Origin: Candidatus Methanoplasma cognatum
Lineage (GTDB): Archaea > Thermoplasmatota > Thermoplasmata > Methanomassiliicoccales > Methanomethylophilaceae
Reading direction: 5' to 3'
NCBI GenBank assembly: GCA_009777615.1
Contig: WRLM01000003.1
Span: forward strand, 124,001-188,000
Length of the DNA: 64,000 bases
Numbering within the stretch: the first letter of the stretch is position 1; each line of letters begins with the position of its first letter. A program made the translations under genes and the position numbers. A model generated the notes under the pieces. It was not told the origin of the DNA and did no database searches. It saw nothing but the letters and a program-made list of their open reading frames with translations. Shown piece by piece: positions 1-64,000 of this stretch.

Positions 1-773
1 TCGTAACCGTATTTGAAAAGCGCGGGCAGCGTGCCGCAGTGGTCGAGATGCGCGTGAGTGATCACCACCGCATCGATATTGTTAAGGGGCTGGGTCTCCG
101 GTATCGCAAAGTACGGGGTGGCGTCGCTGTTCGGGTCGAGCCCGCAGTCGATGAGGATCCTGCTCTCTCTCGTCGTAAGAAGCGTTGCGGACCTTCCGAC
201 CTGCCTGAAACCTCCCATGGTGGTCATCCTTACCCACTGCTCTCCTTCCAAAGTGGGCCTGACGAGCGATCTTGCGACGGACTTCAGCACCTTGTGCCTT
301 TCGTCCATGTTCACTCTGATGTAACCCCTGACATCCGATACCGTCTTAGACGGTATGGGCGGAGCCCTCATGACCTTGATGTTCCACCCCGACTCCTTTT
401 TTATGTCGGAAAGCAGCTGACCTTCTCTTCCCAGCACCTCATTGGGATTTATCGCTTCTATTATCGCCTCTCCCGTCTCTTCGATGAAGTTTATATCGAA
501 CACCTCTGCCGATTCGGGTATCATGGAGAGTATCTTCTCCCTTACCTTTTCAGGGTCAGCTAAAGCTGACGGGTCCGGCCTTATGTCCACTCTTCTCTTC
601 AGGCTCTGGGCGAGCGTTCTCGGTATGTCGTCATTGCCAGAGAATTTATCGTATTCGGGCGTATAGATGATGATGACCGAGCCTTCGAACTCTATCGCCG
701 ATACGTTCATTTCCTGAGGTACCAGTTTTCTTACCTCTTCTCTTTGGCTTTCAAATAATCTATCTGGGTTCAT
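1..773 (-). CDS. aCPSF1 ribonuclease (KH and metallo-beta-lactamase/beta-CASP), 3' part cut by window edge
   Basis: Transcription-termination and mRNA 3'-end ribonuclease of archaea, homologous to eukaryotic CPSF73. The visible 257 residues begin MNPDRLFESQREEV. They hold the N-terminal region typical of archaeal family members, with a KH-like stretch (INPNEVLGREGQLLSDI, around residue 145), followed by the start of the metallo-beta-lactamase domain. The zinc-binding motif HAHLDHCG falls at residues 240-247, just before the edge, so the rest of the nuclease and the beta-CASP domain lie outside the window. The gene sits 46 bp downstream of psmB on the same strand. That pairing is also found in other euryarchaea (in Methanothermobacter the two genes are adjacent), so co-transcription is likely. 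Family assignment is firm from motif and N-terminal layout. Confidence 0.93.
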   Translation of the reverse strand, partial: MNPDRLFESQREEVRKLVPQEMNVSAIEFEGSVIIIYTPEYDKFSGNDDIPRTLAQSLKRRVDIRPDPSALADPEKVREKILSMIPESAEVFDINFIEETGEAIIEAINPNEVLGREGQLLSDIKKESGWNIKVMRAPPIPSKTVSDVRGYIRVNMDERHKVLKSVARSLVRPTLEGEQWVRMTTMGGFRQVGRSATLLTTRESRILIDCGLDPNSDATPYFAIPETQPLNNIDAVVITHAHLDHCGTLPALFKYGY

Positions 774-819
774 GTGAAATCCTACTATCAATAATGTCAG
801 AAAATGTTTGGACGGAGGC

Positions 820-1455
820 TCAGCTCGGGTATGTGAATCCGAGCTCCTCGCAGCGGGCCTTGATCTGGTCCTGCGCTATCTCCTCGTAGCCCTTCGGCCC
901 GATATAGGATATCAGCATGCCGTCCCCCGACGCGCTGTCCCTCTTCCTCGAGGAGTTGAGCGCCGTGATGGCCACGTCTATCGCCTCTTTTTTGGTCATG
1001 TTCTTTTTGTATGAAGCTTCCAGGGAACCCATTGCAAATGTCGAGCCGGAGCCGATCGATATGAAGTCATCCTCAATGTATCCGCCGGCGGCGTCGACAC
1101 TGAACACATGGCTGCCGGTTGAATCGTGGCCGCCGACTATCAGTCCGAGGTAGAAGCCGTTGCGCATGACGTTGCCGACAAGCGTGGCTGCTGCCTTCAC
1201 CGACATGGGCGACCCCCTCTTCATGGAATATATCGACACCTCGCTCTCGATGAATCTTATCATGAGCTGAGCGTCGCCCACGACACCTGCGATCGTCATC
1301 CCGAGGTTGTCTGCCAGAGGATATACCTTCTGGACATCGCTGTGCGCGATGATGTTTCCCATAGTCGCTCTCTGATCGGACGCGAGGATCACGCCGTCTT
1401 TTATCTTCATACCGATGGTCGTCGTTCCCGTCTTAAGAATGTCTTCCTTGCTCAT
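820..1455 (-). CDS. psmB: 20S proteasome beta subunit
   Basis: Catalytic subunit of the archaeal 20S proteasome, a cytoplasmic protease. The 211-residue precursor starts MSKEDILKTG and should cleave itself between Gly10 and Thr11, exposing Thr11 as the N-terminal nucleophile. The other active-site residues are in place at the usual offsets: Asp27 (mature Asp17) and Lys43 (mature Lys33). The DSASG segment near the C-terminus is also present. Length is normal. The start ATG is preceded by a good ribosome-binding site (GAGGGG). The aCPSF1 gene follows 46 bp downstream. The promoter is probably the TATA element at 1531-1542, which would give a leader of about 55 nt. Confidence 0.97.
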   Translation of the reverse strand: MSKEDILKTGTTTIGMKIKDGVILASDQRATMGNIIAHSDVQKVYPLADNLGMTIAGVVGDAQLMIRFIESEVSIYSMKRGSPMSVKAAATLVGNVMRNGFYLGLIVGGHDSTGSHVFSVDAAGGYIEDDFISIGSGSTFAMGSLEASYKKNMTKKEAIDVAITALNSSRKRDSASGDGMLISYIGPKGYEEIAQDQIKARCEELGFTYPS

Positions 1456-1530
1456 CTTTTCCCCTCATAGTGAAATGCAGCAAAATGCATCTGTTAGCAT
1501 AACAAAGATGCTATTCCCCCCTATTACCCG

Positions 1531-1542
1531 CTATATTAAATA
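1531..1542 (-). promoter_or_regulatory. TATA box for psmB, framed by an inverted repeat
   Basis: On the minus strand this reads TATTTAATATAG, a good archaeal TATA box. A start site about 25 nt downstream would leave a leader of about 55 nt before psmB. The heptamer AACAAAG at 1501-1507 is repeated in inverted form (CTTTGTT) at 1543-1549, on either side of the element. This may be an operator, but one pair of 7-bp arms could also be chance. Confidence 0.5.
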
Positions 1543-1706
1543 CTTTGTTAACCAACAATTTGAAACCGTTTCCGGACCATTGTGGCACATTTTGGCCGGA
1601 AAGCGACACTGCAGTGCCGTTACAACATCACGGGATAAAAAGGAAAATATCCGATAATGCGGCCGCATCGACAAAGATCTCGGGTGCTTCAAACGGCGGA
1701 ACGTTT

Positions 1707-1722
1707 TTTCTATATATAAATT
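1707..1722 (+). promoter_or_regulatory. Strong TATA box with no close downstream gene
   Basis: TCTATATATAAAT is the best TATA match in the 470-bp gap between psmB and the reductase. The predicted start site is near 1742-1746. The next start codon is 180 nt further on and has its own TATA-like element (TTTTTTATA at about 1824-1832). The element therefore either drives a long reductase leader or a separate small RNA ending at the T7 tract at 1823-1829. The rest of the gap (1456-1925) holds no convincing reading frame. Confidence 0.55.
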
Positions 1723-1925
1723 CACAGCACTTACTTAGATAATGTCGCCTGCGAAACTGCCTCAAATGCTTTCCGGCTTCCGACCATTCTCAGAAAACGC
1801 GGTGAGGCGGCTTTTCGGCCTGTTTTTTTATACCTTATCGGTAGAAAGATGCGGGGTGGTTTATCCAACTTTGGGAGGTTTAATTAAAGTGAAATTCATC
1901 CTCTTCTAAGATGGGAGAATGACGC

Positions 1926-4169
1926 ATGGAAATTGAAGAATGGCTGGGTGAAGATAACCAATTGGGCATTGATATTTGGCAAAAAAAATACTGTTACAAC
2001 GGGGAGACCTTCGACCAGTGGCTGGACCGTGTCAGCGACGGGAACAAAGACGTCAGAGAGATGATCAGGCAGAAAAAGTTCCTCTTCGGCGGAAGGATAC
2101 TGGCCAACCGTGGTCTCCATAAGACCGGACTGAAGATCACTTTATCCAACTGCTATGTGGTGTCTCCTCCTGAGGATTCGATAGAATCCATATTTGAGTG
2201 CGCCGGCAAACTTGCGAGAACCTTCAGCTACGGCGGCGGTGTTGGAATAGACCTGTCCAAACTCGCCCCCCGCGGCGCGAAGATCAACAACACCGCGTCC
2301 GAGACGTCCGGGGCCGTTTCCTTCACCGATCTGTACTCGATGGTCACCGGCCTAATAGGGCAGCACGGAAGAAGGGGGGCGCTGATGCTCTCCATCTCCT
2401 GCGAGCATCCCGACCTCGAAGAGTTCGCTTTTGTCAAGACCGATGTGGACAGGGTCACCAAAGCGAACATGTCCATCCGTGTGACGGATGAATTCATGGA
2501 GTGTGTAAGGGATAAAAAGAATTTCAAGCAGAGCTTCCACCGGCCAGAAACAAAGGATGCTGTGGAGAAGAACCTCAACGCTTACGAATTCTTCAAAAAG
2601 CTATGTTTCGCAAACTGGGACTACGGAGAGCCCGGATGTCTGTATTGGGACAGGATAGAATCATGGAACCTTCTCAGCGAATTCCCAGATTATCATTATG
2701 CGGGGACCAACCCCTGCGCCGAAGAGCCTCTGCCCGCGGGGGGGAGCTGCCTTCTCGGAAGCATCAACCTCGCCGCGTTCGTCAAAGATGGGGAGTTTGA
2801 CGGGGAGGATTTCAGACATGCCGTCGGAATATGCGTTAGAGGCCTCAATGATGTCCTCGACGAGGGCCTCCCGCTTCACCCTCTGCAGGAGCAGAGGGAT
2901 TCCGTAAGGGACTGGAGGCAGATAGGCCTCGGAATAATGGGTCTCGCCGACATGCTGATAGAACTGGAGTTGGAATATGGAACGAAAGAAGCAATGGATT
3001 TCTGTCACATGCTCGGTTTCATGATGGCCGATACCGCAATAAAAGAATCCGCCCTCCTTGCAAAAGAGAGAGGAAAATTCCCTAAATGCGATATAGGCCT
3101 GCTCATGCAGTCGCCGTTCTTCGCGGAGAACACTTGCAAAGAGACAAGAGACCTTGTGGAGAAATATGGCATCAGGAACTCGCAGCTGCTCACTGTAGCG
3201 CCCACCGGCACATTGTCCACGATGCTTGGCATATCCGGAGGCATCGAACCCATATTCGCCAATTCTTTCGAGAGGAGGACCGTTTCCCTCTCTGACCACG
3301 ATGAATATTACAAGGTCTATACTCCGGTAGTGAAGGAGTACATGGACAAGCACCAGATAACCGACGAGAGGAACCTCCCCAAGTTCTTCGTGACAGCTCA
3401 GAATCTGGATTACAAACAGCGTCTCAATCTCCAGGGCACGTGGCAGATGCACATAGACGCCTCCATCAGTTCTACGGTGAACCTTCTGAACGATTTCCCT
3501 GAGAACGAGGTATACGATCTCTATATGTATGCATGGCAGATCGGCTGCAAAGGCGTCACCGTTTTCAGGGACGGCTGCAAACGTCTCGGCATCCTCACAG
3601 CGAAGGACAAAAAAGAGGACGAACAGGAAAACGGCAACGGAAAACGCAAGAAGAGAGGGTTCGTCGAAAATGTTGCGGACGATGTCGTCGGAAAGAAGAG
3701 AAAGCTTATGACAGGTTGCGGGAGTCTCCACTGCACCGCATTCTTCGACCCCCACAGCGGGGAGCTGCTGGAAGCCTATCTGAACAAAGGTTCCACCGGC
3801 GGTTGCAACAATTTCATGATCGGTCTGTCCAGAATGATCTCTTTGGCGGCGAGGAGCGGATGCGACATCACTTCAATAGTGGACCAGCTCAGAAGCTGCG
3901 GCTCCTGCCCCTCATATGTGGTGAGGACATTCACCAAAAGAGACACCAGCAAAGGGTCCTGTTGTCCGATGTCCGTAGGCTGGGCGCTTCTCGACATGCA
4001 TGCGGAGATGCAGAGGGAAGTGAGCGGGACCACCTTTGAGGCGGAGAAGGAGAGGAATGCCGCCGACTCGAAGAAGACGGCCAATCCCTGCCCCAAATGC
4101 GGCGACGAACTTCAGTTCCAGGGCGGCTGCAACATATGCAAGACCTGCGGATGGACAAAGTGCGATTAA
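1926..4169 (+). CDS. nrdJ: Adenosylcobalamin-dependent (class II) ribonucleoside-diphosphate reductase
   Basis: Makes deoxyribonucleotides using coenzyme B12 as radical source. The 747-residue protein has the class II catalytic pattern: first redox cysteine Cys76 (SNCYVV), radical cysteine Cys264 with Glu266 in NPCAEE, and second redox cysteine Cys275, eleven residues after the radical cysteine as in the Lactobacillus enzyme. A PTGT barrel motif is also present. The C-terminus carries a zinc-ribbon (CPKCGDE, then CNICKTCGWTKC) that probably recharges the active-site disulfide. No N-terminal ATP-cone is seen. A charged linker (around residues 560-595) precedes the C-terminal part. The start is fixed by an in-frame stop six bases upstream; a GGGAG ribosome-binding site is present. 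The 3' end overlaps the convergent DUF2085 gene by 4 bp. Confidence 0.96.
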   Translation: MEIEEWLGEDNQLGIDIWQKKYCYNGETFDQWLDRVSDGNKDVREMIRQKKFLFGGRILANRGLHKTGLKITLSNCYVVSPPEDSIESIFECAGKLARTFSYGGGVGIDLSKLAPRGAKINNTASETSGAVSFTDLYSMVTGLIGQHGRRGALMLSISCEHPDLEEFAFVKTDVDRVTKANMSIRVTDEFMECVRDKKNFKQSFHRPETKDAVEKNLNAYEFFKKLCFANWDYGEPGCLYWDRIESWNLLSEFPDYHYAGTNPCAEEPLPAGGSCLLGSINLAAFVKDGEFDGEDFRHAVGICVRGLNDVLDEGLPLHPLQEQRDSVRDWRQIGLGIMGLADMLIELELEYGTKEAMDFCHMLGFMMADTAIKESALLAKERGKFPKCDIGLLMQSPFFAENTCKETRDLVEKYGIRNSQLLTVAPTGTLSTMLGISGGIEPIFANSFERRTVSLSDHDEYYKVYTPVVKEYMDKHQITDERNLPKFFVTAQNLDYKQRLNLQGTWQMHIDASISSTVNLLNDFPENEVYDLYMYAWQIGCKGVTVFRDGCKRLGILTAKDKKEDEQENGNGKRKKRGFVENVADDVVGKKRKLMTGCGSLHCTAFFDPHSGELLEAYLNKGSTGGCNNFMIGLSRMISLAARSGCDITSIVDQLRSCGSCPSYVVRTFTKRDTSKGSCCPMSVGWALLDMHAEMQREVSGTTFEAEKERNAADSKKTANPCPKCGDELQFQGGCNICKTCGWTKCD

Positions 4170-4702
4170 CCTCCCGCATCAAACCCCATTATCTTTTCAT
4201 ATTGTCTTGTGACGTAATGCTGCAGCAGCAGTGCTATGCCGGCTCCGGCCAGCAGACCTGTGGCTATCCTCGCCGCAAGAATGTCTGCGCCCAGACCGTA
4301 CTCGATCCCCCATTCGATGAACGTAGACGATATCATTACGGCCCCAATGATCGGGCATAAGCTCTTCCCCGCGTATATGCGGCCTACCCTCTCGTCGGCG
4401 GCCAACAGCCCGATAATTACGCCTGTGAGAACAGATACGTCCCTCTGACAGAAGGCCATCTGCGATCCGTTTATGATGAATGACCTTGCCCATTCCTGAT
4501 GGCAGAACAGATCCCCCATTGTGTAAACGGTCCGGGTCAGCGGATCGGCGAACGCGAGCTGGTCCCAGTTCTCGATGATGCCGGCCCTGCCGTCAAGTCC
4601 CGCGAACGACCCGTGGGGATACAGCAGAGTCGGCAGGATCATCAAAACAAGGAAGGAAGCAGAGAACAGCAACACCGCTCTGCCCGGAGTGGACATTTCC
4701 AT
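4166..4702 (-). CDS. DUF2085 family membrane protein
   Basis: A 178-residue membrane protein of unknown function. It has about four hydrophobic segments: residues 8-28, a central pair around 90-125, and a C-terminal one around 143-162. Between the first two lies the conserved family pattern CHQEWARSF...CQRD, in which CHQ and a later Cys-Arg pair are the hallmark of DUF2085. What the family does is not known; the conserved Cys/His residues suggest metal or redox chemistry at the membrane face, which is inference. The gene is convergent with the reductase (4-bp overlap) and appears monocistronic. Confidence 0.8.
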   Translation of the reverse strand: MEMSTPGRAVLLFSASFLVLMILPTLLYPHGSFAGLDGRAGIIENWDQLAFADPLTRTVYTMGDLFCHQEWARSFIINGSQMAFCQRDVSVLTGVIIGLLAADERVGRIYAGKSLCPIIGAVMISSTFIEWGIEYGLGADILAARIATGLLAGAGIALLLQHYVTRQYEKIMGFDAGG

Positions 4703-4830
4703 ACGGAATCATTGCCTTTACCGTATAAAACAGCGGTGCCAGGAAAGCACAAGATCGGACGGCCCTTTTTTATCGTACATGCCGCGGCACCCAGGGCGGC
4801 GCGGATCGTGCCACAAGTCAAGAAGCATAT

Positions 4831-4879
4831 AAAAAAAAAGGGGGGGGCACCCCCGCACAGGGGAGACCGCGGTGCGGTC
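4831..4879 (-). terminator. Terminator of the secretion operon
   Basis: On the minus strand, immediately after the stop codon at 4878, there are GC-rich hairpins (GACCGC/GCGGTC at 4865-4879 and CCCC/GGGG at 4851-4863) and a G8/C5 tract. A run of nine T residues (A9 at 4831-4839 on the plus strand) follows. Hairpin plus T-tract fits a strong intrinsic terminator. The remainder of the 4703-4877 gap shows no gene. Confidence 0.65.
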
Positions 4880-6290
4880 ACAGCCCTATGCCGGAACACA
4901 GCGTGAACATTATCATCGAGACCGGGAGCATTACCCCTATCCTGTATGCAATGTCTCTTGTGTCAACCTTGCCGTTGAGGAACGAAGTGAGCACCGCTAT
5001 CAACACGCACAGCTCAACGAGATAGACCACAAGGATGGTCGATGTGCCTCCGAGGTCCACCCCCTCCATTACCCTGGAAACAGGCTCCAGCATTGTCACG
5101 CTCATCCCCAGTACCAGCGGCGCGAAAACCGCTGCCGTTCCAGTCATCATGTCGGTCATGCTCTTCAGCTTGTTCTTTATCCCCTTTCTGACCGAATCCT
5201 GGTCCTGGATCTGCCTCCCCACAGACACGGCTAGCCTGCCCGCATCTCTGACGTCCTTCAGAGAGCACCGGTAAACATCGCAGAAAACCTCTGAGATACG
5301 GGCTGATATCTTCCTGACGGCTGTCCTTATCGCGGCGCATGTGTCGCCCCTGCTTATCCCCATCTCTCTGCTGATGCTGTCTGCGACGGCCGAACATTCC
5401 TTCCTTATTCCAACCGCTTTCACGATCGCTGTTTCGAAGTTCTCCCCCGATATCAGGCGGTTGCCCAGCTCGAAAACGGAATCCTGCAGAAGCATCTCCT
5501 GCTTCTCTCTTCCCTTTTCAGACAGGACATACGGGGCCGAATACGCCAGCACCAGAACGCCTGATACCAGCGCCGCGACCGTCAATGCGGCCTGTACATC
5601 TCCGGTCATTGCGGAGACAGCGAATGCGACGGGGATAGCCGATAATATAGGCAGGATGTACTTTGGATCCAAGTTCGACACCGGCCTCATAAAGGGATTC
5701 TTGTCCTTCACGGAAAGGATCAGGAACATTATGATCGCAGGGATAAGCACCAGCGTCACCATCACTATCGGCCCTGTGTCCATCGCAGAACCGCCGAACA
5801 CCCCTCCCAGACTGAGCATGGGCAGTATGGACATGAGGATCATCGGCACCATTATTCCAAGGCCGAATATCATCATGCAGGGGACGTTCAGGGACGTACT
5901 GTAGTTCTCCCCGATCTCTTTGAGGCCTTCCAATGATATGTTGGAAGCATCACCCAGCACCTTTTTCCTCTCCGAACGGTCGGAGGACGCGGCGGCGACC
6001 ATCACCATGTGGACGGAACGCCTGAACGCGGCGGCTTCCGCGGGAAGGGTTGAGAGCATATCCGACAGCCCGTGGGCGATGTCCGGTATCTGCCTCGTGT
6101 CTGCTTTAACCACAATGGATCTGAACAAAGACGCCGACCTTTCCGGCCCGTTCGATGCCACATCCCTTACCGCCGTATCGATGGAGCCTCCTCCGTCGAT
6201 GACGGCGGACATCATCCCGACGACGGTCGGACCTTCGTTCAGGATCGCATTGGGATTCTTCACCCTCTCTTTTCGAGCCATCTCAGACAC
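4878..6290 (-). CDS. TadC/GspF-like secretion membrane protein
   Basis: Inner platform protein of a type II secretion/type IV pilus-like machine. The 470 residues contain two copies of a helical cytoplasmic domain, each followed by hydrophobic segments: about 150-175, 190-210, 225-270, and a C-terminal group around 385-470. This is the T2SSF/TadC arrangement. The start codon overlaps the end of the upstream ATPase gene by 8 bp, a sign of translational coupling. With its ATPase and the Cys-rich protein it forms a three-gene operon closed by a terminator. Archaeal FlaJ and TadC proteins are the nearest functional models. No archaellin genes are visible, so a pilus or secretion role is more likely than an archaellum. 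Confidence 0.85.
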   Translation of the reverse strand: MSEMARKERVKNPNAILNEGPTVVGMMSAVIDGGGSIDTAVRDVASNGPERSASLFRSIVVKADTRQIPDIAHGLSDMLSTLPAEAAAFRRSVHMVMVAAASSDRSERKKVLGDASNISLEGLKEIGENYSTSLNVPCMMIFGLGIMVPMILMSILPMLSLGGVFGGSAMDTGPIVMVTLVLIPAIIMFLILSVKDKNPFMRPVSNLDPKYILPILSAIPVAFAVSAMTGDVQAALTVAALVSGVLVLAYSAPYVLSEKGREKQEMLLQDSVFELGNRLISGENFETAIVKAVGIRKECSAVADSISREMGISRGDTCAAIRTAVRKISARISEVFCDVYRCSLKDVRDAGRLAVSVGRQIQDQDSVRKGIKNKLKSMTDMMTGTAAVFAPLVLGMSVTMLEPVSRVMEGVDLGGTSTILVVYLVELCVLIAVLTSFLNGKVDTRDIAYRIGVMLPVSMIMFTLCSGIGL

Positions 6291-8187
6291 CTATCCCCGT
6301 GAGATCGCAAAACTTAGCTTTGAATGATGTGATCACATCCTCCGCCGTTTTCCCCTGCGACCTGGAAACATGGTCGTTCGCGATGCCCACCCACTCCGGG
6401 CCGTGGTATTCTTCGCTGTGGATCTTCCCCATCTCGGCCAGGAACGACCTTATGACCGCCCTCGCCCTGATCTCTTTGGTTATATCGGCTTTGCTCATCT
6501 GAGAGGATGAGAGGACGCGCCTCATGATAGGCGCCAAGAACAATGTCGCATTATCCGTTATATCCACGAACTCACCCATCATGTCCGTGGTCGCCACAAC
6601 CTCATTCACTTTTCTTACCTGGTTCCCCGTCCTTCTGTCCTTGACCGTACCCAGCGTCACCAGGATGTCGGTCGCCATGAACGCTTCCGGGGAGATGTTC
6701 ATGTCGTGAACCACTCTCTCATAGACCGACTTTGCCGAGTCTCCGTGGATCGTCCCCATGATCGAGCTTCCCGCACGGCCTGTCCTCATGCTCTGATACA
6801 TCGTTCTGGCCTCCTCTCCCCTGACCTCTCCCAGAATTATGGCGGATTCCCCCATCCTCAGCGATACTCTGAGCGCCTCGTCCGCTCTTGAGAGGTTGTC
6901 CCCTCCCATTCTGTCGTCGATGAGCATCGACTGTACTTTGTATCCCATCTTTCTCATTATTGCGGTCGGCAGTTCCATTGTGTCCTCTATCGTCAGTATC
7001 CTCTGCGAAAGAGGGAATTCGAACATAAGGGAGGAAAGAAGCGAGCTCTTCCCCGCTCCCCTGGCGCCGCATATCAGGAAGGTCGCTCTGTTGTCGACCA
7101 TGAATGACAGAAGACCCGCGGTCCTCGGGTCCATCGTGCCGTTGGCTATCAGCCTGGTAAGGGTCCACGGCCTCACCGAATGTTTCCTTATCGCGACCGC
7201 GTCCCCGTTGGGGCTCATCGGATACCCGACGACGGTCGCTCTCGCGTCGTGTGTCTTGATATCGGTCTCAAGGATGGGGTTGGATTCGCAGAACTGCAGC
7301 CCGCTGTCCCTTTTCAGGATATTTATCAGGTTCATCACTTCTTTCTTGTCGACAATAAGGTTCGTCCTGCATTTGGTGTGGGAATTGCTGCCGACGATGC
7401 CGTTCATCGTAACGTGTATCCTGTTCCTGTCGCAAGGCGCATCGATGTATATGTCCTCGAGCTTCGGATCCGCAAGCAGCACTTCGAAAACGCCCATTCC
7501 CACTGTGTATCTGTAAATGATGCCGCACATATCCCCGATTATCTTTTCCACGGTGTCGGTATCGCTTCCGCAGACAGCTTCGATGGTATCGGAATAGTCG
7601 ATCAGCATGCCTCTCGCCACCCCCATGACGCTCTGTTTGTCCATCCTTCCGCCCTTTTCCCTGTAGCTCTCCCTTATGCCGGATATGATCTTCTCCACGA
7701 CGGCGTTCATCGAATCGGGATAGGAGTACTCAATCGGCATGAGGTTATACTCGGTCTCCCCGTCGATCGCTGTTCCTATAGAGACCCTGCCGCCGGGCGA
7801 TTCATACTCAAAAACGTTCTCCAGATCACTTTTCTTTCCGATGAGCCAGCAGTCCGCATAAGCAGGTTTGGATCTTACGTTATTCTCTGAAAGAAGGATC
7901 ATGCCGTCCAATATGGACCTCTGACTGTGTGGATGCGGACGTATGGTCTTTTCAGGCCTCGGATCGCTTTGCGGTTTCTGAGGATTGAACTGTGCTGCGG
8001 GCACACTGTATTCCATCGGTTCACAGACCGGGTCGTCATCAGGCAGATGGATGTCCGCGTGTCTTCTTCGGAAAGCGTCACTCTCCGAGTCGCTGTAGTC
8101 GGTGATGATGAGGCGGTCATTGTAGCTGACCTGATGCACATTCTTTTTGTTGATCCTTCCGACAATGGCCGACAGTATTCTGGGCAT
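6283..8187 (-). CDS. TadA/VirB11-family secretion ATPase
   Basis: Cytoplasmic hexameric ATPase that powers pilus assembly or secretion. The chosen start (MPRILSAIVGR) gives 634 residues and overlaps the upstream gene's TGA by one base (TGATG). A longer frame would run deep into that gene and has no support. The C-terminal half has all family motifs: Walker A CGARGAGKSS, Asp box TIEDTMELP, Walker B AIILGEVRGEE and His box MGTIHGDSAKS. The first 130 or so residues are charged and proline-rich (residues 55-95), look poorly conserved and may bind a partner. The partner platform protein follows with an 8-bp overlap. Confidence 0.93.
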   Translation of the reverse strand: MPRILSAIVGRINKKNVHQVSYNDRLIITDYSDSESDAFRRRHADIHLPDDDPVCEPMEYSVPAAQFNPQKPQSDPRPEKTIRPHPHSQRSILDGMILLSENNVRSKPAYADCWLIGKKSDLENVFEYESPGGRVSIGTAIDGETEYNLMPIEYSYPDSMNAVVEKIISGIRESYREKGGRMDKQSVMGVARGMLIDYSDTIEAVCGSDTDTVEKIIGDMCGIIYRYTVGMGVFEVLLADPKLEDIYIDAPCDRNRIHVTMNGIVGSNSHTKCRTNLIVDKKEVMNLINILKRDSGLQFCESNPILETDIKTHDARATVVGYPMSPNGDAVAIRKHSVRPWTLTRLIANGTMDPRTAGLLSFMVDNRATFLICGARGAGKSSLLSSLMFEFPLSQRILTIEDTMELPTAIMRKMGYKVQSMLIDDRMGGDNLSRADEALRVSLRMGESAIILGEVRGEEARTMYQSMRTGRAGSSIMGTIHGDSAKSVYERVVHDMNISPEAFMATDILVTLGTVKDRRTGNQVRKVNEVVATTDMMGEFVDITDNATLFLAPIMRRVLSSSQMSKADITKEIRARAVIRSFLAEMGKIHSEEYHGPEWVGIANDHVSRSQGKTAEDVITSFKAKFCDLTGIGV

Positions 8188-8717
8188 CACACACCCCCCG
8201 TCCTTGCGGCTTCGAAGGATATCCTCTTCTTCAGGTTGTTCATCCCCAGTTCTGCCTGGTCCAAAGCCCTGTACGTCTTCTGTATGCAGTTGTTGCACTT
8301 GCCGTCGACGGGGCGGAAGGACACCAGCCTGCCCCTTGCGGAGTCGAATTTGGGGTCCGGGAATCCTGCCCATGCTATCTCCATTATCTTCCGGCACGAG
8401 TTGTCGCAATCGGAGCAGGACCTGCCGCCGAGGTTCGTGCAGAGCGTCGTAGACCTGTACAAAGCGGCCATTTCGCAGAGGACCTCCGCAGCCGGCCCGA
8501 ATAATTCAAGGTCTCTGCTTGTCCGGAGCCTTATCCTTCCCGCATTGCCCTCTTGGGAAATGTGGTGCACTATGCATTTCAGACACACAGGCGATCTGCA
8601 GTCAGGTACTTTGCTGCATTTTCTGCAGTTTATCGAGAGGACGTCTTCCGACAGCTCCGCGCCGACGGCGTCATCCTTCTTCATGTTCATTGCCGAACGT
8701 ATTGAATCGGTTAACAT
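8187..8717 (-). CDS. Cysteine-rich protein of a secretion operon, unknown function
   Basis: I do not recognise a named family. The 176 residues hold 15 cysteines in three groups: CRKCSKVPDCRSPVCLKC near residue 31, CTNLGGRSCSDCDNSC near 92, and CNNC near 140. The spacing suggests zinc fingers or Fe-S clusters. No signal peptide or membrane segment is visible, so the protein is probably cytoplasmic. It is the first gene of the secretion operon and its stop overlaps the ATPase start by one base, which ties it to the machine. A GGAGGATGAG sequence and a TATA-like TTTTTAATAC (minus strand, 8739-8750) lie upstream. Confidence 0.7.
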   Translation of the reverse strand: MLTDSIRSAMNMKKDDAVGAELSEDVLSINCRKCSKVPDCRSPVCLKCIVHHISQEGNAGRIRLRTSRDLELFGPAAEVLCEMAALYRSTTLCTNLGGRSCSDCDNSCRKIMEIAWAGFPDPKFDSARGRLVSFRPVDGKCNNCIQKTYRALDQAELGMNNLKKRISFEAARTGGV

Positions 8718-8819
8718 AGATTACTCATCCTCCGCATAGTGTATTAAAAACGGACACTACAGTTAGCATACGGCGCTCTATGTGAGAGCTTATTAAACAA
8801 TGAGGAAATAGGTGGCGAT
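8718..8819. promoter_or_regulatory. Divergent promoter region: secretion operon and U32 gene
   Basis: Two TATA-like elements face opposite ways in this 102-bp gap. TTTTTAATAC on the minus strand (8739-8750) lies about 26 nt before the Cys-rich gene. CTTATTAAAC on the plus strand (about 8791-8800) lies about 25 nt before the U32 gene. Either transcript could start at or very near the start codon. Confidence 0.5.
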
Positions 8820-10724
8820 ATGGAGATACTTTCACCTGCGGGTTCGCCGGAAGGGCTGATCGCTTCGATCAAAGGAGGCTGCGACGCCGTCTACCTGGGA
8901 GGAAAAGCGTTCGGCGCAAGAGCATTCTCACAGAACTTCTCTGACGGTGAGATCGAAGGGGCGGTGAACTATGCGCATGAAAGGAATGTGAAAGTGTACG
9001 TGACGGTCAACACCCTGATAAAAGACCATGAGATGAATGAAGCAGTATCTTTCGTGAGATTCCTTGAAGACATAGGAGCGGACGCTGTGCTCATCCAGGA
9101 CCTGGGGCTTCTGGAGAGGATCAGCGGACTGGGTATCGGGAAACACGCCTCCACGCAGATGGGTATCCATTCCGCCCCCGGACTGGAATGGTGTTATGAG
9201 AATGGGATCGATAGAGCGGTGCTCGCGAGGGAACTGACCTTCGACGAGCTGTCATCCGTCATAAAAGGATCGAAGATAGAGACGGAGGTCTTCGTCCAGG
9301 GTGCGCTGTGCTACTGCATATCAGGCGGATGTCTTTTCTCAAGTATAGCAGGCGGAAGGAGCGGTAACAGAGGACAGTGCGCCCAGCCATGCAGGAAATC
9401 ATATCTCTTCAACGGGAAAGAAGGATTCTTCCTCAGCAGCGCCGACCTTTACGGAGTGGATTGGCTTCGCCGTCTGGAATCCATCGGCGTCTCGGCCGTT
9501 AAGATCGAAGGCAGGATGAGAAGTCACGCGTACGCTTACCTGGCCGCCAAAGTATATTCGATGGCGAACCGCGGACGCCCTCCGGAGGAATTTGCAAACG
9601 AGACAGATCTGCTGAAGACCGTTTTCAACAGAGGGTTCTGCGAAGGGTATCTTCCCGGAGTGTCAAGTCCCGTTCAACAGAAATACGCGGATAACAGGGG
9701 TTTCCTTTTGGGAACCGTCTCGATCACCGATAGAAAATTCAGCCTTTCCGATCTGAACGTAACAGTGAACATCAGGGACGGCATATCGATATTCAAAGGA
9801 AAGGAAAAGATAGGCGGCTTCAAGATCAGCTCGCTAGGAACGGCGACCGTCCCATTCAAAGTAGAGAACGGGAAGTATGAGATATACAGGACATATGATC
9901 CGCACATTGACGAGATAAAGAACCTCATCGGCGAGGTGCCTGACCTGAAGGGGCGCACAAAAAGGATGCCTTATCGGCAGGATCTTGAAAAGATCGACAG
10001 AAAGGCAAAGGATCCCGATATCTCATTCTATGTAAGCTCCCTAAAGGTGCTGGAAGCTGTGATCGAGCATGCTGACCGAATCTATTATGACCTGAATGAC
10101 AGCACGGGAACGGCGGAGAAGGTATGTGAAAAGAAAGGCGCGGAGTTCGTGGTCAACCTTCCGAGATTCAGACCGCTGATGGACCTTGACGCGTCCGGGC
10201 ATGACGTCGTGGTGAACACGCCGGATCAATTCCGTCATTATCACAGCAGTAAAGTATACGGAAGCTACCACATGAATATGTTCAACTCCAGCTTTCCGCC
10301 CAGAATGCATCAGACCACACTTTCGGTCGAGCTCTCCAAGTCAATGATACAGGACGCGGCCGGACATTATCCGGGAAGGATAGAAGTGATGGTCTTCGGA
10401 AGAACGGAACTTATGTGCACGCGCGATCCGGGTCTTGCCGCAGGAACGCTGGCGGACGAGCTCGGGCATGAGTTTCCCGTCTACCGTGACGGTTTCGGCC
10501 TTGCCCATATTTTGAACTCGTCCGATCTTCTGCTGCTTCCGTATCTGGAGGAATTGGGTTCGATGGGAGTGGATTCCTTCGGCATAGACCTGAGGAAAAG
10601 GCCCGCCTCGCTGGCAAAGGTCGTTGCGGACGCATATCGGAACAAGGACCTCGGCAAGAAGGGGAGGATCACCGAGATGTGCGGATCCATCAATTACGGG
10701 CATTACCTCCGCGGGGTAGACTAA
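8820..10724 (+). CDS. U32 family protein (peptidase U32 / RNA hydroxylase type)
   Basis: Member of the U32 family. Bacterial relatives TrhP and RlhA hydroxylate tRNA uridine or 23S rRNA cytidine; older members were annotated as collagenase-type proteases. The 634 residues begin with the conserved MEILSPAGSPEGL and include the signature ALCYCISGGCLFSS followed by GRSGNRGQCAQPCR, which carries the conserved cysteines proposed to bind an Fe-S cluster. The C-terminal 250 residues correspond to the longer RlhA/TrhP class. The two pilin-like genes follow on the same strand after 45 bp, but with their own TATA box. The true substrate cannot be read from sequence; RNA modification is the better-supported guess. 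Confidence 0.88.
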   Translation: MEILSPAGSPEGLIASIKGGCDAVYLGGKAFGARAFSQNFSDGEIEGAVNYAHERNVKVYVTVNTLIKDHEMNEAVSFVRFLEDIGADAVLIQDLGLLERISGLGIGKHASTQMGIHSAPGLEWCYENGIDRAVLARELTFDELSSVIKGSKIETEVFVQGALCYCISGGCLFSSIAGGRSGNRGQCAQPCRKSYLFNGKEGFFLSSADLYGVDWLRRLESIGVSAVKIEGRMRSHAYAYLAAKVYSMANRGRPPEEFANETDLLKTVFNRGFCEGYLPGVSSPVQQKYADNRGFLLGTVSITDRKFSLSDLNVTVNIRDGISIFKGKEKIGGFKISSLGTATVPFKVENGKYEIYRTYDPHIDEIKNLIGEVPDLKGRTKRMPYRQDLEKIDRKAKDPDISFYVSSLKVLEAVIEHADRIYYDLNDSTGTAEKVCEKKGAEFVVNLPRFRPLMDLDASGHDVVVNTPDQFRHYHSSKVYGSYHMNMFNSSFPPRMHQTTLSVELSKSMIQDAAGHYPGRIEVMVFGRTELMCTRDPGLAAGTLADELGHEFPVYRDGFGLAHILNSSDLLLLPYLEELGSMGVDSFGIDLRKRPASLAKVVADAYRNKDLGKKGRITEMCGSINYGHYLRGVD

Positions 10725-10740
10725 CTGTAGAAATCTTCCC

Positions 10741-10747
10741 TATATAT
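10741..10747 (+). promoter_or_regulatory. TATA box for the pilin-like genes
   Basis: TATATAT, centred 26 nt before the ATG at 10770. This spacing predicts a leaderless mRNA and argues for the downstream ATG over the one at 10746, which overlaps the box itself. Confidence 0.6.
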
Positions 10748-10769
10748 GTTGAGCATCGTAGAACATAAT

Positions 10770-11177
10770 ATGCGATTTAACAAAAGAGGGGAACTCGGTT
10801 TCCCCGAGGCTATGATGGCGGTCATGATAGTGACCTTATCACTCACTGCGTACCTCGGACTTTTTGCATTGAACGCCGCCAACAACGAAAGCGGGGCTGC
10901 GGTACACGTAGACCACAGGATATTTGACAACCTCGTCCTGAACAACGGAGAGGTGGCGGGGGACATCGAAATGCAGCTTGTGTCGGAAGCTGAAAGGCAC
11001 GGATACAGAGGAATTTCGGTCATATGCGAAGTGCCGGGCGGCCTGGGGTTCAAAGGCATGTCCGTGCGCATAGGTGATATGGATGGTATGATCAGCAGCG
11101 AGAGGTTCCTGTTCCAATTAAGGTCGGCTGACGGCAGGATCGTGCCGGCGGTGATAGAGGTGGCAGTATGCGTCTGA
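10770..11177 (+). CDS. Type IV pilin-like protein 1 (class III signal)
   Basis: A 135-residue predicted pilin or pseudopilin. The N-terminus MRFNKRGELGF is basic and ends in Lys-Arg-Gly, a fitting site for the archaeal prepilin peptidase. A 20-residue hydrophobic helix (MMAVMIVTLSLTAYLGLFAL) follows, then a soluble domain. I chose the ATG at 10770 because it gives the same short basic leader as the neighbouring pilin-like gene and sits 26 nt after a TATA box; the ATG at 10746 would add eight residues. The next gene overlaps by 10 bp. The two are probably the filament or pseudopilus subunits of the secretion machine encoded 2 kb upstream on the other strand. Confidence 0.75.
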   Translation: MRFNKRGELGFPEAMMAVMIVTLSLTAYLGLFALNAANNESGAAVHVDHRIFDNLVLNNGEVAGDIEMQLVSEAERHGYRGISVICEVPGGLGFKGMSVRIGDMDGMISSERFLFQLRSADGRIVPAVIEVAVCV

Positions 11178-11608
11178 AGAACAAGAAGGGGATGACCGCG
11201 ATGGTGGATGCGATGATCTTTGTCGTGGTCATGGGGTTGGCCGTCTCCGCCATATTCGCGTTCAGCGGCGGGGAGCCTGCGCCGGACGATGCGTCGGCAG
11301 TGTGTGACGGTATCTTCACAGCAAAGCTCAGGACAAACGATATTCTTGAAACGGAGGAGACCGGGCTTGTCAGCGTGACGGATATGGCCGCTTTCTACAT
11401 CCTCACCGGAGAAGGGACGATCATCAGATACATAGAAAGCGTTCTGGGGTCCCTGCTGCGTAAGCCTGACTCCTATCGCTTGGATATCAGTTATCAGGGG
11501 AGCACCGTCAGCATCGGGAACGGTGCGGGCGATGCGGTGTCGTCATCCCACAAGGAATACGTAGTGACCTACGGCGGATCTATCACGGCGGATCTGCGGA
11601 TATACTGA
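11168..11608 (+). CDS. Type IV pilin-like protein 2 (class III signal)
   Basis: A 146-residue companion to the preceding gene. It starts MRLKNKKGMTAMVDAM: a basic leader ending in Lys-Lys-Gly, then a hydrophobic helix (MIFVVVMGLAVSAIFAF) and a soluble domain. A GGTGG ribosome-binding site lies just before the ATG, and the start overlaps the previous gene by 10 bp, so the two are co-translated. The soluble domains of the two proteins do not resemble each other obviously. A perfect 8-bp stem-loop lies just after the stop. No other function is suggested. Confidence 0.75.
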   Translation: MRLKNKKGMTAMVDAMIFVVVMGLAVSAIFAFSGGEPAPDDASAVCDGIFTAKLRTNDILETEETGLVSVTDMAAFYILTGEGTIIRYIESVLGSLLRKPDSYRLDISYQGSTVSIGNGAGDAVSSSHKEYVVTYGGSITADLRIY

Positions 11609-12847
11609 TCATGCGCCGAACTTTTCGGCGCGGTCCGCTAGGTCCATGCACATCGGGACTATGTATTTCCCTCTGATGCGTCCGATGCGGCCGTGCGAAC
11701 ACCCAGATTCGCTGAACGTATCTGCGTCGTCCCTTATGTTGCCGGGCGTGTATACGGTTATCGGCACCGGGTCCCCGCTGTGGTCGCCCAGAGAGCAGGG
11801 CGTGCTGTGGTCGGCCGTGAATACAATGACAAGATCTTCCCGGAAATTGTCTTTGAAGTATCTGGCCATCTCGTCCAGGCGTTTCACCACACTGCATTTC
11901 AGAAGCGGGTCGCAGTCATGTCCGCACACATCGGGCGCCTTTACGTTCATTAGAACGAAATCATATTCTTTCAGTGTCTCCATCGCAATTTTCGCTTTGG
12001 ACACAAAATTGGAACTGCATCCGCCCGTACAGTCGGGAGGGAGGTCTATGACGTCCAGTCCGCATACTCCGCATATCCCCTTTATCATACCTACGCCGGC
12101 GACGCATGCCGCTTTGACCCCGTATTTCTCCGGGAATGGCTTTATGTCGGGGAACGAGCCGGCGCCTCTCGGAACTATTATGTTCGCGGGAAGAAGCCCT
12201 TCCGCTGCCCTTCTAACATTCACAGGATGGTCCTTGAGCCTTTCATACGACTCTTTGACGAACTTGTTCAATACGTTAGCGGTGAACTCCGCTTCAGGGA
12301 CCATGCCTTTGGATCGATTCAGCGGTCCGTTGTCATGAGAATCCACATCCGTCACTTCCGGACTCAGACCGCTGCCCCTGAGGATCAGGGCCGCTCTGTG
12401 TTCAGTGCTTTCTTTTAAGATCGCTTCGACACCGTCGATCTTGATGCCGGCGAGGGACTTGATAAGCTCCGTGGTGTCCGGCTTGTCTATCCTTCCCGCG
12501 CGGCGGTCTATGATGTTCATGTCCTTGTCGCAGGTGGAGAAGTTGCATCTGAACGCGACATCCCCGTGCCTGCCGATGAGTCCGATGCCGGCGGCCTCGA
12601 ACGGTCCTCTTCCGGTGTAGACCTCAAGGGGATCATAGCCCAGTAAGGAAAGATGGGATGTGTCGCTCCCTGGTCTTATGCCGATGTCGACCGTGTCGCA
12701 TGTGCCGGCTATCCCGTTCTTTGTGAACCAATCGAGGTTCGGCGTCTCCGTTGCCTGGAGGGGGGTAAGCCCGTCCAATTCCTTACAGCCTCTGTCCCCC
12801 AGGCCGTCCATCACCACGATCAGTATCTTTTTTTTAAGGGCGGGCAA
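11609..12847 (-). CDS. apgM: 2,3-bisphosphoglycerate-independent phosphoglycerate mutase, archaeal type
   Basis: Interconverts 3- and 2-phosphoglycerate in glycolysis/gluconeogenesis, with metal ions and no cofactor. Family landmarks are KKILIVVMDGLGDR near the N-terminus (metal Asp), GSDTSHLSLLGYDP (catalytic serine segment), GRGPFEAAG, DVDSHDNGPLN, and the C-terminal metal site VFTADHSTPC. I favour a TTG start at 12847 (412 residues, MPALKKKIL). It has a GAGGA ribosome-binding site seven bases upstream and does not overlap the preceding gene, whereas the GTG at 12880 has no such site and would overlap by 31 bp. The iron-sulfur flavoprotein gene upstream is likely co-transcribed. Confidence 0.93.
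   Translation of the reverse strand: MPALKKKILIVVMDGLGDRGCKELDGLTPLQATETPNLDWFTKNGIAGTCDTVDIGIRPGSDTSHLSLLGYDPLEVYTGRGPFEAAGIGLIGRHGDVAFRCNFSTCDKDMNIIDRRAGRIDKPDTTELIKSLAGIKIDGVEAILKESTEHRAALILRGSGLSPEVTDVDSHDNGPLNRSKGMVPEAEFTANVLNKFVKESYERLKDHPVNVRRAAEGLLPANIIVPRGAGSFPDIKPFPEKYGVKAACVAGVGMIKGICGVCGLDVIDLPPDCTGGCSSNFVSKAKIAMETLKEYDFVLMNVKAPDVCGHDCDPLLKCSVVKRLDEMARYFKDNFREDLVIVFTADHSTPCSLGDHSGDPVPITVYTPGNIRDDADTFSESGCSHGRIGRIRGKYIVPMCMDLADRAEKFGA
11613..11631. terminator. Stem-loop between convergent genes (pilin 2 / phosphoglycerate mutase)
   Basis: Perfect 8-bp stem GCGCCGAA / TTCGGCGC with a 3-nt loop. It lies four bases after the pilin 2 stop and inside the last codons of the convergent phosphoglycerate mutase gene. 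It could stop transcription from both sides; no long T-tract follows. Confidence 0.45.
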
Positions 12848-12849
12848 TC

Positions 12850-13428
12850 TTATTCCTCTTTGATCTTTTTCAAAAGCCACGCCATGTTCTCTCCGAGAAC
12901 TTTAACGGTCCTTACTCCTTCCTCATCCTTTTCATAATCGCCTTCCATCCTGGCGAGGCTTATGTTCCAATAAGATGACCCCACGATCATCATTTCGCTT
13001 ATGGAGAAGAAGTGGTTGATGGTGTCGAAAGCGTGTATCCCTCCGGCGCGCCTTGCCGCGACCACGGCCGCTCCGACTTTCCTTCTGTTGGGGTTGCCGT
13101 TAGATTTTATCACATACCCGGCGCGGTCGATCAGGGCTTTGGCCTCGGTGTTCACGTCCGCGAAGTATGTCGGGGACCCGATTATGATGCCGTCCGCCTC
13201 GATCATCTTTTGAACGCAGGAGTTGATGATGTCGTCATCCATTACGCAACGCATGTTCTTATTTTTCCCACAGGCTCCGCACGCTCTGCATCCGTGGATG
13301 TCATTCCCTCCGACCTGGACCATCTCAGTCTCTATGCCTTCGGAGTTCAGTACTTTGAACATGTCTTTGATCATGTGCGCTGTGTTGCCGTCTTTTCTGG
13401 GGCTGCAGTTAAAACCTACTACCTTCAT
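12850..13428 (-). CDS. Iron-sulfur flavoprotein (NADPH-dependent FMN reductase family)
   Basis: Flavodoxin-fold protein that carries FMN and an Fe-S cluster and moves electrons, probably from ferredoxin. The 192 residues (start MKVVGFNCSPRKDGNT, phosphate-binding loop of the FMN site) include the compact cysteine motif CRACGACGKNKNMRC, the CX2CX2CX7C pattern of methanogen iron-sulfur flavoproteins. SPTYFADV is the second flavin-binding stretch. I start at the ATG at 13428 rather than the GTG three codons upstream. The family occurs in many copies in methanogens and is linked to oxygen or peroxide detoxification; no specific partner is evident here. Confidence 0.88.
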   Translation of the reverse strand: MKVVGFNCSPRKDGNTAHMIKDMFKVLNSEGIETEMVQVGGNDIHGCRACGACGKNKNMRCVMDDDIINSCVQKMIEADGIIIGSPTYFADVNTEAKALIDRAGYVIKSNGNPNRRKVGAAVVAARRAGGIHAFDTINHFFSISEMMIVGSSYWNISLARMEGDYEKDEEGVRTVKVLGENMAWLLKKIKEE

Positions 13429-13902
13429 CAGAATCACTCTGGGTTGTCATAATGTCATCCGGATAAATAAAATGAATCATGGACGGAATTCATGACCTCC
13501 GCGGTAGCAGCAGTAAAATGTGTTCATATTGACACGGACAATCGGGACATATTCATTAAGGCCGCCGATCGCAGAACATGTCTGCTATTCGCCGCGGCCG
13601 CGGATGGTTTTAATCACCGGGTGCTTCCGTTATATAAGCAACTGTCGAACGGAAACGACGATATCTATGTACGACAAATAGAGGAACGCACACCTGCATA
13701 TTCTTTCCGATCTCCGCCGTTATCGATCGGTTGTGCGGCTCTTTGGACCGAGTGTCAAAAATACTCCTTTCCTCCGAAATAAGACGTCTACTGTCCGTCG
13801 TAGTTGGAACAGAATCTTGTTTAACGTATCCCTCCTGGAACATAGTCAGCCGTCGAACTTTGGGCACAGAAGCGCTTTAATACTATTTGCAATGTAACAA
13901 AT
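13429..13902. other. Intergenic stretch with no convincing gene
   Basis: About 470 bp between divergent genes. Two short open frames cross it (13492-13782 plus, 13610-13867 minus). Neither has a ribosome-binding site, a recognisable domain or the codon use of its neighbours. Near the right end TTTAATACT (13876-13884) is a likely TATA box for the hydrolase that starts at 13903, giving a leaderless mRNA. Confidence 0.5.
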
Positions 13903-14682
13903 ATGCCTTACGCAGATGTCAACAACGTCCATTTGTACTATGACAGAGAAGGGAGCGGCCCGCCTCTGATACTCATTACGGGCTTCGGAGGGGACATAGG
14001 TTTCTGGAGAAGGGCTTCTGAAATGCTTTCCGAAAAATTCACTCTAATAAAGGTAGATAACAGAGGGTCCGGAAACACCATCTACAAAGACCGGTTCACG
14101 CTGGACGACATTGCCGAAGACGTCAGATGTTTGACCGAAGAATTGGGATTTGATAAAATAAGCATCCTCGGGTGGTCCATGGGGTCTCACATAGCGCAGA
14201 AAGCTGCGGTACTTATGCCAGAGAAGATAACCGCGCTGATCCTCGTCTCTTCCTATCGTTACAGACCGTCCCGTTTCAATTACATCGTGTCGGCGATGGT
14301 CGATGCGATAAAACAGGGGATGCCTGCGGAATACTTAGCTAAAATACTGAACGGTATTTGTTATACGGAAGAGTTCTTTAAAAAGAAAGAAACCGAAGAA
14401 AAGAGCATCAGAGCGTATAGCTTTAAGGATATTTTGGGCTTAGGATACCAGATCGGTGCGATGGGGCTTTCAGACGTGACCGGTCTGGCGGCGGAGATCA
14501 GTGTTCCGACGCTTATTATACACGGCAGCAAAGACATCACGGTTGAGTGCGAGGAGGGGCTTCGCCTCGCGGAAACCATACCCGGATGCAAAACGGCGAT
14601 AATAGAAGGGGCAGGACACCACATACCTGCGGACGAATACGTACCGCACGCCGTGGATTTCATCGAGCAACATATGGCTTGA
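13903..14682 (+). CDS. Alpha/beta hydrolase (paralogue A)
   Basis: A 259-residue cytoplasmic hydrolase with the alpha/beta fold. The oxyanion region ITGFGGDIGFW is near residue 28 and the nucleophile elbow GWSMG near residue 92. An acid in HGSKD and the catalytic His in EGAGHH close to the C-terminus complete the triad. The substrate is unknown; relatives include esterases, lipases and enol-lactone hydrolases. It is clearly paralogous to the gene at 20747-21532: both share the ITG.GGD..FW, DNRGSG and LGWSMG segments and an RPSR.NYI-type cap. The start lies about 24 nt after a TATA box. Confidence 0.88.
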   Translation: MPYADVNNVHLYYDREGSGPPLILITGFGGDIGFWRRASEMLSEKFTLIKVDNRGSGNTIYKDRFTLDDIAEDVRCLTEELGFDKISILGWSMGSHIAQKAAVLMPEKITALILVSSYRYRPSRFNYIVSAMVDAIKQGMPAEYLAKILNGICYTEEFFKKKETEEKSIRAYSFKDILGLGYQIGAMGLSDVTGLAAEISVPTLIIHGSKDITVECEEGLRLAETIPGCKTAIIEGAGHHIPADEYVPHAVDFIEQHMA

Positions 14683-14776
14683 GAGTGTCATAAAGATAGT
14701 GAATGTTATCGAACATGCGAGCCTTGATCCTGTGTCGTGATCGGGTCGGAAAAAGAGTGCCGGGTACGCCCTGTTC

Positions 14777-14799
14777 CGGTTCCGCACGAGAGCGAACCG
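14777..14799. terminator. Stem-loop between convergent genes (hydrolase A / acyl-CoA synthetase)
   Basis: CGGTTCCGC pairs with GCGAACCG around a 6-nt loop, with a single bulged C. It is placed between two convergent genes, just beyond the 3' end of the acyl-CoA synthetase gene. Likely a bidirectional terminator; no T-tract. Confidence 0.35.
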
Positions 14800-14804
14800 C
14801 CGTC

Positions 14805-16457
14805 TCACACGCTCGGCCACATCTGAGCCGACATTTCCCTGAGCTTATATTTCTGGATCTTACCGCTGGCGGTCATCGGATACTCTTTGACGAAGGCTAC
14901 GTACGCGGGGACCTTATGTTTGGCGATCTTTCCGCGGCAGTGGTCTTGTATGTCTGCTGGGGTCAGGTCGTATCCTTTCTTCAGTATTATGAAAGCGCCT
15001 GGGACCTCTCCGTATTTCCTGTCCGGGACGCCGACGACCTGCACATCGTTGACCCCCTCGATGTGATGTATGAAATCCTCCACCTCTTTCGGATAGATAT
15101 TTTCCCCGCCCCTTATGATCAGGTCCTTGATCCTCCCCGTGACGGAAAAATATCCGTCCGCGTCTTTCACCCCGATGTCTCCGGAATGCAGCCATCCGTC
15201 TTTGTCTATTGCTTCGGCCGTCTCCTCTGGCATGTTGTAATACCCTTTCATTACGTTGTATCCGCGGCAGCAGAATTCTCCGGGTATGCCGACCTCGCAG
15301 ATCTCTCCCGTATCAGGGTCGATTATTTCCACCTCTACCCCGTTCATAGCCTTTCCGACGGTTGAGCATTTCTTTTCGATGCTTGGCTCGTCATACGTTG
15401 ATTGGGTCATCCCGGGGGAAGATTCGGTCAGGCCGAAGACGATCGTCACTTCCCTCATGTTCATCCTGCTGACCGCTTCCTCCATCGTTTTGGTGGGGCA
15501 AGGGGAACCGGCCATTATTCCTGTCCGCAGGGAGCTGAAGTCGAACTTATCGAACATCTTGTGCTCCATTATGGATATGAACATCGTGGGGACGCCGTAA
15601 AGGGCGGTGCATCTTTCCTTTTCGACCGACGTCATCACTATCAAGGGATCATATTCTTCCAGTATGACCATCGCCGCCCCGTGGTTGACAGAGGCCATGA
15701 CGCCCAGGCTGCATCCGAAACAATGGAAGAGTGGCACAGGCAGGCAGATGCGGTCGTCGGGTTTGAAATTTTGATTTATGCCGACCCAATATCCGTTGTT
15801 GCCTATGTTGTGGTGGGTGAGCATGACCCCTTTAGGGAAACCGGTCGTCCCGGATGTGTACTGCATGTTCACCACATCGTGAACGCTCAGCCCGTTCTGT
15901 CTTTCTCTGTATTCATCTTCGGTCACCTGACATGACATGGCCATTACCTCAGGCATAGAGAACATCCCGCGGTGCTTTTCTGACCCGAGGAACATCACTC
16001 TCCTCAGATGAGGGTACCTCTCCGATCTGAGCATCCCTCTCGGCTGAGATTTCAGCTCGGGTATCAGTTCATAGAGGGTCTTCACATAGTCGGTATCCCT
16101 GCAGCCGTCGATAATGAAAATGTTCTCTGTTTCCGACTGGCGGATTATGTAATCTATCTCGGCCGATTTGTAATTGGTGTTGATGGTCAAAAGTATAGCG
16201 CCTATTTTGGCGGTGGCAAACTGTAAAGCAACCCAATGGGGTACGTTCGTCGCCCATACGGCGACTTTCTCTCCTCTCTGGACCCCCATCGCCATCAGCC
16301 CTTTCGCGATGTCGTCCACGGTCTCTTTGAATTCCCTCCACGTCTGCCTGTAACCCCTGTCCACATACACCACGGCGTCGTTATCCGGATATTTGGCAGT
16401 GATCTCGTCAAGCAACTGACCCAACGTCGCTTCTCTCGTTATCTCATCCCTCGGCAT
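14805..16457 (-). CDS. Acyl-CoA synthetase (AMP-forming)
   Basis: Activates a carboxylic acid to its CoA thioester with ATP, through an acyl-AMP. The 550 residues contain the adenylate-forming motifs in order: YTSGTTGFPKGVMLTH (P-loop), FGLTESSPG (A5), GWLHSGDIG (A7), GRIKDLIIRGGENIYP (A8 hinge), and a C-terminal catalytic lysine in TASGKIQK. The closest families are medium-chain and branched-chain fatty acid ligases; the exact acid cannot be fixed. The upstream XRE-cupin regulator gene ends 9 bp before this start, so the two form an operon in which the regulator probably senses the acid or its CoA ester. Confidence 0.93.
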   Translation of the reverse strand: MPRDEITREATLGQLLDEITAKYPDNDAVVYVDRGYRQTWREFKETVDDIAKGLMAMGVQRGEKVAVWATNVPHWVALQFATAKIGAILLTINTNYKSAEIDYIIRQSETENIFIIDGCRDTDYVKTLYELIPELKSQPRGMLRSERYPHLRRVMFLGSEKHRGMFSMPEVMAMSCQVTEDEYRERQNGLSVHDVVNMQYTSGTTGFPKGVMLTHHNIGNNGYWVGINQNFKPDDRICLPVPLFHCFGCSLGVMASVNHGAAMVILEEYDPLIVMTSVEKERCTALYGVPTMFISIMEHKMFDKFDFSSLRTGIMAGSPCPTKTMEEAVSRMNMREVTIVFGLTESSPGMTQSTYDEPSIEKKCSTVGKAMNGVEVEIIDPDTGEICEVGIPGEFCCRGYNVMKGYYNMPEETAEAIDKDGWLHSGDIGVKDADGYFSVTGRIKDLIIRGGENIYPKEVEDFIHHIEGVNDVQVVGVPDRKYGEVPGAFIILKKGYDLTPADIQDHCRGKIAKHKVPAYVAFVKEYPMTASGKIQKYKLREMSAQMWPSV

Positions 16458-16466
16458 GTTACGGCC

Positions 16467-17018
16467 TCAGAAAGGAACGTATATCATGGCGAATATCTCC
16501 GCCGGACGGTCGGCCGCACTGACCTTGTGCGGTATCAGCGAGTTATAATACACCGAATCACCCGGCTCCAGCATGTGCTTCTCTTTGCCGTATGTCAATT
16601 CGATCTTTCCGGAAAGGACCATGATGAATTCTTCCCCTTCGTGAGACGACAATGCCTCTCCGCACTCGGGGTCGATCTTTATGAACAAAGGCTCCATGTT
16701 CCTGTCCGTTTTGCCTTTGCCCAGCGGGAAATAGTGGTAATGGGATTTACCTTGGGAGGAACTGTCTTCCGTTCTCTCGGAGACCTTGGTTATAAGGGGG
16801 TCTTTCACGGCAATGTCGTCCGTAAAGGTCCCAAGACGCTTGCCCAATGCTCTGGAAAGTTTTATCAGCATGCCCACGGCCGGATATGTGCTCCCATCTT
16901 CGACGTCCCTGATGAAATCGACTTCCAATCCTGTTCTTTCAGCAAGTTCTTCTTGTGTTATGCCCAACCTCTCTCTGTATACTCGGATCCTTGAACCCAG
17001 CTTATTAGTATCGTCCAT
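16467..17018 (-). CDS. XRE-family transcriptional regulator with cupin sensor domain
   Basis: A 183-residue two-domain regulator. Residues 8-62 form a helix-turn-helix of the XRE type (LGITQEELAERTGLEVDFIRD). After a linker, residues 110-180 form a cupin beta-barrel (SSHEGEEFIMVLSGKIEL, LEPGDSVYYNSLIPH) that probably binds a small ligand. Being first in an operon with the acyl-CoA synthetase, it likely controls that gene and itself. A strong GGAGGAAGG ribosome-binding site lies before the ATG. A TATA-like TTCTTATTAAT lies on the minus strand around 17058-17070. Confidence 0.9.
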   Translation of the reverse strand: MDDTNKLGSRIRVYRERLGITQEELAERTGLEVDFIRDVEDGSTYPAVGMLIKLSRALGKRLGTFTDDIAVKDPLITKVSERTEDSSSQGKSHYHYFPLGKGKTDRNMEPLFIKIDPECGEALSSHEGEEFIMVLSGKIELTYGKEKHMLEPGDSVYYNSLIPHKVSAADRPAEIFAMIYVPF

Positions 17019-17277
17019 CCGGCCTTCCTCCCTCGGCTTCGGTGGATATATCTCATCCGATTAATAAGAAATTCGGCAGGTGCGGGGGGAGAGGCAGAAC
17101 GGGGGTCATACCCGGAACTCATTCCCGTCTGCTTTTTTCCTTAACTGAATAGTGCGGTACCTGTCCTTTCTGCGGCGGTCTCGATACGGCGGCTATAGAG
17201 ACAAACTTATTTTATGGGCAGGACCTATATTGTCACCTTTATCAGATACGGATTAAGAGAGACGGAAGGTTAGGAAA

Positions 17278-17712
17278 ATGAGTCAGAAAATCATTGCAAA
17301 AGCAGGAGAGATCATCAACGCGAAAACAGGATACATAGGCGGCGGCATGGGAGGATATGCCGCCCTCGCCCTTATTGATGAAGAAGGCTATCCCACAGCC
17401 TCCACATTGACCATCGCAAAAGCGGACGGTATCAAATGGCTTACGTTCTGCACTTCGCTCGGCAGGAATTCAGCTAAAAGAGTTAACAAATGCAACCGAG
17501 CAAGCGTGTGCATCAACTCCAGCGAATACAACATAACCCTTGTGGGCACAGTAGAAATACAGACCGACCCAGATACCAAAAAAGATATGTGGTTTCCGGA
17601 AATGAAAGGTCACTGGAGCGGCCCCGATGATCCGGACTATTGCGTTTTACGTTTCAACACGGAGCGCTATAGCCTTTTTGTCGGTTACGAAGAAGCAAAA
17701 GGTACTCTGTGA
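17278..17712 (+). CDS. Pyridoxamine 5'-phosphate oxidase family protein (flavin-binding split barrel)
   Basis: A 144-residue protein of the FMN-binding split-barrel fold, close to the general stress protein 26 group. The core pattern is visible: a small-residue strand with YPTASTLTIAK, then WLTFCTSLGRNSAKRVNKCNRASVCI (the region that contacts the flavin phosphate) and a closing strand YNITLVGTVEI. Function probably lies in flavin- or F420-linked redox chemistry; the substrate is unknown. A GGAAGGTTAGG sequence precedes the ATG. The stop codon lies inside a 9-bp stem-loop. It seems to be transcribed alone. Confidence 0.85.
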   Translation: MSQKIIAKAGEIINAKTGYIGGGMGGYAALALIDEEGYPTASTLTIAKADGIKWLTFCTSLGRNSAKRVNKCNRASVCINSSEYNITLVGTVEIQTDPDTKKDMWFPEMKGHWSGPDDPDYCVLRFNTERYSLFVGYEEAKGTL

Positions 17713-17734
17713 TCGGCAATTCGACTGCCGATCA
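17710..17734. terminator. Stem-loop overlapping the stop codon of the split-barrel gene
   Basis: Perfect 9-bp stem TGATCGGCA / TGCCGATCA with a 7-nt loop. The first TGA is the stop codon itself. It stands between convergent genes (the Vor operon ends at 17794). The short gap beyond it (17735-17793) shows nothing else. Confidence 0.5.
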
Positions 17735-17793
17735 CGCACCTGTTTAACATGGGATTCGGAGAACATCGGCCAGCCCGGCGCCCCGCCGGCGTC

Positions 17794-19203
17794 TCATGGC
17801 CGCCGGTTTTCCGATATCCACTTCTTTGCGGCTTCGAACACTCTCGCGTTGGGTTCGATCAGCGACGGTCTGGCTGACATGCTCTCGGCGAGGGCATCCA
17901 ATACATTCTTCTCCCCGAAGGGAAGGAGACCCAGTCCCGCCATCGCGCCGAGGAACGCAGTGTTGCTCGCTTTGGAGACACCGTTCTCGTTCGCTATCGA
18001 AGATGCCGGGAACGGCACTGCCCTGACCCCGGAAGGGAACTCTATGTCCGCTTTTATCGAAGATTCGTAAATGATCGTTCCTCCTTCCGCGACGGAAGAA
18101 GCGAACCTCTCAAGAGCAGGCTGGTTCATAGCCACCAGCACATCTGGGTCGTCTATAGTCGGCGACCCTATCTCCTTGCCGCCGATCCTGACCGAGCATG
18201 AGGCGGACCCCCCTCTCTGCTCAGGGCCGTAGCTGGGCATCCATGAGACGTACCTTCCGTCGGATGCCGCCGCCTCGGCGACTACCAGACCCAAGCTGAG
18301 TATCCCCTGCCCTCCGAATCCGGAGAATTTGAACTTCCTCTCTCTAAAGGAGGGGTCGTTCTTCATGGCCACCGCCTCTTTGCCGCCCCCGATCAGTTCT
18401 CTTTCGGTCCTCGCAAGGACGTTCTTAGGCGCGGGTGCCGGCCTCTCGGAAAGGTCCCTGAAGTTGCCTAACGGATATGTCTTTTCCATCGCCTCCGTGA
18501 ACGTCTCCGCAGCTTTGACGGGATCTTCCCTCATGTTGTTCGGGCATGGGGAGAGTATCTCCACGAAAGCGAAGCCTTTCTTTTCTTTCTGGATCAGGAG
18601 TGCTTTCCTTATCGCCTTCTTCGCCTGCATTATCCTCTTCGTGTCGGCGACCGAGACCCTTTCTATGAATACGGGCGCCTCCAGTGTTTCGAAGACCTCG
18701 CATACCTTCAGCGGGTGACCGGCTTTCACTGTGTCCCTCCCATAAGGTGTAGTTGTGGTTACCTGCCCCTCAAGCGTCGTGGGGGCCATCTGCCCCCCTG
18801 TCATGGCAAAAATCGAATTGTTAACGAAGAAGAGCGCGAAGTTGTCCCCTCTGTTCGCCGCCTGGAAGGCGTTGTTGAAGCCTATCGCCCCCAGGTCCCC
18901 GTCCCCCTGATAAGCGATAATGGGCTTGTCGGGGAGGACCCTAGATACGCCGGTCGCCACCGCAGACGCCCTGCCGTGGGGCGCGGATATATGTCCGCAG
19001 TCGAAATAATAGTAACAGAATGTGGCGCATCCGACCGGCCCCACGAAGACTGCGTCGTCCTGCATGCCCAGATCAGCCATCGCCTCGCCTATGAGCTTCA
19101 GTATTATGCCGTGCCCGCAACCCGCACAGTAGTGCGTCGCCCGGACGGCGTCCCCGCCCTTGCGGGTGAATTCCTCATAGAGCCCCGTGGACCTTTTTAT
19201 CAT
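17794..19203 (-). CDS. 2-oxoacid:ferredoxin oxidoreductase, fused beta (TPP) and gamma subunits, Vor type
   Basis: Part of an enzyme that couples oxidation of branched 2-oxoacids to CoA ester, CO2 and reduced ferredoxin, and can run in reverse. The 469 residues join two subunits that are separate in most methanogens. Residues 1 to about 270 are the thiamine-binding beta subunit: CAGCGHG cluster cysteines and GDGDLGAIGFNNAF for TPP-Mg binding. Residues 285-469 are the gamma subunit (FSGFGGQGILSLG, EQRGGSASCSVRIG). The start overlaps the alpha-subunit stop by 4 bp (ATGA). 2-Oxoisovalerate is the likely substrate, judging from gene order and subunit make-up; 2-oxoglutarate or aryl-pyruvates are less likely but not excluded. 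Confidence 0.88.
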   Translation of the reverse strand: MIKRSTGLYEEFTRKGGDAVRATHYCAGCGHGIILKLIGEAMADLGMQDDAVFVGPVGCATFCYYYFDCGHISAPHGRASAVATGVSRVLPDKPIIAYQGDGDLGAIGFNNAFQAANRGDNFALFFVNNSIFAMTGGQMAPTTLEGQVTTTTPYGRDTVKAGHPLKVCEVFETLEAPVFIERVSVADTKRIMQAKKAIRKALLIQKEKKGFAFVEILSPCPNNMREDPVKAAETFTEAMEKTYPLGNFRDLSERPAPAPKNVLARTERELIGGGKEAVAMKNDPSFRERKFKFSGFGGQGILSLGLVVAEAAASDGRYVSWMPSYGPEQRGGSASCSVRIGGKEIGSPTIDDPDVLVAMNQPALERFASSVAEGGTIIYESSIKADIEFPSGVRAVPFPASSIANENGVSKASNTAFLGAMAGLGLLPFGEKNVLDALAESMSARPSLIEPNARVFEAAKKWISENRRP

Positions 19204-20249
19204 GGCCTTCCCTCCGCCGCTTCTTCGGCCGCTTTCACCAGGTCCGCGACCTTCGGCAGGTTCCCGCCCATCCTGTTGAACAGCGTGACCCGCTCTTTGT
19301 TCTTCAGATGCAGAACGACGTCGTCCCTGTACTGCCCGTTGCTCATCTCCACGACGATCATCCTCTTCCCGGAGGCACAGGCATTCAGCGCTTCCTCAGG
19401 GAACGGCATCAGCGTTATCGGGCGGAAGAGGCCCGCCTTGATCCCCTTTTCTCTGAGGATGTCGACCGCTGACCTCGCTATCCTGGCGCTCGTGCCGTAT
19501 CCGGTGAGGATTATCTCCGCATCTTCCGTAAGATAGGACTCGGCTCTTGCTTCCTTTCGCATTTCTTCATATTTTTTGTTCAAAAGGAAATTGTGTCTCT
19601 CCTGCCTTTCCGCATCCAGGTATATCGAGCATATGAGGTTGTTCTTTGTTTCCGAGTTGCCTTTGACTGCCCATCCGTCCGTGCCCGGCGGTTCGGGGAC
19701 CTTGTCAGGCACGGTTATGGATTCCATCATCTGGCCGAGGACCGCGTCCGCCAGCACCACGGCGGGGTTCCTGTATTCGAAGGCGAGGTCGAAGGCCAGG
19801 ATTGTGAGGTCGCACATCTCCTGGACGGAGGCTGGCGCCAAGACTATATTCTTGTAGTTGCCGTGCCCGCCGCCTTTGACCGCCTGATTGTAGTCTCCCT
19901 GCTCGGGGTAGATGTTGCCGAGCCCCGGCCCCGCCCGCATGATGTCGACGACGACGGCCGGCAGCTGGGATCCAGCCAGATATGATAATCCCTCCTGCAT
20001 CAGGCTCATGCCCGGGCCTGATGAGGCGGACATGACCTTCTTACCGGCGCTCGCCGCGCCGTACATCATGTTCGCCGATCCTGTCTCGCATTCGGCCTGG
20101 AGGAACTCCTTCCCAAGACAGGGGAGGTATTCCGACGCGGCGTGGGCTATCTCGCTCGCGGGAGTGATCGGATATCCGAAATATGCATCCACTCCGGCGT
20201 AGACGGCGCCTATCATCACCGCCTCATTCCCTCTTACGAATTTGCGCAT
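19200..20249 (-). CDS. vorB: 2-oxoacid:ferredoxin oxidoreductase alpha subunit, Vor type
   Basis: Pyrimidine-binding alpha subunit of the same oxidoreductase. The 349 residues start MRKFVRGNEAVMIGAV and include the conserved GYPITPASEI, QAECETGSANMMYGAASAGKK and SSGPGMSLMQEG segments that bind CoA and the thiamine pyrimidine ring. Length and motifs match archaeal VorB/KorA. It is the second gene of a three-gene operon (ferredoxin subunit, alpha, fused beta-gamma), with one base between it and the ferredoxin gene. Confidence 0.9.
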   Translation of the reverse strand: MRKFVRGNEAVMIGAVYAGVDAYFGYPITPASEIAHAASEYLPCLGKEFLQAECETGSANMMYGAASAGKKVMSASSGPGMSLMQEGLSYLAGSQLPAVVVDIMRAGPGLGNIYPEQGDYNQAVKGGGHGNYKNIVLAPASVQEMCDLTILAFDLAFEYRNPAVVLADAVLGQMMESITVPDKVPEPPGTDGWAVKGNSETKNNLICSIYLDAERQERHNFLLNKKYEEMRKEARAESYLTEDAEIILTGYGTSARIARSAVDILREKGIKAGLFRPITLMPFPEEALNACASGKRMIVVEMSNGQYRDDVVLHLKNKERVTLFNRMGGNLPKVADLVKAAEEAAEGRP

Positions 20250-20250
20250 C

Positions 20251-20478
20251 TTAATCCTCCTTTCCGGGACGGTAAACTTCTATTGCATAGGGCTCGGGGC
20301 AGTTATAGAAACAAATGAAACACCCGGTGCATCCTTCTCCCGAATATTTGACATGCGTGTACCCTCTTTTGTTCATCTCGCCCGATATGTTCAGAACTTT
20401 CTTCGGGCAGGCCGCCGCACACCTGCCGCAGCCTTTGCATTCGTCCACATTAATAATCGGATATGGCTTATCTTCCAC
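20251..20478 (-). CDS. vorC: Ferredoxin-type subunit of the oxidoreductase (2 x [4Fe-4S])
   Basis: A 75-residue electron-transfer subunit. It carries two complete cluster motifs, CKGCGRCAAACPKKV (residues 14-28) and CTGCFICFYNCPEPY (around 50-64). It is the first gene of the Vor operon. A TATA-like TTGTTATATTCC lies on the minus strand around 20504-20515, about 28-30 nt before the start, which suggests a very short or absent leader. Confidence 0.9.
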   Translation of the reverse strand: MEDKPYPIINVDECKGCGRCAAACPKKVLNISGEMNKRGYTHVKYSGEGCTGCFICFYNCPEPYAIEVYRPGKED

Positions 20479-20746
20479 TTGCCGTCACGCCCTGTGATTC
20501 AGGAATATAACAAGGATACTTAAAGATTATAACGGCCTCCATATGTTATCCTCGTGAATTCAATAGAGATTCCGGAATAGGGCTTTTTTGTGCGACCATG
20601 TTGTGCTCTCAAAGGAACTGTGGGATGGGGGATCGATGTGTTGCATACCTTGTTCGGTTCAATTCGAGCCGTTCGCGGGCCGTCATTACCTTTTTGTAGA
20701 GGACGCACATTCCGAGGATGATATCTTATTTAGCGGAGACAGAAAG

Positions 20747-21532
20747 ATGCCCAAGGAAACCGTCGGAAATATCAAAATGAACTATAAGGTCAAAGGGAAC
20801 GGAGAACCAGTGGTACTGATAACCGGCCTTGGGGGAGACGTCTCCTTCTGGAAAGGGATGGTCCCGCTCCTTTCAGACCGATTCATGGTGATAACGTTCG
20901 ACAACAGAGGCTCTGGGCTCACCGAATATCCGGACGAGCCCTTCGACATAGGGACATTGGCCGATGACATAGTCCTTCTTCTGGACCGCCTCTCCATACC
21001 GAAAGCGCACATCCTCGGATGGTCCATGGGAGGGAACGTGGCCCAGGAGATCGCGCTGAGCCACCCCGACAGGGTCGCGTCCCTCACACTCGTCTCCACT
21101 TATATGAGACGGCCTTCGAGGTCCAGCTACATAATGAACGCAATGGTCGGCTCCGTCCAATCTGGCGGCGACCTCATATATCTCTTCACGGTGATGCAGT
21201 CGCTCTGCATGACCGAGGAGGCCTTCAGAAAGATGGAGGAGAAGGGCATATGCACCCCGTGGAGACTCAACTCGTCCCTGAATGGGTTCCTTTATCAATT
21301 GGCTGCGGTGGACGGGTTCGACAGCCGCCTGAGGGCAAAGGGCATACAGGCGCCGACGAGGGTCATACACGGTAAAGCGGACATCATGGTGCCCTCCAGC
21401 ATGGGGGAGGAGCTTGCGGCGGAGATTGAGGGGGCAGACTTTGTGCTGATCGATGGGGGCGGCCACACTATGTCTCCCAAAGAATATGCCGGGGCGTTTC
21501 TTGAGCACGTCCTGAAACATCCCATTATCTGA
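20747..21532 (+). CDS. Alpha/beta hydrolase (paralogue B)
   Basis: A 261-residue hydrolase, paralogue of the gene at 13903. Motifs: VLITGLGGDVSFW, DNRGSGLTEYP, nucleophile elbow LGWSMGG, acid in HGKADI, and catalytic His in DGGGHTM. The substrate is unknown. I start at ATG 20747 (MPKETVGNIKMNY) because a TATA-like TCTTATTTAG sits about 20-25 nt upstream and homology to paralogue A begins there. The frame stays open back to 20588, but that part lacks similarity. The remainder of the upstream gap (20479-20746) holds no recognisable gene. The Vor operon lies on the other side, so both paralogues border acid-metabolism genes. Confidence 0.87.
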   Translation: MPKETVGNIKMNYKVKGNGEPVVLITGLGGDVSFWKGMVPLLSDRFMVITFDNRGSGLTEYPDEPFDIGTLADDIVLLLDRLSIPKAHILGWSMGGNVAQEIALSHPDRVASLTLVSTYMRRPSRSSYIMNAMVGSVQSGGDLIYLFTVMQSLCMTEEAFRKMEEKGICTPWRLNSSLNGFLYQLAAVDGFDSRLRAKGIQAPTRVIHGKADIMVPSSMGEELAAEIEGADFVLIDGGGHTMSPKEYAGAFLEHVLKHPII

Positions 21533-21556
21533 ATGCGCTGCGGACGAGGAAACCCC

Positions 21557-21578
21557 GTCAGGCGCCATTGCGCCTGAC
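21557..21578. terminator. Perfect stem-loop between convergent genes (hydrolase B / YkgJ protein)
   Basis: Nine-base-pair stem GTCAGGCGC / GCGCCTGAC with a CATT loop. It covers the stop codon of the minus-strand YkgJ gene and lies 24 bp after hydrolase B. It probably serves both genes as terminator. Confidence 0.5.
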
Positions 21579-22082
21579 CGCCCTTGCCTCCTCTATCTTC
21601 CGAGATATGCTGGAACGTATCACTTTTGTGCAAGGCCAGGAATCGTCCATGTAATTTATGAGTTCAACGACGTCGGCATCATCGTTTGTCAGCGCTATGT
21701 AGACCCTGCTCATGAACATCGATACCGCATACGGAAAATCCCTGCATATTTCCGGCCTGTCTTTCCATATCCTGCATCTGTTATCCCCGCCGAGGAAAGC
21801 GCAGGGATCCGTCTTTCTGAGGAGAAGTCTCCCGTCAGAGGTCCTTACGATGTAGTTGGCGATGAAGTCGTGAAGCGGTATATCGGCGGCGTCCGCTATC
21901 CTGTCCACCTCCTCCGGCAGCACCGCTATGTTAGGCTGGCGGCAGCACCTGCCGCACATTTCGCACGGGAAGCTGTCCTTGTAGCTCATGCATATCTCAT
22001 ATGCAATATCCAGATCCTTCTCCATCTCCGGAGTGATCTCCTTCAGCCCCTGGAGTACATACTTCCCTTTGTACACAGCCAT
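21558..22082 (-). CDS. YkgJ-family cysteine cluster protein
   Basis: A 174-residue protein of the YkgJ family, thought to bind zinc or an Fe-S cluster. It has the N-terminal CEMCGRCCRQPNIAV motif near residue 40 and the second conserved group CAFLGGDNRCRIWKDRPEICRDFP near 93-116. The exact role of the family is unknown; some members sit near modification enzymes. The downstream end lies in a strong stem-loop. The small membrane protein gene ends 12 bp before this start, so the two are probably co-transcribed. Confidence 0.85.
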   Translation of the reverse strand: MAVYKGKYVLQGLKEITPEMEKDLDIAYEICMSYKDSFPCEMCGRCCRQPNIAVLPEEVDRIADAADIPLHDFIANYIVRTSDGRLLLRKTDPCAFLGGDNRCRIWKDRPEICRDFPYAVSMFMSRVYIALTNDDADVVELINYMDDSWPCTKVIRSSISRKIEEARAVRRNGA

Positions 22083-22094
22083 CCGAACACTTCG

Positions 22095-22376
22095 TCAGAA
22101 CATGTTGACAAAGCCAAGCATGAACGCTATGACGGACGCCATTAAGCCGGTAGCCGCAAAGCCCATGTACTGAGGCCTGTTCTTGTCGCTCAAAGGGAAA
22201 TGGCTTGCCACATTGATGGAGAATCCTCCTATGACCATACCTATGGCTCCCAAGCATGTCGCCGCCATTGGCACGTTAAAACTGTAGTACGCTACAACGC
22301 CGAAGATACCGCATACCAAAGATAACAATCCGTATGCCACCGGATTCCTGGGCGGCCTGTCGTAATAATCGTCCAT
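22095..22376 (-). CDS. Small membrane protein (DUF4190-like)
   Basis: A 93-residue protein with three hydrophobic segments: about residues 12-31, 36-55 and 70-91. The soluble N-terminus MDDYYDRPPRNP is rich in Asp, Tyr and Pro. The arrangement is like the DUF4190 group of small membrane proteins, whose role is unknown. The match is by layout and not by a diagnostic motif, so it is tentative. The next gene starts 12 bp downstream. Confidence 0.65.
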   Translation of the reverse strand: MDDYYDRPPRNPVAYGLLSLVCGIFGVVAYYSFNVPMAATCLGAIGMVIGGFSINVASHFPLSDKNRPQYMGFAATGLMASVIAFMLGFVNMF

Positions 22377-22428
22377 TTGCTTACACCTATGGGTGATGAT
22401 TCTCCTTTACTATTAAAGACATTTCCCA

Positions 22429-23052
22429 TCATCCCGGCAGACGGAACAGACACTCGGTCTTCACCCTCACGGCGCCGAACCGCATGGTCTCGTCCTTCCT
22501 TTCACTGCATACCAGTTCGAACCCTTTGAATATGTCCTTCATATCCTCTTCGTAATAATACCGATACTCTATGCCGTTTCCCCGGGTGTTCCTGTCCCTG
22601 CCCTCCGACCTCATGTCCCCCACCGCGAACGCCCTCACGAGGACAAGCCCGCCCGGCGCCAGCACCCGGCGTATCTCCTTCGCCGCGCCGGCAGCCTGTA
22701 CATCGTCCAGATGCTCCAGCACGTGTATCGCGGTGACAGCGTCGAAATAGCCGTCCGGTAGCGGTATGCGGTCGCACTCGGCGAGAATGAACTTCGCTCT
22801 GTCGCCGAAGGCGCCGATGCAGTGATTTATCGCCGACGGCGAGAAGTCCAGCCCGGTGACGTCCATCCCCATATTTATCAGGGCGGCCGTGGTCTTACCG
22901 GTGCCGCATCCCAGATCCAGGACCTTGGATCCTGGTTCGAGGTCCAGGCTTATTTTGCCTATCCCTCTCCACGGCCTCTTGTGTTCCTGATAGAATCTTT
23001 CCCAGCAGTCGGCCTGCCTCTCACGCCCCTCCGGGCCGGACGGATCCCCCAT
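22429..23052 (-). CDS. Class I SAM-dependent methyltransferase
   Basis: A 207-residue methyltransferase of the UbiE/Methyltransf_11 type. SAM-binding motif I is GSKVLDLGCGTGKTTAAL (residues about 41-58). An acidic residue in VTGLDFSPSAI forms motif II. IPLPDGYFDAVTAIHVLEHL is the post-motif region, followed by APGGLVLVRAF. The substrate cannot be told. It is the upstream neighbour of the small membrane protein but has a 52-bp gap, so it may be transcribed separately. Confidence 0.88.
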   Translation of the reverse strand: MGDPSGPEGRERQADCWERFYQEHKRPWRGIGKISLDLEPGSKVLDLGCGTGKTTAALINMGMDVTGLDFSPSAINHCIGAFGDRAKFILAECDRIPLPDGYFDAVTAIHVLEHLDDVQAAGAAKEIRRVLAPGGLVLVRAFAVGDMRSEGRDRNTRGNGIEYRYYYEEDMKDIFKGFELVCSERKDETMRFGAVRVKTECLFRLPG

Positions 23053-23379
23053 ATCGGTGTAATTGGCATATGGTAAAAAGGTTCTTTCTATGGTGCCGAG
23101 CGGCCACTCTCCGGAAGGATTGTTTTGCGCGAAAAGCGAGGTCTCTTAAACATCGGAAGTGAAAAGCATGCTTCAGCGTCTGGCTATATTGATGGAGACA
23201 GAGTGTACCTTTGAGACGGAATTGAAGGGCGGTCTGTCCCATTTATCGGACACCTCATAAGCCATTGCAGCGGTCGGCATAATCCGCAAAGAAGTCACGG
23301 AGATTGCTCTGCGTCCTAACAGCCTCGGCGGGAGACCGTCCGAGAGAGCCATAAATAATAAGACTGATATGGGGTCGGC
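23053..23379. other. Intergenic region with promoter for the phenylacetate-CoA ligase
   Basis: These 327 bp between divergent genes hold no reading frame with a ribosome-binding site or recognisable domain, and no tRNA-like fold that I could find. An A/T-rich TATA candidate, ATAAATAATAAG, lies at about 23351-23362, roughly 23 nt before the ligase ATG. Confidence 0.45.
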
Positions 23380-24693
23380 ATGGGACAGAACATGTATTGG
23401 AATGCTGACATCGAGTGTATGCCCGCCGACGATCTAAAAAAACTTCAGTATCAGAGCTTTAGGAGCCTTATCGACCGCCTATACAATACGAACAAGTTCT
23501 ACCACGACAGGATGAAGATCGCGGGGATGCGTCCGGACGACCTCAGGTCCCTGGATGATGTGAAGAAGCTTCCTTTCATGTTCAAAGAGGACCTAAGGGA
23601 GAACTATCCCACCAAGATGTTCAGCGTCCCGACCCGGGACATAGTAAGGTTTCACGCCTCGTCCGGCACGAGCGGCAAGCCCACCGTTGTGGGATACACG
23701 GAGAACGACCTCGCATACTGGACGGAGGCGCTGGCAAGGTCCCTGACCTCCATCGGGATCGGAAAGGACGACATCCTGCAGGTGTCCTACGGATACGGTC
23801 TGTTCACAGGCGGGCTGGGACTGCACTACGGCGCGGAGAAAGTGGGCGCGGCGGTGGTCCCGACAAGCACCGGCAGCACGGAAAGGCAGCTGGAGCTAAT
23901 GCAGGATCTCGGAGTGACGGCGATAGCCTGCACCCCCTCCTATCTAGTGCACATGAACGACGTGGCCGCAAAGATGGGCATAGACTTCAGAAGGGACACC
24001 TGCCTGAAGAAAGCGGTCCTCGGCGCCGAGCCGTGGACTGAGAGCATGAGGGCGAAGATCGAGAGTTCGATGGGCATCAGGGCATACGATATCTACGGGA
24101 CATCCGAGCAGGCCGGCCCGATGTTCACCGAATGCGAGGAAAGGAACGGTATCCATATCGCGGGCGACATAATGTATGTAGAGATCATCGACCCCGAGAC
24201 CGAAGAGGTTTTAGAAGAAGGCGAAAGGGGGGAGATGGTCGTGACGATGCTTAAAAAAGAAGCGCTTCCCATGGTCAGGTTCAGGATCAAGGACATAACC
24301 TCCCTGATCAAGGACGAATGCCCCTGCGGGAGAACGTCCCCGAAGATATCCAGGATAACCGGCAGGTCCGACGACATGCTGATAATACGCGGCATCAACG
24401 TGTTCCCGTCCCAGATAGAATACACGCTGATGCGCATACCGCAGATAGGCGATCAATACATGATAGAGATAACCAGGGACGATGGGGCGCTCGATAACAT
24501 GAAGATACAAGTAGAGATCAGGCCCGAAGTGTTCAGCGACAGGGTGGAGGATATGATACTCCTGAGAACGGGGATCGAATCCGAACTCAAGAAATACCTG
24601 AACATAGCTGCTACCGTTGAGCTTAAGGCTCCGGGTGAACTCCCGAGATTCGAAGGAAAAGCAAAAAGAGTGAAAGACAAGAGGGTGATGTGA
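23380..24693 (+). CDS. Phenylacetate-CoA ligase (aryl-acid CoA ligase 1)
   Basis: Forms an aryl-acetyl-CoA from the acid, ATP and CoA. The 437 residues match PaaK throughout: HASSGTSGKPTVVGYT (P-loop), YGLFTGGLGLHYG, YDIYGTSEQAGP (adenine motif), RFRIKDIT and a C-terminal lysine-rich end (KAKRVKDKRV). In methanogens such ligases feed indolepyruvate-type oxidoreductases for aromatic amino-acid synthesis from aryl acids; that role here is inference. The ACT-domain gene begins within the stop codon (TGATG overlap). A second ligase of the same family lies at 53012-54247. Confidence 0.92.
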   Translation: MGQNMYWNADIECMPADDLKKLQYQSFRSLIDRLYNTNKFYHDRMKIAGMRPDDLRSLDDVKKLPFMFKEDLRENYPTKMFSVPTRDIVRFHASSGTSGKPTVVGYTENDLAYWTEALARSLTSIGIGKDDILQVSYGYGLFTGGLGLHYGAEKVGAAVVPTSTGSTERQLELMQDLGVTAIACTPSYLVHMNDVAAKMGIDFRRDTCLKKAVLGAEPWTESMRAKIESSMGIRAYDIYGTSEQAGPMFTECEERNGIHIAGDIMYVEIIDPETEEVLEEGERGEMVVTMLKKEALPMVRFRIKDITSLIKDECPCGRTSPKISRITGRSDDMLIIRGINVFPSQIEYTLMRIPQIGDQYMIEITRDDGALDNMKIQVEIRPEVFSDRVEDMILLRTGIESELKKYLNIAATVELKAPGELPRFEGKAKRVKDKRVM

Positions 24694-25121
24694 TGGAGAA
24701 CGAGAACATAATCACGCAGCTTTCGATATTCGTCAACAACGAGCCCGGGCGCCTGGCGACCATCGCGGGGATACTGAAGGATTTCAAGATCAATTTGAAA
24801 GCCTTCAACCTTGCCGAATCGTCGGAGTTCGGCATACTCAGAGCCATAGTAGACGAACCCGACAGAGCGTATGAGAGCATAAGGTCCAAAGGCGTCATTG
24901 TCAAAAAGACCGATGTTATAGGAATTGCAATGAAGGATTCGCCGGGCGCGCTTTTCGAAGCAGCGGACGTCCTTGGGAAAGCGGGGATAAACGTTGACTA
25001 CGGCTATGCGTACAGCGGCAAGACCTTCGAGTCCCTTTTCGTGAGGGTCGACGAGGCTGGGAAGGCCGTCGAAGTGCTGAAGGACGCCGGGATAAAACTG
25101 ATCAAAAGATCGGAGATATAA
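24693..25121 (+). CDS. Tandem ACT-domain protein
   Basis: A 142-residue regulatory protein made of two ACT domains: residues 5-70 with NNEPGRLATIAGILKDFKIN, and 72-140 with KDSPGALFEAADVLGKAGIN. ACT pairs of this kind bind amino acids, and they often follow phenylacetate-CoA ligase genes in bacteria and archaea. The ATG at 24693 overlaps the ligase TGA by one base, pointing to coupled translation. It probably senses an aromatic or branched amino acid and controls the ligase or the pathway. The next gene starts 2 bp after its stop. Confidence 0.88.
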   Translation: MENENIITQLSIFVNNEPGRLATIAGILKDFKINLKAFNLAESSEFGILRAIVDEPDRAYESIRSKGVIVKKTDVIGIAMKDSPGALFEAADVLGKAGINVDYGYAYSGKTFESLFVRVDEAGKAVEVLKDAGIKLIKRSEI

Positions 25122-25123
25122 GC

Positions 25124-26086
25124 ATGGGCAACCTGAATGTCGCAGTTCTCGGAGCGAAGGACCTTGCCGACAAGATAGGTAAGAAGGGCACCGTCACCGA
25201 CGTGACATTCTTTGAGGTCAAAAGAGGCAATGATTCGATCACCCTGATAGAGCCTTCCAAATATCCCGAGAAACTGTCATCCCTTTTCTTCTCCATGTGC
25301 ATGTCCGAATTCGCCATACTCGTAGCGGAGAAGATCGACTCCTCCCTTGGGGAATCCATTATCATGGCCGACCTTTTCAAAATAAAGAACGGGTGGATCA
25401 TACTCAGAAACTATATCCAAAAAGAACAGCTGTCGCCGCTGATAGCGGGAACGGCCCTGGAAAACTATACCTACGTTGAAGAGGACCACGTCAAAATGAG
25501 AGAGGACCTCCTTGATATCGCTCAGAAAGAGGCCCGGCAGCCCGGCAGCGGGACGTGCGGGTCCTGCCCTGTGGACAGTCATTTCAATGTCAAGGGGGTC
25601 GGCACGGTCGTTCTGGGGTCCGTCATGGACGGACACTTCAGAAAACACGACAAGATGCAGGTGTTCCCTCTCAAGAGAGAGGTTGTCCTGAAGTCCATAC
25701 AGAAACACGATATCGACGCGGACGACGGCGTGAAAGGGGACCATGTGGGGCTGGCGCTGAGAGGGATCGAATCGGATGAACTGGACAGAGGGTACGTGCT
25801 CACTACGGATCCGTCGGTCAAAATGACCCGTAAGATCACAGGGAAGGCGGAACTCATAAAATATTGGCCTTCGCCGCTGAAAGAGGGGATGGTGCTGCAT
25901 ATGGGACACTGGATGCAGATGATCCCTTGCCGGATAACGGGCGTAGATAACGGGGGCGACTTCAGGAACCCTATTCTTACGATCGAAACGGAATCGGATG
26001 TCATACATAAGCCCGGGGACACGGGCGTCATGATGTACCTCGAAGGCGGGAAGCTGAGGATAGTGGGGTCCATAAAGCTTGAGTGA
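25124..26086 (+). CDS. Degenerate SelB/EF-Tu-like protein lacking GTPase motifs
   Basis: A 320-residue relative of translational GTPases in which the nucleotide site has decayed. At the N-terminus (NVAVLGAKDLADKIGKKGTV) the P-loop pattern GXXXXGK[S/T] is missing. Neither DXXG nor NKXD is found, although the spacing of strands such as FAILVAEKID still follows the G domain. From residue 155 on, domain II is well preserved (FNVKGVGTVVLGSVMDG), and the C-terminal 90 residues resemble domain III. The protein cannot be an ordinary elongation factor. It may bind RNA or ribosomes without GTP hydrolysis. It is the last gene of the ligase-ACT cluster (2-bp spacing). Confidence 0.75.
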   Translation: MGNLNVAVLGAKDLADKIGKKGTVTDVTFFEVKRGNDSITLIEPSKYPEKLSSLFFSMCMSEFAILVAEKIDSSLGESIIMADLFKIKNGWIILRNYIQKEQLSPLIAGTALENYTYVEEDHVKMREDLLDIAQKEARQPGSGTCGSCPVDSHFNVKGVGTVVLGSVMDGHFRKHDKMQVFPLKREVVLKSIQKHDIDADDGVKGDHVGLALRGIESDELDRGYVLTTDPSVKMTRKITGKAELIKYWPSPLKEGMVLHMGHWMQMIPCRITGVDNGGDFRNPILTIETESDVIHKPGDTGVMMYLEGGKLRIVGSIKLE

Positions 26087-26151
26087 TCCCAGATCATATC
26101 CGCCCGTTTCCGCGGCGCTTTGGAACCAACCATTTTGACCATGTGTTTTGA

Positions 26152-26160
26152 TTAAATATC
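26152..26160 (+). promoter_or_regulatory. TATA box for the thioesterase gene
   Basis: TTAAATATC, centred about 25 nt before the ATG at 26181 and only about 10 nt before the ATG at 26166. Archaeal spacing therefore favours 26181 as the start of a leaderless mRNA. Confidence 0.5.
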
Positions 26161-26180
26161 ACCCCATGTATACCCCATTT

Positions 26181-26621
26181 ATGGACGTGGAAACCATTCT
26201 CGGACTGGTGGATCCAAAGTGGCATGATTGTATGGACAACATCCATGAGATGTGCAACGCACCGTATGCCGTAAATAACGGGATAGAGCTTGTCAGCATA
26301 GATAAGGACGGAACGGTCGTTATGAAAAAAGATGTTCTGCCCCATGATCTCAACAGCAACGGGGTCGTCCACGGTGCGGCCACATTCGGCATTATAGACC
26401 ATACGTTTGCGGTCATAGGCAACATGGATGTGCGTACCGTCGGCCTTTCCTGCAACGTCACTTATTACCGCCCCTGTTTCGGCAGCATGATCACAGCGGA
26501 GGCGAAGATGATAAACGAATCAAAAACACTGATAACCGCAGACGTGTCCGTCCGCAGCGAGGGCAAGCTAATCGCCTCGGCTACCTGCATAGGTTTCAAA
26601 GGCGAGAGGCCGAGAAGATGA
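26181..26621 (+). CDS. Hotdog-fold thioesterase (PaaI-like)
   Basis: A 146-residue acyl-CoA thioesterase. The PaaI-type core is present: NGVVHGAATFGIIDHTFA, where the Gly-rich turn binds CoA and the Asp or His in IIDH replaces the usual catalytic acid. A strand ITAEAKMINESKTLITADVSV follows. It would release free acid from an acyl- or aryl-CoA, which suits its place beside the CoA ligases. The chosen start lies 25 nt after a TATA box; ATG 26166 would add five residues. The zinc-ribbon gene overlaps the 3' end by 4 bp. Confidence 0.85.
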   Translation: MDVETILGLVDPKWHDCMDNIHEMCNAPYAVNNGIELVSIDKDGTVVMKKDVLPHDLNSNGVVHGAATFGIIDHTFAVIGNMDVRTVGLSCNVTYYRPCFGSMITAEAKMINESKTLITADVSVRSEGKLIASATCIGFKGERPRR

Positions 26622-27061
26622 GTCAGAAAAAGTGTCCGCGCTGCGGGGAGTATGTCCAGAAGAACAGTCTGACATGCCCCCGGTGTTACGCGGAGATACC
26701 AAGGGAGCCGCCTGCTGAAAGCCCGGAACGCGTTGCGAACGGTAAAAAGAAAAGGGTGCCCGGAGATATTCCGGCCGCTGCCGTGCTGCTTGCCGTGATC
26801 CCGCCTTTTTTCGGCCTGCTGGGACTTGGGATCATATATCTTCATCCCAGAGACAGTAAGGGATATTGGTTCTTAGCGGCCGGACTGTTATTGTTCCTTT
26901 CCGTTATGGCGCTGTTCTTCCTGATGCGGAATTCCGGTTTCCTTTCGGCATTGTTCCTTCTGGTAGCGCTCGTCATCCTGCTGATCGTCTATATCTCCGG
27001 AGCCGCGGCGGCTTTGCTTGAGACCTTGTTCGGTTCGGTCTTCAAGATCCTCAGGTTTTAA
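26618..27061 (+). CDS. Zinc-ribbon membrane protein
   Basis: A 147-residue protein of unknown function. An N-terminal double CxxC zinc ribbon (CPRCGEYVQKNSLTCPRC, residues 6-23) is joined by a basic, proline-rich linker to three hydrophobic segments (about 51-73, 82-100, 106-135). The start overlaps the thioesterase stop by 4 bp (ATGA), so the two are co-translated. The 3' end overlaps the convergent dead-exonuclease gene by 4 bp. Zinc-ribbon membrane proteins of this kind are common in this lineage; no role is known. Confidence 0.75.
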   Translation: MSQKKCPRCGEYVQKNSLTCPRCYAEIPREPPAESPERVANGKKKRVPGDIPAAAVLLAVIPPFFGLLGLGIIYLHPRDSKGYWFLAAGLLLFLSVMALFFLMRNSGFLSALFLLVALVILLIVYISGAAAALLETLFGSVFKILRF

Positions 27062-27615
27062 TATTTGCCTTTGGACCTCATGTATATCATGAGTTCCGAG
27101 GTCATCTGTGCCAAATGGATGGCCCTTCTTCCGGTCCCGATGCATGCCGGATCGTTCCTCAGAAGTCTTTTGTAGGCCTTCCTTATCGTGACCGGCTCAT
27201 CAGAAGGGAACCTGCATTTGAGGCTTACAGGCATCTTCGACGACACGGACGGCATAACGGTGGATCTGTATGTTATATCCCAAGGGTCGAAGGTCATGTA
27301 CCTTCCGAACTCCTGTTTTCCATCGAACGAGGCTATGTTCTTCCCGTCGATGATCTGCGCTGTCTCATCCGCCACCTTTCTTTCCGGATCTCCGGCATAG
27401 ATCTCTTCGGCAGACAGCCCGCCTATCCCGAAAAGATAGTCGAGTTTCTTCTTCCCAAGCTGTTTTGGGTCATAGTAGATGACGTTATGATAAACGGTCA
27501 GGTACTCACTCCGGTCAAGATCCACGCAGCATACGGCGATATCCACTATCTCGTCGTAAGGGAAGCCGTCCGGGCCTGTCGGAAGCGCCTGTATGACGAA
27601 TATCTCCTCTGACAC
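27058..27615 (-). CDS. Catalytically dead DEDDh exonuclease paralogue
   Basis: A 185-residue protein that aligns from end to end with the intact exonuclease at 35838-36425 but has lost the active site. The first motif of the intact copy, IDTETTG, is here IQALPTG, so both metal-binding acids are gone. The intact copy's FDMDKF corresponds to FDGKQEFGRY. The HRALSDA motif of the intact copy is replaced by HLAQMTS, so the last Asp is missing. Domain length and flanking strands are kept. Codon use looks normal, so this seems to be a retained non-catalytic protein and not a pseudogene. It is divergent from the AddB-like gene, with a shared TATA element. Confidence 0.75.
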   Translation of the reverse strand: MSEEIFVIQALPTGPDGFPYDEIVDIAVCCVDLDRSEYLTVYHNVIYYDPKQLGKKKLDYLFGIGGLSAEEIYAGDPERKVADETAQIIDGKNIASFDGKQEFGRYMTFDPWDITYRSTVMPSVSSKMPVSLKCRFPSDEPVTIRKAYKRLLRNDPACIGTGRRAIHLAQMTSELMIYMRSKGKY

Positions 27616-27672
27616 ATTACGGGTTATGCGGACGGCATAATTGTACTTTCGCCAGTTTCGGACACCTCTCTC

Positions 27673-27685
27673 CTAAATATAAATA
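27673..27685. promoter_or_regulatory. TATA element between dead exonuclease and AddB-like gene
   Basis: CTAAATATAAATA reads as a TATA box on both strands. On the plus strand it is about 27 nt before the AddB-like ATG, predicting a leaderless mRNA. On the minus strand it would give a leader of about 40 nt for the exonuclease paralogue. Confidence 0.5.
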
Positions 27686-27706
27686 CCCTGACGACCTGTT
27701 TGGAGC

Positions 27707-30382
27707 ATGCGCCGCGCAAAGAGCATCGACGAGCTGTATGAGGAGGTCAAGGGATATGATCTGGTCATCACTAACGACGCCGCTCTGGCCACCGCGCTTA
27801 ACGCAAGGATAGATATTCCGAAGATAGGCGGCTTCGCCTATACGCCGAGGCACATAGCTGGGAACGAGGCCGTGCCGGTGCTGGGCGCGGGGGTCCTCGG
27901 CGATTTGAAGATAATATCAGAGATTTCCAACGAGACGGGGTACGGCTTCAAGCACATTCACAGCGAGCTGGAGAACATACGGACCATAAGGCGGTATAAA
28001 AAAGACGTTCGAAGGTATCTGTACTCCCGATCGTCGGCTGATATATACAGGTCCTTTCTGGGACTCAGGACGATCGAGAAACTCATGGATTCCTACATCC
28101 CGGAAGAAATGGAGTTCTTCAATGGAAAAAGGACGGCTGTGATAGGGATCGAGCTTTTCAACGACCTCGATAAGCATTTTGTTCCCGCCCGACACGATGA
28201 GATCGATATATTCACGGACGGAACATACGAAATAGATACGATATACGAAGTGGGGAACGACAGGCAGATCGCCGAGAATGCCGTCGCCCTGATAGACCCG
28301 GAAAGAGCTGACGATACGGCGATCGTGTTTGACACAACGGGCCCGATCGCCGATGCCGTCAGGGCCGCGCTGTACCGCAGGAACATACCTTTCAGGAACA
28401 CCATGTCCGTGAAGGACCTGTCTCAGGTAAGGGATTATCTCCAATTCCTTTCCCTTTCGCTGTCATATGAGACGCTGAGGGTCAGACATGTCCGTGAACT
28501 TTTCTCCGGCTACGGAGGATACTTCGACCAGCGCGAGAACGAATACCTCCTGCACAAGATCGAAGGTCATCTCAGGCACAGAGCAAAAGAACTTGCGGAC
28601 GTGATGAAGAACATTAGGGAACTCACATTTCAGGATGTCTGCGACCGGGTGGTGAGGGAGGTGCACCGTCCGCAGATAAAGATGCTGATCGAAGACATGA
28701 AAGTGAAAGACTCCAAAGTGACATCCGGATCGGTGAATGAGCTGAACTACGCCGTCAATAATATTGACGACCTCCGCCACAACGAAGAGATACCTGACGA
28801 CGAGAAGAGAGGGGTCCTGCTGGCCGACTGTCTGAAATCCATGTACGTAGACCGCCCTTTCATCATATATCTGGGTCTGGGGCCTGAATGGTCAAGCACG
28901 GTTGTCGGTAAGGAGTATATCGACAGAGAGGCGGAGGCGGAGCTCGATATGTACAGGTTCTCGATCCTTTTACAGCAGGGCGTTTCGAGACTCTATGCAG
29001 TGAACTCCATGAGGAACGGCAGAGAAGCCTCCCCCTCCCCCATATTCGAGCAGATAAAAGAATATGAAAAAACAGGAGACGGAAGGTCTGCGTCGGTGTC
29101 CGGCTTCGGGGATGTGTCAAAAATTGTGATCAGGGGGCAGTGGGCGCTTTCCGGCGAAAAGGATCTGCTCATCATCGGGGAGGACAGGCCGGACCCCGTG
29201 GAGAATAAGGATTGGAAATTCTCCAAATCCGCTTACAACAACTACTTCGCATGCCCGCGTGCCTATATGTACGGCAGGATCATCTCGATCCCCGATTCCG
29301 AAAGCACGATATTCGGTAACATACTGCACGACTTCGCCGAATTCTACCTCTGTTATCCAGAACTCGTGGAAGGTAAGCTAGAAGAACACACGGAGATGAT
29401 ACGCGAGAAATATTCGGGGCTGTCGAGCCGGCAGATGATGGAGATCGACGGGAGCAGGATAAGGATATGCATGACCAACATCATACGCTTCATCGACTCC
29501 CTCATGATAACCGATGTTCCCTTGGACAGGGAGTGCTCGAAGAGAAAATACAGGAACATGTTCATGGAGATGCACGGCTGCAAGATGTACAGCAGCATCA
29601 CTGAAACGGAATTTGCGTCCCGCACGCATCCGCTTTTCGGCAAATTCGACCTTCTGACCGATCACCGAATAGTGGATTACAAAACGGGGAAGGCCATCGC
29701 AACGAAAGATATAACGAAAAAGATGAATACATCTCTGAAACAAGACTATTTCGAGTTTCAGCCGCTGATCTACCTGTCTTTGATGAAGGACAATTCTCCC
29801 CCGCCGCATATTTTCAGTTTAGTCTATGTCGCGGACAACGACGTACGCTCCGTCACCGATGAAAATTTCAAAATAGCGGACAACGTCCGCGACGTAGTGC
29901 TTATCGAAGATAGCATGAAAGCATTCCTGTCGGACCCGAACTCTCCCGCCAAGACCGCATTCGGCAAGACCTATCAGCACATCACTGACCGATGGAGTTC
30001 GTTCGTGAACAGGGCAATGGTGACGGGGATGGATTCTTGCACATCCTGGAAGAACGACCGCGGACTGATCTCATCCCTCATCGGCATACTTGGAATGAAT
30101 GATAACAAAACCAATTCTGACAACGTATCAAAAGCGCTGGGGAAGCTCTCGGACATTATCTCGTCGGGAATGTTTGTTGACAATGATGAAGTCATCATTC
30201 CCTCGGACACCCTTGAAAGGTTCCTCTCGATGGTGGATGAGCATCATTCTCTTGCGTCTTCGCAGACATACTCGGAGTTCCCCCCGTCCCCGAGAAGAGA
30301 CTGCGGAGGATGCGATTTCTTCAGGGCCTGCACAAAAGACGTGGTCGAACTTGACTTAGGTGATGAAAATGACGACGAATGA
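27707..30382 (+). CDS. AddB-like nuclease subunit (PD-(D/E)XK, Fe-S staple)
   Basis: Large partner of a double-strand-break resection enzyme. The 891 residues have a helicase-like N-terminal two thirds without Walker A, as in AddB, and a C-terminal nuclease: FGKFDLLTDHRIVDYKTGK (around residues 643-661) supplies the Asp and Asp-x-Lys of the PD-(D/E)XK site. The iron-sulfur staple of AddB is also there: a lone cysteine in FACPRAYMYGR (about 519) and CGGCDFFRAC near the C-terminus. The AddA-like gene overlaps the 3' end by 20 bp. Together they would process broken DNA ends. Start chosen at ATG 27707, 27 nt after a TATA box, with a GGAG ribosome-binding site. Confidence 0.85.
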   Translation: MRRAKSIDELYEEVKGYDLVITNDAALATALNARIDIPKIGGFAYTPRHIAGNEAVPVLGAGVLGDLKIISEISNETGYGFKHIHSELENIRTIRRYKKDVRRYLYSRSSADIYRSFLGLRTIEKLMDSYIPEEMEFFNGKRTAVIGIELFNDLDKHFVPARHDEIDIFTDGTYEIDTIYEVGNDRQIAENAVALIDPERADDTAIVFDTTGPIADAVRAALYRRNIPFRNTMSVKDLSQVRDYLQFLSLSLSYETLRVRHVRELFSGYGGYFDQRENEYLLHKIEGHLRHRAKELADVMKNIRELTFQDVCDRVVREVHRPQIKMLIEDMKVKDSKVTSGSVNELNYAVNNIDDLRHNEEIPDDEKRGVLLADCLKSMYVDRPFIIYLGLGPEWSSTVVGKEYIDREAEAELDMYRFSILLQQGVSRLYAVNSMRNGREASPSPIFEQIKEYEKTGDGRSASVSGFGDVSKIVIRGQWALSGEKDLLIIGEDRPDPVENKDWKFSKSAYNNYFACPRAYMYGRIISIPDSESTIFGNILHDFAEFYLCYPELVEGKLEEHTEMIREKYSGLSSRQMMEIDGSRIRICMTNIIRFIDSLMITDVPLDRECSKRKYRNMFMEMHGCKMYSSITETEFASRTHPLFGKFDLLTDHRIVDYKTGKAIATKDITKKMNTSLKQDYFEFQPLIYLSLMKDNSPPPHIFSLVYVADNDVRSVTDENFKIADNVRDVVLIEDSMKAFLSDPNSPAKTAFGKTYQHITDRWSSFVNRAMVTGMDSCTSWKNDRGLISSLIGILGMNDNKTNSDNVSKALGKLSDIISSGMFVDNDEVIIPSDTLERFLSMVDEHHSLASSQTYSEFPPSPRRDCGGCDFFRACTKDVVELDLGDENDDE

Positions 30383-33248
30383 CCTGAACCCGTCGCAGAA
30401 AGCGATCGCCGACGAACTTGAGGGGATGATCGTTGTCGACGCGGGACCCGGTACCGGCAAGACGCACACAATTGTGGAGAGGTTCCTGAACATCCTGAGT
30501 AAGGAGGACGTGGGAACTAAAGACGTCCTTCTTCTGACATTCACAAGAAACGCGGCAAGCGAGATGGAAGAGCGGATAAGGAACAGGATGGCGGGAACCG
30601 AGCTTTCCAGATCGTCCAAGTTCATTCAGACGAGCACTTTCGATTCATTCTGCTACTCAGTGGTGATGGAATCCCCCGATACGGTCAGCAGGTTCTTCAG
30701 AATGAGCGAGGTGCTCACAAGAGGGGCGGCCCTGGTGGAGAACGAAACGCTGAACTTGGAATACTTCACGGATTTCTTCGACCGCTTCATGATCTCCCGT
30801 CCCGAAGAATATGGCTTAGAGGAGGTCATAGCATCGCAGAACATCCCCGAACTGTACAGGATCATTAACAAACTGATGTCTATGGGCGTCGTCCCTCTGA
30901 AAAAAGGATGGTTCGGCGGTAATGACGGCCGCGTCCTTTTAGGGGATCCGGAAAGGGTCCGCGGGATACTCTCCTCCATGAACGGCAATGCCAGTCCCAG
31001 AGGGAACTACGAATTGTCTGATTTCCTCTGTAAGAAATTCTCGAATGATCAGACCTTTGGAGAACTCGGTGTCTCAAGGGCGGAACCTTTGTCCGATATG
31101 ATGATCGAGGAGGCATCGTTCGATAACAGGACCGAGCTTCTTTCGCTGATCCATGACGTTTATTATGAATACGTCAGAAGCTGCATAAACGACGACAGAC
31201 TGACATACGGCCTCGTTGCCTCCTTTGCGTTCATAGTGCTGTACGAGGACAAGAGCGTAAGAGAAAGGATGTCCGTGAAATATCTCATGATCGACGAGTT
31301 CCAGGATACCAACGAGAATCAGCTGATGATCGCGCTGATGCTGCTTAAGGAGCCGAACCTCTGCGTGGTTGGGGATTGGAAACAGGGGATATACGGTTTC
31401 AGACATGTGTCGATCGAGAACATCATTGATTTTGAGAACAGAGCGATAGCGCTGAGAAGGGTACTTAACGACGACAGCGTGAGGATCCCGTTCTCTATAC
31501 CGGAAGTAAAGAAGCTGTCGCTGGATATTAACTACAGGAGTTCGCAGATCATAATCGACGCCGCCTATGACGCTTTGTACATACCCGCGACAAAAAAGGA
31601 CGATGTCAACAGAGATCTGCTGGAAAACAACATCACCAGAATAACCGCTCGGCGGGATGACATCGGCGGCGATACCCGGATAGAGTTCGTATCCGCCGCT
31701 TCGAGGGAGGAAGAAGCGGAGGAGGTCATCAGGACAATAGCCGGCTACGTGAACGGCGGTCATCTGATCCATGAAGGCAGCACGGCAAGGCGCCCGGGAT
31801 TCGGCGACATAGCGGTCCTTTGCAGGAAGACCGACCTGTGCCGTGCGGTCAACGACGCCGCCATATCTTCCGGCATACCCGCATTCCTTCAGGGGGACGT
31901 GGAGGTCATGAGCACCAGGGAAGGCAAGCTTGCGCTGGCATGGCTCAAATATCTCAACAACAAGGATGACGACTGGGGTATAGGCCCAATAATGGCCGAT
32001 GCGGGATACACCCTGAGCGACATCCTCGAGTTGAGGGGGGAACCTCCTTCCGTGTTCTCGGACATGAGAAGATCCCTCATAAGGAAAAAAAGGCGTATAA
32101 CCGATCTTCTCTCGTCGGTGTTCGCTTTCTACGGCCTGAACAACGATATGACCCAGACGATCATCTCCGTCATATCGTCATCCCACAGGGACTCCCTGCT
32201 CACCATATCTGACGTGATAGGGATGATAGAGAAAGACATAGAGAACCACACGAAATACCAGGTCGACGGCATGCTTGACAGGAAAGCGGTTACGATACAG
32301 ACGATGCATAAATCAAAGGGACTGGAATACCCGATAGTGATAATAGCGGGAGTGGACTCGAAGGTCATGCCCAGCATACAGTCCGATAGATCGACATACA
32401 CCTTCAACGACGCCACCGGCATACGGTGCAGAAAGAGCGTCTCCTCCTTTGGAGGAGATTATTCCAAGATAACGGCGTCATGGAAGACCTACCTTGCGGA
32501 ATACTCTTTGACGAAGGATTACAGCGAGGAAAGGAGGCTCATGTTCGTCGCCCTCTCTCGGGCTAAACAATATATCACGGTGGTGTCCGGGCCGAAACCT
32601 TCCCCTTTCTTCGAACATCTTTTGAAAGGAAGGGGCCGGCCGTGCGGGGATGCCGATATCAGGAAACTCGATGTTAAAGCGGATGTCGATCTCATCCAGG
32701 CCCCGGCGATAGGGAAATTCGCCCCCAGAAGGGTCAACCTGGGAGTGCACGATATCATGCGCTCGATCGGTTCCCTCCGCCCGGATGCCGACACGGACGA
32801 GTTCTCCGGCAAAGGCAAGGAATACGGAACAGAGATTCACGAGCTGGCACATGCTATGGCTGCCGGCCACAAGGTGGATGATGAACGGCCTGAGGTGCCC
32901 GTTATCCGAGGGGTGCTTTCGGCGGCCTCGGACGCCGATCTGATACTTCCTGAGAAGGAGTGTTCCCTGCCCTTCAACGACCTCAACGTTACTTTGAAGG
33001 GAGTGATAGACCTTCTTATCGTCAGGCCCGAAAGGATCGAGGTGCACGATTATAAGACCGATATCGACACATCCTATGAAGAGGAATACCGCATACAGCT
33101 GAGCGTGTATGCCCACGCCGCCTCCGAATATTACGGGAGACCGGCGAAATGCATTATAGATTACGTCTCTCTGGGAAAGACCGCTGAGTTCGATCCGCTG
33201 CCCAAGGAGGCCATCGCCCAGAGGATCGCAGAGTATATTTCTTTATAA
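30363..33248 (+). CDS. AddA/RecB-like helicase-nuclease (UvrD family)
   Basis: Superfamily 1A helicase with a C-terminal nuclease. The 961 residues show Walker A (DAGPGTGKTHTI, about residue 26), motif Ia (LLLTFTRNAASEMEERI), motif II (YLMIDEFQDTNENQ), motif III (VVGDWKQGIYGFR), motif V (TMHKSKGLEYPIV) and motif VI (VALSRAKQYI). At the C-terminus VHDYKTDID and IQLSVYAHAASEYYG form a RecB-type PD-(D/E)XK nuclease. I start at ATG 30363, after AGGTG; a GTG one codon upstream is possible. With the AddB-like protein upstream this makes a complete AddAB-like pair, which is unusual in archaea, where HerA-NurA-Mre11-Rad50 normally do this job. Confidence 0.92.
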   Translation: MKMTTNDLNPSQKAIADELEGMIVVDAGPGTGKTHTIVERFLNILSKEDVGTKDVLLLTFTRNAASEMEERIRNRMAGTELSRSSKFIQTSTFDSFCYSVVMESPDTVSRFFRMSEVLTRGAALVENETLNLEYFTDFFDRFMISRPEEYGLEEVIASQNIPELYRIINKLMSMGVVPLKKGWFGGNDGRVLLGDPERVRGILSSMNGNASPRGNYELSDFLCKKFSNDQTFGELGVSRAEPLSDMMIEEASFDNRTELLSLIHDVYYEYVRSCINDDRLTYGLVASFAFIVLYEDKSVRERMSVKYLMIDEFQDTNENQLMIALMLLKEPNLCVVGDWKQGIYGFRHVSIENIIDFENRAIALRRVLNDDSVRIPFSIPEVKKLSLDINYRSSQIIIDAAYDALYIPATKKDDVNRDLLENNITRITARRDDIGGDTRIEFVSAASREEEAEEVIRTIAGYVNGGHLIHEGSTARRPGFGDIAVLCRKTDLCRAVNDAAISSGIPAFLQGDVEVMSTREGKLALAWLKYLNNKDDDWGIGPIMADAGYTLSDILELRGEPPSVFSDMRRSLIRKKRRITDLLSSVFAFYGLNNDMTQTIISVISSSHRDSLLTISDVIGMIEKDIENHTKYQVDGMLDRKAVTIQTMHKSKGLEYPIVIIAGVDSKVMPSIQSDRSTYTFNDATGIRCRKSVSSFGGDYSKITASWKTYLAEYSLTKDYSEERRLMFVALSRAKQYITVVSGPKPSPFFEHLLKGRGRPCGDADIRKLDVKADVDLIQAPAIGKFAPRRVNLGVHDIMRSIGSLRPDADTDEFSGKGKEYGTEIHELAHAMAAGHKVDDERPEVPVIRGVLSAASDADLILPEKECSLPFNDLNVTLKGVIDLLIVRPERIEVHDYKTDIDTSYEEEYRIQLSVYAHAASEYYGRPAKCIIDYVSLGKTAEFDPLPKEAIAQRIAEYISL

Positions 33249-33269
33249 TGGAAAGTGCTGCATACAGGC

Positions 33270-35837
33270 ATGGAACCGACGGGGCTTACCGAAAAGGAGG
33301 TCAAAGACAGGATCTCCGAAGGAAAGGTCAACCGTTTCGAGTCCCCGGTGAGCAGAAGTTATATCGATATTGTAATAAAGAACGTCTGCACCACATTCAA
33401 TCTGATACTTTTCATCCTGGGGGCCGCCCTGCTTTATTTCGGCGAGTTCATCAGCGCCCTTTCGGCAACGGGCGTAATAGCGCTCAACGTTTTCATATCC
33501 ACCATACAGGAAATGAGGGCGAAAAGGAGGCTGGATAAGATCGCGCTGCTCCTAAGGCCTACCGTCCGTGTGATAAGGGACGGCATGGATGTGCAGATCG
33601 ACCCGTCGGAGATAGTCATGGATGATATCATCCGTTTATCATCCGGCGATCAGGCCCAGGTAGACGGCGAGCTCCTTTCATCCGTCTCGCTGGAGATGGA
33701 TGAATCGCTTCTCACGGGAGAATCGCGAACTGTGAGAAAACATATCGGCGATACCATCCATTCGGGGGCTTTCTGCGTGACCGGCACCGGCCATTATAGG
33801 GTCACCGCCCTCGGAGAGGACACTTTCGCCTCGCAGATGCTGGCGAGCGCAAAGAAATACAAAAAGAAGAACACGCCTCTGCAGAGGGAAACTTCAACAG
33901 TCACGAAGATGCTCATGGTAATGGCATTCGTCTTCCTGTTGATACTCACGGTGCTCAACACCTTCACCGGAGGCGGGGCCAGGCTCCTCGCCATCAAATC
34001 CGTGCTGGTGCTGGACATTGTGCCGATAGCCCTATTCCTCCTTATCACTATAACCTACATGATCGCAGCCGTCCGGATGGCTAAGAGCGGCGTGCTGCTT
34101 CAGAACTCGAACTCGGTGGAATCGATGAGCCATGTGGACACGGTCTGCATGGACAAGACCGGCACCATAACGACCAACAACCTCGTTTACGAAGGGATGG
34201 AAGCATTCATCGAGAAAGATGAGGCGGAGCGTTTGATCAGATCGTTCGTCCATTCCACAGGAAGCAAGAACCTCACTGTGAAGGCCCTGGAAAAAGAGTT
34301 CGGGGGCGAGGAGTCCGACCTCATTGAGGAAGTGCAGTTCTCTTCCGACCGAAAGTACAGCGCTGTCAGGGTCTTGTCAGGCAATATTTCTCAAACTATA
34401 TTCATGGGCGCATGGTCCTCGCTCAAAAAATATGCGGTAGGGACGGACATCACGGCGAATGTCTCGGAGCTCTCCAGAAAGGGCCTCAGAACGGTGGTCC
34501 TCTGCAGAGGCCCCGATTCCCCTTTATATGAAGGTGACGAGCCGGCAGTGCCCGAATTAGAATTGGTCGCCCTTATTTCCATCAGAGATGAGATAAGGCC
34601 TGATTGCAGAGAGATAATAGACGATTTTCAAAAGAACGGCATGGACCTCAAGGTGATATCCGGGGACGATCCCGAAACGGTCAGCGCCCTGTTCTCTCTC
34701 GCAGAGATACCCGGGGAAAGGAACATCATATCTGGCGACGAACTTGCGGTGCTGTCCGGGGAAGATCTTGACAAGGCCGTCCTGAGAACGAACATTTTCG
34801 GAAGAATGAAGCCGGAACAAAAGGAGATCGTGGTCGAATCACTGAAAAAGAACGGGCGGTACGTAGCGATGGTGGGCGACGGCGTCAATGACGTGAGATC
34901 CATCAAAGCGGCAAACGTCGGGGTGGCTCTCCACAGCGGAAGCGGCGCCGCAAGAGGCGTTGCGGACATGGTCCTTATCAACGACCGGTTCTCGGCGCTC
35001 CCAAAAGCCATAATCGAAGGGAAGAGAACGGTCACGGGGATGAGGGACATCCTCCGCCTCTACCTTACGAGGAACTTTGTGCTCGCGGTGCTCGTGGGGG
35101 TGCTCCTGCTTGCGCTCGGAAGACTCCCCATGCTGCCTGTGCACAACACTCTCTATGCCCTTACATCCGTATCCTTCGCCGCCTTCCTGATGGCGGTATG
35201 GGCCAAACCCTCCAGCAATAAAACGCTTATATTGCCGGGGGTGCTCAGATTCTCGATACCGATGGCCGCGATGATAGCGGGGTCCGGACTGATAATATAT
35301 TTCGTGTTCCTGCATTTCACGGGGAACGGGACGTTCGATCTCGGAATGAACTTTTATCTCGATATGTACAACGGGTACGGCAGCTCGCCTATGTGGAGCG
35401 ACCCGGACGGGTTCTGGGCGCACATGTCGCTCGGAGAGGTGTTTGGCGAGGGTGAGAGCTTCGAGGAGGTGACCGCGAGGAACGCGATGCTTGTGTTCGT
35501 GATGCTCGCGGGGATATCTCAGCTTTTCTTCATATACCCCTTGTCCAGGTTCTATTCGGTGGACGGTAAGGTCTCCAGAGACCTCAAGCCGACGGGACTG
35601 GCGCTGCTGCTCTTCGGTCTTGTGGCCGGTGTTTACGAAGTGCCGCAAGTGGCGGTGGGAGTGGCTTCGCTTGCGGTGTTCCCGACGGAATACTTCCTGA
35701 TGATCATGGGGGCCGTCGTGATCTGGTTCTTCTTTGCGGTCTTTTTCCTGAAAAGCAGGTTCATGAGAAGGGTATCCGACGCGACGGAATCCGCTTACAA
35801 AAGATCGCTTGAAGCGGAAATAGAGAAAGAGGAATGA
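33270..35837 (+). CDS. P-type cation ATPase (CtpE-like)
   Basis: A membrane pump of 855 residues. P-type landmarks: TGES (actuator), DKTGTITTNN (phosphorylation site), and GDGVNDVRSIKAANVGVAL (hinge). Membrane helices lie in pairs near 50-90 and 215-280, with about six more after 590. Order and spacing match the CtpE group, which moves calcium in mycobacteria. The helix-4 motif that is PEGL in that group reads PIAL here, so the usual ion-binding Glu is missing and the ion is uncertain. The C-terminal region carries a long external loop (about 685-740). The start could also be GTG 33255. It follows the AddA-like gene by about 20 bp. Confidence 0.88.
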   Translation: MEPTGLTEKEVKDRISEGKVNRFESPVSRSYIDIVIKNVCTTFNLILFILGAALLYFGEFISALSATGVIALNVFISTIQEMRAKRRLDKIALLLRPTVRVIRDGMDVQIDPSEIVMDDIIRLSSGDQAQVDGELLSSVSLEMDESLLTGESRTVRKHIGDTIHSGAFCVTGTGHYRVTALGEDTFASQMLASAKKYKKKNTPLQRETSTVTKMLMVMAFVFLLILTVLNTFTGGGARLLAIKSVLVLDIVPIALFLLITITYMIAAVRMAKSGVLLQNSNSVESMSHVDTVCMDKTGTITTNNLVYEGMEAFIEKDEAERLIRSFVHSTGSKNLTVKALEKEFGGEESDLIEEVQFSSDRKYSAVRVLSGNISQTIFMGAWSSLKKYAVGTDITANVSELSRKGLRTVVLCRGPDSPLYEGDEPAVPELELVALISIRDEIRPDCREIIDDFQKNGMDLKVISGDDPETVSALFSLAEIPGERNIISGDELAVLSGEDLDKAVLRTNIFGRMKPEQKEIVVESLKKNGRYVAMVGDGVNDVRSIKAANVGVALHSGSGAARGVADMVLINDRFSALPKAIIEGKRTVTGMRDILRLYLTRNFVLAVLVGVLLLALGRLPMLPVHNTLYALTSVSFAAFLMAVWAKPSSNKTLILPGVLRFSIPMAAMIAGSGLIIYFVFLHFTGNGTFDLGMNFYLDMYNGYGSSPMWSDPDGFWAHMSLGEVFGEGESFEEVTARNAMLVFVMLAGISQLFFIYPLSRFYSVDGKVSRDLKPTGLALLLFGLVAGVYEVPQVAVGVASLAVFPTEYFLMIMGAVVIWFFFAVFFLKSRFMRRVSDATESAYKRSLEAEIEKEE

Positions 35838-36425
35838 TCACGGACGGTAATTCCCCGATCTGTACATAGCCGTCATGACATAGGATGCCATCCTGGCGTC
35901 GGACAATGCGCGGTGGTCCTGCGCGTCGCCGACCCCCGCCGGATCGCCGTCAACTATCGTTTTGTACGCATGATCCAGCTTAGGGAACCTGTAGCTCACG
36001 CCGTATAGCTCGCTTGGAAGTTTGCATACGTCGGTAGCGGCCTTCATTATATCTGTGCAGACATTGAACGTTCCCCTCAGGCCCCATGGCTCTCTGAACA
36101 GGAATTTGTCCATATCGAAGGGCACATTGTATGACGTCACGATCCTGCCTCTGAGCAAGTCTATTATGTCTCCCTTAACTTTCAAGAAAGGAGGCGCCGC
36201 GGCCACCTTATCAAGCGTGAGGTCGCTGTTTTCGAATATCCACGCTTTGGATCTGTGGTCCCCCCATTCGGTCACGTCATAACCGACGACGGACTCATAG
36301 ACGTCCTTTACCTCCCCTTTGTTCAGGTTGACCGAGCAGACGCCGATGTCTACCACCACATCCTTTGGTCCGCCGTCAAGCCCGGTGGTCTCCGTGTCGA
36401 TGACGTATATCTCGTCCTGGACCAT
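35838..36425 (-). CDS. DEDDh 3'-5' exonuclease (DnaQ-like)
   Basis: A 195-residue exonuclease of the RNase T/DnaQ fold. Motif Exo I is VIDTETTGLDGG at residues 8-19, Exo II lies around NVPFDMDKFLF, and Exo III is DHRALSDA, so all four acidic residues and the catalytic His are present. It could trim DNA or RNA 3' ends; the exact substrate is not clear. It is convergent with the P-type ATPase gene, the two stop codons being adjacent. The closest relative in this window is the dead paralogue at 27058, which borders the other side of the AddAB-like operon. Confidence 0.9.
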   Translation of the reverse strand: MVQDEIYVIDTETTGLDGGPKDVVVDIGVCSVNLNKGEVKDVYESVVGYDVTEWGDHRSKAWIFENSDLTLDKVAAAPPFLKVKGDIIDLLRGRIVTSYNVPFDMDKFLFREPWGLRGTFNVCTDIMKAATDVCKLPSELYGVSYRFPKLDHAYKTIVDGDPAGVGDAQDHRALSDARMASYVMTAMYRSGNYRP

Positions 36426-36442
36426 GAAGTAATCCTCTATTC

Positions 36443-37036
36443 TTATGATGCTTCCTCCAAACCTTTTAAGAAAGAATCTATCTTTTTGATGGAACTCACC
36501 ATCAGCAAGAGCATTATGGCGGCGAACAATGCCACTACCGCCATGATGGCCGTCACCGGATCGACGTCAAAACCAGCATTAGCAGGAACAATGCCGGGAA
36601 CATTGCCGGGGATGTCGTCTATGATGCCGCCGGGAGTGCCGTCTTCTGCGTTTTGGTCCAAAAACTTAAGGTCGCTGAAACGCATTTCTATGTCCTCGAT
36701 AAGGTTGAAGAATGTGTATGTTACGACATTACTGCTAACATCTTTTTCATAGTAATCCGACGTCACGCTCGATGTCATGATCGGACGGCCTTGCGTATCG
36801 AGTCTATAGAACATTATTCCAGATGCTGCCACGTCATAGCGCTGAGAAGAGATAACGATTATCAGTTCTTCTCCTCTTTCGATCTCGGTACCGTTCGGAA
36901 AGGTCACCTGTATGTCCTGAGCGGGCTGGTAGAACACTTTTACCGTATCCGCTGAAGACAACGGCGCCGATGCAGTGAACAGCACGGCCGCTGATACCGC
37001 CGCTAAAACCAACATCGCTCGGCCCAGTTTCCTCAT
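36443..37036 (-). CDS. Exported membrane-anchored protein of unknown function
   Basis: A 197-residue protein with an N-terminal signal sequence (MRKLGRAMLVLAAVSAAVLF, ending around APLSSA), an external domain of about 130 residues rich in beta-type sequence, and a C-terminal membrane helix (VDPVTAIMAVVALFAAIMLLLMV) with a short basic tail. A Gly/Pro-rich stretch (GGIIDDIPGNVPGIVP) acts as spacer before the helix. I recognise no family. I chose ATG 37036 because it opens the signal sequence; a longer frame back to 37150 runs antisense into the sulfur-carrier gene. The exonuclease gene follows 17 bp downstream and may be co-transcribed. Confidence 0.7.
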   Translation of the reverse strand: MRKLGRAMLVLAAVSAAVLFTASAPLSSADTVKVFYQPAQDIQVTFPNGTEIERGEELIIVISSQRYDVAASGIMFYRLDTQGRPIMTSSVTSDYYEKDVSSNVVTYTFFNLIEDIEMRFSDLKFLDQNAEDGTPGGIIDDIPGNVPGIVPANAGFDVDPVTAIMAVVALFAAIMLLLMVSSIKKIDSFLKGLEEAS

Positions 37037-37114
37037 GGCGGAATCTTTACCGTATGGGTGATATAAAGAACCGACTGTCAAAAAATCAAAATAAGAGCAT
37101 ACGCTCACGTCATT

Positions 37115-37309
37115 ATGGGCGCGAGGATAGCTATCGGCGGCAAAGAGCATGAGGTCTCATGCGGGACAACCATCTGCGATGCCGTCCGTTTGCTCGGCTT
37201 AGCTCCGGACACGTTCATTTTCATGATCGGAGGAAGGCCGGTCCCCATGGATTCGCATATTGCCGACGGCGTTCTGATAAAGGCTGTCAAAGTAGCTTCA
37301 GGCGGATGA
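37115..37309 (+). CDS. ThiS/MoaD-like ubiquitin-fold sulfur carrier
   Basis: A 64-residue beta-grasp protein that ends in Gly-Gly (VKVASGG), the C-terminus needed for adenylation and thiocarboxylation. The strand order (ARIAIGGKEHEV, CGTTICDAVRLLGL, DTFIFMIGGRPVPMD, DGVLIKAVKV) is that of ThiS and MoaD. It could donate sulfur to thiamine, molybdopterin or 2-thiouridine synthesis, or act as an archaeal small modifier protein. The TtuA-type tRNA thiolase in this window is one possible client. The 3' end overlaps the convergent CobQ-like gene by 12 bp. Confidence 0.85.
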   Translation: MGARIAIGGKEHEVSCGTTICDAVRLLGLAPDTFIFMIGGRPVPMDSHIADGVLIKAVKVASGG

Positions 37310-38131
37310 GATATCGTCTATCTTTTTCAGATCCAGCCCGCCTTTCTCCGCCGTCTCCAGCAGAGAATCCAGATTGCCGATGAAAACTTCCGCCGCAGCC
37401 GGGTCCTCTATACTTCCGGATGCGTCTGACAAAGAATCCTCTTCGGGAAATTTCAGTTCTGCGTAAGGGATCGTTCCGATATAGGTCATGCCTGTAAGTT
37501 TCTCTATTTTCTCGATAGCGCCCCCCAGCAAGGAAGGGTCCCCTCTGAACCTGTTTATTATGAACCCTTTCAGCAGGGGACGGACATCTTCCGGCATAAG
37601 CAGCCACGTTCCATATAAAGCGGCGAAGACCCCTCCTCTTTCTATATCCCCCACAAGGATAGCCGGTATGCGGCGCTCTCTCATCAGACCTATGTTGGCT
37701 ATATCCCTGTCGATCAGGTTCAGTTCAACGGGGGACCCGGACCCCTCGCATATGACTGCGTCGAATTGTTCTGAGAGTCTGTCAAAAGCCTCGCAGGCCT
37801 TTCCCATGACGGCTTCCCTATCCATGGGGCTATCCTTGGAGATGTTTTCCTGCACCTTACCGTTTATCACCAGCTGGATCACGCCTTTCCCCAGCGGTTT
37901 GAGCAGTATCGGGTTCATATCGCCGGACGGTTCCGCTCCGGACACCCACGCCTGGAACACCTGCCCCACTCCTATCTCGCCCCCGTCCTTTGTTGGAAGC
38001 GAGTTGAGAGAGAGGTTGGAAGCTTTGAACGGTGTGACCCTGATGCCTTTCTTGCGGAGGTGCCTGCAGTACAGTGCGGTGATGGTCGTCTTACCCGCAC
38101 CGGATGAAACTCCGAGGAAGATCGCTTTCAC
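37298..38131 (-). CDS. CobQ/DTBS-like amidotransferase-less protein
   Basis: A 277-residue protein matching only the N-terminal ATPase domain of cobyric acid synthase. It has the dethiobiotin-synthase P-loop (LGVSSGAGKTTIT), KASNLSLNSLPTKDGGEIGVGQVFQA, ILLKPLG, EGSGSPVELNLIDRDIAN and VGDIERGGVFA, each closely paralleling the full-length neighbour. It ends where the glutamine amidotransferase domain should begin. The GTG start overlaps the cbiP stop by 4 bp. It probably arose by duplication. It could use another amine donor or amidate a different corrinoid-like substrate; that is inference. Confidence 0.8.
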   Translation of the reverse strand: MKAIFLGVSSGAGKTTITALYCRHLRKKGIRVTPFKASNLSLNSLPTKDGGEIGVGQVFQAWVSGAEPSGDMNPILLKPLGKGVIQLVINGKVQENISKDSPMDREAVMGKACEAFDRLSEQFDAVICEGSGSPVELNLIDRDIANIGLMRERRIPAILVGDIERGGVFAALYGTWLLMPEDVRPLLKGFIINRFRGDPSLLGGAIEKIEKLTGMTYIGTIPYAELKFPEEDSLSDASGSIEDPAAAEVFIGNLDSLLETAEKGGLDLKKIDDISSA

Positions 38132-39945
38132 TGCTCTCCCTCCAGTATTTCCATGAGTTTTTTGATATCAACGTTGCTCTCGAACGCGCATGAGAGTTTT
38201 TCTATGTTCTCCTCGATGAGGTCGTCATAATCCTTCGGTTCTGATGCGGAGAGCGCTTCCTTCCCCCCTTTGATATAAGAAAGGAAGAACCTTCTGAAAG
38301 AGGGCTTTTCTAAAACTCCGTGAAGGTATGTTCCGAACAGCATATCCTCCTCTCTGAAGGAACCTTCCTTCTCGTCCCCTGAAAAGCGTTCTATGTTGAA
38401 CAGCGGTTCCTCATTCACTTCGCTGACGCCCATGTGTATCTCATAGCCAGTGACCGGTTCCCCGGTATTGAGGAATGTTCCCTCCGCCTGGGTGGTTATT
38501 TTTTTGTATTCCTCCCATCTTGTAACATTGTCGAACAATCCCAGCCCTTCCATCGTTCCGCAGAGCGAGCTCTCCACTCCGAGGGGATCCTCCAAAGAGC
38601 GCCCCATCATCTGGTATCCTCCGCATATTCCCAGTATCGGGACCTTTCCTTTTCGTTCGGCTATGGCTTTGTCGAACCCTTTTTCTTTCATCCAGACGAG
38701 ATCGTCCACAGTGTTCTTCGTTCCGGGTATTATTATCGCCCCGGTGCCCTCCAGTTCCTCCGGGTCGGTGACGAACTTTACGGTTGTGTCTTCCATATAA
38801 AGCGGGTCGAGATCGGTGAAGTTGGCTATCTTCGGCAGCCTTATGACAGAAATGACCATACTTCCGCTGCCTTTGCTCCTCATACTTCTAAGTGCCTCGG
38901 AGTCTTCGAGAGGCAGTTCAAGCTCTATGTGCGGGACCAGCCCTATTACGGGGATGCCGAGGATCTTTTCGAGCTCTCTGGCTCCCGGCGCCATTCTGGA
39001 CGCATCTCCTCTGATATTGTTCAGGATTATGCCTTTTATCATCCCTCTGTCTTCTTCTGGCATCAGCCTGACCGTTCCCACCGCATATGCGAACGACCCT
39101 CCCCATTCGACATTGATCACCAGAATGCAGGGGGCACCGGCCAGCTTTGCGGCGCCGATGTTCGCTATGTCCTTATCATAGATGTTTATCTCGGCGGGGG
39201 AGCCGGCACCTTCCATTATGACAAAGTCATAACGTTTCTTCAGGAATTCGATGTTCCTCTTTGTGATATCCTTTCCCGGCCCCGGTACGAAGTTTCCGTA
39301 ATAGCTTTTGACGTCGTAGTCGCCGTACGGCTCACCTTCCACCACTACCTGAGACACCCTGTCCCCCTTGGGCTTCAGAAGTATCGGGTTCATGTGCTCA
39401 TCGGGATTCTTCAGACCTGCCGCTTTGCTTTGAAGCGTCTGGATCATCGCCATCTCTGACCCTCTTCTGGTAACTTTGGAGTTCAGGCTCATGTTCTGAG
39501 ATTTGAATGGGGAGGTCAGATAACCTTTTTTGTGAAGCACCCTGCATATCGCGGCGGTGATTATTGACTTGCCGGCATCGGATGTTGCTCCGAGAACCAT
39601 CATCGGGCGCCCTTCTTTATAGAACCTTTCTTTCGCTCTGGCTAATATATGTTTGATTCTCGGATCCTTCGGATCAGTTATCTCCATATCCTTTATTTCG
39701 GACATGACGTATCTGCCGACCTCCGGCCGATGGATGAAAAGACAGTACGTGCAGTTCCAAATGTCGGAGCCTCTTTTCGATCTTAACACCTGCCCGAGGT
39801 CTTCGTCAAGACAGGGGTAGAAGGGGCAATAACAGAACGTACAGTCCTGACCTGTGAAATGGCATGGGTGATATGGACAATCCTTATCCGAGCCGATCCA
39901 TCCTCTTTCGATCTCTTCCCTCACCTTCTTAGTTATGTTGTCCAC
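38128..39945 (-). CDS. cbiP: Cobyric acid synthase with N-terminal Cys-rich domain
   Basis: Amidates four carboxylates of adenosylcobyrinic diamide in cobamide synthesis. Residues 1-85 form a cysteine-rich domain (CPYHPCHFTGQDCTFCYCPFYPC, then WNCTYC), like the PF04071 metal-binding domain that occurs alone or fused to CobQ in methanogens. Residues 110-345 are the ATPase domain (GATSDAGKSIITAAICR, MEGAGSPAEIN). Residues 360-600 are the class I glutamine amidotransferase, with nucleophile Cys in GICGGYQMMG and a His in YLHGVLEK. The total of 605 residues is about 100 longer than CbiP without the extra domain. The start is GTG with a GGGGATA ribosome-binding site. The product fits the need for B12 in the class II reductase. 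Confidence 0.9.
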   Translation of the reverse strand: MDNITKKVREEIERGWIGSDKDCPYHPCHFTGQDCTFCYCPFYPCLDEDLGQVLRSKRGSDIWNCTYCLFIHRPEVGRYVMSEIKDMEITDPKDPRIKHILARAKERFYKEGRPMMVLGATSDAGKSIITAAICRVLHKKGYLTSPFKSQNMSLNSKVTRRGSEMAMIQTLQSKAAGLKNPDEHMNPILLKPKGDRVSQVVVEGEPYGDYDVKSYYGNFVPGPGKDITKRNIEFLKKRYDFVIMEGAGSPAEINIYDKDIANIGAAKLAGAPCILVINVEWGGSFAYAVGTVRLMPEEDRGMIKGIILNNIRGDASRMAPGARELEKILGIPVIGLVPHIELELPLEDSEALRSMRSKGSGSMVISVIRLPKIANFTDLDPLYMEDTTVKFVTDPEELEGTGAIIIPGTKNTVDDLVWMKEKGFDKAIAERKGKVPILGICGGYQMMGRSLEDPLGVESSLCGTMEGLGLFDNVTRWEEYKKITTQAEGTFLNTGEPVTGYEIHMGVSEVNEEPLFNIERFSGDEKEGSFREEDMLFGTYLHGVLEKPSFRRFFLSYIKGGKEALSASEPKDYDDLIEENIEKLSCAFESNVDIKKLMEILEGEQ

Positions 39946-40213
39946 AGTATCCCCTGCAAGCGCATAATGGTGATAAGATAATAACTTTTCACATTGGCCT
40001 TCTTTTTTACCTTTGTAGGCTTCACACAGATGGATGGCAGATTTAGCGAATTAGTAACCTAACAGGTTTTGATCTGAAGCTTATTCGTACTTTCGGAGAC
40101 CCCCTGAGATTCTATTTAAATTAAAATGAAGTTTTTCCGCATAGTGGTAGCGGATCTGCTCATTGGGCTAGGTCGCTGCGTTTCCAAAAAAGATAGTATA
40201 GGAGAAGATAAAC

Positions 40214-41428
40214 ATGGATGTCCTGGTCATTTCAATGTTGGCTGTGCTGTGTATATTGGCGGCGGCCAACATCATTCTGAGTTTAAGGAAAAGAAGCGGG
40301 GCGGTCATGCCGCCCGGGTTGGAAAGCAGGTTGGCCTCGATGGAAACATCGTTCGAAAGATTCGATCCCATGATACGCGGGGAGTTCGTCCGCAACCGTG
40401 AGGAGAACAGCAAGGCCGCACGTGAGAACCGCGAAGAACTGAGCAGTCAGCAGGAAAAGATGAAGCAGGCCATCGACCTGCAGCTGAAGGAGATCCGCGC
40501 AGAGACCGAGAAAAGGCTTGAGGAAATGCGGAAGACCGTTGACGAAAATCTGAAGGAAACTGTGGAAAAAAGATTTAACGACTCTTTCAAACTGATCAGC
40601 GAACGGCTTGAGCAGGTGCATAAAGGACTCGGCGAGATGAAACAACTCGCATCCGGCGTAGATGATCTGAAAAAGGTGCTCGTCAATGTCAAGACCAAAG
40701 GTAATCTGGGAGAGGTTCAGCTGGGCTCGATCCTGGAACAAATACTTTCCTTTAACCAATTCGAACCGCAGAAAGCGGTGAGAGAGGGAAGCCAGGAACG
40801 CGTGGACTATGTGATAAAACTCCCGGACAAGAACAGCATGGATAAGATGCTGCTGCTTCCGATCGATTCCAAATTCCCCACCGAGGACTACCAGCGGCTG
40901 CTTGATGCTTATGATTCCGGCCTCTCCGAAACCGAGTTGAAGAGCGTTTCAAGCAGTTTCGAGTCATCCGTCAGAAAATGTGCGAAGGACATACGCGATA
41001 AATACATCAACCCTCCGACGACCACCGATTTCGCCATTATGTTCGTTCCCACGGAAGGATTATACGCGGAGATAGTCCGCAGAACGGAACTGTTCGAGAA
41101 TCTTCAGAGGGTCTATAAAGTAACGGTAGTGGGGCCGACAAACCTCGCCGCTTTCTTATCGAGCCTGCAGATGGGGTTCAGAACTCTTGCGATCGAGCGC
41201 CGCTCCAACGAAGTTTGGGAGTTATTGGGTGCGGTCAAGAGCGAGTTCGGTAAATACGGCGCCGTTATGGACAGCATCAAAAGAAAGATCGACTTAGCCG
41301 CGAAAGAGATAGACACTGTGGGAGTGCGTTCAAGAGCTATCGAGCGTAAGCTCAAGTCCGTCGAAGAGCTGCCGGTCGGGCAAAGCACCCTTATGATCAA
41401 CGTAGGAACGGATGACGAAATGGAATGA
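40214..41428 (+). CDS. rmuC: DNA recombination protein RmuC
   Basis: A membrane-anchored nuclease-like protein thought to limit DNA inversions. The 404 residues start with one membrane helix (LVISMLAVLCILAAANIIL), then a long coiled coil (about 60-155) and the RmuC core (KTKGNLGEVQLGSILEQIL, VDYVIKLPDKN, LLPIDSKFPTEDYQRL, FVPTEGLYAE, VVGPTNLAAFLSSLQMGF). The PD-(D/E)XK-like Asp-x-Lys is in PIDSKFP. RmuC is mainly bacterial, so lateral transfer is likely, though base composition looks local. A GGAGAAGATAAAC ribosome-binding site precedes the ATG. A TATA element (TATTTAAATTAAA at about 40113-40125) would give a 70-nt leader. Confidence 0.92.
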   Translation: MDVLVISMLAVLCILAAANIILSLRKRSGAVMPPGLESRLASMETSFERFDPMIRGEFVRNREENSKAARENREELSSQQEKMKQAIDLQLKEIRAETEKRLEEMRKTVDENLKETVEKRFNDSFKLISERLEQVHKGLGEMKQLASGVDDLKKVLVNVKTKGNLGEVQLGSILEQILSFNQFEPQKAVREGSQERVDYVIKLPDKNSMDKMLLLPIDSKFPTEDYQRLLDAYDSGLSETELKSVSSSFESSVRKCAKDIRDKYINPPTTTDFAIMFVPTEGLYAEIVRRTELFENLQRVYKVTVVGPTNLAAFLSSLQMGFRTLAIERRSNEVWELLGAVKSEFGKYGAVMDSIKRKIDLAAKEIDTVGVRSRAIERKLKSVEELPVGQSTLMINVGTDDEME

Positions 41429-41472
41429 TGTATGTGATAAATACAAGAAGCCATTCATAGGGGTGTGGTAAC

Positions 41473-41652
41473 ATGATATACAGTGTCGAAACAAAATATG
41501 ACGACGGATTTGAGAGTGTGAAGGAGTTCGACGACCTTCAGAAAGCAAAATCCTACTTCCAAAACATCGATGATAAAGAAATCGAACTCAGCTCTCTTAA
41601 AAACGAGAACGGTGAGGTCATAGCTCAGAAGGAAGGAAGGAAAAGGAAGTGA
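41473..41652 (+). CDS. Small protein of 59 residues, unknown function
   Basis: An open frame starting MIYSVETKYDDGFESVKEF and ending in a basic tail (KEGRKRK). It is preceded by a GGTGTGGT ribosome-binding site and lies 44 bp after rmuC. The sequence alternates beta-like and helical segments and is highly charged, with codon use like its neighbours. No family is recognised. A pair of stem-loops follows the stop, which supports an rmuC-small-gene transcription unit. Confidence 0.6.
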   Translation: MIYSVETKYDDGFESVKEFDDLQKAKSYFQNIDDKEIELSSLKNENGEVIAQKEGRKRK

Positions 41653-41662
41653 ATGAAAAACA

Positions 41663-41701
41663 GCCCGAGCCTTAGAGGCTCGGGGGACCGCGTGAGCGGT
41701 C
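41663..41701. terminator. Twin stem-loops between convergent genes
   Basis: Two hairpins in tandem: GCCCGAGCC / GGCTCGGG (41663-41684, 5-nt loop) and GACCGC / GCGGTC (41686-41701, GTGA loop). They lie between the 59-residue gene and the aminotransferase gene and are well placed to stop transcription in both directions. Confidence 0.55.
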
Positions 41702-41716
41702 ATGTGAGGTTAAGTT

Positions 41717-42919
41717 TCATCTGCTGTGTCTTATCATGAACTTTTCGAGCTTATCATAGGCCTCTTCCAGGGCCTTCATGGGGGGGAGAAGTATCGTCCT
41801 GAAATGACCTTGTCCGAACTCTTCGGAGAACCCGGAGCCGTGAACCAATACCACGCCCTCCTCATTGATCAGGTTGATGACGAAATCCTTATCCGTCTTC
41901 CAATCGAACAGGTCTACCTTCGGGAACATGTAGAACGCACCCTTTGCCTTGTTAGTGGTTATCCCTGGGATCTCATTCAGTCTTTTGTGTGAGAAATCCC
42001 CTCTTTCCTTCAGCTTCCGGTTCATCTCTATGATATAATCCTGAGGCCCCTGAAGGGATGCGCGCGCCGCCTCCTGGCATGGAACGTTTGCACAGATCCT
42101 TGTGCGGAATTGCTTCATCATCCCTTCCCTGATCTCATCCATGAAATCGCCCTCGTACATGAAGTAGCAGTACCCTTCCCGCCATCCAGGCATCAGGTTC
42201 ACTTTCGAGAAGCCGTTGAAGATTATCCTCGGGACGTCCGACGGCAGCCTTGATGCCGAGAAGTAATCCCCTTCGAACACCAGTTTATCATATATCTCAT
42301 CGGAGATCAGTGGTATCCCGTATTCAGCGGCAACATCTCCCACTTCTCGGATTGTCTTCTCGTCATATACTGCGGAAGTGGGGTTGTTGGGGTTTATCAC
42401 AACGATCGCCCTTGTCCTGTCGGATATCTTCTTGCGGATCATGTCCACATCCAACTTCCAGTCCTCTTCCTCAATTTGTCTGTATGATACGGTATTGCCG
42501 CCGTAGAATCCAATATACTGGGCATATGAGGGATAGCCAGGGCCCGGAAGGAGGACCTCGTCACCCGGCTCCAGGATGGTCGCCATAAGGACGTTGATCC
42601 CTTCGCTGACCCCGCTTGTCACGTAGACGTTGTCCGAATCTATCTTCGTACCGTGTTTTTCGAACTCCCTCTTCACTATCGCTTCTCTGAGGGATATGTT
42701 CCCCTGAGAGTCACCATAGCCGTTATCGGTATTATCGACTGCGCTCCTCAGCGCGGATTTGAAATATTCAGGCGTCTCAAAATCCCATTTGTTAGGGTCG
42801 CCGATGTTGAAGCTGTAAAGCTTCATGCCTCTCTTGGCGGCGGCTGCGGCCGGGACTGTTACCTCGCGGATCGCGTAGTCCATTGCCATTGCCCTGTTCG
42901 AAGCTTTCATCTTCTTCAT
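41717..42919 (-). CDS. Class I/II pyridoxal-phosphate aminotransferase
   Basis: A 400-residue aminotransferase of fold type I, close to the alanine/aspartate transaminase group. Conserved elements: NIGDPNKWDFETP, YGDSQGNISLREAI, TSGVSEGINVLMATI, LLPGPGYPSY, NPNNPTSAVYDEKTI, DEIYDKLVF and the cofactor lysine in NGFSKVNLMPGWREGY. The C-terminal GSGFSEEFGQGHFR carries the carboxylate-binding Arg. It could transaminate the branched 2-oxoacids made by the Vor enzyme, though alanine is also possible. A TATA box (CTATTTAAATAAG on the minus strand, about 42953-42965) precedes the start, with a short leader. Confidence 0.92.
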   Translation of the reverse strand: MKKMKASNRAMAMDYAIREVTVPAAAAAKRGMKLYSFNIGDPNKWDFETPEYFKSALRSAVDNTDNGYGDSQGNISLREAIVKREFEKHGTKIDSDNVYVTSGVSEGINVLMATILEPGDEVLLPGPGYPSYAQYIGFYGGNTVSYRQIEEEDWKLDVDMIRKKISDRTRAIVVINPNNPTSAVYDEKTIREVGDVAAEYGIPLISDEIYDKLVFEGDYFSASRLPSDVPRIIFNGFSKVNLMPGWREGYCYFMYEGDFMDEIREGMMKQFRTRICANVPCQEAARASLQGPQDYIIEMNRKLKERGDFSHKRLNEIPGITTNKAKGAFYMFPKVDLFDWKTDKDFVINLINEEGVVLVHGSGFSEEFGQGHFRTILLPPMKALEEAYDKLEKFMIRHSR

Positions 42920-43223
42920 CTTGGTATCACCGGGCTCGACACGTTGGTTTACTTATTTAAATAGTAGCGCGTGCAGATATCTTCTGGTCTCCCTCTCTCT
43001 TACCCCGCACGGCCTGGTGTTCCGGACAGGAGATAAAATAAAATCCAGGAAACAGATTCCAGCATGACGATCCCGCTAAAAAAACACGGCGGACGGCTGA
43101 TCCGCCCCTGCGCGGAAGGCTTTGGGATAAGAAGGATGCGCCTTCGGAAGAAAAAGAGGTGAAATAATAACAGAAAAAAACATTTCTGAGACGGAGGAGA
43201 AAGGATCCTCGTCCGGCAAACCG

Positions 43224-43646
43224 ATGACGATGAAGGTCCACGGATCGTTCCCAAGCGCGATGGGGTACAGCATTGAGGCTTCCGTTTCAAGACCCGTCGA
43301 CCTAAAAAAGCTTAAACCATTCGCACGCGCGATAGCATGGTTCGTGGAATTGGATGAGGATAAGAACACGCTTGCGGCGGACCTCGTCACCTTCAGCGGC
43401 GACGGTTCCATAGTCTCGATGGCATATGTCGAGAAGGATGCCGCCTCGCGCATCGGCGAGGCTCTCCAGCTTATAGCGCGTGCCGAGCAGTGCACTGGCT
43501 GTGGCCTCTGCGCGGAAAGATGCCAGGCAGGCGCACTTTACATGAAAGACGGAAAGGTGGAGATCCACGAAGACGAATGCATATTCTGTAAGGACTGTTT
43601 CGGCCCGTGTCCCGGAGTGATTATTGAGCCGGATGACTCGGCCTAA
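43224..43646 (+). CDS. 4Fe-4S ferredoxin-domain protein
   Basis: A 140-residue protein whose last 50 residues form a bacterial-type double cluster ferredoxin: CTGCGLCAERCQAGAL and a variant second site CIFCKDCFGPCPGV. The first 85 residues are a separate domain of unknown type (VHGSFPSAMGYSIEAS...). It probably shuttles electrons. ATG 43224 has no ribosome-binding site at normal distance. The frame stays open back to 43131, encodes a plausible charged segment, and has GAGGTGA just before an in-frame ATA-ATA, so the true start is uncertain. Further upstream (42920-43160) only a possible TATA box (GATAAAATAAAAT, about 43030) is seen. Confidence 0.75.
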   Translation: MTMKVHGSFPSAMGYSIEASVSRPVDLKKLKPFARAIAWFVELDEDKNTLAADLVTFSGDGSIVSMAYVEKDAASRIGEALQLIARAEQCTGCGLCAERCQAGALYMKDGKVEIHEDECIFCKDCFGPCPGVIIEPDDSA

Positions 43647-43722
43647 CGCAGCCCCTCTCTCGTTCGGCGCGGAGCTTTGGCGGCGCCCTTTGTGTTTCAG
43701 CCGTTTTGAAACCCTTTCCTCT

Positions 43723-43750
43723 GAATAGATTATTAACTGTTAGTCTATTC
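43723..43750 (+). promoter_or_regulatory. Inverted repeat over the cysE promoter, candidate operator
   Basis: GAATAGA (43723-43729) and TCTATTC (43744-43750) are perfect inverted arms whose centres are 21 bp apart, two turns of the helix. Similarity extends a few bases inwards (TTA/TAG). The TATA-like GATTATTAAC lies between and over the left arm, and the ATG is 11 bp beyond the right arm. A dimeric repressor bound here would block TBP and the start site. Confidence 0.5.
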
Positions 43751-43761
43751 TATCTACCATC

Positions 43762-44409
43762 ATGATGAAAATAGATCCCGGCGACCTAGCCGCCGTCATG
43801 GAGCTGGACCCAGCCATAATTGACGAAGAAGATGCAATAAAATTCCACACGGGGCTCCTCGCCGTCACTATGTACAGGAAAAGCCATAAGCTTTGGGTGG
43901 AAGGAAATGTCAAAAAGGCCAGAAAGATCAACTTCAAAGCGCACAGGATCACCGGCTGCGACATACACCCCGGAGCCGCCATCGGAAAGAGGTTCTTCGT
44001 CGATCATGCCACAGGAGTGGTCATCGGGGAGACGGCGATCATAGGCGATGATGTCACCATATATCAGGGGGTCACTTTAGGCGGTGTCTCTTTCGAGAAA
44101 GGCAAAAGGCATCCGACAGTCGGAGACCGTGTCGTCATCGGAGCAAACGCGACCGTTCTTGGGGACATCGTTATCGGCAACGATGTAAGGATCGGCGCGG
44201 GGTCCGTTGTCCTGAAGAATGTTCCCGACAACAGTACGGTGATCGGCATTCCGGGCCGAGTAGTAGAGAGGGACGGCGTCAAAATAGAGAAAAAGGAAGT
44301 GCTCAGGCACAATGACATTCCCGATTGCTTCATGGATGAGATAACCAAACTCCGGTCAGAAATGGACGAGCTTAAGGCCATGATCGAAAAGAAAGGCGAC
44401 GCACAGTGA
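43762..44409 (+). CDS. cysE: Serine O-acetyltransferase
   Basis: Makes O-acetylserine from serine and acetyl-CoA, the first step to cysteine. The 215 residues have the left-handed beta-helix built on hexapeptide repeats (IHPGAAIGKRFFVDHATGVVIGETAIIGDDVTIYQGVTLGG is the family signature region, with the catalytic DH pair in FVDHATG). The C-terminal coiled segment (about 185-215) replaces the longer tail of enteric CysE. The short N-terminus (about 60 residues before the helix) marks the EpsC-like class. The cysS gene follows one base after its stop. An inverted repeat overlaps the promoter. Confidence 0.92.
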   Translation: MMKIDPGDLAAVMELDPAIIDEEDAIKFHTGLLAVTMYRKSHKLWVEGNVKKARKINFKAHRITGCDIHPGAAIGKRFFVDHATGVVIGETAIIGDDVTIYQGVTLGGVSFEKGKRHPTVGDRVVIGANATVLGDIVIGNDVRIGAGSVVLKNVPDNSTVIGIPGRVVERDGVKIEKKEVLRHNDIPDCFMDEITKLRSEMDELKAMIEKKGDAQ

Positions 44410-44410
44410 T

Positions 44411-45820
44411 ATGATGTCTCTGACAGTCTACAACAGCCTTACCAAAAAGAAGGAGGAATTCGTCCCCAACGAGCACGGAAAGGTCAAGCTCTATGTATGC
44501 GGCGTCACGGTCTACGACGACATTCACATGGGTCATGCCAGAAGCATGACGGTGTTTGACACATTGGTGAGATATCTCAGATACATAGGATACGAAGTGA
44601 CGCATGTCACGAATTTCACCGATGTCGACGATAAGATAATCAACAAGGCCAATGAAGAAGGGATCGATCCGCTCGAACTTTCCGCGAGATACATCGATCG
44701 GTACTTCGAGGACGCCGACTGCCTCGGCATAAAGAGGGCCGACATGTACCCAAAAGCAAGCGAGAACATGGACGCCATTATAGAAATGATAGAGGAGATC
44801 ATCGCCAACGGGTTCGCATATCCCACCCTGGACGGCAGCGTCTATTTTGAAGTGAGGAAGGTAAAGGATTACGGAAAACTCTCCAACCAAAAGCTTGAGA
44901 ATATGGAATCGTCGGGCAGAGTCGTGCTTGACGAGCAGAAGAAGGACCCGATGGACTTTGCCGTCTGGAAGGGCGCTAAGCCGGGAGAATGCTCATGGGA
45001 CTCGCCCTGGGGAAAAGGGAGGCCCGGCTGGCACATTGAATGCTCGGCTATGATAAGGCGCCATCTCGGAAACAAGATAGACATCCACGGAGGGGGCAGC
45101 GACCTGATCTTCCCCCATCACGAGAACGAGATCATACAGACCGAGGCCGTCACGCATGACGTGCCCGCCAAATATTGGATGCACAACGGCATGCTTCAGG
45201 TCAAGGATGAGAAGATGTCCAAATCGCTGAAGAACTTCTTCCGGGTCCGCGACGTGACAGAGAAGTTCGACGGCAACACAATAAGGTTCTATTTCCTCAA
45301 CACCCACTACGGCAGCCCCCTGACGTACGGAGAGGACATGCTGATCGAAGCGAAGACGGCTCTCAGAAGGCTCAAGAACAATTATGCCGAGCTTTCGGAT
45401 TACGCTGAAAGCGGCCCGGACGAGGAAGATGACAGGTGCGATATCATAGAAGGCACCAGATACAGGTTCTTTGAAGCGATGAACGACGACCTGAACACAG
45501 GCGCCGCAATAGAGGAACTATTCCAGCTGGCACATTCCACGAACAAAATGATGGCGGATCGGTCGCTTTCCAAAAAGACTGCCGGAAAGATACTTAATAT
45601 GATAGACGAGTTCAACACGGTGCTCGGAATACTTCCGGGAGAGGATGATATGAAGGTTGACGAGACGGCGGATGCCGTGATGGATGTTCTTATAGAGCTC
45701 CGCAAAGAGCTCAGGGCAAGGAAGCAATACGACCTTGCGGATATGATAAGGGCCAAGTTGGCGGAAGCGGGGATCACCTTGGAAGACACCGCAGATGGTA
45801 TGAAATGGAAGAAGATCTGA
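44411..45820 (+). CDS. cysS: Cysteinyl-tRNA synthetase
   Basis: Charges tRNA-Cys with cysteine. The 469 residues have the class I motifs HMGHAR (HIGH, around residue 39) and EKMSKSL (KMSKS, around 269). Zinc ligands are also visible: Cys in VCGVTVYDD, Cys in IECSA, and the His/Glu in PHHENEI. Length is typical. The C-terminal helical anticodon-binding domain is complete. Being the second gene of a cysE-cysS unit, it couples cysteine synthesis to use, which suggests this organism charges Cys directly and not only by the SepRS/SepCysS route. A 16-bp overlap leads into the radical SAM gene. Confidence 0.95.
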   Translation: MMSLTVYNSLTKKKEEFVPNEHGKVKLYVCGVTVYDDIHMGHARSMTVFDTLVRYLRYIGYEVTHVTNFTDVDDKIINKANEEGIDPLELSARYIDRYFEDADCLGIKRADMYPKASENMDAIIEMIEEIIANGFAYPTLDGSVYFEVRKVKDYGKLSNQKLENMESSGRVVLDEQKKDPMDFAVWKGAKPGECSWDSPWGKGRPGWHIECSAMIRRHLGNKIDIHGGGSDLIFPHHENEIIQTEAVTHDVPAKYWMHNGMLQVKDEKMSKSLKNFFRVRDVTEKFDGNTIRFYFLNTHYGSPLTYGEDMLIEAKTALRRLKNNYAELSDYAESGPDEEDDRCDIIEGTRYRFFEAMNDDLNTGAAIEELFQLAHSTNKMMADRSLSKKTAGKILNMIDEFNTVLGILPGEDDMKVDETADAVMDVLIELRKELRARKQYDLADMIRAKLAEAGITLEDTADGMKWKKI

Positions 45821-46836
45821 ATGTGAGGAAAAAGGCCGAGCTCACACTCGGAGGAGGCGTCAGGCTTCCGGAGGGTTTCGTTTTCCCGTACAGGATATCG
45901 ACGTCCACAGCCGGACCCGGGGCCGGTTCCGCGTCTGCTGTGTTCTCTTTCGGAGGGCACAGAGTAAAAAAAGGCATATCCTACGGATCGGGAGAGTTCG
46001 AACTTGAGGAGAACGACGGCAGGCTTTTCATAAGGAGAGGCGGAGCGTCGTTCCTCGAAGATGTGAAGATAGAGCCTGTCGTGTTCCATTGTCCGGAACA
46101 GGCGTTCTTCAATCTCGACCCTAGGTGCATCTACAACTGCGCGTTCTGCGTGTCCCCGAAGCTGGACAAAGGCCTTGACAAAAGACTTTCCTGCGATGAC
46201 ATGGTAAAAAAGACCAAAGAAGCCGCCTGCGAACAGAAGATCATATCGATCGCCCTGACAAGCGGCGTCGTGGGAAGCGTCGATAAGACTGTTGAAAAGT
46301 TCGCGTCATGTGTCACGAAATTCAGAAAGGAGTTCCCTGAACTCCCCATCGGCATTGAGCCGTATGTTTCAAAGAAAGAGCATGTCAGATTGTTGAAGGA
46401 TGCGGGAGCGACCGAGATCAAACTCAATATCCAGTCTCCGAACGAAACGATATTCAAAAAGGTCTGTCCGGACCTCGACCGCGGCAACATCATCGAGATG
46501 CTCCTGTATTCGGTCGACGTCTTCGGCGCAGGCAAGGTCACGTCCAACATGATATTCGGCATGGGGGAGACCGACGAGGAGATCGAGGAGATGACGGAGT
46601 TCCTTTGTTCAAAAGGTATAATACCTACTCTGAGGGCGCTGCATATCAACCCTTTGAACCGCGGTCCGCTGACGGCTGCGATCGGCGCACAGCCGCCGGC
46701 GGAAGCGGCCAGAGCGATCAAACTCGCAAAGATGCAGAAAGAAAAACTCAGGGCGCATGGGCTTGACACAAGAAGCTGCCGCACGATGTGCCTGGAATGC
46801 ACTTGCTGCGATATCGTGCCTTTCAGAGACCTTTGA
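45805..46836 (+). CDS. Radical SAM protein, unknown reaction
   Basis: A 343-residue radical SAM enzyme. After an unusual 100-residue N-terminal beta-rich region, the cluster motif CIYNCAFC (CX3CX2C) sits at about residues 108-115. Then come the SAM-binding barrel elements (LTSGVVGS, GIEPYVSKKE, IKLNIQSPNE, NMIFGMGETDEE). A second cysteine group (CRTMCLECTCCDIV) near the C-terminus may bind a further cluster or metal. The layout recalls biotin-synthase-like or methanogen-specific radical SAM proteins; the substrate is unknown. It overlaps cysS by 16 bp and the convergent TtuA gene by 14 bp. Confidence 0.85.
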   Translation: MEEDLNVRKKAELTLGGGVRLPEGFVFPYRISTSTAGPGAGSASAVFSFGGHRVKKGISYGSGEFELEENDGRLFIRRGGASFLEDVKIEPVVFHCPEQAFFNLDPRCIYNCAFCVSPKLDKGLDKRLSCDDMVKKTKEAACEQKIISIALTSGVVGSVDKTVEKFASCVTKFRKEFPELPIGIEPYVSKKEHVRLLKDAGATEIKLNIQSPNETIFKKVCPDLDRGNIIEMLLYSVDVFGAGKVTSNMIFGMGETDEEIEEMTEFLCSKGIIPTLRALHINPLNRGPLTAAIGAQPPAEAARAIKLAKMQKEKLRAHGLDTRSCRTMCLECTCCDIVPFRDL

Positions 46837-47743
46837 TCCTTTCCTCAAGCGATGACCGGAGTTCGCATGCTTTGCACATCTCTCCGAGCGTGGGTTCGCC
46901 GCATGCGCACATGTGCAGACCTGACGGCCGGATGTGATCAGCGAGCATAGGCCTCAGCGAGTCATACGAGGCAAGGATGCTGAACTTTGACCCGGGCGAT
47001 CTGTCCTCCAGCTGATCCACCACGTCCCTGTACTGGTTCCTGAGCGCTTCTTTGTAATACGGGCACTCCCCGTCCCAGAACGGTATCCCGGAAACGATGG
47101 CGTAGAGAAGTGACTCCTTCTCCGGTATCAGCCTGAGAGGGTGGAATCTGGGTATGAGTCCTGGCTGTATCTTTGTGTGAGGGCCGAGCCTTGCGAGGCG
47201 TTCCACATCGCCCCTCACAAAATTCATCATTATGGATTGAGCCATATCGTCAAGATTGTGCCCGGTGGCAAGGTACTTGGCGCCCGCCGAACGTGCCTGG
47301 TCGTTCATGAGCTTCCTCCTGAAGACCCCGCAGTAGGTGCAGGGGCTGTTATCTTCCGTCACGGAAGCGATCCTGTCCATCTCCATGCCCATCTCGGAGA
47401 AGGATCTGACGTAAAGGGGGATCCCGCGGTCTTTGCAGAAATCCCTTACGATATCCAGACTCGGCGGCCTGTAGCCCTCGATCCCCTCATCAATGGATAT
47501 GGCGCAAAGCGAGACGTCCTTCCTTTCCCCGAAAACTTCGTCGAGAATGTGGAGGGTCACCATACTGTCCTTCCCTCCCGAAACCGCTACCGCGATAGTA
47601 TCTCCAGAGTTGACGCTGATCTGCTTCCGGATCTCCTTCTTCACCCTTTTTTCCACATATGATCTGAAATGTTCGTCGCAGAGATGGGTCCCGTTGTATC
47701 TTATCAGGGTGACGGCTTCGCGGGAACATTGATCGCATCTCAT
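46823..47743 (-). CDS. TtuA/Ncs6-type tRNA 2-thiolation enzyme
   Basis: Adds sulfur to tRNA uridine (or ribothymidine 54), using ATP. The 306 residues show an N-terminal zinc finger (MRCDQC and CDEHF), the PP-loop VAVSGGKDSMVTL, the Fe-S cluster cysteines CTYC and the distal one in WDGECPYY, the substrate loop LATGHNLDD, and a C-terminal zinc finger (CACGEP, CKAC). That is the TtuA/CTU1 arrangement. I start at ATG 47743, four bases after the Orc1 stop; the frame open further upstream lies within orc1. The ThiS-like protein at 37115 could be its sulfur donor, which is inference. Confidence 0.9.
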   Translation of the reverse strand: MRCDQCSREAVTLIRYNGTHLCDEHFRSYVEKRVKKEIRKQISVNSGDTIAVAVSGGKDSMVTLHILDEVFGERKDVSLCAISIDEGIEGYRPPSLDIVRDFCKDRGIPLYVRSFSEMGMEMDRIASVTEDNSPCTYCGVFRRKLMNDQARSAGAKYLATGHNLDDMAQSIMMNFVRGDVERLARLGPHTKIQPGLIPRFHPLRLIPEKESLLYAIVSGIPFWDGECPYYKEALRNQYRDVVDQLEDRSPGSKFSILASYDSLRPMLADHIRPSGLHMCACGEPTLGEMCKACELRSSLEERIKGL

Positions 47744-47747
47744 CGTA

Positions 47748-48935
47748 TCAAAACTCGAAGTCATTGTTTGAGGTGGGGGAGTCCAGCATATATTCCAATT
47801 TCTTGGCCAGTTCTTTAGGCGGGATGTCGGGTATCGAGATGTACGTGACCCTTCCCCCTTCGTCCTCACTCTTGACGAAAGTGTCCAGAAGGTTCATCTT
47901 TTCCATGCTCTGAACATATGTCCAGAACTGAGTGTGCTTCCTGGCGGTCTCTCCGTATTCCTCGCAGACGACCGCATAGGTCTTCTCCGCCCGTGTGATG
48001 CTGATGTACGGGTCGCCTTTGATGGCGCGGGCTATGGCCAGAAGCGCCAGCTTCCGTTTCTTGTCAAGGCTGGCCAGCTTATCTTCCGAAACATTACTGT
48101 AGATCATCGCGTTCGCTGACCTTATGTCATCCGCGGTCAGTCTGCCATCCGCTCTTTCCTCCGCGATCGTCGCCGCTGTCTCAAGCATCTCTATGACCAA
48201 ACGCGCATCGCCGTATCCCTTCCCGATGTCAGCAAGAAGATCGATGACGTCGTCATCCATGACATCCGGCAGCAGGGCCTCGTCCGCCCTTGCCTTCACT
48301 ATGTCCTTGAGTTCACTCTTTGTATATCTTTCGAACCTTACGGTGTTTGCCCTTTTGAAGCTGGACATTGACGCCTTGTCAAGCATCTCAGATACCTGCT
48401 CCTGCGAGATCATTATGGTGGATAGGGATGAGCCCCCTTGCAGCTCCTCGGTGAACCTCGACATCTGATATATCAGGTCCTTGCTGTTGCTTTTAAGAAG
48501 CATATCCGCCTCGTCCAGAACGACCAGGAACGGCCTTGATCCCGATTCTATGTGTTTTTTGAGGGACCGCAGCATCTCATCGGCGGAGAACCCTCTGTCA
48601 GGGAATCCCGGATCGAAGTGACGGACCATCTGGAGGATCACTCCGTGCTCGCTGTTCCTCATCCTGCAGTTGATGAAAATATGATCCATCAGCTTGTTGC
48701 TGCCTGCGCAATGCTTCCGCATATCTTCGCAGAATCTTTTTGCGGTGGCTGTCTTTCCCGTACCTACACTTCCCGTCAGGAATGCCGAACAAGACAGACC
48801 GTCGGATATCATCGGCTTGAAAAGCGTTTCCAAGCGGCGCATCTGCTCCTCTCTGTGGACAAGCTTTTCTGGAACATACTCAAATGACAGCTTCTTCCTG
48901 TCCTTGATCACCACAGAGGATCTTTCGAACATCAT
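47748..48935 (-). CDS. Orc1/Cdc6 family replication initiator
   Basis: Origin-binding AAA+ protein. The 395 residues start MMFERSSVVIKDR and contain Walker A (LTGSVGTGKTATAKRF), Walker B (FLVVLDEADML), sensor 1 region (STIMISQEQV) and sensor 2 (GYGDARLVIEMLE), then a C-terminal winged helix (from about 295). The ATG overlaps the NIF3 stop (TGATG), so it is the middle gene of a NIF3-orc1-ttuA unit. Archaeal origins usually lie beside an orc1 gene; here there is no intergenic space around it, and I saw no origin-like repeats in the nearest gap (49898-50181). Confidence 0.92.
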   Translation of the reverse strand: MMFERSSVVIKDRKKLSFEYVPEKLVHREEQMRRLETLFKPMISDGLSCSAFLTGSVGTGKTATAKRFCEDMRKHCAGSNKLMDHIFINCRMRNSEHGVILQMVRHFDPGFPDRGFSADEMLRSLKKHIESGSRPFLVVLDEADMLLKSNSKDLIYQMSRFTEELQGGSSLSTIMISQEQVSEMLDKASMSSFKRANTVRFERYTKSELKDIVKARADEALLPDVMDDDVIDLLADIGKGYGDARLVIEMLETAATIAEERADGRLTADDIRSANAMIYSNVSEDKLASLDKKRKLALLAIARAIKGDPYISITRAEKTYAVVCEEYGETARKHTQFWTYVQSMEKMNLLDTFVKSEDEGGRVTYISIPDIPPKELAKKLEYMLDSPTSNNDFEF

Positions 48936-49897
48936 CAATTCCTGCTGAATCTCATGAACCCTGAGCAGCCGAACACTTCGATGCCCTTTTGCTCCCACAC
49001 GTCGCATATTCTGTTTATTCCTAATGAATCGGACGCCATGTGACCGGAAATGATCATGTTGATGTTATGTTTCTTTGCTTCTTCCAGATGATTCTCTGGA
49101 AAATGCATTCCCACAACCGTCCCTACTCCTGCTGCCGCAAGCTTCTCGTATATCTCCTTAGGGCCGGATGTCCCGCCGGTCATCTTCGCTATTATCTTTC
49201 CGCAGCGGTTCTTCTTACCGCCGGCCATTATCTTGGGCGGGTCGTTGTATCTTGAGGCCTGTTTGAACTCAGGTTCTTTCATAAGTATGTCGATCACATC
49301 CTCCAGATACTTCGGCTGGCTCTTCTCGATAAGATCTTCCAAATAAAGCTGCACCATGTTGTCAGCCGGCGAATGTATGTTGAACATAAGCATACCCATG
49401 AGTCTTGCGGCGTCCACCGACTGGTTGTAATTGGAACCCATCACATTCCTTGATACTTCGTCCATTCTCGCCCTTATGAGGCCCTCTGAGATGTTTATCG
49501 GAATGCCGACGTCGTGGAACATGTCTGTCTGCATCCACATTACCTCCGGGAATGGGGTCTTCGACACGCCCACCGGATGGTGTGCGACGACCGCCGAGAC
49601 CTTCTGGCCCTTCTCTTTGAGACGGTCTGCCAGCATTATCTCCCCTGTCCCGATGTCTATGCCCCACATGAACCTCTCCGCTTCCGCCTCTTTCGCAAGG
49701 TCTTCGCCCCACGAGAACCTGGAGTCCGCGTAAGGGTTCCAGAGTCTTTCCTGGTCGAAAAACTCCTTCTTTTCGTCAGAGAGTTTCTCATATTCCTCTT
49801 TGGCATTTTTGAGAGCGAGGTCTATCTCTTCCTTGGGCCTGGGATCATTTTTGATGCCTGTTTCTATCGCCAGTTTATAGGCGTCGTAGATCTTCAT
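48935..49897 (-). CDS. NIF3-like metal-binding protein
   Basis: A 320-residue member of the NIF3 (NGG1-interacting factor 3, YbgI/DUF34) family, which binds two metal ions. It has the VVAHHPVG motif in the N-terminal half and ISGHMASDSLGINRI near the C-terminus, the usual metal-ligand positions. An insert of about 100 residues lies between the two halves. The family's reaction is still debated; a cofactor- or nucleotide-related hydrolase role is often suggested. I chose ATG 49897 because a TATA box (TTAATTATAACC on the minus strand, about 49918-49930) sits 27 nt upstream, predicting a leaderless mRNA. The longer frame to 49984 would contain that box. Confidence 0.87.
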   Translation of the reverse strand: MKIYDAYKLAIETGIKNDPRPKEEIDLALKNAKEEYEKLSDEKKEFFDQERLWNPYADSRFSWGEDLAKEAEAERFMWGIDIGTGEIMLADRLKEKGQKVSAVVAHHPVGVSKTPFPEVMWMQTDMFHDVGIPINISEGLIRARMDEVSRNVMGSNYNQSVDAARLMGMLMFNIHSPADNMVQLYLEDLIEKSQPKYLEDVIDILMKEPEFKQASRYNDPPKIMAGGKKNRCGKIIAKMTGGTSGPKEIYEKLAAAGVGTVVGMHFPENHLEEAKKHNINMIISGHMASDSLGINRICDVWEQKGIEVFGCSGFMRFSRN

Positions 49898-50181
49898 ATG
49901 TTTAATGATAGAACGCGGGTTATAATTAACCTTGCCAAGCGCGGCATCTTTTGTCTGAGCATATTGCGTGAGGATCATGGGCATATGCCGCTCAGAAGGT
50001 TTTTGATGGCGCTTGCCCCGTTTACGATGGCGGTATAGCCTTCTGCGCCATACTTTTCCGTATTCGTCCTTTGACCCGCAGCGGCCGCCGCTGGTCCGTA
50101 CGGCGCCGGGAGATATAGGCGATATAGTTAATATCTGTTCAAAATACGACCTAATAAATACCGCGCCAGGAATCTTCTGTT

Positions 50182-51219
50182 ATGGTCATAACAGCGGAGA
50201 TGGCATTGAACATGCCCAAAGGTCTTGGCGCCGCATTATCCGGCATCGTATCGAAAAGCTCGCTGGAGGGGGCTCCTTATACAGCCGATCTGGATTATGT
50301 TCTGCCCGGGGCGAAATCGGCTATAGTGTTCGCCGTTCCTTTCAGCCAAGAGTTGATAGAACCGTTTCTGAGCAAGAAAGATTTCTCTCTCAGCGGGCAT
50401 AAGATCGAGAGGACGACATTCGCATTCGGCATCTCCTTCGAGTTGTCCACAGTTCTCGATTCTTTGGGGCACAGGGCGGTTCCGATCGCATCGAATTTCG
50501 CCTTCAGAAAGGATACTCCGAACGGCATCTTCGACCGCATCCCGCCAATCTCCCTGAAGCTCCTTGCCGCGGCTTGCGGAGTGGGCAGCATAGGACAGTC
50601 CGGACTGCTCCTGACAAAACAGCACGGCGCGGCATTTTCGCTGGGTGGAGTGGTCACCGACATCGAACTGGAACCGACGGAGTCCCTCCCCGAAAGCGAA
50701 AATTATTGCGACGGGTGTCTTCTCTGTAAAAGGTCATGCGTGGCGGACTTCATTCTTCCTGGTAAACGTACGATGACGATCGGCGGAAAGGAGATGAGGG
50801 TCGGCAACTGCAGACTCGCCTCGCGCTGCGCTTATCCCTGCGGAGGGATAACGGGATTGGACGGAAGCGGAAAATGGTCCACATGGTCACCGGGAAGATT
50901 CCCTCTCCCGGATGACGATGAAGAATACAGAACGATATCAAAAAGATACATCGAACGGTACCTGCAAAGAAAAAGGACCGGCCCCGTATCATACAACCCG
51001 CTGCTTGCCGGCACATACGAAATGCAGTATACCTGCTCCAACTGCCAGTTCGTATGCCATCCTGACAAAGACGTGAGGAAAAAAAGGCATGATCTGCTGA
51101 TCAACAGCGGCGTCGTGATAGAGGATGAGGACGGGACCAAACATGCCGTCTCCCCTGATGAAGCTGAAGAATTCCTCAGCAGAATGCCGGAGGACAGAAG
51201 AAGACTATTCTCCGAGTGA
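50182..51219 (+). CDS. QueG-like Fe-S protein (epoxyqueuosine reductase family)
   Basis: A 345-residue protein related to the cobalamin- and Fe-S-dependent epoxyqueuosine reductase. It has the N-terminal domain with a YVLPGAKSAIVFAVPF strand, a GVGSIGQSGLLLTKQHGA region typical of the corrinoid-binding fold, a ferredoxin motif (CDGCLLCKRSCV), and a second cysteine set near the C-terminus (CSNCQFVC). Archaea make archaeosine and not queuosine, so the substrate must differ; reductive dehalogenase-type or corrinoid-reducing roles are possible. A TATA-like CTAATAAATAC lies about 28 nt before the ATG. It appears monocistronic. Confidence 0.8.
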   Translation: MVITAEMALNMPKGLGAALSGIVSKSSLEGAPYTADLDYVLPGAKSAIVFAVPFSQELIEPFLSKKDFSLSGHKIERTTFAFGISFELSTVLDSLGHRAVPIASNFAFRKDTPNGIFDRIPPISLKLLAAACGVGSIGQSGLLLTKQHGAAFSLGGVVTDIELEPTESLPESENYCDGCLLCKRSCVADFILPGKRTMTIGGKEMRVGNCRLASRCAYPCGGITGLDGSGKWSTWSPGRFPLPDDDEEYRTISKRYIERYLQRKRTGPVSYNPLLAGTYEMQYTCSNCQFVCHPDKDVRKKRHDLLINSGVVIEDEDGTKHAVSPDEAEEFLSRMPEDRRRLFSE

Positions 51220-51321
51220 AAAACACATGAACGGTGCTGGCACCCCTTATGTGTTAAGGCTGGAGCCGCACTGTAAGCTGAAAACTTTTATCAGTTACAT
51301 ATGCCATAGTGAACCATTCCC

Positions 51322-52281
51322 ATGAATGAGATTTGGACCGAGAAATACAGGCCGAAGGATCTTGACGAAGTTATAGGCCAGAGGCACGTGACCGAGAGAC
51401 TGAAAGCATATGTGTCATCGGGCAATACTCCCCATCTTCTGCTTGCCGGCCCCGCCGGTACCGGGAAGACCACCTGCGCCCTCGCTTTGGCAAGGGGGCT
51501 GTTCGGCGGAGAATGGAAGGGGAATTTCATAGAACTGAACGCGTCTGACGAAAGAGGCATAGACGTCGTCAGAGGAAAGATCAAAGAGTTCGCCAGGACC
51601 GCGCCTTTGGGAAAGGCCGATTTCAAGATCATATTCATGGATGAGGCCGACGCCCTTACGAATGACGCGCAGGCGGCGTTGAGGCGTACGATGGAAAAGT
51701 ACTCCAAGGTCTGCCGTTTCGTTCTGTCATGCAACTATTCATCCAAGATCATCGACCCGATCCAGTCGAGATGCGCAGTGTTCAGATTCAGCCCTCTTTC
51801 CAAAGAGGATATCGAGGACTACCTCAAAAGGATCATTGAAAAAGAGAACGTTAAGATCGATGATGACGCGCTGGAGGGACTCGTCCACGTCGCCAGAGGG
51901 GATATGAGGCGCGCGGTGAATTCCCTGCAGGTGGCCGCGTCGCTCGGTAAACAGATAACAATGGATGTGATCTTCCAGACTACCGGTCTTGCCAAACCTG
52001 AGGAAATAAAGAAGATGCTTGAGGCCGCACTTGGAGGGAGTTTCACCGGTGCGAGGGATATGCTCGACGATATCATGATCACATACGGTCTGTCCGGGCA
52101 GGACATAATACGGCAGATACATTCCTCATTCTTCAGCCTCAGCATAACCGATTCCGAAAAGGTTAAGCTGATGGATAAAACGGGAGAGATCGAATTCAGG
52201 ATAGTGGAAGGGAGCAACGAAAGGATACAGCTCGAAGCACTGCTGGCATATCTCGTGATGGTGGGCGGGAGCAAAAGATAA
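51322..52281 (+). CDS. rfcS: Replication factor C small subunit
   Basis: Clamp-loader subunit that opens the PCNA ring at primer ends. The 319 residues start MNEIWTEKYRPKDLDEVIGQ and include Walker A (LLAGPAGTGKTTCALALA), Walker B/DEAD-like FMDEADALT, the SRC arginine finger motif (IQSRCAVFRF) and sensor 2 (GDMRRAVNSLQ). No intein is present. A CTTTTATCAG element lies about 30-35 nt upstream. The nitroreductase gene follows after 13 bp, with a G-rich ribosome-binding site at the junction. Confidence 0.97.
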   Translation: MNEIWTEKYRPKDLDEVIGQRHVTERLKAYVSSGNTPHLLLAGPAGTGKTTCALALARGLFGGEWKGNFIELNASDERGIDVVRGKIKEFARTAPLGKADFKIIFMDEADALTNDAQAALRRTMEKYSKVCRFVLSCNYSSKIIDPIQSRCAVFRFSPLSKEDIEDYLKRIIEKENVKIDDDALEGLVHVARGDMRRAVNSLQVAASLGKQITMDVIFQTTGLAKPEEIKKMLEAALGGSFTGARDMLDDIMITYGLSGQDIIRQIHSSFFSLSITDSEKVKLMDKTGEIEFRIVEGSNERIQLEALLAYLVMVGGSKR

Positions 52282-52294
52282 GGGGGGTTTTCAG

Positions 52295-53011
52295 GTGGAG
52301 AGAAAGGATCTTTACGACGCGGTATGGAAAAGAAGGTCGGTTAGAAAATATCTTGACAGGCACATAGAGGGAGATAAGATCGAGATCCTCAGAGAGTCCG
52401 TACGCTCTCTCAACGAGGCCTCCGGGCTGACAATAGAATTTGTGGAAGACAGCGATTCCTTCCACTCGATCAAGACCTTCAGGTTCAAGAATGTCCGTTC
52501 TGTGATCGTGCTCAAAGGGAAAGCGAATGATCCGGACCTGTACGAAAAATGCGGATATTACGGGGAACATATAGTGCTGGAGGCAACGTCTCTCGGACTC
52601 GGCACCTGCTGGGTTGCCTTGACCTTTAACAAGAAAAGCGAATCGTTGAACATAAAAGGCGATGAGGAAATGGTATGCGTGATATCTGTAGGCTACGGCG
52701 CGGAAGCTATGGCCGAGCCGACATCTGTGCCGGACACACCGCACCGCAAGACAAAGAGCGTGTCCGATTTCCTTAACGGCAACACCAATGTTCCGGATTG
52801 GGTGACCGCGGGCGTTAAAGCGGCACAATTCGCGCCCACTGCGATGAACCGTCAGAGGACCAGATTCCATTTTGTCGATGGAACGCTTTCCGCAGAGACC
52901 CCCGGAGGCAGACTGAACATGGTCGACTTTGGTATAACCAAGTTCCACTTTGAGCTGGCAGCCGACGGAAATTTCGAACTGGGTTCCCCCTGCACATTCG
53001 GGAAGAACTGA
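52295..53011 (+). CDS. Nitroreductase-family protein
   Basis: A 238-residue flavoprotein of the nitroreductase fold, closest in layout to the putative TM-type nitroreductases in which two half-domains are joined in one chain. Residues 6-25 (YDAVWKRRSVRKYLDRHIEG) are the classic start with the FMN phosphate-binding Arg-Arg-Ser. LEATSLGLGTCWVALTF is the central helix-strand. The second half (VKAAQFAPTAMNRQRTRFHF) repeats the flavin-contact pattern. The natural substrate is unknown. GTG start, with a GGGGGG ribosome-binding site. It ends where the convergent ligase gene ends (adjacent stop codons). Confidence 0.87.
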   Translation: MERKDLYDAVWKRRSVRKYLDRHIEGDKIEILRESVRSLNEASGLTIEFVEDSDSFHSIKTFRFKNVRSVIVLKGKANDPDLYEKCGYYGEHIVLEATSLGLGTCWVALTFNKKSESLNIKGDEEMVCVISVGYGAEAMAEPTSVPDTPHRKTKSVSDFLNGNTNVPDWVTAGVKAAQFAPTAMNRQRTRFHFVDGTLSAETPGGRLNMVDFGITKFHFELAADGNFELGSPCTFGKN

Positions 53012-54247
53012 TCAATATCTGTTGTCGAATATGCGATTGGTCTTCTTCTCGCTCCTCGGAAGATCCCCTATGTTGACCGCTTTTGGTATGACCATAACGC
53101 CTATGGTCTCCTTGAGCCGTTTGGCGGTCTCTTTCTCTAGCGCCGGCCTCTTTTCCTCAGGAAGCTTTGTTTCGAAGAACACAGTGATTATGTCCTTTCC
53201 CTCCAAATGATCGATCATCACTTGGTATTCGCTTTCGACATCCTCCATCTTGCTCAGCACGCCATCGAACTGGGCGGGGAATATGTTGGTCCCTTTCACC
53301 TTGACCATGTCGTCCGTCCTTCCTGTTATGATATCGATCCGCGGATACCTGGATCCGCAGGGACAGTCCCCTGTCATTATCCTTGTAAGGTCATGGGTCC
53401 TGTATCTTATCAGGGGCGCCCCCTCCTTAAGAAGGGTGGTGATCACCAGTTCCCCCACCTGGCCGTCCGGAAGCACCTTACCCGTCTTCGGATCTATTGT
53501 TTCAAAATAGAGATAGTCATCCCACATGTGTATCCCGTTATCGTAACTGCAACTTATGCCGATGCCCGGCCCGTATATCTCCGTCAGGCCGTATATATCG
53601 TACAACTCAACGCCGAGATCGTCCGCTATCCTCTTCCTCATCTTATCTCCCCAGCGTTCCGACCCTATCACTCCCTTTCTGAGGCTTATCTTGTCTTTTA
53701 TGCCGCGCTTTTTGATCTCTTCCGACAGAAGCAGGGCATACGATGACGTTGATCCCAGGACCGTGCTGTGAAGGTCCGTCATCATCTTGATCTGTTTTTC
53801 CGTGTTCCCGGGCCCCATGGGGATCACCATCGCGCCGAGCTTCTCCGCGCCGTACTGGAACCCTATTCCAGCCGTCCATAACCCATATCCCGGAGTCACC
53901 TGTACAATGTCCTCGGAATTCAACCCCGCCATCCTGTAGCAGCGTTCGAACATAGTTCCCCAATCTTCGACATCCTTCTTTGTGTATGGTATTATGACCG
54001 GGACGCCCGTCGTCCCCGATGATGAATGTATCCTCACGATCTCTTTTTCTGGCACGGCGCTGAGCCCGAGAGGGTACGCGTCGCGAAGCTCTTCTTTTTC
54101 AGTAAACGGGAGTTTCTCAAAATCCTCCTGCGTATTCACCTTTGAAAGGTCTATCTTTTTGAATTTCTTTCCGTAGAAAGGACTTTTCTCCTTTATCGTT
54201 GATAACATGTTCGTTATCTTTTCCATTTGGTAATCGTTCATTTTCAT
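53012..54247 (-). CDS. Phenylacetate-CoA ligase family (aryl-acid CoA ligase 2)
   Basis: A second PaaK-type ligase, 411 residues. Motifs: RIHSSSGTTGVPVIIPYT (P-loop), YGLWTAGIGFQYGAEKLGA, YDIYGLTEIYGPG, IRYRTHDLTRI, GRTDDMVKVKGTNIFP, and a lysine-rich end (RSEKKTNRIFDNRY). It differs enough from the copy at 23380 to suggest another acid, such as indole- or hydroxyphenylacetate. No ACT gene follows it. I start at ATG 54247 (MKMNDYQMEK) after AGAGG; a TATA-like GGTTATATTTGAAT (54280-54292, minus strand) gives a short leader. An imperfect palindrome TGTACAATAATATACA (54308-54323) lies just upstream of the TATA element. Confidence 0.9.
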   Translation of the reverse strand: MKMNDYQMEKITNMLSTIKEKSPFYGKKFKKIDLSKVNTQEDFEKLPFTEKEELRDAYPLGLSAVPEKEIVRIHSSSGTTGVPVIIPYTKKDVEDWGTMFERCYRMAGLNSEDIVQVTPGYGLWTAGIGFQYGAEKLGAMVIPMGPGNTEKQIKMMTDLHSTVLGSTSSYALLLSEEIKKRGIKDKISLRKGVIGSERWGDKMRKRIADDLGVELYDIYGLTEIYGPGIGISCSYDNGIHMWDDYLYFETIDPKTGKVLPDGQVGELVITTLLKEGAPLIRYRTHDLTRIMTGDCPCGSRYPRIDIITGRTDDMVKVKGTNIFPAQFDGVLSKMEDVESEYQVMIDHLEGKDIITVFFETKLPEEKRPALEKETAKRLKETIGVMVIPKAVNIGDLPRSEKKTNRIFDNRY

Positions 54248-54366
54248 GGGGATGCCTCTTGTGTGAATATACAAATCAATTCAAATATAACCACTTTGCG
54301 GCATTAATGTACAATAATATACAGTTAAAACTTCCTTTCTAGCGTAAAAACACGCCCGCACCATGC

Positions 54367-55095
54367 TCAATGCTGCAGGTCCTTCAGAATATCCTTTGCC
54401 TCTTCGCTGCCTCTCGCAGCCGCTTTTTTGAACCATTTCATGGCGTTGTTCTCGCTCTTCACCATTCCTTCCCCACTTAAAGACATCTTTCCGAGCTGCA
54501 GCATGGCATCCGGGCTCCCCTCCTCCGCGGCCTTTGCCAATATCTTTGCCGCCTTGTTCGGGTCCTTCTGTACCCCCCTTCCCTCAAAGATCATCATGCC
54601 CAGCCTGAACCTTGCCTTAGGGTGTCCTACCTCCGCACATTCAGCATATATCTTTAAGGCCTCTTTCTCATCGGCTGGTATCCCTCTGCCCTCTTCTTTC
54701 ATCACGCCTATCCTGTAATGAGCCGCGAGATTGCCGTTCTCGGCGGCCTTTGAATACCACGTCAGCGCCTCATTCCAGTCTTGTTCCGTTCCGAGGCCTT
54801 CGGAATACATGTGTGCGAGGTTGAACTGCGCCCTCACGTATCCCTGTTCGGCGGAGCATTTGTACAGCTTGAACGCTTTATCGGTGTCCTGGTAGGCACC
54901 ATACCCGTGCGCGAGCATGTATCCAAAGTTGCATTGCCCTTCCGGATCTCCCTGCCTCGCGGACAGCCTGAACCACATGAGGGCTTTCTCCATATCCTTT
55001 TGGACGCCGCTCCCGTCAAAGTAAATGTATCCCATCGCATTCTGCGCATGGGGATCGCCGCCGGACGCGGCATCCAGGACCTCTTTGAAACCCAA
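54367..55095 (-). CDS. Sel1-repeat protein, operon gene 3
   Basis: A 242-residue protein made almost entirely of Sel1-like (TPR-related) repeats, about six units of 36 residues, each with the pattern A.Y.LG.MY..G.GV..D...A..WF.KAA. No signal peptide or membrane segment. Sel1 arrays are scaffolds for protein-protein contact. It begins at TTG with a GAGGTGA ribosome-binding site, 4 bp after the stop of the upstream Sel1 gene, and is the last of three in one operon. The binding partners are unknown. Confidence 0.85.
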   Translation of the reverse strand: MGFKEVLDAASGGDPHAQNAMGYIYFDGSGVQKDMEKALMWFRLSARQGDPEGQCNFGYMLAHGYGAYQDTDKAFKLYKCSAEQGYVRAQFNLAHMYSEGLGTEQDWNEALTWYSKAAENGNLAAHYRIGVMKEEGRGIPADEKEALKIYAECAEVGHPKARFRLGMMIFEGRGVQKDPNKAAKILAKAAEEGSPDAMLQLGKMSLSGEGMVKSENNAMKWFKKAAARGSEEAKDILKDLQH

Positions 55096-55099
55096 AAGA

Positions 55100-56197
55100 T
55101 CACCTCACGATCACGGCCGAGTTCCTGACGTGTATCTCGGGATGCTCCATGTGCAGGCTGAGCCTGTAGTATGCTGTCAGATAACCGTTCGCGGCTGCCA
55201 TCGTATAGTATCTTATCGCCTCGTCCAGGCTTTTCTTCAGGCCCATCCCTTCTTCATAAAAAGTGCCGATGGTGAACTGAGCATCTTCGGAGCCCGCGAC
55301 CGAAGCCTTCATCATCAGCTCCAGGGCTTTCCTGTCGTTTCTTTTGACATGGATCCCGGCATGGTACATCATTGCCAGAGTGAACATCGAAAGAGGATCC
55401 CCCAATTCCGCCGATATCGTGTAGTTCTTGAACGCATTCTCTTCGTTTCCTATCTCGAAGAAATAATCAGCGGCGTTGAGCGCCTGTTCCCTGGCAAGCT
55501 TCTCTTTCTCGACGTCGGCGTTCATCAGGATGGATTCTCTCTCCTCCAGAGAATCATGCTTCCCTCCAGCGAGTGCGGAAAGGACGTACTGCCAGCACAT
55601 GAGACATTTCTCGTGCCCCATGTCCGCCCCCATCTTATACCACCTGCCCGCTTCGAAAAGATCGAATTCGACGTTGAACAGACCGTATTCGAAGTTCCGG
55701 CCTATCCAATAGAACAATTCCCCATTGCCTTTCAGTCCCGCCCTCGCATACCACTGCTCTTGCTCCGATATGTCCTGCCGGGTGCCGATCCCTCTCCCGT
55801 ACATGTATCCGGTCATGAACAGCGCCATCGGATCCCCTTGGATCGCGGCGGAGTGCATCCACTTTAACGCCGACACCTCGTCCCTCTTTATGTGGATCCC
55901 TTTCAGATATGTGAACCCTAACTCGACCTTTGCCTCTGGAACCCCGGCTTCGGCCGCGGCTTTGAGGTGGAAAACGAACATCGCGCCGTCCTTATTGGCT
56001 ATCGTTCCGTCCCGGAATATCTTTGCCAGCTCCCATTTGGCCCTCGAACATCCCGCTTCCGATGATTTGGTGTACCATTTCATCGCAAGTTCCGGATCCG
56101 GGTCTATGTTCTTCCCGTGGTGGTACATATAGGCAAGACCCAGCCTTGCGTAGGGGTTCCCCGTCTCAGCATCCTGGAATATCGTTCTCTTTGCCAT
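55100..56197 (-). CDS. Sel1-repeat protein, operon gene 2
   Basis: A 365-residue protein with about nine Sel1-like repeats in two blocks (residues 5-160 and about 235-350). They are separated by a less regular stretch rich in Glu and Lys (about 170-235) that may form a coiled linker. A GGAGGT ribosome-binding site precedes the ATG, 13 bp after the stop of the upstream Sel1 gene. No signal sequence. It ends MEHPEIHVRNSAVIVR after a last partial repeat. The function is unknown beyond a likely scaffold role. Confidence 0.85.
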   Translation of the reverse strand: MAKRTIFQDAETGNPYARLGLAYMYHHGKNIDPDPELAMKWYTKSSEAGCSRAKWELAKIFRDGTIANKDGAMFVFHLKAAAEAGVPEAKVELGFTYLKGIHIKRDEVSALKWMHSAAIQGDPMALFMTGYMYGRGIGTRQDISEQEQWYARAGLKGNGELFYWIGRNFEYGLFNVEFDLFEAGRWYKMGADMGHEKCLMCWQYVLSALAGGKHDSLEERESILMNADVEKEKLAREQALNAADYFFEIGNEENAFKNYTISAELGDPLSMFTLAMMYHAGIHVKRNDRKALELMMKASVAGSEDAQFTIGTFYEEGMGLKKSLDEAIRYYTMAAANGYLTAYYRLSLHMEHPEIHVRNSAVIVR

Positions 56198-56210
56198 GCC
56201 GTACCTCCTT

Positions 56211-57677
56211 TCAGCGTATCCTCTCCGCTTTTATCTTTCCGAGAAGCGTTTTTGCGTCGAGATCTCCCTGCTTAGCCGCCATAGACAGATATTTTTTTGC
56301 GCGAGGTATGTTCTTTTTCACGTGCTTGCCTTCCATATACAGTTTCCCAAGATAATACTGCCCTTCGGCGTATCCCGAATCGGCGGATTCATTGAGAAGT
56401 CTCATTCCTTCTTCGATGTCCTCCGCGACCCCGGAACCTGTGACATATATCATACCCAGGAAGGCTTTTGCTCCCGGATGCCCCTGCTCGGCCGCCTGTC
56501 CGAGCCATAACACAGCATCCTTTTCGCTCCTCTCCACTCCTCTTCCTTCGTAGTAGTAGCATCCCAGATAATACTGCGAGTTGGCCTCCCCCATCTCCGC
56601 CGCGTCCGTGAAATACTTTACGGCCATTTTGTCATCTTTTTTGTAATAGCTTCCTGTACCGTACATGCAGGCGAGCGCATACTGAGCGTATCCGTTGCAG
56701 GATGCGGCGGCCTTCTCGAACCATTTGGCCGCTTTTTCCAGATCCTGTTCTAGCACCTCTCCTTCAAATCTCATGTTCGCATAGTCGACCATTGCCTGCT
56801 GGAATCCCTGTTCGCAGGATGCTTCGAGATTCATTATCGCCTTGGCCTCGTTCCTTTTGACCCCTTTGCCGTAAGCGTACATCATGCCAAGCTGATACTG
56901 CGCCTCGCTGTGCCCGGATGCGGCGGCCTTCTCCATATACGCCGCGGACTTGGCGTCGCTGTGATATGATGTCTTCGGGACCATGTGTATGAATGCCAAG
57001 GCATACTGTGCATCGGCGTTGCCTGCGTCGGCCGCCTGCTGATACCACCTCACCGCTTCCTTCATATCCGTGTCCGAATAGCAGAGGCCGGCCTCATACA
57101 TCTCTCCGATATGGTACATTGCCTCGGAGCTGCCGTTCTCTGCCGCCTTACTCAGCCAATACACCGCCTTTTCCTTATCCTTACCGACACCTTTGCCCAT
57201 TAGATACATGAAACCGATCGTACACTGCGCGTGGACGTCATCCTCCTCGGCGCATACGGTGTACCATCTGACGGCTGCCCTGTGGCTTTTCTTGACGGGG
57301 GGCCTTCCTTCTGTGTACATCTCGAACAGCTCCCTGCAGGCATCGGTGTCCCTCTGTTCACCCCTGAGTTTAAGATCAAAGAGTGTGTCTGCGTCTTCCG
57401 CGCCGGCGCTTCTTCCGATCTCATCCATAGTCAGAGCGGCGTCCTCCCAGCCCGAAGCGGCGGACAGCGTCAGAAGCTCTTTTGCCGTGATCTCGTCCCT
57501 GATGACGGACGTTCCGGTGCGGAGGAACAGGGCATAAAGATACCGGGCTTCGCCGCTGCCCTCTGCGGATAACTTTTCCAGCATCTCCGCCGCCTTGTTC
57601 GGATCGTAATTCGGCGACGCGCAATCCATATGGGAACGCGCTTCCGAACAAGTGCTGTCATACCTCAACGTGGGCAT
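56211..57677 (-). CDS. Sel1-repeat protein, operon gene 1
   Basis: The largest of the set, 488 residues with about eleven to twelve Sel1-like repeats. They are very regular from residue 125 on (for example AVRWYQQAADAGNADAQYAL and AAKWFEKAAASCNGYAQYAL). The first 120 residues are more divergent. The ATG at 57677 has a strong GGAGG ribosome-binding site five bases upstream. The gene heads a three-gene Sel1 operon. No signal sequence is evident, so it is probably cytoplasmic. Confidence 0.87.
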   Translation of the reverse strand: MPTLRYDSTCSEARSHMDCASPNYDPNKAAEMLEKLSAEGSGEARYLYALFLRTGTSVIRDEITAKELLTLSAASGWEDAALTMDEIGRSAGAEDADTLFDLKLRGEQRDTDACRELFEMYTEGRPPVKKSHRAAVRWYTVCAEEDDVHAQCTIGFMYLMGKGVGKDKEKAVYWLSKAAENGSSEAMYHIGEMYEAGLCYSDTDMKEAVRWYQQAADAGNADAQYALAFIHMVPKTSYHSDAKSAAYMEKAAASGHSEAQYQLGMMYAYGKGVKRNEAKAIMNLEASCEQGFQQAMVDYANMRFEGEVLEQDLEKAAKWFEKAAASCNGYAQYALACMYGTGSYYKKDDKMAVKYFTDAAEMGEANSQYYLGCYYYEGRGVERSEKDAVLWLGQAAEQGHPGAKAFLGMIYVTGSGVAEDIEEGMRLLNESADSGYAEGQYYLGKLYMEGKHVKKNIPRAKKYLSMAAKQGDLDAKTLLGKIKAERIR

Positions 57678-58034
57678 AAGTCCTCCATATACCGAACAAG
57701 TTTATCATTTTAGCTACACTCGGATCCTTCTCCTCACCATCGATGCCCTTGAGGAAGAACGATACATACGAAATATCTCGCACTGACCAGAACGTTCCAA
57801 CACAGAGGGTTGTTAACACAAGAGAGATCATAACAGAGTAACGAATTTTCGTTTCCTCCGTGCACGGAAAGCGACGTATAGGAAACATCGGACAGCTCAA
57901 ACAATACAGATATTTGCCGCTGCCCGTGCTTTGATGAAAACATATTTCTGACGTAAACCGTCACCTTTGCAACGATTCCTGACAGGGACCGAAAAAGCAT
58001 AAGAATTATAACCGTCCTAACTCATTGCGCATCT
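57678..58034. other. Intergenic region between divergent Sel1 genes
   Basis: About 360 bp. An 80-codon minus-strand frame (57658-57900) runs into the Sel1 operon start, but its codon use (many GTT, TCT, CGT, ACT) differs from neighbouring genes and no domain is recognised. A TATA-like TAAAATGATAAAC (minus strand, about 57700-57713) would suit the Sel1 operon. Nothing else is evident. Confidence 0.4.
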
Positions 58035-58724
58035 ATGCACGAGGACTCTGGCATTCCGTTCGAAAGTCAGATGGAACCATTAGAGTGGGCTAAATTCATA
58101 ATCCGGACGAAGTCCGAAAAGAACTACCGTTCCGCTTTCTCTATACTGTCGTCCTCCGCGAACAGAGGGTCCTCCGACGCGGAATTCTATCTGGGCCTCC
58201 TTTATTCAAGAGGACAGGGCGTGAAAAAAGACCTTTCAGCGGCAAAATACTGGTTCGAACAAGCCTCTGATGACGGGAACCTTGGCGCGATGTATTTCTT
58301 GGGGAAAATGCACAGTAAAGGCTACGGGGCGGAAAAGGACGCCAAAAAAGCCATTTCTTTGCTGAACATGCCTGCGACGATGGGAGATCCCCGGGCCCAG
58401 TACGAACTCGGGCTGATCTATTTCGACGGGGACAGTGAAGAAAAGGATCTTTCCGCCGCAGTAGAATGGTTCACTGCGTCCGCCGAATCCGGCCATTCGG
58501 AGGCCCAGTTCATACTGGGGCAACTGTACAAGACCGGATACGGCGTAGAAAAGAACACCGAGAAGGCTCTGGACTGGCTCACTTCCGCCGCGATGAACAA
58601 GCACCGCGGCGCACAGATACTCCTCGGGAATATGTACGACACAGGGGACGGCGTTCCCGTGGATAAGGAAGAGGCCGACCGCTGGTACAGTATGAAGGAC
58701 GATGCGGTTATTTCAGCCCTCTGA
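58035..58724 (+). CDS. Sel1-repeat protein, divergent fourth copy
   Basis: A 229-residue protein with about five Sel1-like repeats from residue 35 on (for example AEFYLGLLYSRGQGVKKDLSAAKYWFEQA). A short N-terminal helix (MEPLEWAKFIIRTKSEKNYRSAF) comes first. It is divergent from the three-gene Sel1 operon and shares its intergenic region, so the four may respond to the same signal. The 3' end overlaps the convergent formate-tetrahydrofolate ligase gene by 17 bp. Likely a cytoplasmic adaptor. Confidence 0.85.
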   Translation: MHEDSGIPFESQMEPLEWAKFIIRTKSEKNYRSAFSILSSSANRGSSDAEFYLGLLYSRGQGVKKDLSAAKYWFEQASDDGNLGAMYFLGKMHSKGYGAEKDAKKAISLLNMPATMGDPRAQYELGLIYFDGDSEEKDLSAAVEWFTASAESGHSEAQFILGQLYKTGYGVEKNTEKALDWLTSAAMNKHRGAQILLGNMYDTGDGVPVDKEEADRWYSMKDDAVISAL

Positions 58725-60384
58725 CCTTTCCGTCTTCCGTCAGGTCCATCTTCATGGCGGCCGGAACCTTTGAGAGTCCGGGCATCAGCATCATCTCGCC
58801 ACAGATCGGCACTACGAATCCCGCCCCGGCGGAAACGGTGACCTCTCTCACGCTGAGCTTCCACCCTTTCGGGGCTCCTTTCATTTCGGCTACGTCGGAG
58901 AGAGAATACTGCGTCTTCGCCACGCATATCGGGAGTTTCCCGAACCCTTTATCCTCAAGGTTCTTAAGGGTCTTCTCCGCCTGGCCGGAATACACCACTC
59001 CGTCCGCGCCGTATATCCTGGTCGCGATGGTCTCGATCTTCTTTTTGAGAGGGACGTCGTCCTCATAAAGCATTTTGAAGTTCTTCTCCCCTCTTTCGAG
59101 GACCTCCACGACCTTCCTGGCAAGCTCCTCAGCGCCTTTCCCGCCTTCCATGAATGCGTCCGACTGAACGCATTCCGCTCCAAGCTCTCTGCAATGATCG
59201 CGGAGCATCTGCATGTGTTCCGGATTGTCGAAGGAGAAGTGGTTGATCGACACCACCACCGGAACCCCGTATCCTTTCACGTTCTCTATGTGCTTGTCGA
59301 GATTGGACAGGCCTTTTGTCAAAGCTTCTTTCGTCAGGGTCTCCGGCTTCTCGAGGTCCGCGCCTCCGTGCGTCATCAGCGCCCTCACGGATGCTACGAT
59401 GACGACGCAGTCGGGGGATATCCCCGCCTGCCTGCATACGATGTCCAGGAACTTCTCCCCTCCGAGGTCCGCGGCGAATCCCGCTTCGGTCACCGCATAA
59501 TCGCCGAGCTTCATGGCGTATTTCGTAGCTATCACGCTGTTGTTGCCGTGAGCTATGTTGGCGAAGGGGAACCCGTGAACGAACACCGGCTGGCCTTCCA
59601 AGGTCTGAACCAGATTGGGCTTTATCGCATCCTTGAGCAGTATCATCATTGCCCCGGCGCATCCCAGGTCCTTAACGGTCACCATCTCTCCCGTGTACGT
59701 GTACGCGACGACCATCCTCTCGATCCTCTCCCTGAGGTCTTTATAGCTTGTAGAAAGCGCGAGTATGGCCGAGATCTCGGATGCCGAAGTTATAAGAAAA
59801 CCGCTCTCGTGCATCACGCCGCCGGACAGCCTTCCTCCGCCGAGGCCGACAACTATCTCCCTGAGCTCGCGGCAGTTCATGTCCATCGCCTTCTTCAGAA
59901 CTATCTTGGACGGATCTATTCTGAGCGGGTTGTCCCTCACTAAGTTGTTCTCAAGGACGGCTGACAGAAGATTATGGGCGGATGACACCGCGTGTATGTC
60001 CCCGGTGAAATGAAGGTCGATGTCCCACATCGGATACACTTGGGAATACCCTCCGCCGGTGGCTCCTCCCTTGACGCCGAACGTTGGCCCCACGGACGGC
60101 TCTCTGAGCGCACCCACCACTTTTTTGCCTATGTGGCTGAGGCCCTGTATGAGGCCGATGGTCGTAACTGTCTTCCCCTCTCCTGCGGGGGTCGGAGTCA
60201 CGGCCGTGACCATTATCAGTTTCCCGTTCTTGTTGCCGTCGAATCTCGACAGGACGTCGAGCGGCACTTTTGCGATGTATTTTCCATACTGATCTATGTC
60301 TTCCGGCCTCAGACCTATTTTACCGGCGATGTCCGTTATGTTCATGACGTTGGCTTCTTCTTCTATCTGAATGTCGTCCTTCAT
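58708..60384 (-). CDS. fhs: Formate-tetrahydrofolate ligase
   Basis: Makes 10-formyl-tetrahydrofolate from formate, ATP and tetrahydrofolate, supplying one-carbon units for purines. The 558 residues match the family throughout, with the P-loop TPTPAGEGKTVTTIGL near residue 60, FGVKGGATGGGYSQV, FTGDIHAVSSAHNLLSA, GGRLSGGVMHESGF, and the PVVVSINHF segment. Full length. The start MKDDIQIEEEA agrees with family N-termini. Folate-type rather than methanopterin-type C1 transfer has been noted in Methanomassiliicoccales, which lack the full CO2-reduction branch; its presence here supports that assignment. A TATA-like CTTTTTTATGG lies at about 60412-60424. Confidence 0.95.
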   Translation of the reverse strand: MKDDIQIEEEANVMNITDIAGKIGLRPEDIDQYGKYIAKVPLDVLSRFDGNKNGKLIMVTAVTPTPAGEGKTVTTIGLIQGLSHIGKKVVGALREPSVGPTFGVKGGATGGGYSQVYPMWDIDLHFTGDIHAVSSAHNLLSAVLENNLVRDNPLRIDPSKIVLKKAMDMNCRELREIVVGLGGGRLSGGVMHESGFLITSASEISAILALSTSYKDLRERIERMVVAYTYTGEMVTVKDLGCAGAMMILLKDAIKPNLVQTLEGQPVFVHGFPFANIAHGNNSVIATKYAMKLGDYAVTEAGFAADLGGEKFLDIVCRQAGISPDCVVIVASVRALMTHGGADLEKPETLTKEALTKGLSNLDKHIENVKGYGVPVVVSINHFSFDNPEHMQMLRDHCRELGAECVQSDAFMEGGKGAEELARKVVEVLERGEKNFKMLYEDDVPLKKKIETIATRIYGADGVVYSGQAEKTLKNLEDKGFGKLPICVAKTQYSLSDVAEMKGAPKGWKLSVREVTVSAGAGFVVPICGEMMLMPGLSKVPAAMKMDLTEDGKVRGLK

Positions 60385-60656
60385 TTAGTCACTGGGTGGG
60401 AAATGTGCTTCAACCATAAAAAAGAATGATAGGAAAACGAGCGATATCACATAAGAGGCGCATTTTTTGCAGGGGTGAGCCGTACAAAACTATCGAAAAA
60501 AATACATTTGTCAGGGATGACGCCGAAACAACGATGAAAAACAGCACTGCTTTAAGGCATGACTACTGTATAGTTGCTTTTCCTTTAGCCAAAAGGCATG
60601 CGCGGAAGGGAAATAGCAGAGAAACCATATCTATCCGAACTGCGTCCGGGCGGCAG

Positions 60657-61283
60657 ATGGAAAAATATGGCTTCTACATATTCGACCTGGACAACACTTT
60701 GGTCGATTCAAGAAAAGGCTATGAGGAAGCGTTCATGGCCGCATTCAGGGAGTTCGGCATACCTTACGATCCGGCGCTTTACAACGAGTACATCCGAACT
60801 CCTCTGAGCGCTACATTCTCAAAATATCATCCCAACTCCCCCTGCAAGTACAGAGAGTTCATCTCCCTTGTCATGCGCACCTATGACGATACCTGCGTAA
60901 ACGGCCTGAGGTTGTTTCCAGACGCGGAAAGATGTCTGTACCGCCTTTCCGATGCGGGCTGCGTGCTGGGAATAGTCTCCAATTCATACATGCCGCAGAT
61001 CAGAGAAGTGCTCGCGCTGCTCGGTGTGGAAGGTATGTTCGCATCTGTTGTCGGGCAGGACAGAGTGGCGTTCTCAAAGCCGGATCCCGAGCCGGTTCTG
61101 CTGTGCATGTCCGAGATGGACGCATCCTCTGAGAACTCCATGATGATCGGGGACAGCGTCAACGACATATTGGCCGGGAAGGGAGCCGGTTTGTTCTCGG
61201 TACTTATAAACAGGAGCGGGGAGAATGTTCCGTGCGCCGAATGCGACGCGCGAATAAGAAGCCTGGACGAGATCTTAATCTGA
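60657..61283 (+). CDS. HAD-family phosphatase (phosphoglycolate phosphatase-like)
   Basis: A 208-residue haloacid-dehalogenase phosphatase. Motif I is FIFDLDNTLVDSRKG-like at the N-terminus (FDLDNTLVDS, nucleophile Asp), motif II is the Ser in GIVSNSYM, motif III the Lys in FSKPDPEPV, and motif IV GDSVNDILAG. The helical cap lies between motifs I and II. Substrates may be phosphoglycolate or other small phosphates. I start at ATG 60657, which opens the fold and lies about 25-30 nt after ACCATATCTAT. The open frame back to 60426 has no similarity. The upstream gap 60385-60656 shows no other gene. Confidence 0.88.
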   Translation: MEKYGFYIFDLDNTLVDSRKGYEEAFMAAFREFGIPYDPALYNEYIRTPLSATFSKYHPNSPCKYREFISLVMRTYDDTCVNGLRLFPDAERCLYRLSDAGCVLGIVSNSYMPQIREVLALLGVEGMFASVVGQDRVAFSKPDPEPVLLCMSEMDASSENSMMIGDSVNDILAGKGAGLFSVLINRSGENVPCAECDARIRSLDEILI

Positions 61284-61340
61284 AAAGGATATTGACCTTT
61301 GTCCGTTGTCTCTTTTCAGGCATTTTATTCACATTGCCGT

Positions 61341-61400
61341 TCATTTATCTTCAGGGTCGGTGTATACGTAATCAGGATCTATGTACCTATACTCACTCAT
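61341..61400 (-). pseudogene. Remnant of a Fic-family toxin gene (first 19 codons)
   Basis: A 19-codon frame beginning MSEYRYIDPDYVYTDPEDK and then a stop. The stretch YIDPDYVYTDP is what Fic-domain proteins of this lineage show at their N-terminus, before a GVLRN-type segment. The start overlaps the end of the antitoxin-like gene by 8 bp, the usual layout of such pairs. The rest of the toxin (about 200 residues or more) is absent; the HAD gene ends only 57 bp beyond. A real micro-protein is possible but less likely. Confidence 0.45.
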
Positions 61401-61608
61401 AAGATCTCTCTGCCGCAAAGGCCGCCAACTGTTCGATCGTCAACTTACCTAGACAATAGTCTCGAATGATCTCGATCCCCCTGCGTGTCGGACAGAATCC
61501 CTCGAACATATTGGACCCTATCGCCGCCGCTGTAATTTCCAGTGTCTCCAGATCGGGGAACTTTACTGCGCAGTCTGAGGGGCTGGGTGTCTGCCGGATT
61601 TCAGACAC
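61393..61608 (-). CDS. Fic antitoxin-like small protein (VbhA-type)
   Basis: About 71 residues from a GTG at 61608; the frame stays open up to 61830 and the start is uncertain. The core ITAAAIGSNMFEGF contains S-N-M-F-E-G, which fits the (S/T)xxxE(G/N) inhibitory motif that blocks the Fic active site. It is followed by TRRGIEIIRDYCLGKLTIEQL, the helical pattern seen in VbhA-type antitoxins. With its toxin reduced to a stub, the gene is probably a relic, or it may guard against a Fic protein encoded elsewhere. The upstream stretch to 61992 shows only the promoter of the Hsp70-VWA gene. Confidence 0.5.
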   Translation of the reverse strand: MSEIRQTPSPSDCAVKFPDLETLEITAAAIGSNMFEGFCPTRRGIEIIRDYCLGKLTIEQLAAFAAERSYE

Positions 61609-61992
61609 TGAGTTCACAGCTCTGCGGAAGCAACGGATCAGGTCCCGGCAAAGTCCGGAGCGGGACGCCGCACAGCCGTAAGGGGCTATTTCTCCGTCAC
61701 TTTCGCATACGGTTGAAAGGTGACAATATGTCAGCAATTTAGTCAGCGCATTCCGGCATCTAATAGAAAACCTCTTCGGTCCTTTAGCAACGTAAATATC
61801 CCTTCCTGTTTCCTGCTGGCATATCAGCAATGAATGGTCATCAGCGTATGGCGCCGGATGCTTCTGCGGTTTTCGTATCGGCGGATGAGGGTTTAAAAAA
61901 TTAATCCTGCCGCTTGACTTGGATTTCGAAATTCGTAGCGGCCCGTCAAACCTATTTTATATCGCGTTATACATATCTCCTACTGATGGGAT

Positions 61993-64000
61993 ATGAAGGT
62001 GGGTATAGACCTAGGAACAACGTACTCTACAGTTGCAAGATATGACAGAAAGAACTCCAGGCCCGAGATCATCAACAATAAGTTCGAAAAGGAACTGACC
62101 CCTTCGGTCATATGCTTTTTGGACAACGGTGAGGTCCTGATTGGCGAGGATGCAAAGGATATGCAGGCCGGCGGCGCCGGGACCATAGCGGCATCTTTCA
62201 AGAGAGGCATGGGGGACAACAGCTTCACTGTCGAGGCGCACGGTAAAGTGTACATGGCGGAAGACCTTTCCGCAATGCTGCTGAAAAAATTGATATCTGA
62301 TGCGGAAGAGCGGACCGGGGAGAAGATAGATTCGGTGGTGATCACCGTCCCCGCGTACTTCAACGACTTCCAGAGAACCGCGACGATCCGCGCCGGAGAG
62401 GCGTGCGGCGTCAAGGTCATGAAGATCATAAACGAACCGACCGCTGCCGCGATATCGTACGGATACAACAGAGAATCCAATAAGACCGTAATGGTCTATG
62501 ACCTCGGAGGCGGGACCTTCGACGTCACGCTGGTGAAGGTCGAGAAAGGTAACATCAAGGTACTCGGAACGGACGGCAACCACATACTCGGAGGAAAGGA
62601 CTGGGACGCAGCTATCGTCAAATTTGTCTGCGAACAGTTCTACGAAGAATACGGCGTGGATCCGAGGGACGACGAGCCTACCAAGAACGAATTGATCGTG
62701 GCGTCTGAAAACTATAAGAAGATACTCACCAAGACCGACAGCGTCACCATACAGATAAAATACGAAGGGTACGCGAGCAAATATACGCTTACAAGAGAGC
62801 AGTTCGACACCCGGACGCAGTTCCTCCTCAACGCCACGAAGGACGTCTGCATGAAATTGTTCAGCGACCTCGGGGTGTCCTGGGGAGATGTTGATGAGAT
62901 ACTTCTCGTAGGAGGTTCTACGAGAATGCCTCAGGTTACCGAATTCCTGGAAAGGATATCGGGAAAGCCGGTGATAGATCACTCTGACACCGACCTTGCG
63001 GTGGCGAAGGGCGCCGCCCTTACGTCCGAATTCTATTGCAGCACAAGCACCGGAGTAAGGGAGATGCAGATATCTGACGTAACTGCGCACAGCCTCGGCG
63101 CCTTGTCGGTGAGTCCGGGAGGAGACCGGTACATCAACGAGATAATGATCAAAAGGAACTCCAAGATCCCATCCTCGGTAAAGAAGCCTTTCAGGATAGA
63201 GCCCGGCAATCAGACGGACATCATCGAAGTGTATACTCTCCAAGGCGAGAGCAGGATGCCTCTGGACTGCTATGTGCTTGCCAAGGTGGTCATCTCCGGA
63301 TTCTACAACCCCGGCGACGGCGCGATCATAGATATAGAATACAACTACGACGAGAACGGGGTCGTGAAGGTCTCCGCGACCCAGGATGGGGAGCTTCTGC
63401 AAGTGGATTCAGAGCCTGTCCCCGGCGACATCTCATGGATGAGTGAAAGGCCGAAGGAAAGATCATCGGGCGCGCCTATAGCGAAGAACGTCGTCCTCTG
63501 CATCGACCTGTCCAGAAGCATGAGGAACTCACTTGAAGAGGTAAAGAAGACAGTCAACGATTTCGTCATGACGGTAGCTAGCGATAACACGAAGTTCGGA
63601 CTCGTAGGGTTCGGCGACAAGGTCGGCATAATGAGGGATATGACCGGCGATCCCAACATGATCGTCACCGCCCTCGACGGCCTGAAAGTGAACGTCTACG
63701 GGAGAGGCACGGACGCCAGCCCGATGGGCACGGCGGCGACGATGCTGTCCAACCGCCCCGGAGGTAAGATGATCCTCATTCTCACAGACGGGATCTGGGG
63801 AAAGAGGGACTTCGCCGTCAGCGAAGCGATCAACTGCAGAAACTCGAAGATCGCCGTCGTGGCGGTGGGTATAGGCGAGGCGGATCTTGGCTTCCTTAAA
63901 CAGATATCGACCGTTGAGGAAGGCGCGATGTTCACCACCCTGGACCGTTTGGGAGAGGCGTTCAGCACGATCGCCACGGCCATCGGCTCCGGTTCGATGG
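61993..64000 (+). CDS. Hsp70 (DnaK-like) fused to a von Willebrand factor A domain, cut by window edge
   Basis: A large fusion; 669 codons are visible and the frame is open to the edge. Residues 1-370 are an Hsp70 ATPase domain: VGIDLGTTYSTVA (phosphate 1), VITVPAYFNDFQR, NEPTAAAISYG, DLGGGTFDVTLV (phosphate 2), LLVGGSTRMPQV (adenosine). A shortened substrate-binding beta-domain follows (about 375-480). Where DnaK would have its helical lid, a VWA domain begins at about residue 497 with a full metal site: DLSRSM (506), a Thr in GRGTDASPMGTA, and LTDGIWG. A TATA box (TTTTATATCG, about 61952) and a GATGGGAT ribosome-binding site precede the ATG. It may recognise or remodel clients through metal-dependent adhesion. 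Confidence 0.88.
   Translation, partial: MKVGIDLGTTYSTVARYDRKNSRPEIINNKFEKELTPSVICFLDNGEVLIGEDAKDMQAGGAGTIAASFKRGMGDNSFTVEAHGKVYMAEDLSAMLLKKLISDAEERTGEKIDSVVITVPAYFNDFQRTATIRAGEACGVKVMKIINEPTAAAISYGYNRESNKTVMVYDLGGGTFDVTLVKVEKGNIKVLGTDGNHILGGKDWDAAIVKFVCEQFYEEYGVDPRDDEPTKNELIVASENYKKILTKTDSVTIQIKYEGYASKYTLTREQFDTRTQFLLNATKDVCMKLFSDLGVSWGDVDEILLVGGSTRMPQVTEFLERISGKPVIDHSDTDLAVAKGAALTSEFYCSTSTGVREMQISDVTAHSLGALSVSPGGDRYINEIMIKRNSKIPSSVKKPFRIEPGNQTDIIEVYTLQGESRMPLDCYVLAKVVISGFYNPGDGAIIDIEYNYDENGVVKVSATQDGELLQVDSEPVPGDISWMSERPKERSSGAPIAKNVVLCIDLSRSMRNSLEEVKKTVNDFVMTVASDNTKFGLVGFGDKVGIMRDMTGDPNMIVTALDGLKVNVYGRGTDASPMGTAATMLSNRPGGKMILILTDGIWGKRDFAVSEAINCRNSKIAVVAVGIGEADLGFLKQISTVEEGAMFTTLDRLGEAFSTIATAIGSGSM

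Follow-up and report, generated by a model that had tools for sequence, protein, structure and literature searches.

The gene at the end of the window, as we call the whole 64,000-nucleotide stretch of DNA analysed here, encodes an Hsp70-like protein with a VWA domain in the position of the helical lid, and it belongs to an operon that also encodes a DO-GTPase. The placement of this Hsp70-VWA protein within a DO-GTPase/HSP70 system is well supported, and in our view it is probably the lid-swapped Hsp70 of a GAP1-N2/HSP70-type DO-GTPase system, acting as an ATP/GTP-controlled switch of assembly near the membrane; its mechanism and biological role we infer. In the textbook Hsp70 cycle the lid plays a central part, and nature, in a conserved Hsp70 that has traded it for a VWA domain with a metal site, provides a test of lid function.

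The Hsp70-VWA protein and its missing lid

A single open frame covers all of the gene that lies in the window (Table 1), and Pfam assigns residues 3-467 of its product to HSP70 (E 2.7e-110) and residues 499-649 to VWA (E 2e-14). An AlphaFold2 model built from 53 sequences (mean pLDDT 87), which supersedes an earlier one from 12 close sequences (pLDDT 67), contains an Hsp70 nucleotide-binding domain, a beta substrate-binding domain and a Rossmann-type VWA domain at 498-666, the last mostly at pLDDT 87-94. A structure search with the 53-sequence model found viral VWFA-domain proteins and Hsp70s, and Foldseek against the PDB with the 12-sequence model found Hsp70s only, among the top 50 matches listed. 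Thus Pfam and the model agree with the sequence-only reading that an Hsp70 ATPase and substrate domain is joined in frame to a VWA domain, and the C-terminal part, for which a different fold had been named as the refuting outcome, is predicted to be of VWA fold. The further domains which that reading had thought possible past the window do not exist, as the VWA domain is followed only by a 28-residue Gly/Arg tail, disordered in the model.

In an alignment with the DnaK of the same genome, the end of the substrate-binding domain and the start of the VWA domain coincide with the start of the DnaK lid, and the alpha-helical lid is missing, so the protein is an Hsp70-like chimera and not a DnaK; alignment and model together bear out the earlier claim that a VWA domain with metal motifs stands in the place of the lid. 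The EEVD tail, the loss of which had also been pointed out, belongs to eukaryotic cytosolic Hsp70, and its absence here is therefore uninformative. Moreover, the interdomain linker reads MQISD in the fusion, VLLLD in DnaK-type proteins and LLLD in the genome's own DnaK, and judging from this difference the coupling of the nucleotide-binding to the substrate-binding domain may be altered or weakened.

The nucleotide motifs of DnaK, all kept as previously noted, are invariant in 21 diverse members (D6, K70, E148, D170 and G172-T175), and from its sequence the Hsp70 part is apparently active as an ATPase. The DxSxS-T-DG set of the VWA domain, described earlier as intact, is indeed complete: D505, S507, S509 and T598-D599-G600 are likewise invariant in the 21 members, and the third MIDAS residue, T573, varies between T and N. 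In VWA domains it is typically an acidic residue of the ligand that completes the coordination of the metal, and by analogy it is plausible that the predicted site grips a target. Furthermore, every domain of Hsp70-VWA is under strong purifying selection, dN of the VWA part among close relatives being about 0.03-0.14 against a dS of about 0.9 or more. Such values, well below dS, and a frame unbroken in dozens of independent genomes speak against an assembly error or frameshift that fused two genes, and since dozens of assemblies, obtained independently and from both archaea and bacteria, have the same fusion, this explanation can practically be dismissed. In-frame TGA codons inside the matches of several genomes are no sign of recoding; in these cases the search ran past the normal end of the gene.

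Table 1. Features of the Hsp70-VWA gene and of its operon. Genes 2-5 and the membrane DO-GTPase lie past the window and are given in L005 coordinates (window coordinate = L005 coordinate + 58999).
Feature	Position	Strand	Residues or length	Evidence or remark
Hsp70-VWA gene (gene 1)	61993..64000 within the window; stop ends at window-equivalent 64077	+	694 aa	77 bases past the window
Hsp70 nucleotide-binding domain (NBD)	61993..63057	+	1-355	Pfam, alignment, model
Beta substrate-binding domain (SBD)	63076..63426	+	362-478	DnaK alignment, model
Short helical stub and linker, at DnaK lid start	63427..63483	+	479-497	Alignment with own DnaK, model
VWA domain	63484..63990	+	498-666	Pfam, model, viral-library fold matches
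MIDAS motif 1, DLSRS	63505..63519	+	505-509	D505, S507, S509 invariant, n=21
MIDAS motif 2, T573	63709..63711	+	573	T or N in relatives
MIDAS motif 3, TDG	63784..63792	+	598-600	Invariant, n=21
Zinc-ribbon/FN3-like scaffold (gene 2)	L005 5078-8113	+	1011 aa
DO-GTPase2 (gene 3)	L005 8118-9383	+
GrpE-like factor (gene 4)	L005 9380-10162	+
Lidless Hsp70 (gene 5)	L005 10159-11742	+		Pfam, DnaK alignment
Membrane DO-GTPase2	L005 13651-15180	-

The operon and its distribution

The fusion is the first gene of a tight operon in which genes 1 and 2, 3 and 4, and 4 and 5 overlap. The scaffold has zinc ribbons with invariant cysteines, weak TPR-like matches and weak matches to fn3, titin and tenascin; a J-domain, considered as a candidate, was not detected on it by Pfam, profile comparison (probability 0.3%) or a PDB sequence search. 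There are two DO-GTPases, with zinc ribbons, one of them membrane-bound: in this genus it has TM-like segments and usually lies about 2 kb downstream on the opposite strand. Both Hsp70s of the operon keep the catalytic residues. Elsewhere in the genome a separate, ordinary cluster encodes thermosome, GrpE, DnaK (with its lid) and DnaJ, which makes the Hsp70-VWA operon a second, dedicated Hsp70 set. Hence a general proteostasis Hsp70 that gained the VWA domain as a harmless adaptor is unlikely in our estimation; two catalytically complete Hsp70s with a GrpE-like factor would suit it, but a full DnaK-DnaJ-GrpE set is already in place, the linkage to GTPases is constant and the metal motifs are invariant. 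GAP1-M was not found in the window's own genome by a search that gave a match in a control genome, a MoxR AAA+ ATPase is absent among the operon's proteins, PADLOC matched none of the six proteins, and the locus has no recognisable killing domain and no obvious effector gene.

The 694-residue fusion has no TM-like segment. This bears on the surface or adhesion chaperone that the sequence-only reading had proposed: VWA domains are common in adhesins, but with no TM-like segment, partners of cytoplasmic type (GrpE-like factor and GTPases) and a gene always found with those for a DO-GTPase and the scaffold, we hold such a stand-alone function to be very improbable. The missing segment and the constant DO-GTPase, scaffold and Hsp70 partners point instead to an NTP switch of the DO-GTPase/GAP1 kind that works inside the cell and near the membrane.

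Upstream of the operon, window positions 61393-61830 on the reverse strand encode a small protein with a sub-threshold C-terminal match to the antitoxin VbhA, and at 54367-58724 four Sel1-repeat proteins in a row adjoin a formate-THF ligase gene (58708-60384). In two relatives that do not have the VWA system (L048 and L051), a lidless Hsp70 that groups with operon gene 5 (support 97/99) lies directly beside Sel1 and formate-THF ligase genes, and a partnership of Hsp70 with Sel1 proteins is possible. The lidless Hsp70 of another relative (L044:8887-10467) carries one in-frame TAG, at residue 268, which is a lysine in the window genome. In methanogens of this order TAG encodes pyrrolysine, and the codon may be read as pyrrolysine here, or it may reflect an error in sequencing or a gene that is broken. 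In addition, in L049:1893-13964 and L052:528-8201 a divergent Hsp70 adjoins a coiled-coil zinc-ribbon protein, two CARF-like/HTH proteins and a large helicase-like ATPase, followed in L049 by Cas9-like and Cas1-like proteins and repeat-bearing ORFs; read by eye, this looks like a different Hsp70-containing defence island.

The fusion occurs in 65 of 102 Methanomethylophilaceae genomes (34 of the 45 of good quality) and in 5 of the 14 genera of the family, including nearly all sampled genomes of its own genus. Its named relatives come from Methanomassiliicoccaceae, Candidatus Methanoplasma and Methanomethylophilaceae, several of them termite-type isolates or from ruminant gut samples. As to recurring neighbours, which the sequence-only reading had advised to look for, each of the 38 archaeal loci keeps the gene order to the limits of its contig, GrpE being missing in one genus, and the fusion is always accompanied by the DO-GTPase and the scaffold, usually by the GrpE-like factor and, wherever the contig extends far enough, by the second, lidless Hsp70. 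Beyond the archaea, sampling covered Actinomycetota and Planctomycetota. Four of 300 genomes from the class that includes Eggerthellaceae have the fusion, one from an Eggerthellaceae genome that came up in the first scan and three added by the search of the class. A search of 347 Actinomycetota genomes gave no further one at the threshold applied, and 294 Planctomycetota genomes gave VWA-only matches and no fusion. Carriage by viruses or plasmids was considered and rejected, with no relative in viral contigs, no full-length plasmid match and one weak, VWA-only phage match.

Two of the four bacterial loci include GAP1. Locus L131 encodes, on one strand, a TM-GTPase, GrpE, a lidless Hsp70, Hsp70-VWA, the scaffold, a DO-GTPase and an 887 aa GAP1 protein (GAP1-N2 and GAP1-M by Pfam), and L132 has the same gene set, its GrpE-like coiled-coil ORF having been read from the sequence; L091 and L130 are reduced loci in which GAP1 was not seen. 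In the Eggerthellaceae locus L091 (16999-18228) a transglutaminase-like protein, perhaps an effector, follows the DO-GTPase, and a similar reading exists near the same place in L130. Among the archaea, GAP1 stands beside divergent copies of the fusion in L136 and L140, and it is present in 7 of the 102 family genomes, all of one genus; six of the 7 carry two fusion matches, one of which has GAP1 within a few kb. The tree unites all fusions in a single clade (100/98), which comprises a bacterial clade (100/100) and an archaeal clade (100/96), and the GAP1-bearing archaeal pair is sister to the remaining archaeal fusions. With this rooting the simplest history would be one fusion event and an ancestral GAP1 that the common archaeal lineage later lost.

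Predicted mechanism and role

In the proposed mechanism the Hsp70 part would be the motor and the VWA domain the partner-binding module. As the Hsp70 domain binds and hydrolyses ATP, the hold of the substrate-binding and VWA domains on a partner, at a segment that is acidic or extended, would change; ADP would be recycled with the help of the GrpE-like protein, and the GTPases would control the time and the membrane-near place at which the complex assembles or comes apart. In this the protein might resemble MoxR-VWA machines, where a peptide captured by the VWA protein is remodelled by the ATPase (Kaur et al. 2020, PMC7159879), except that its motor would be an Hsp70 and part of the same chain. 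A more specific idea, which we put forward only tentatively, is that the VWA domain serves as a replacement lid gated by metal, a Mg2+-dependent clamp over or beside the peptide groove that opens and closes with the ATP state of the Hsp70; it is equally speculative that, within this replacement-lid reading, motor and VWA were independently joined in one polypeptide in the MoxR-VWA fashion, under GTPase control. Together with the lidless sister Hsp70 and the GrpE-like partner of its operon, the fusion would also offer a test of the ways in which ATP allostery can be coupled to a different gripping module.

What such a switch serves can be weighed from its distribution. The archaeal form without GAP1 could well be a domesticated housekeeping machine, for example for the assembly of membrane or envelope proteins, that has lost its conflict role, and we give this idea considerable though less than even weight. 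The frequency in the family and in its good-quality genomes, the fixed operon order, the strong purifying selection, the membrane GTPase at a constant place in the genus, the restriction of GAP1 to 7 genomes and the lack of any variable effector seen all lean toward it. Yet second copies with GAP1 persist in some genomes, and absence from 9 of the 14 genera of the family means that the system is dispensable. A functioning anti-virus or conflict system as conceived by Kaur et al., with Hsp70-VWA as the sensor of a foreign protein or the builder of a polymer-like effector complex, seems to us possible but rather doubtful: membership of the class, the role in multimeric assemblies that these authors propose for HSP70 (PMC7159879) and the sporadic spread across domains of life favour it, against the absence of PADLOC matches and of a killing domain reported above and the conserved distribution within archaea. 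For either role, the lid-swapped Hsp70 would give a compact, single-operon entry to DO-GTPase systems, whose function is predicted, in gut and termite methanogens, some carriers of the system among them having single-contig genomes.

Comparison with known systems

Apart from the VWA domain, the CnuD or McrB-fused Hsp70-like proteins of CoCoNuT systems (PMC11090510) resemble the fusion in placing an Hsp70 NBD/SBD unit in a predicted NTP-driven conflict system, but the Walker A-like motifs of CnuD are degenerate and its Hsp70 unit is fused to McrB/McrC parts instead of VWA. With DnaK/Hsp70 the protein shares the nucleotide-binding domain, the beta substrate-binding domain and all catalytic residues, and it differs in having a VWA domain instead of the helical lid and an altered interdomain linker. 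MoxR-VWA ternary systems and those of the RavA-ViaA type likewise pair a VWA metal-site domain with a remodelling ATPase, which is a hexameric AAA+ ring there and an Hsp70 motor in the same chain here, in an operon that has no MoxR gene.

The closest match is with the GTPase-centric conflict systems that Kaur et al. (2020, PMC7159879) predicted on the basis of DO-GTPases and GAP1 and that include an FNIII component; in these, HSP70 with GrpE, and sometimes a second HSP70, occurs in about 14% of GAP1-N2 neighbourhoods. The literature searched holds no experiment on any DO-GTPase/HSP70 system, the parent class being itself a prediction, and no other description of an Hsp70-VWA fusion; the text of Kaur et al., in the parts considered here, has no mention of VWA fused to HSP70, and its figures or supplements may hold an earlier notice. 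The hosts here are methanogens, the window genome lacks GAP1, one of the two defining parts, and no DnaJ domain was found on the scaffold; the FNIII component of the described HSP70 theme has a DnaJ domain or TPR, and of these the scaffold shows a weak TPR-like match. Shared with that theme, as far as it is described there, are the soluble and membrane DO-GTPase2, HSP70 with GrpE, the second Hsp70 and a zinc-ribbon scaffold that is FN3-like by weak matches, and GAP1 itself is present in the full bacterial loci and in some archaeal ones. Thus the HSP70 theme of DO-GTPase systems is already known, by prediction, and what the sequences compared here add to it is a VWA domain in the place of the lid.
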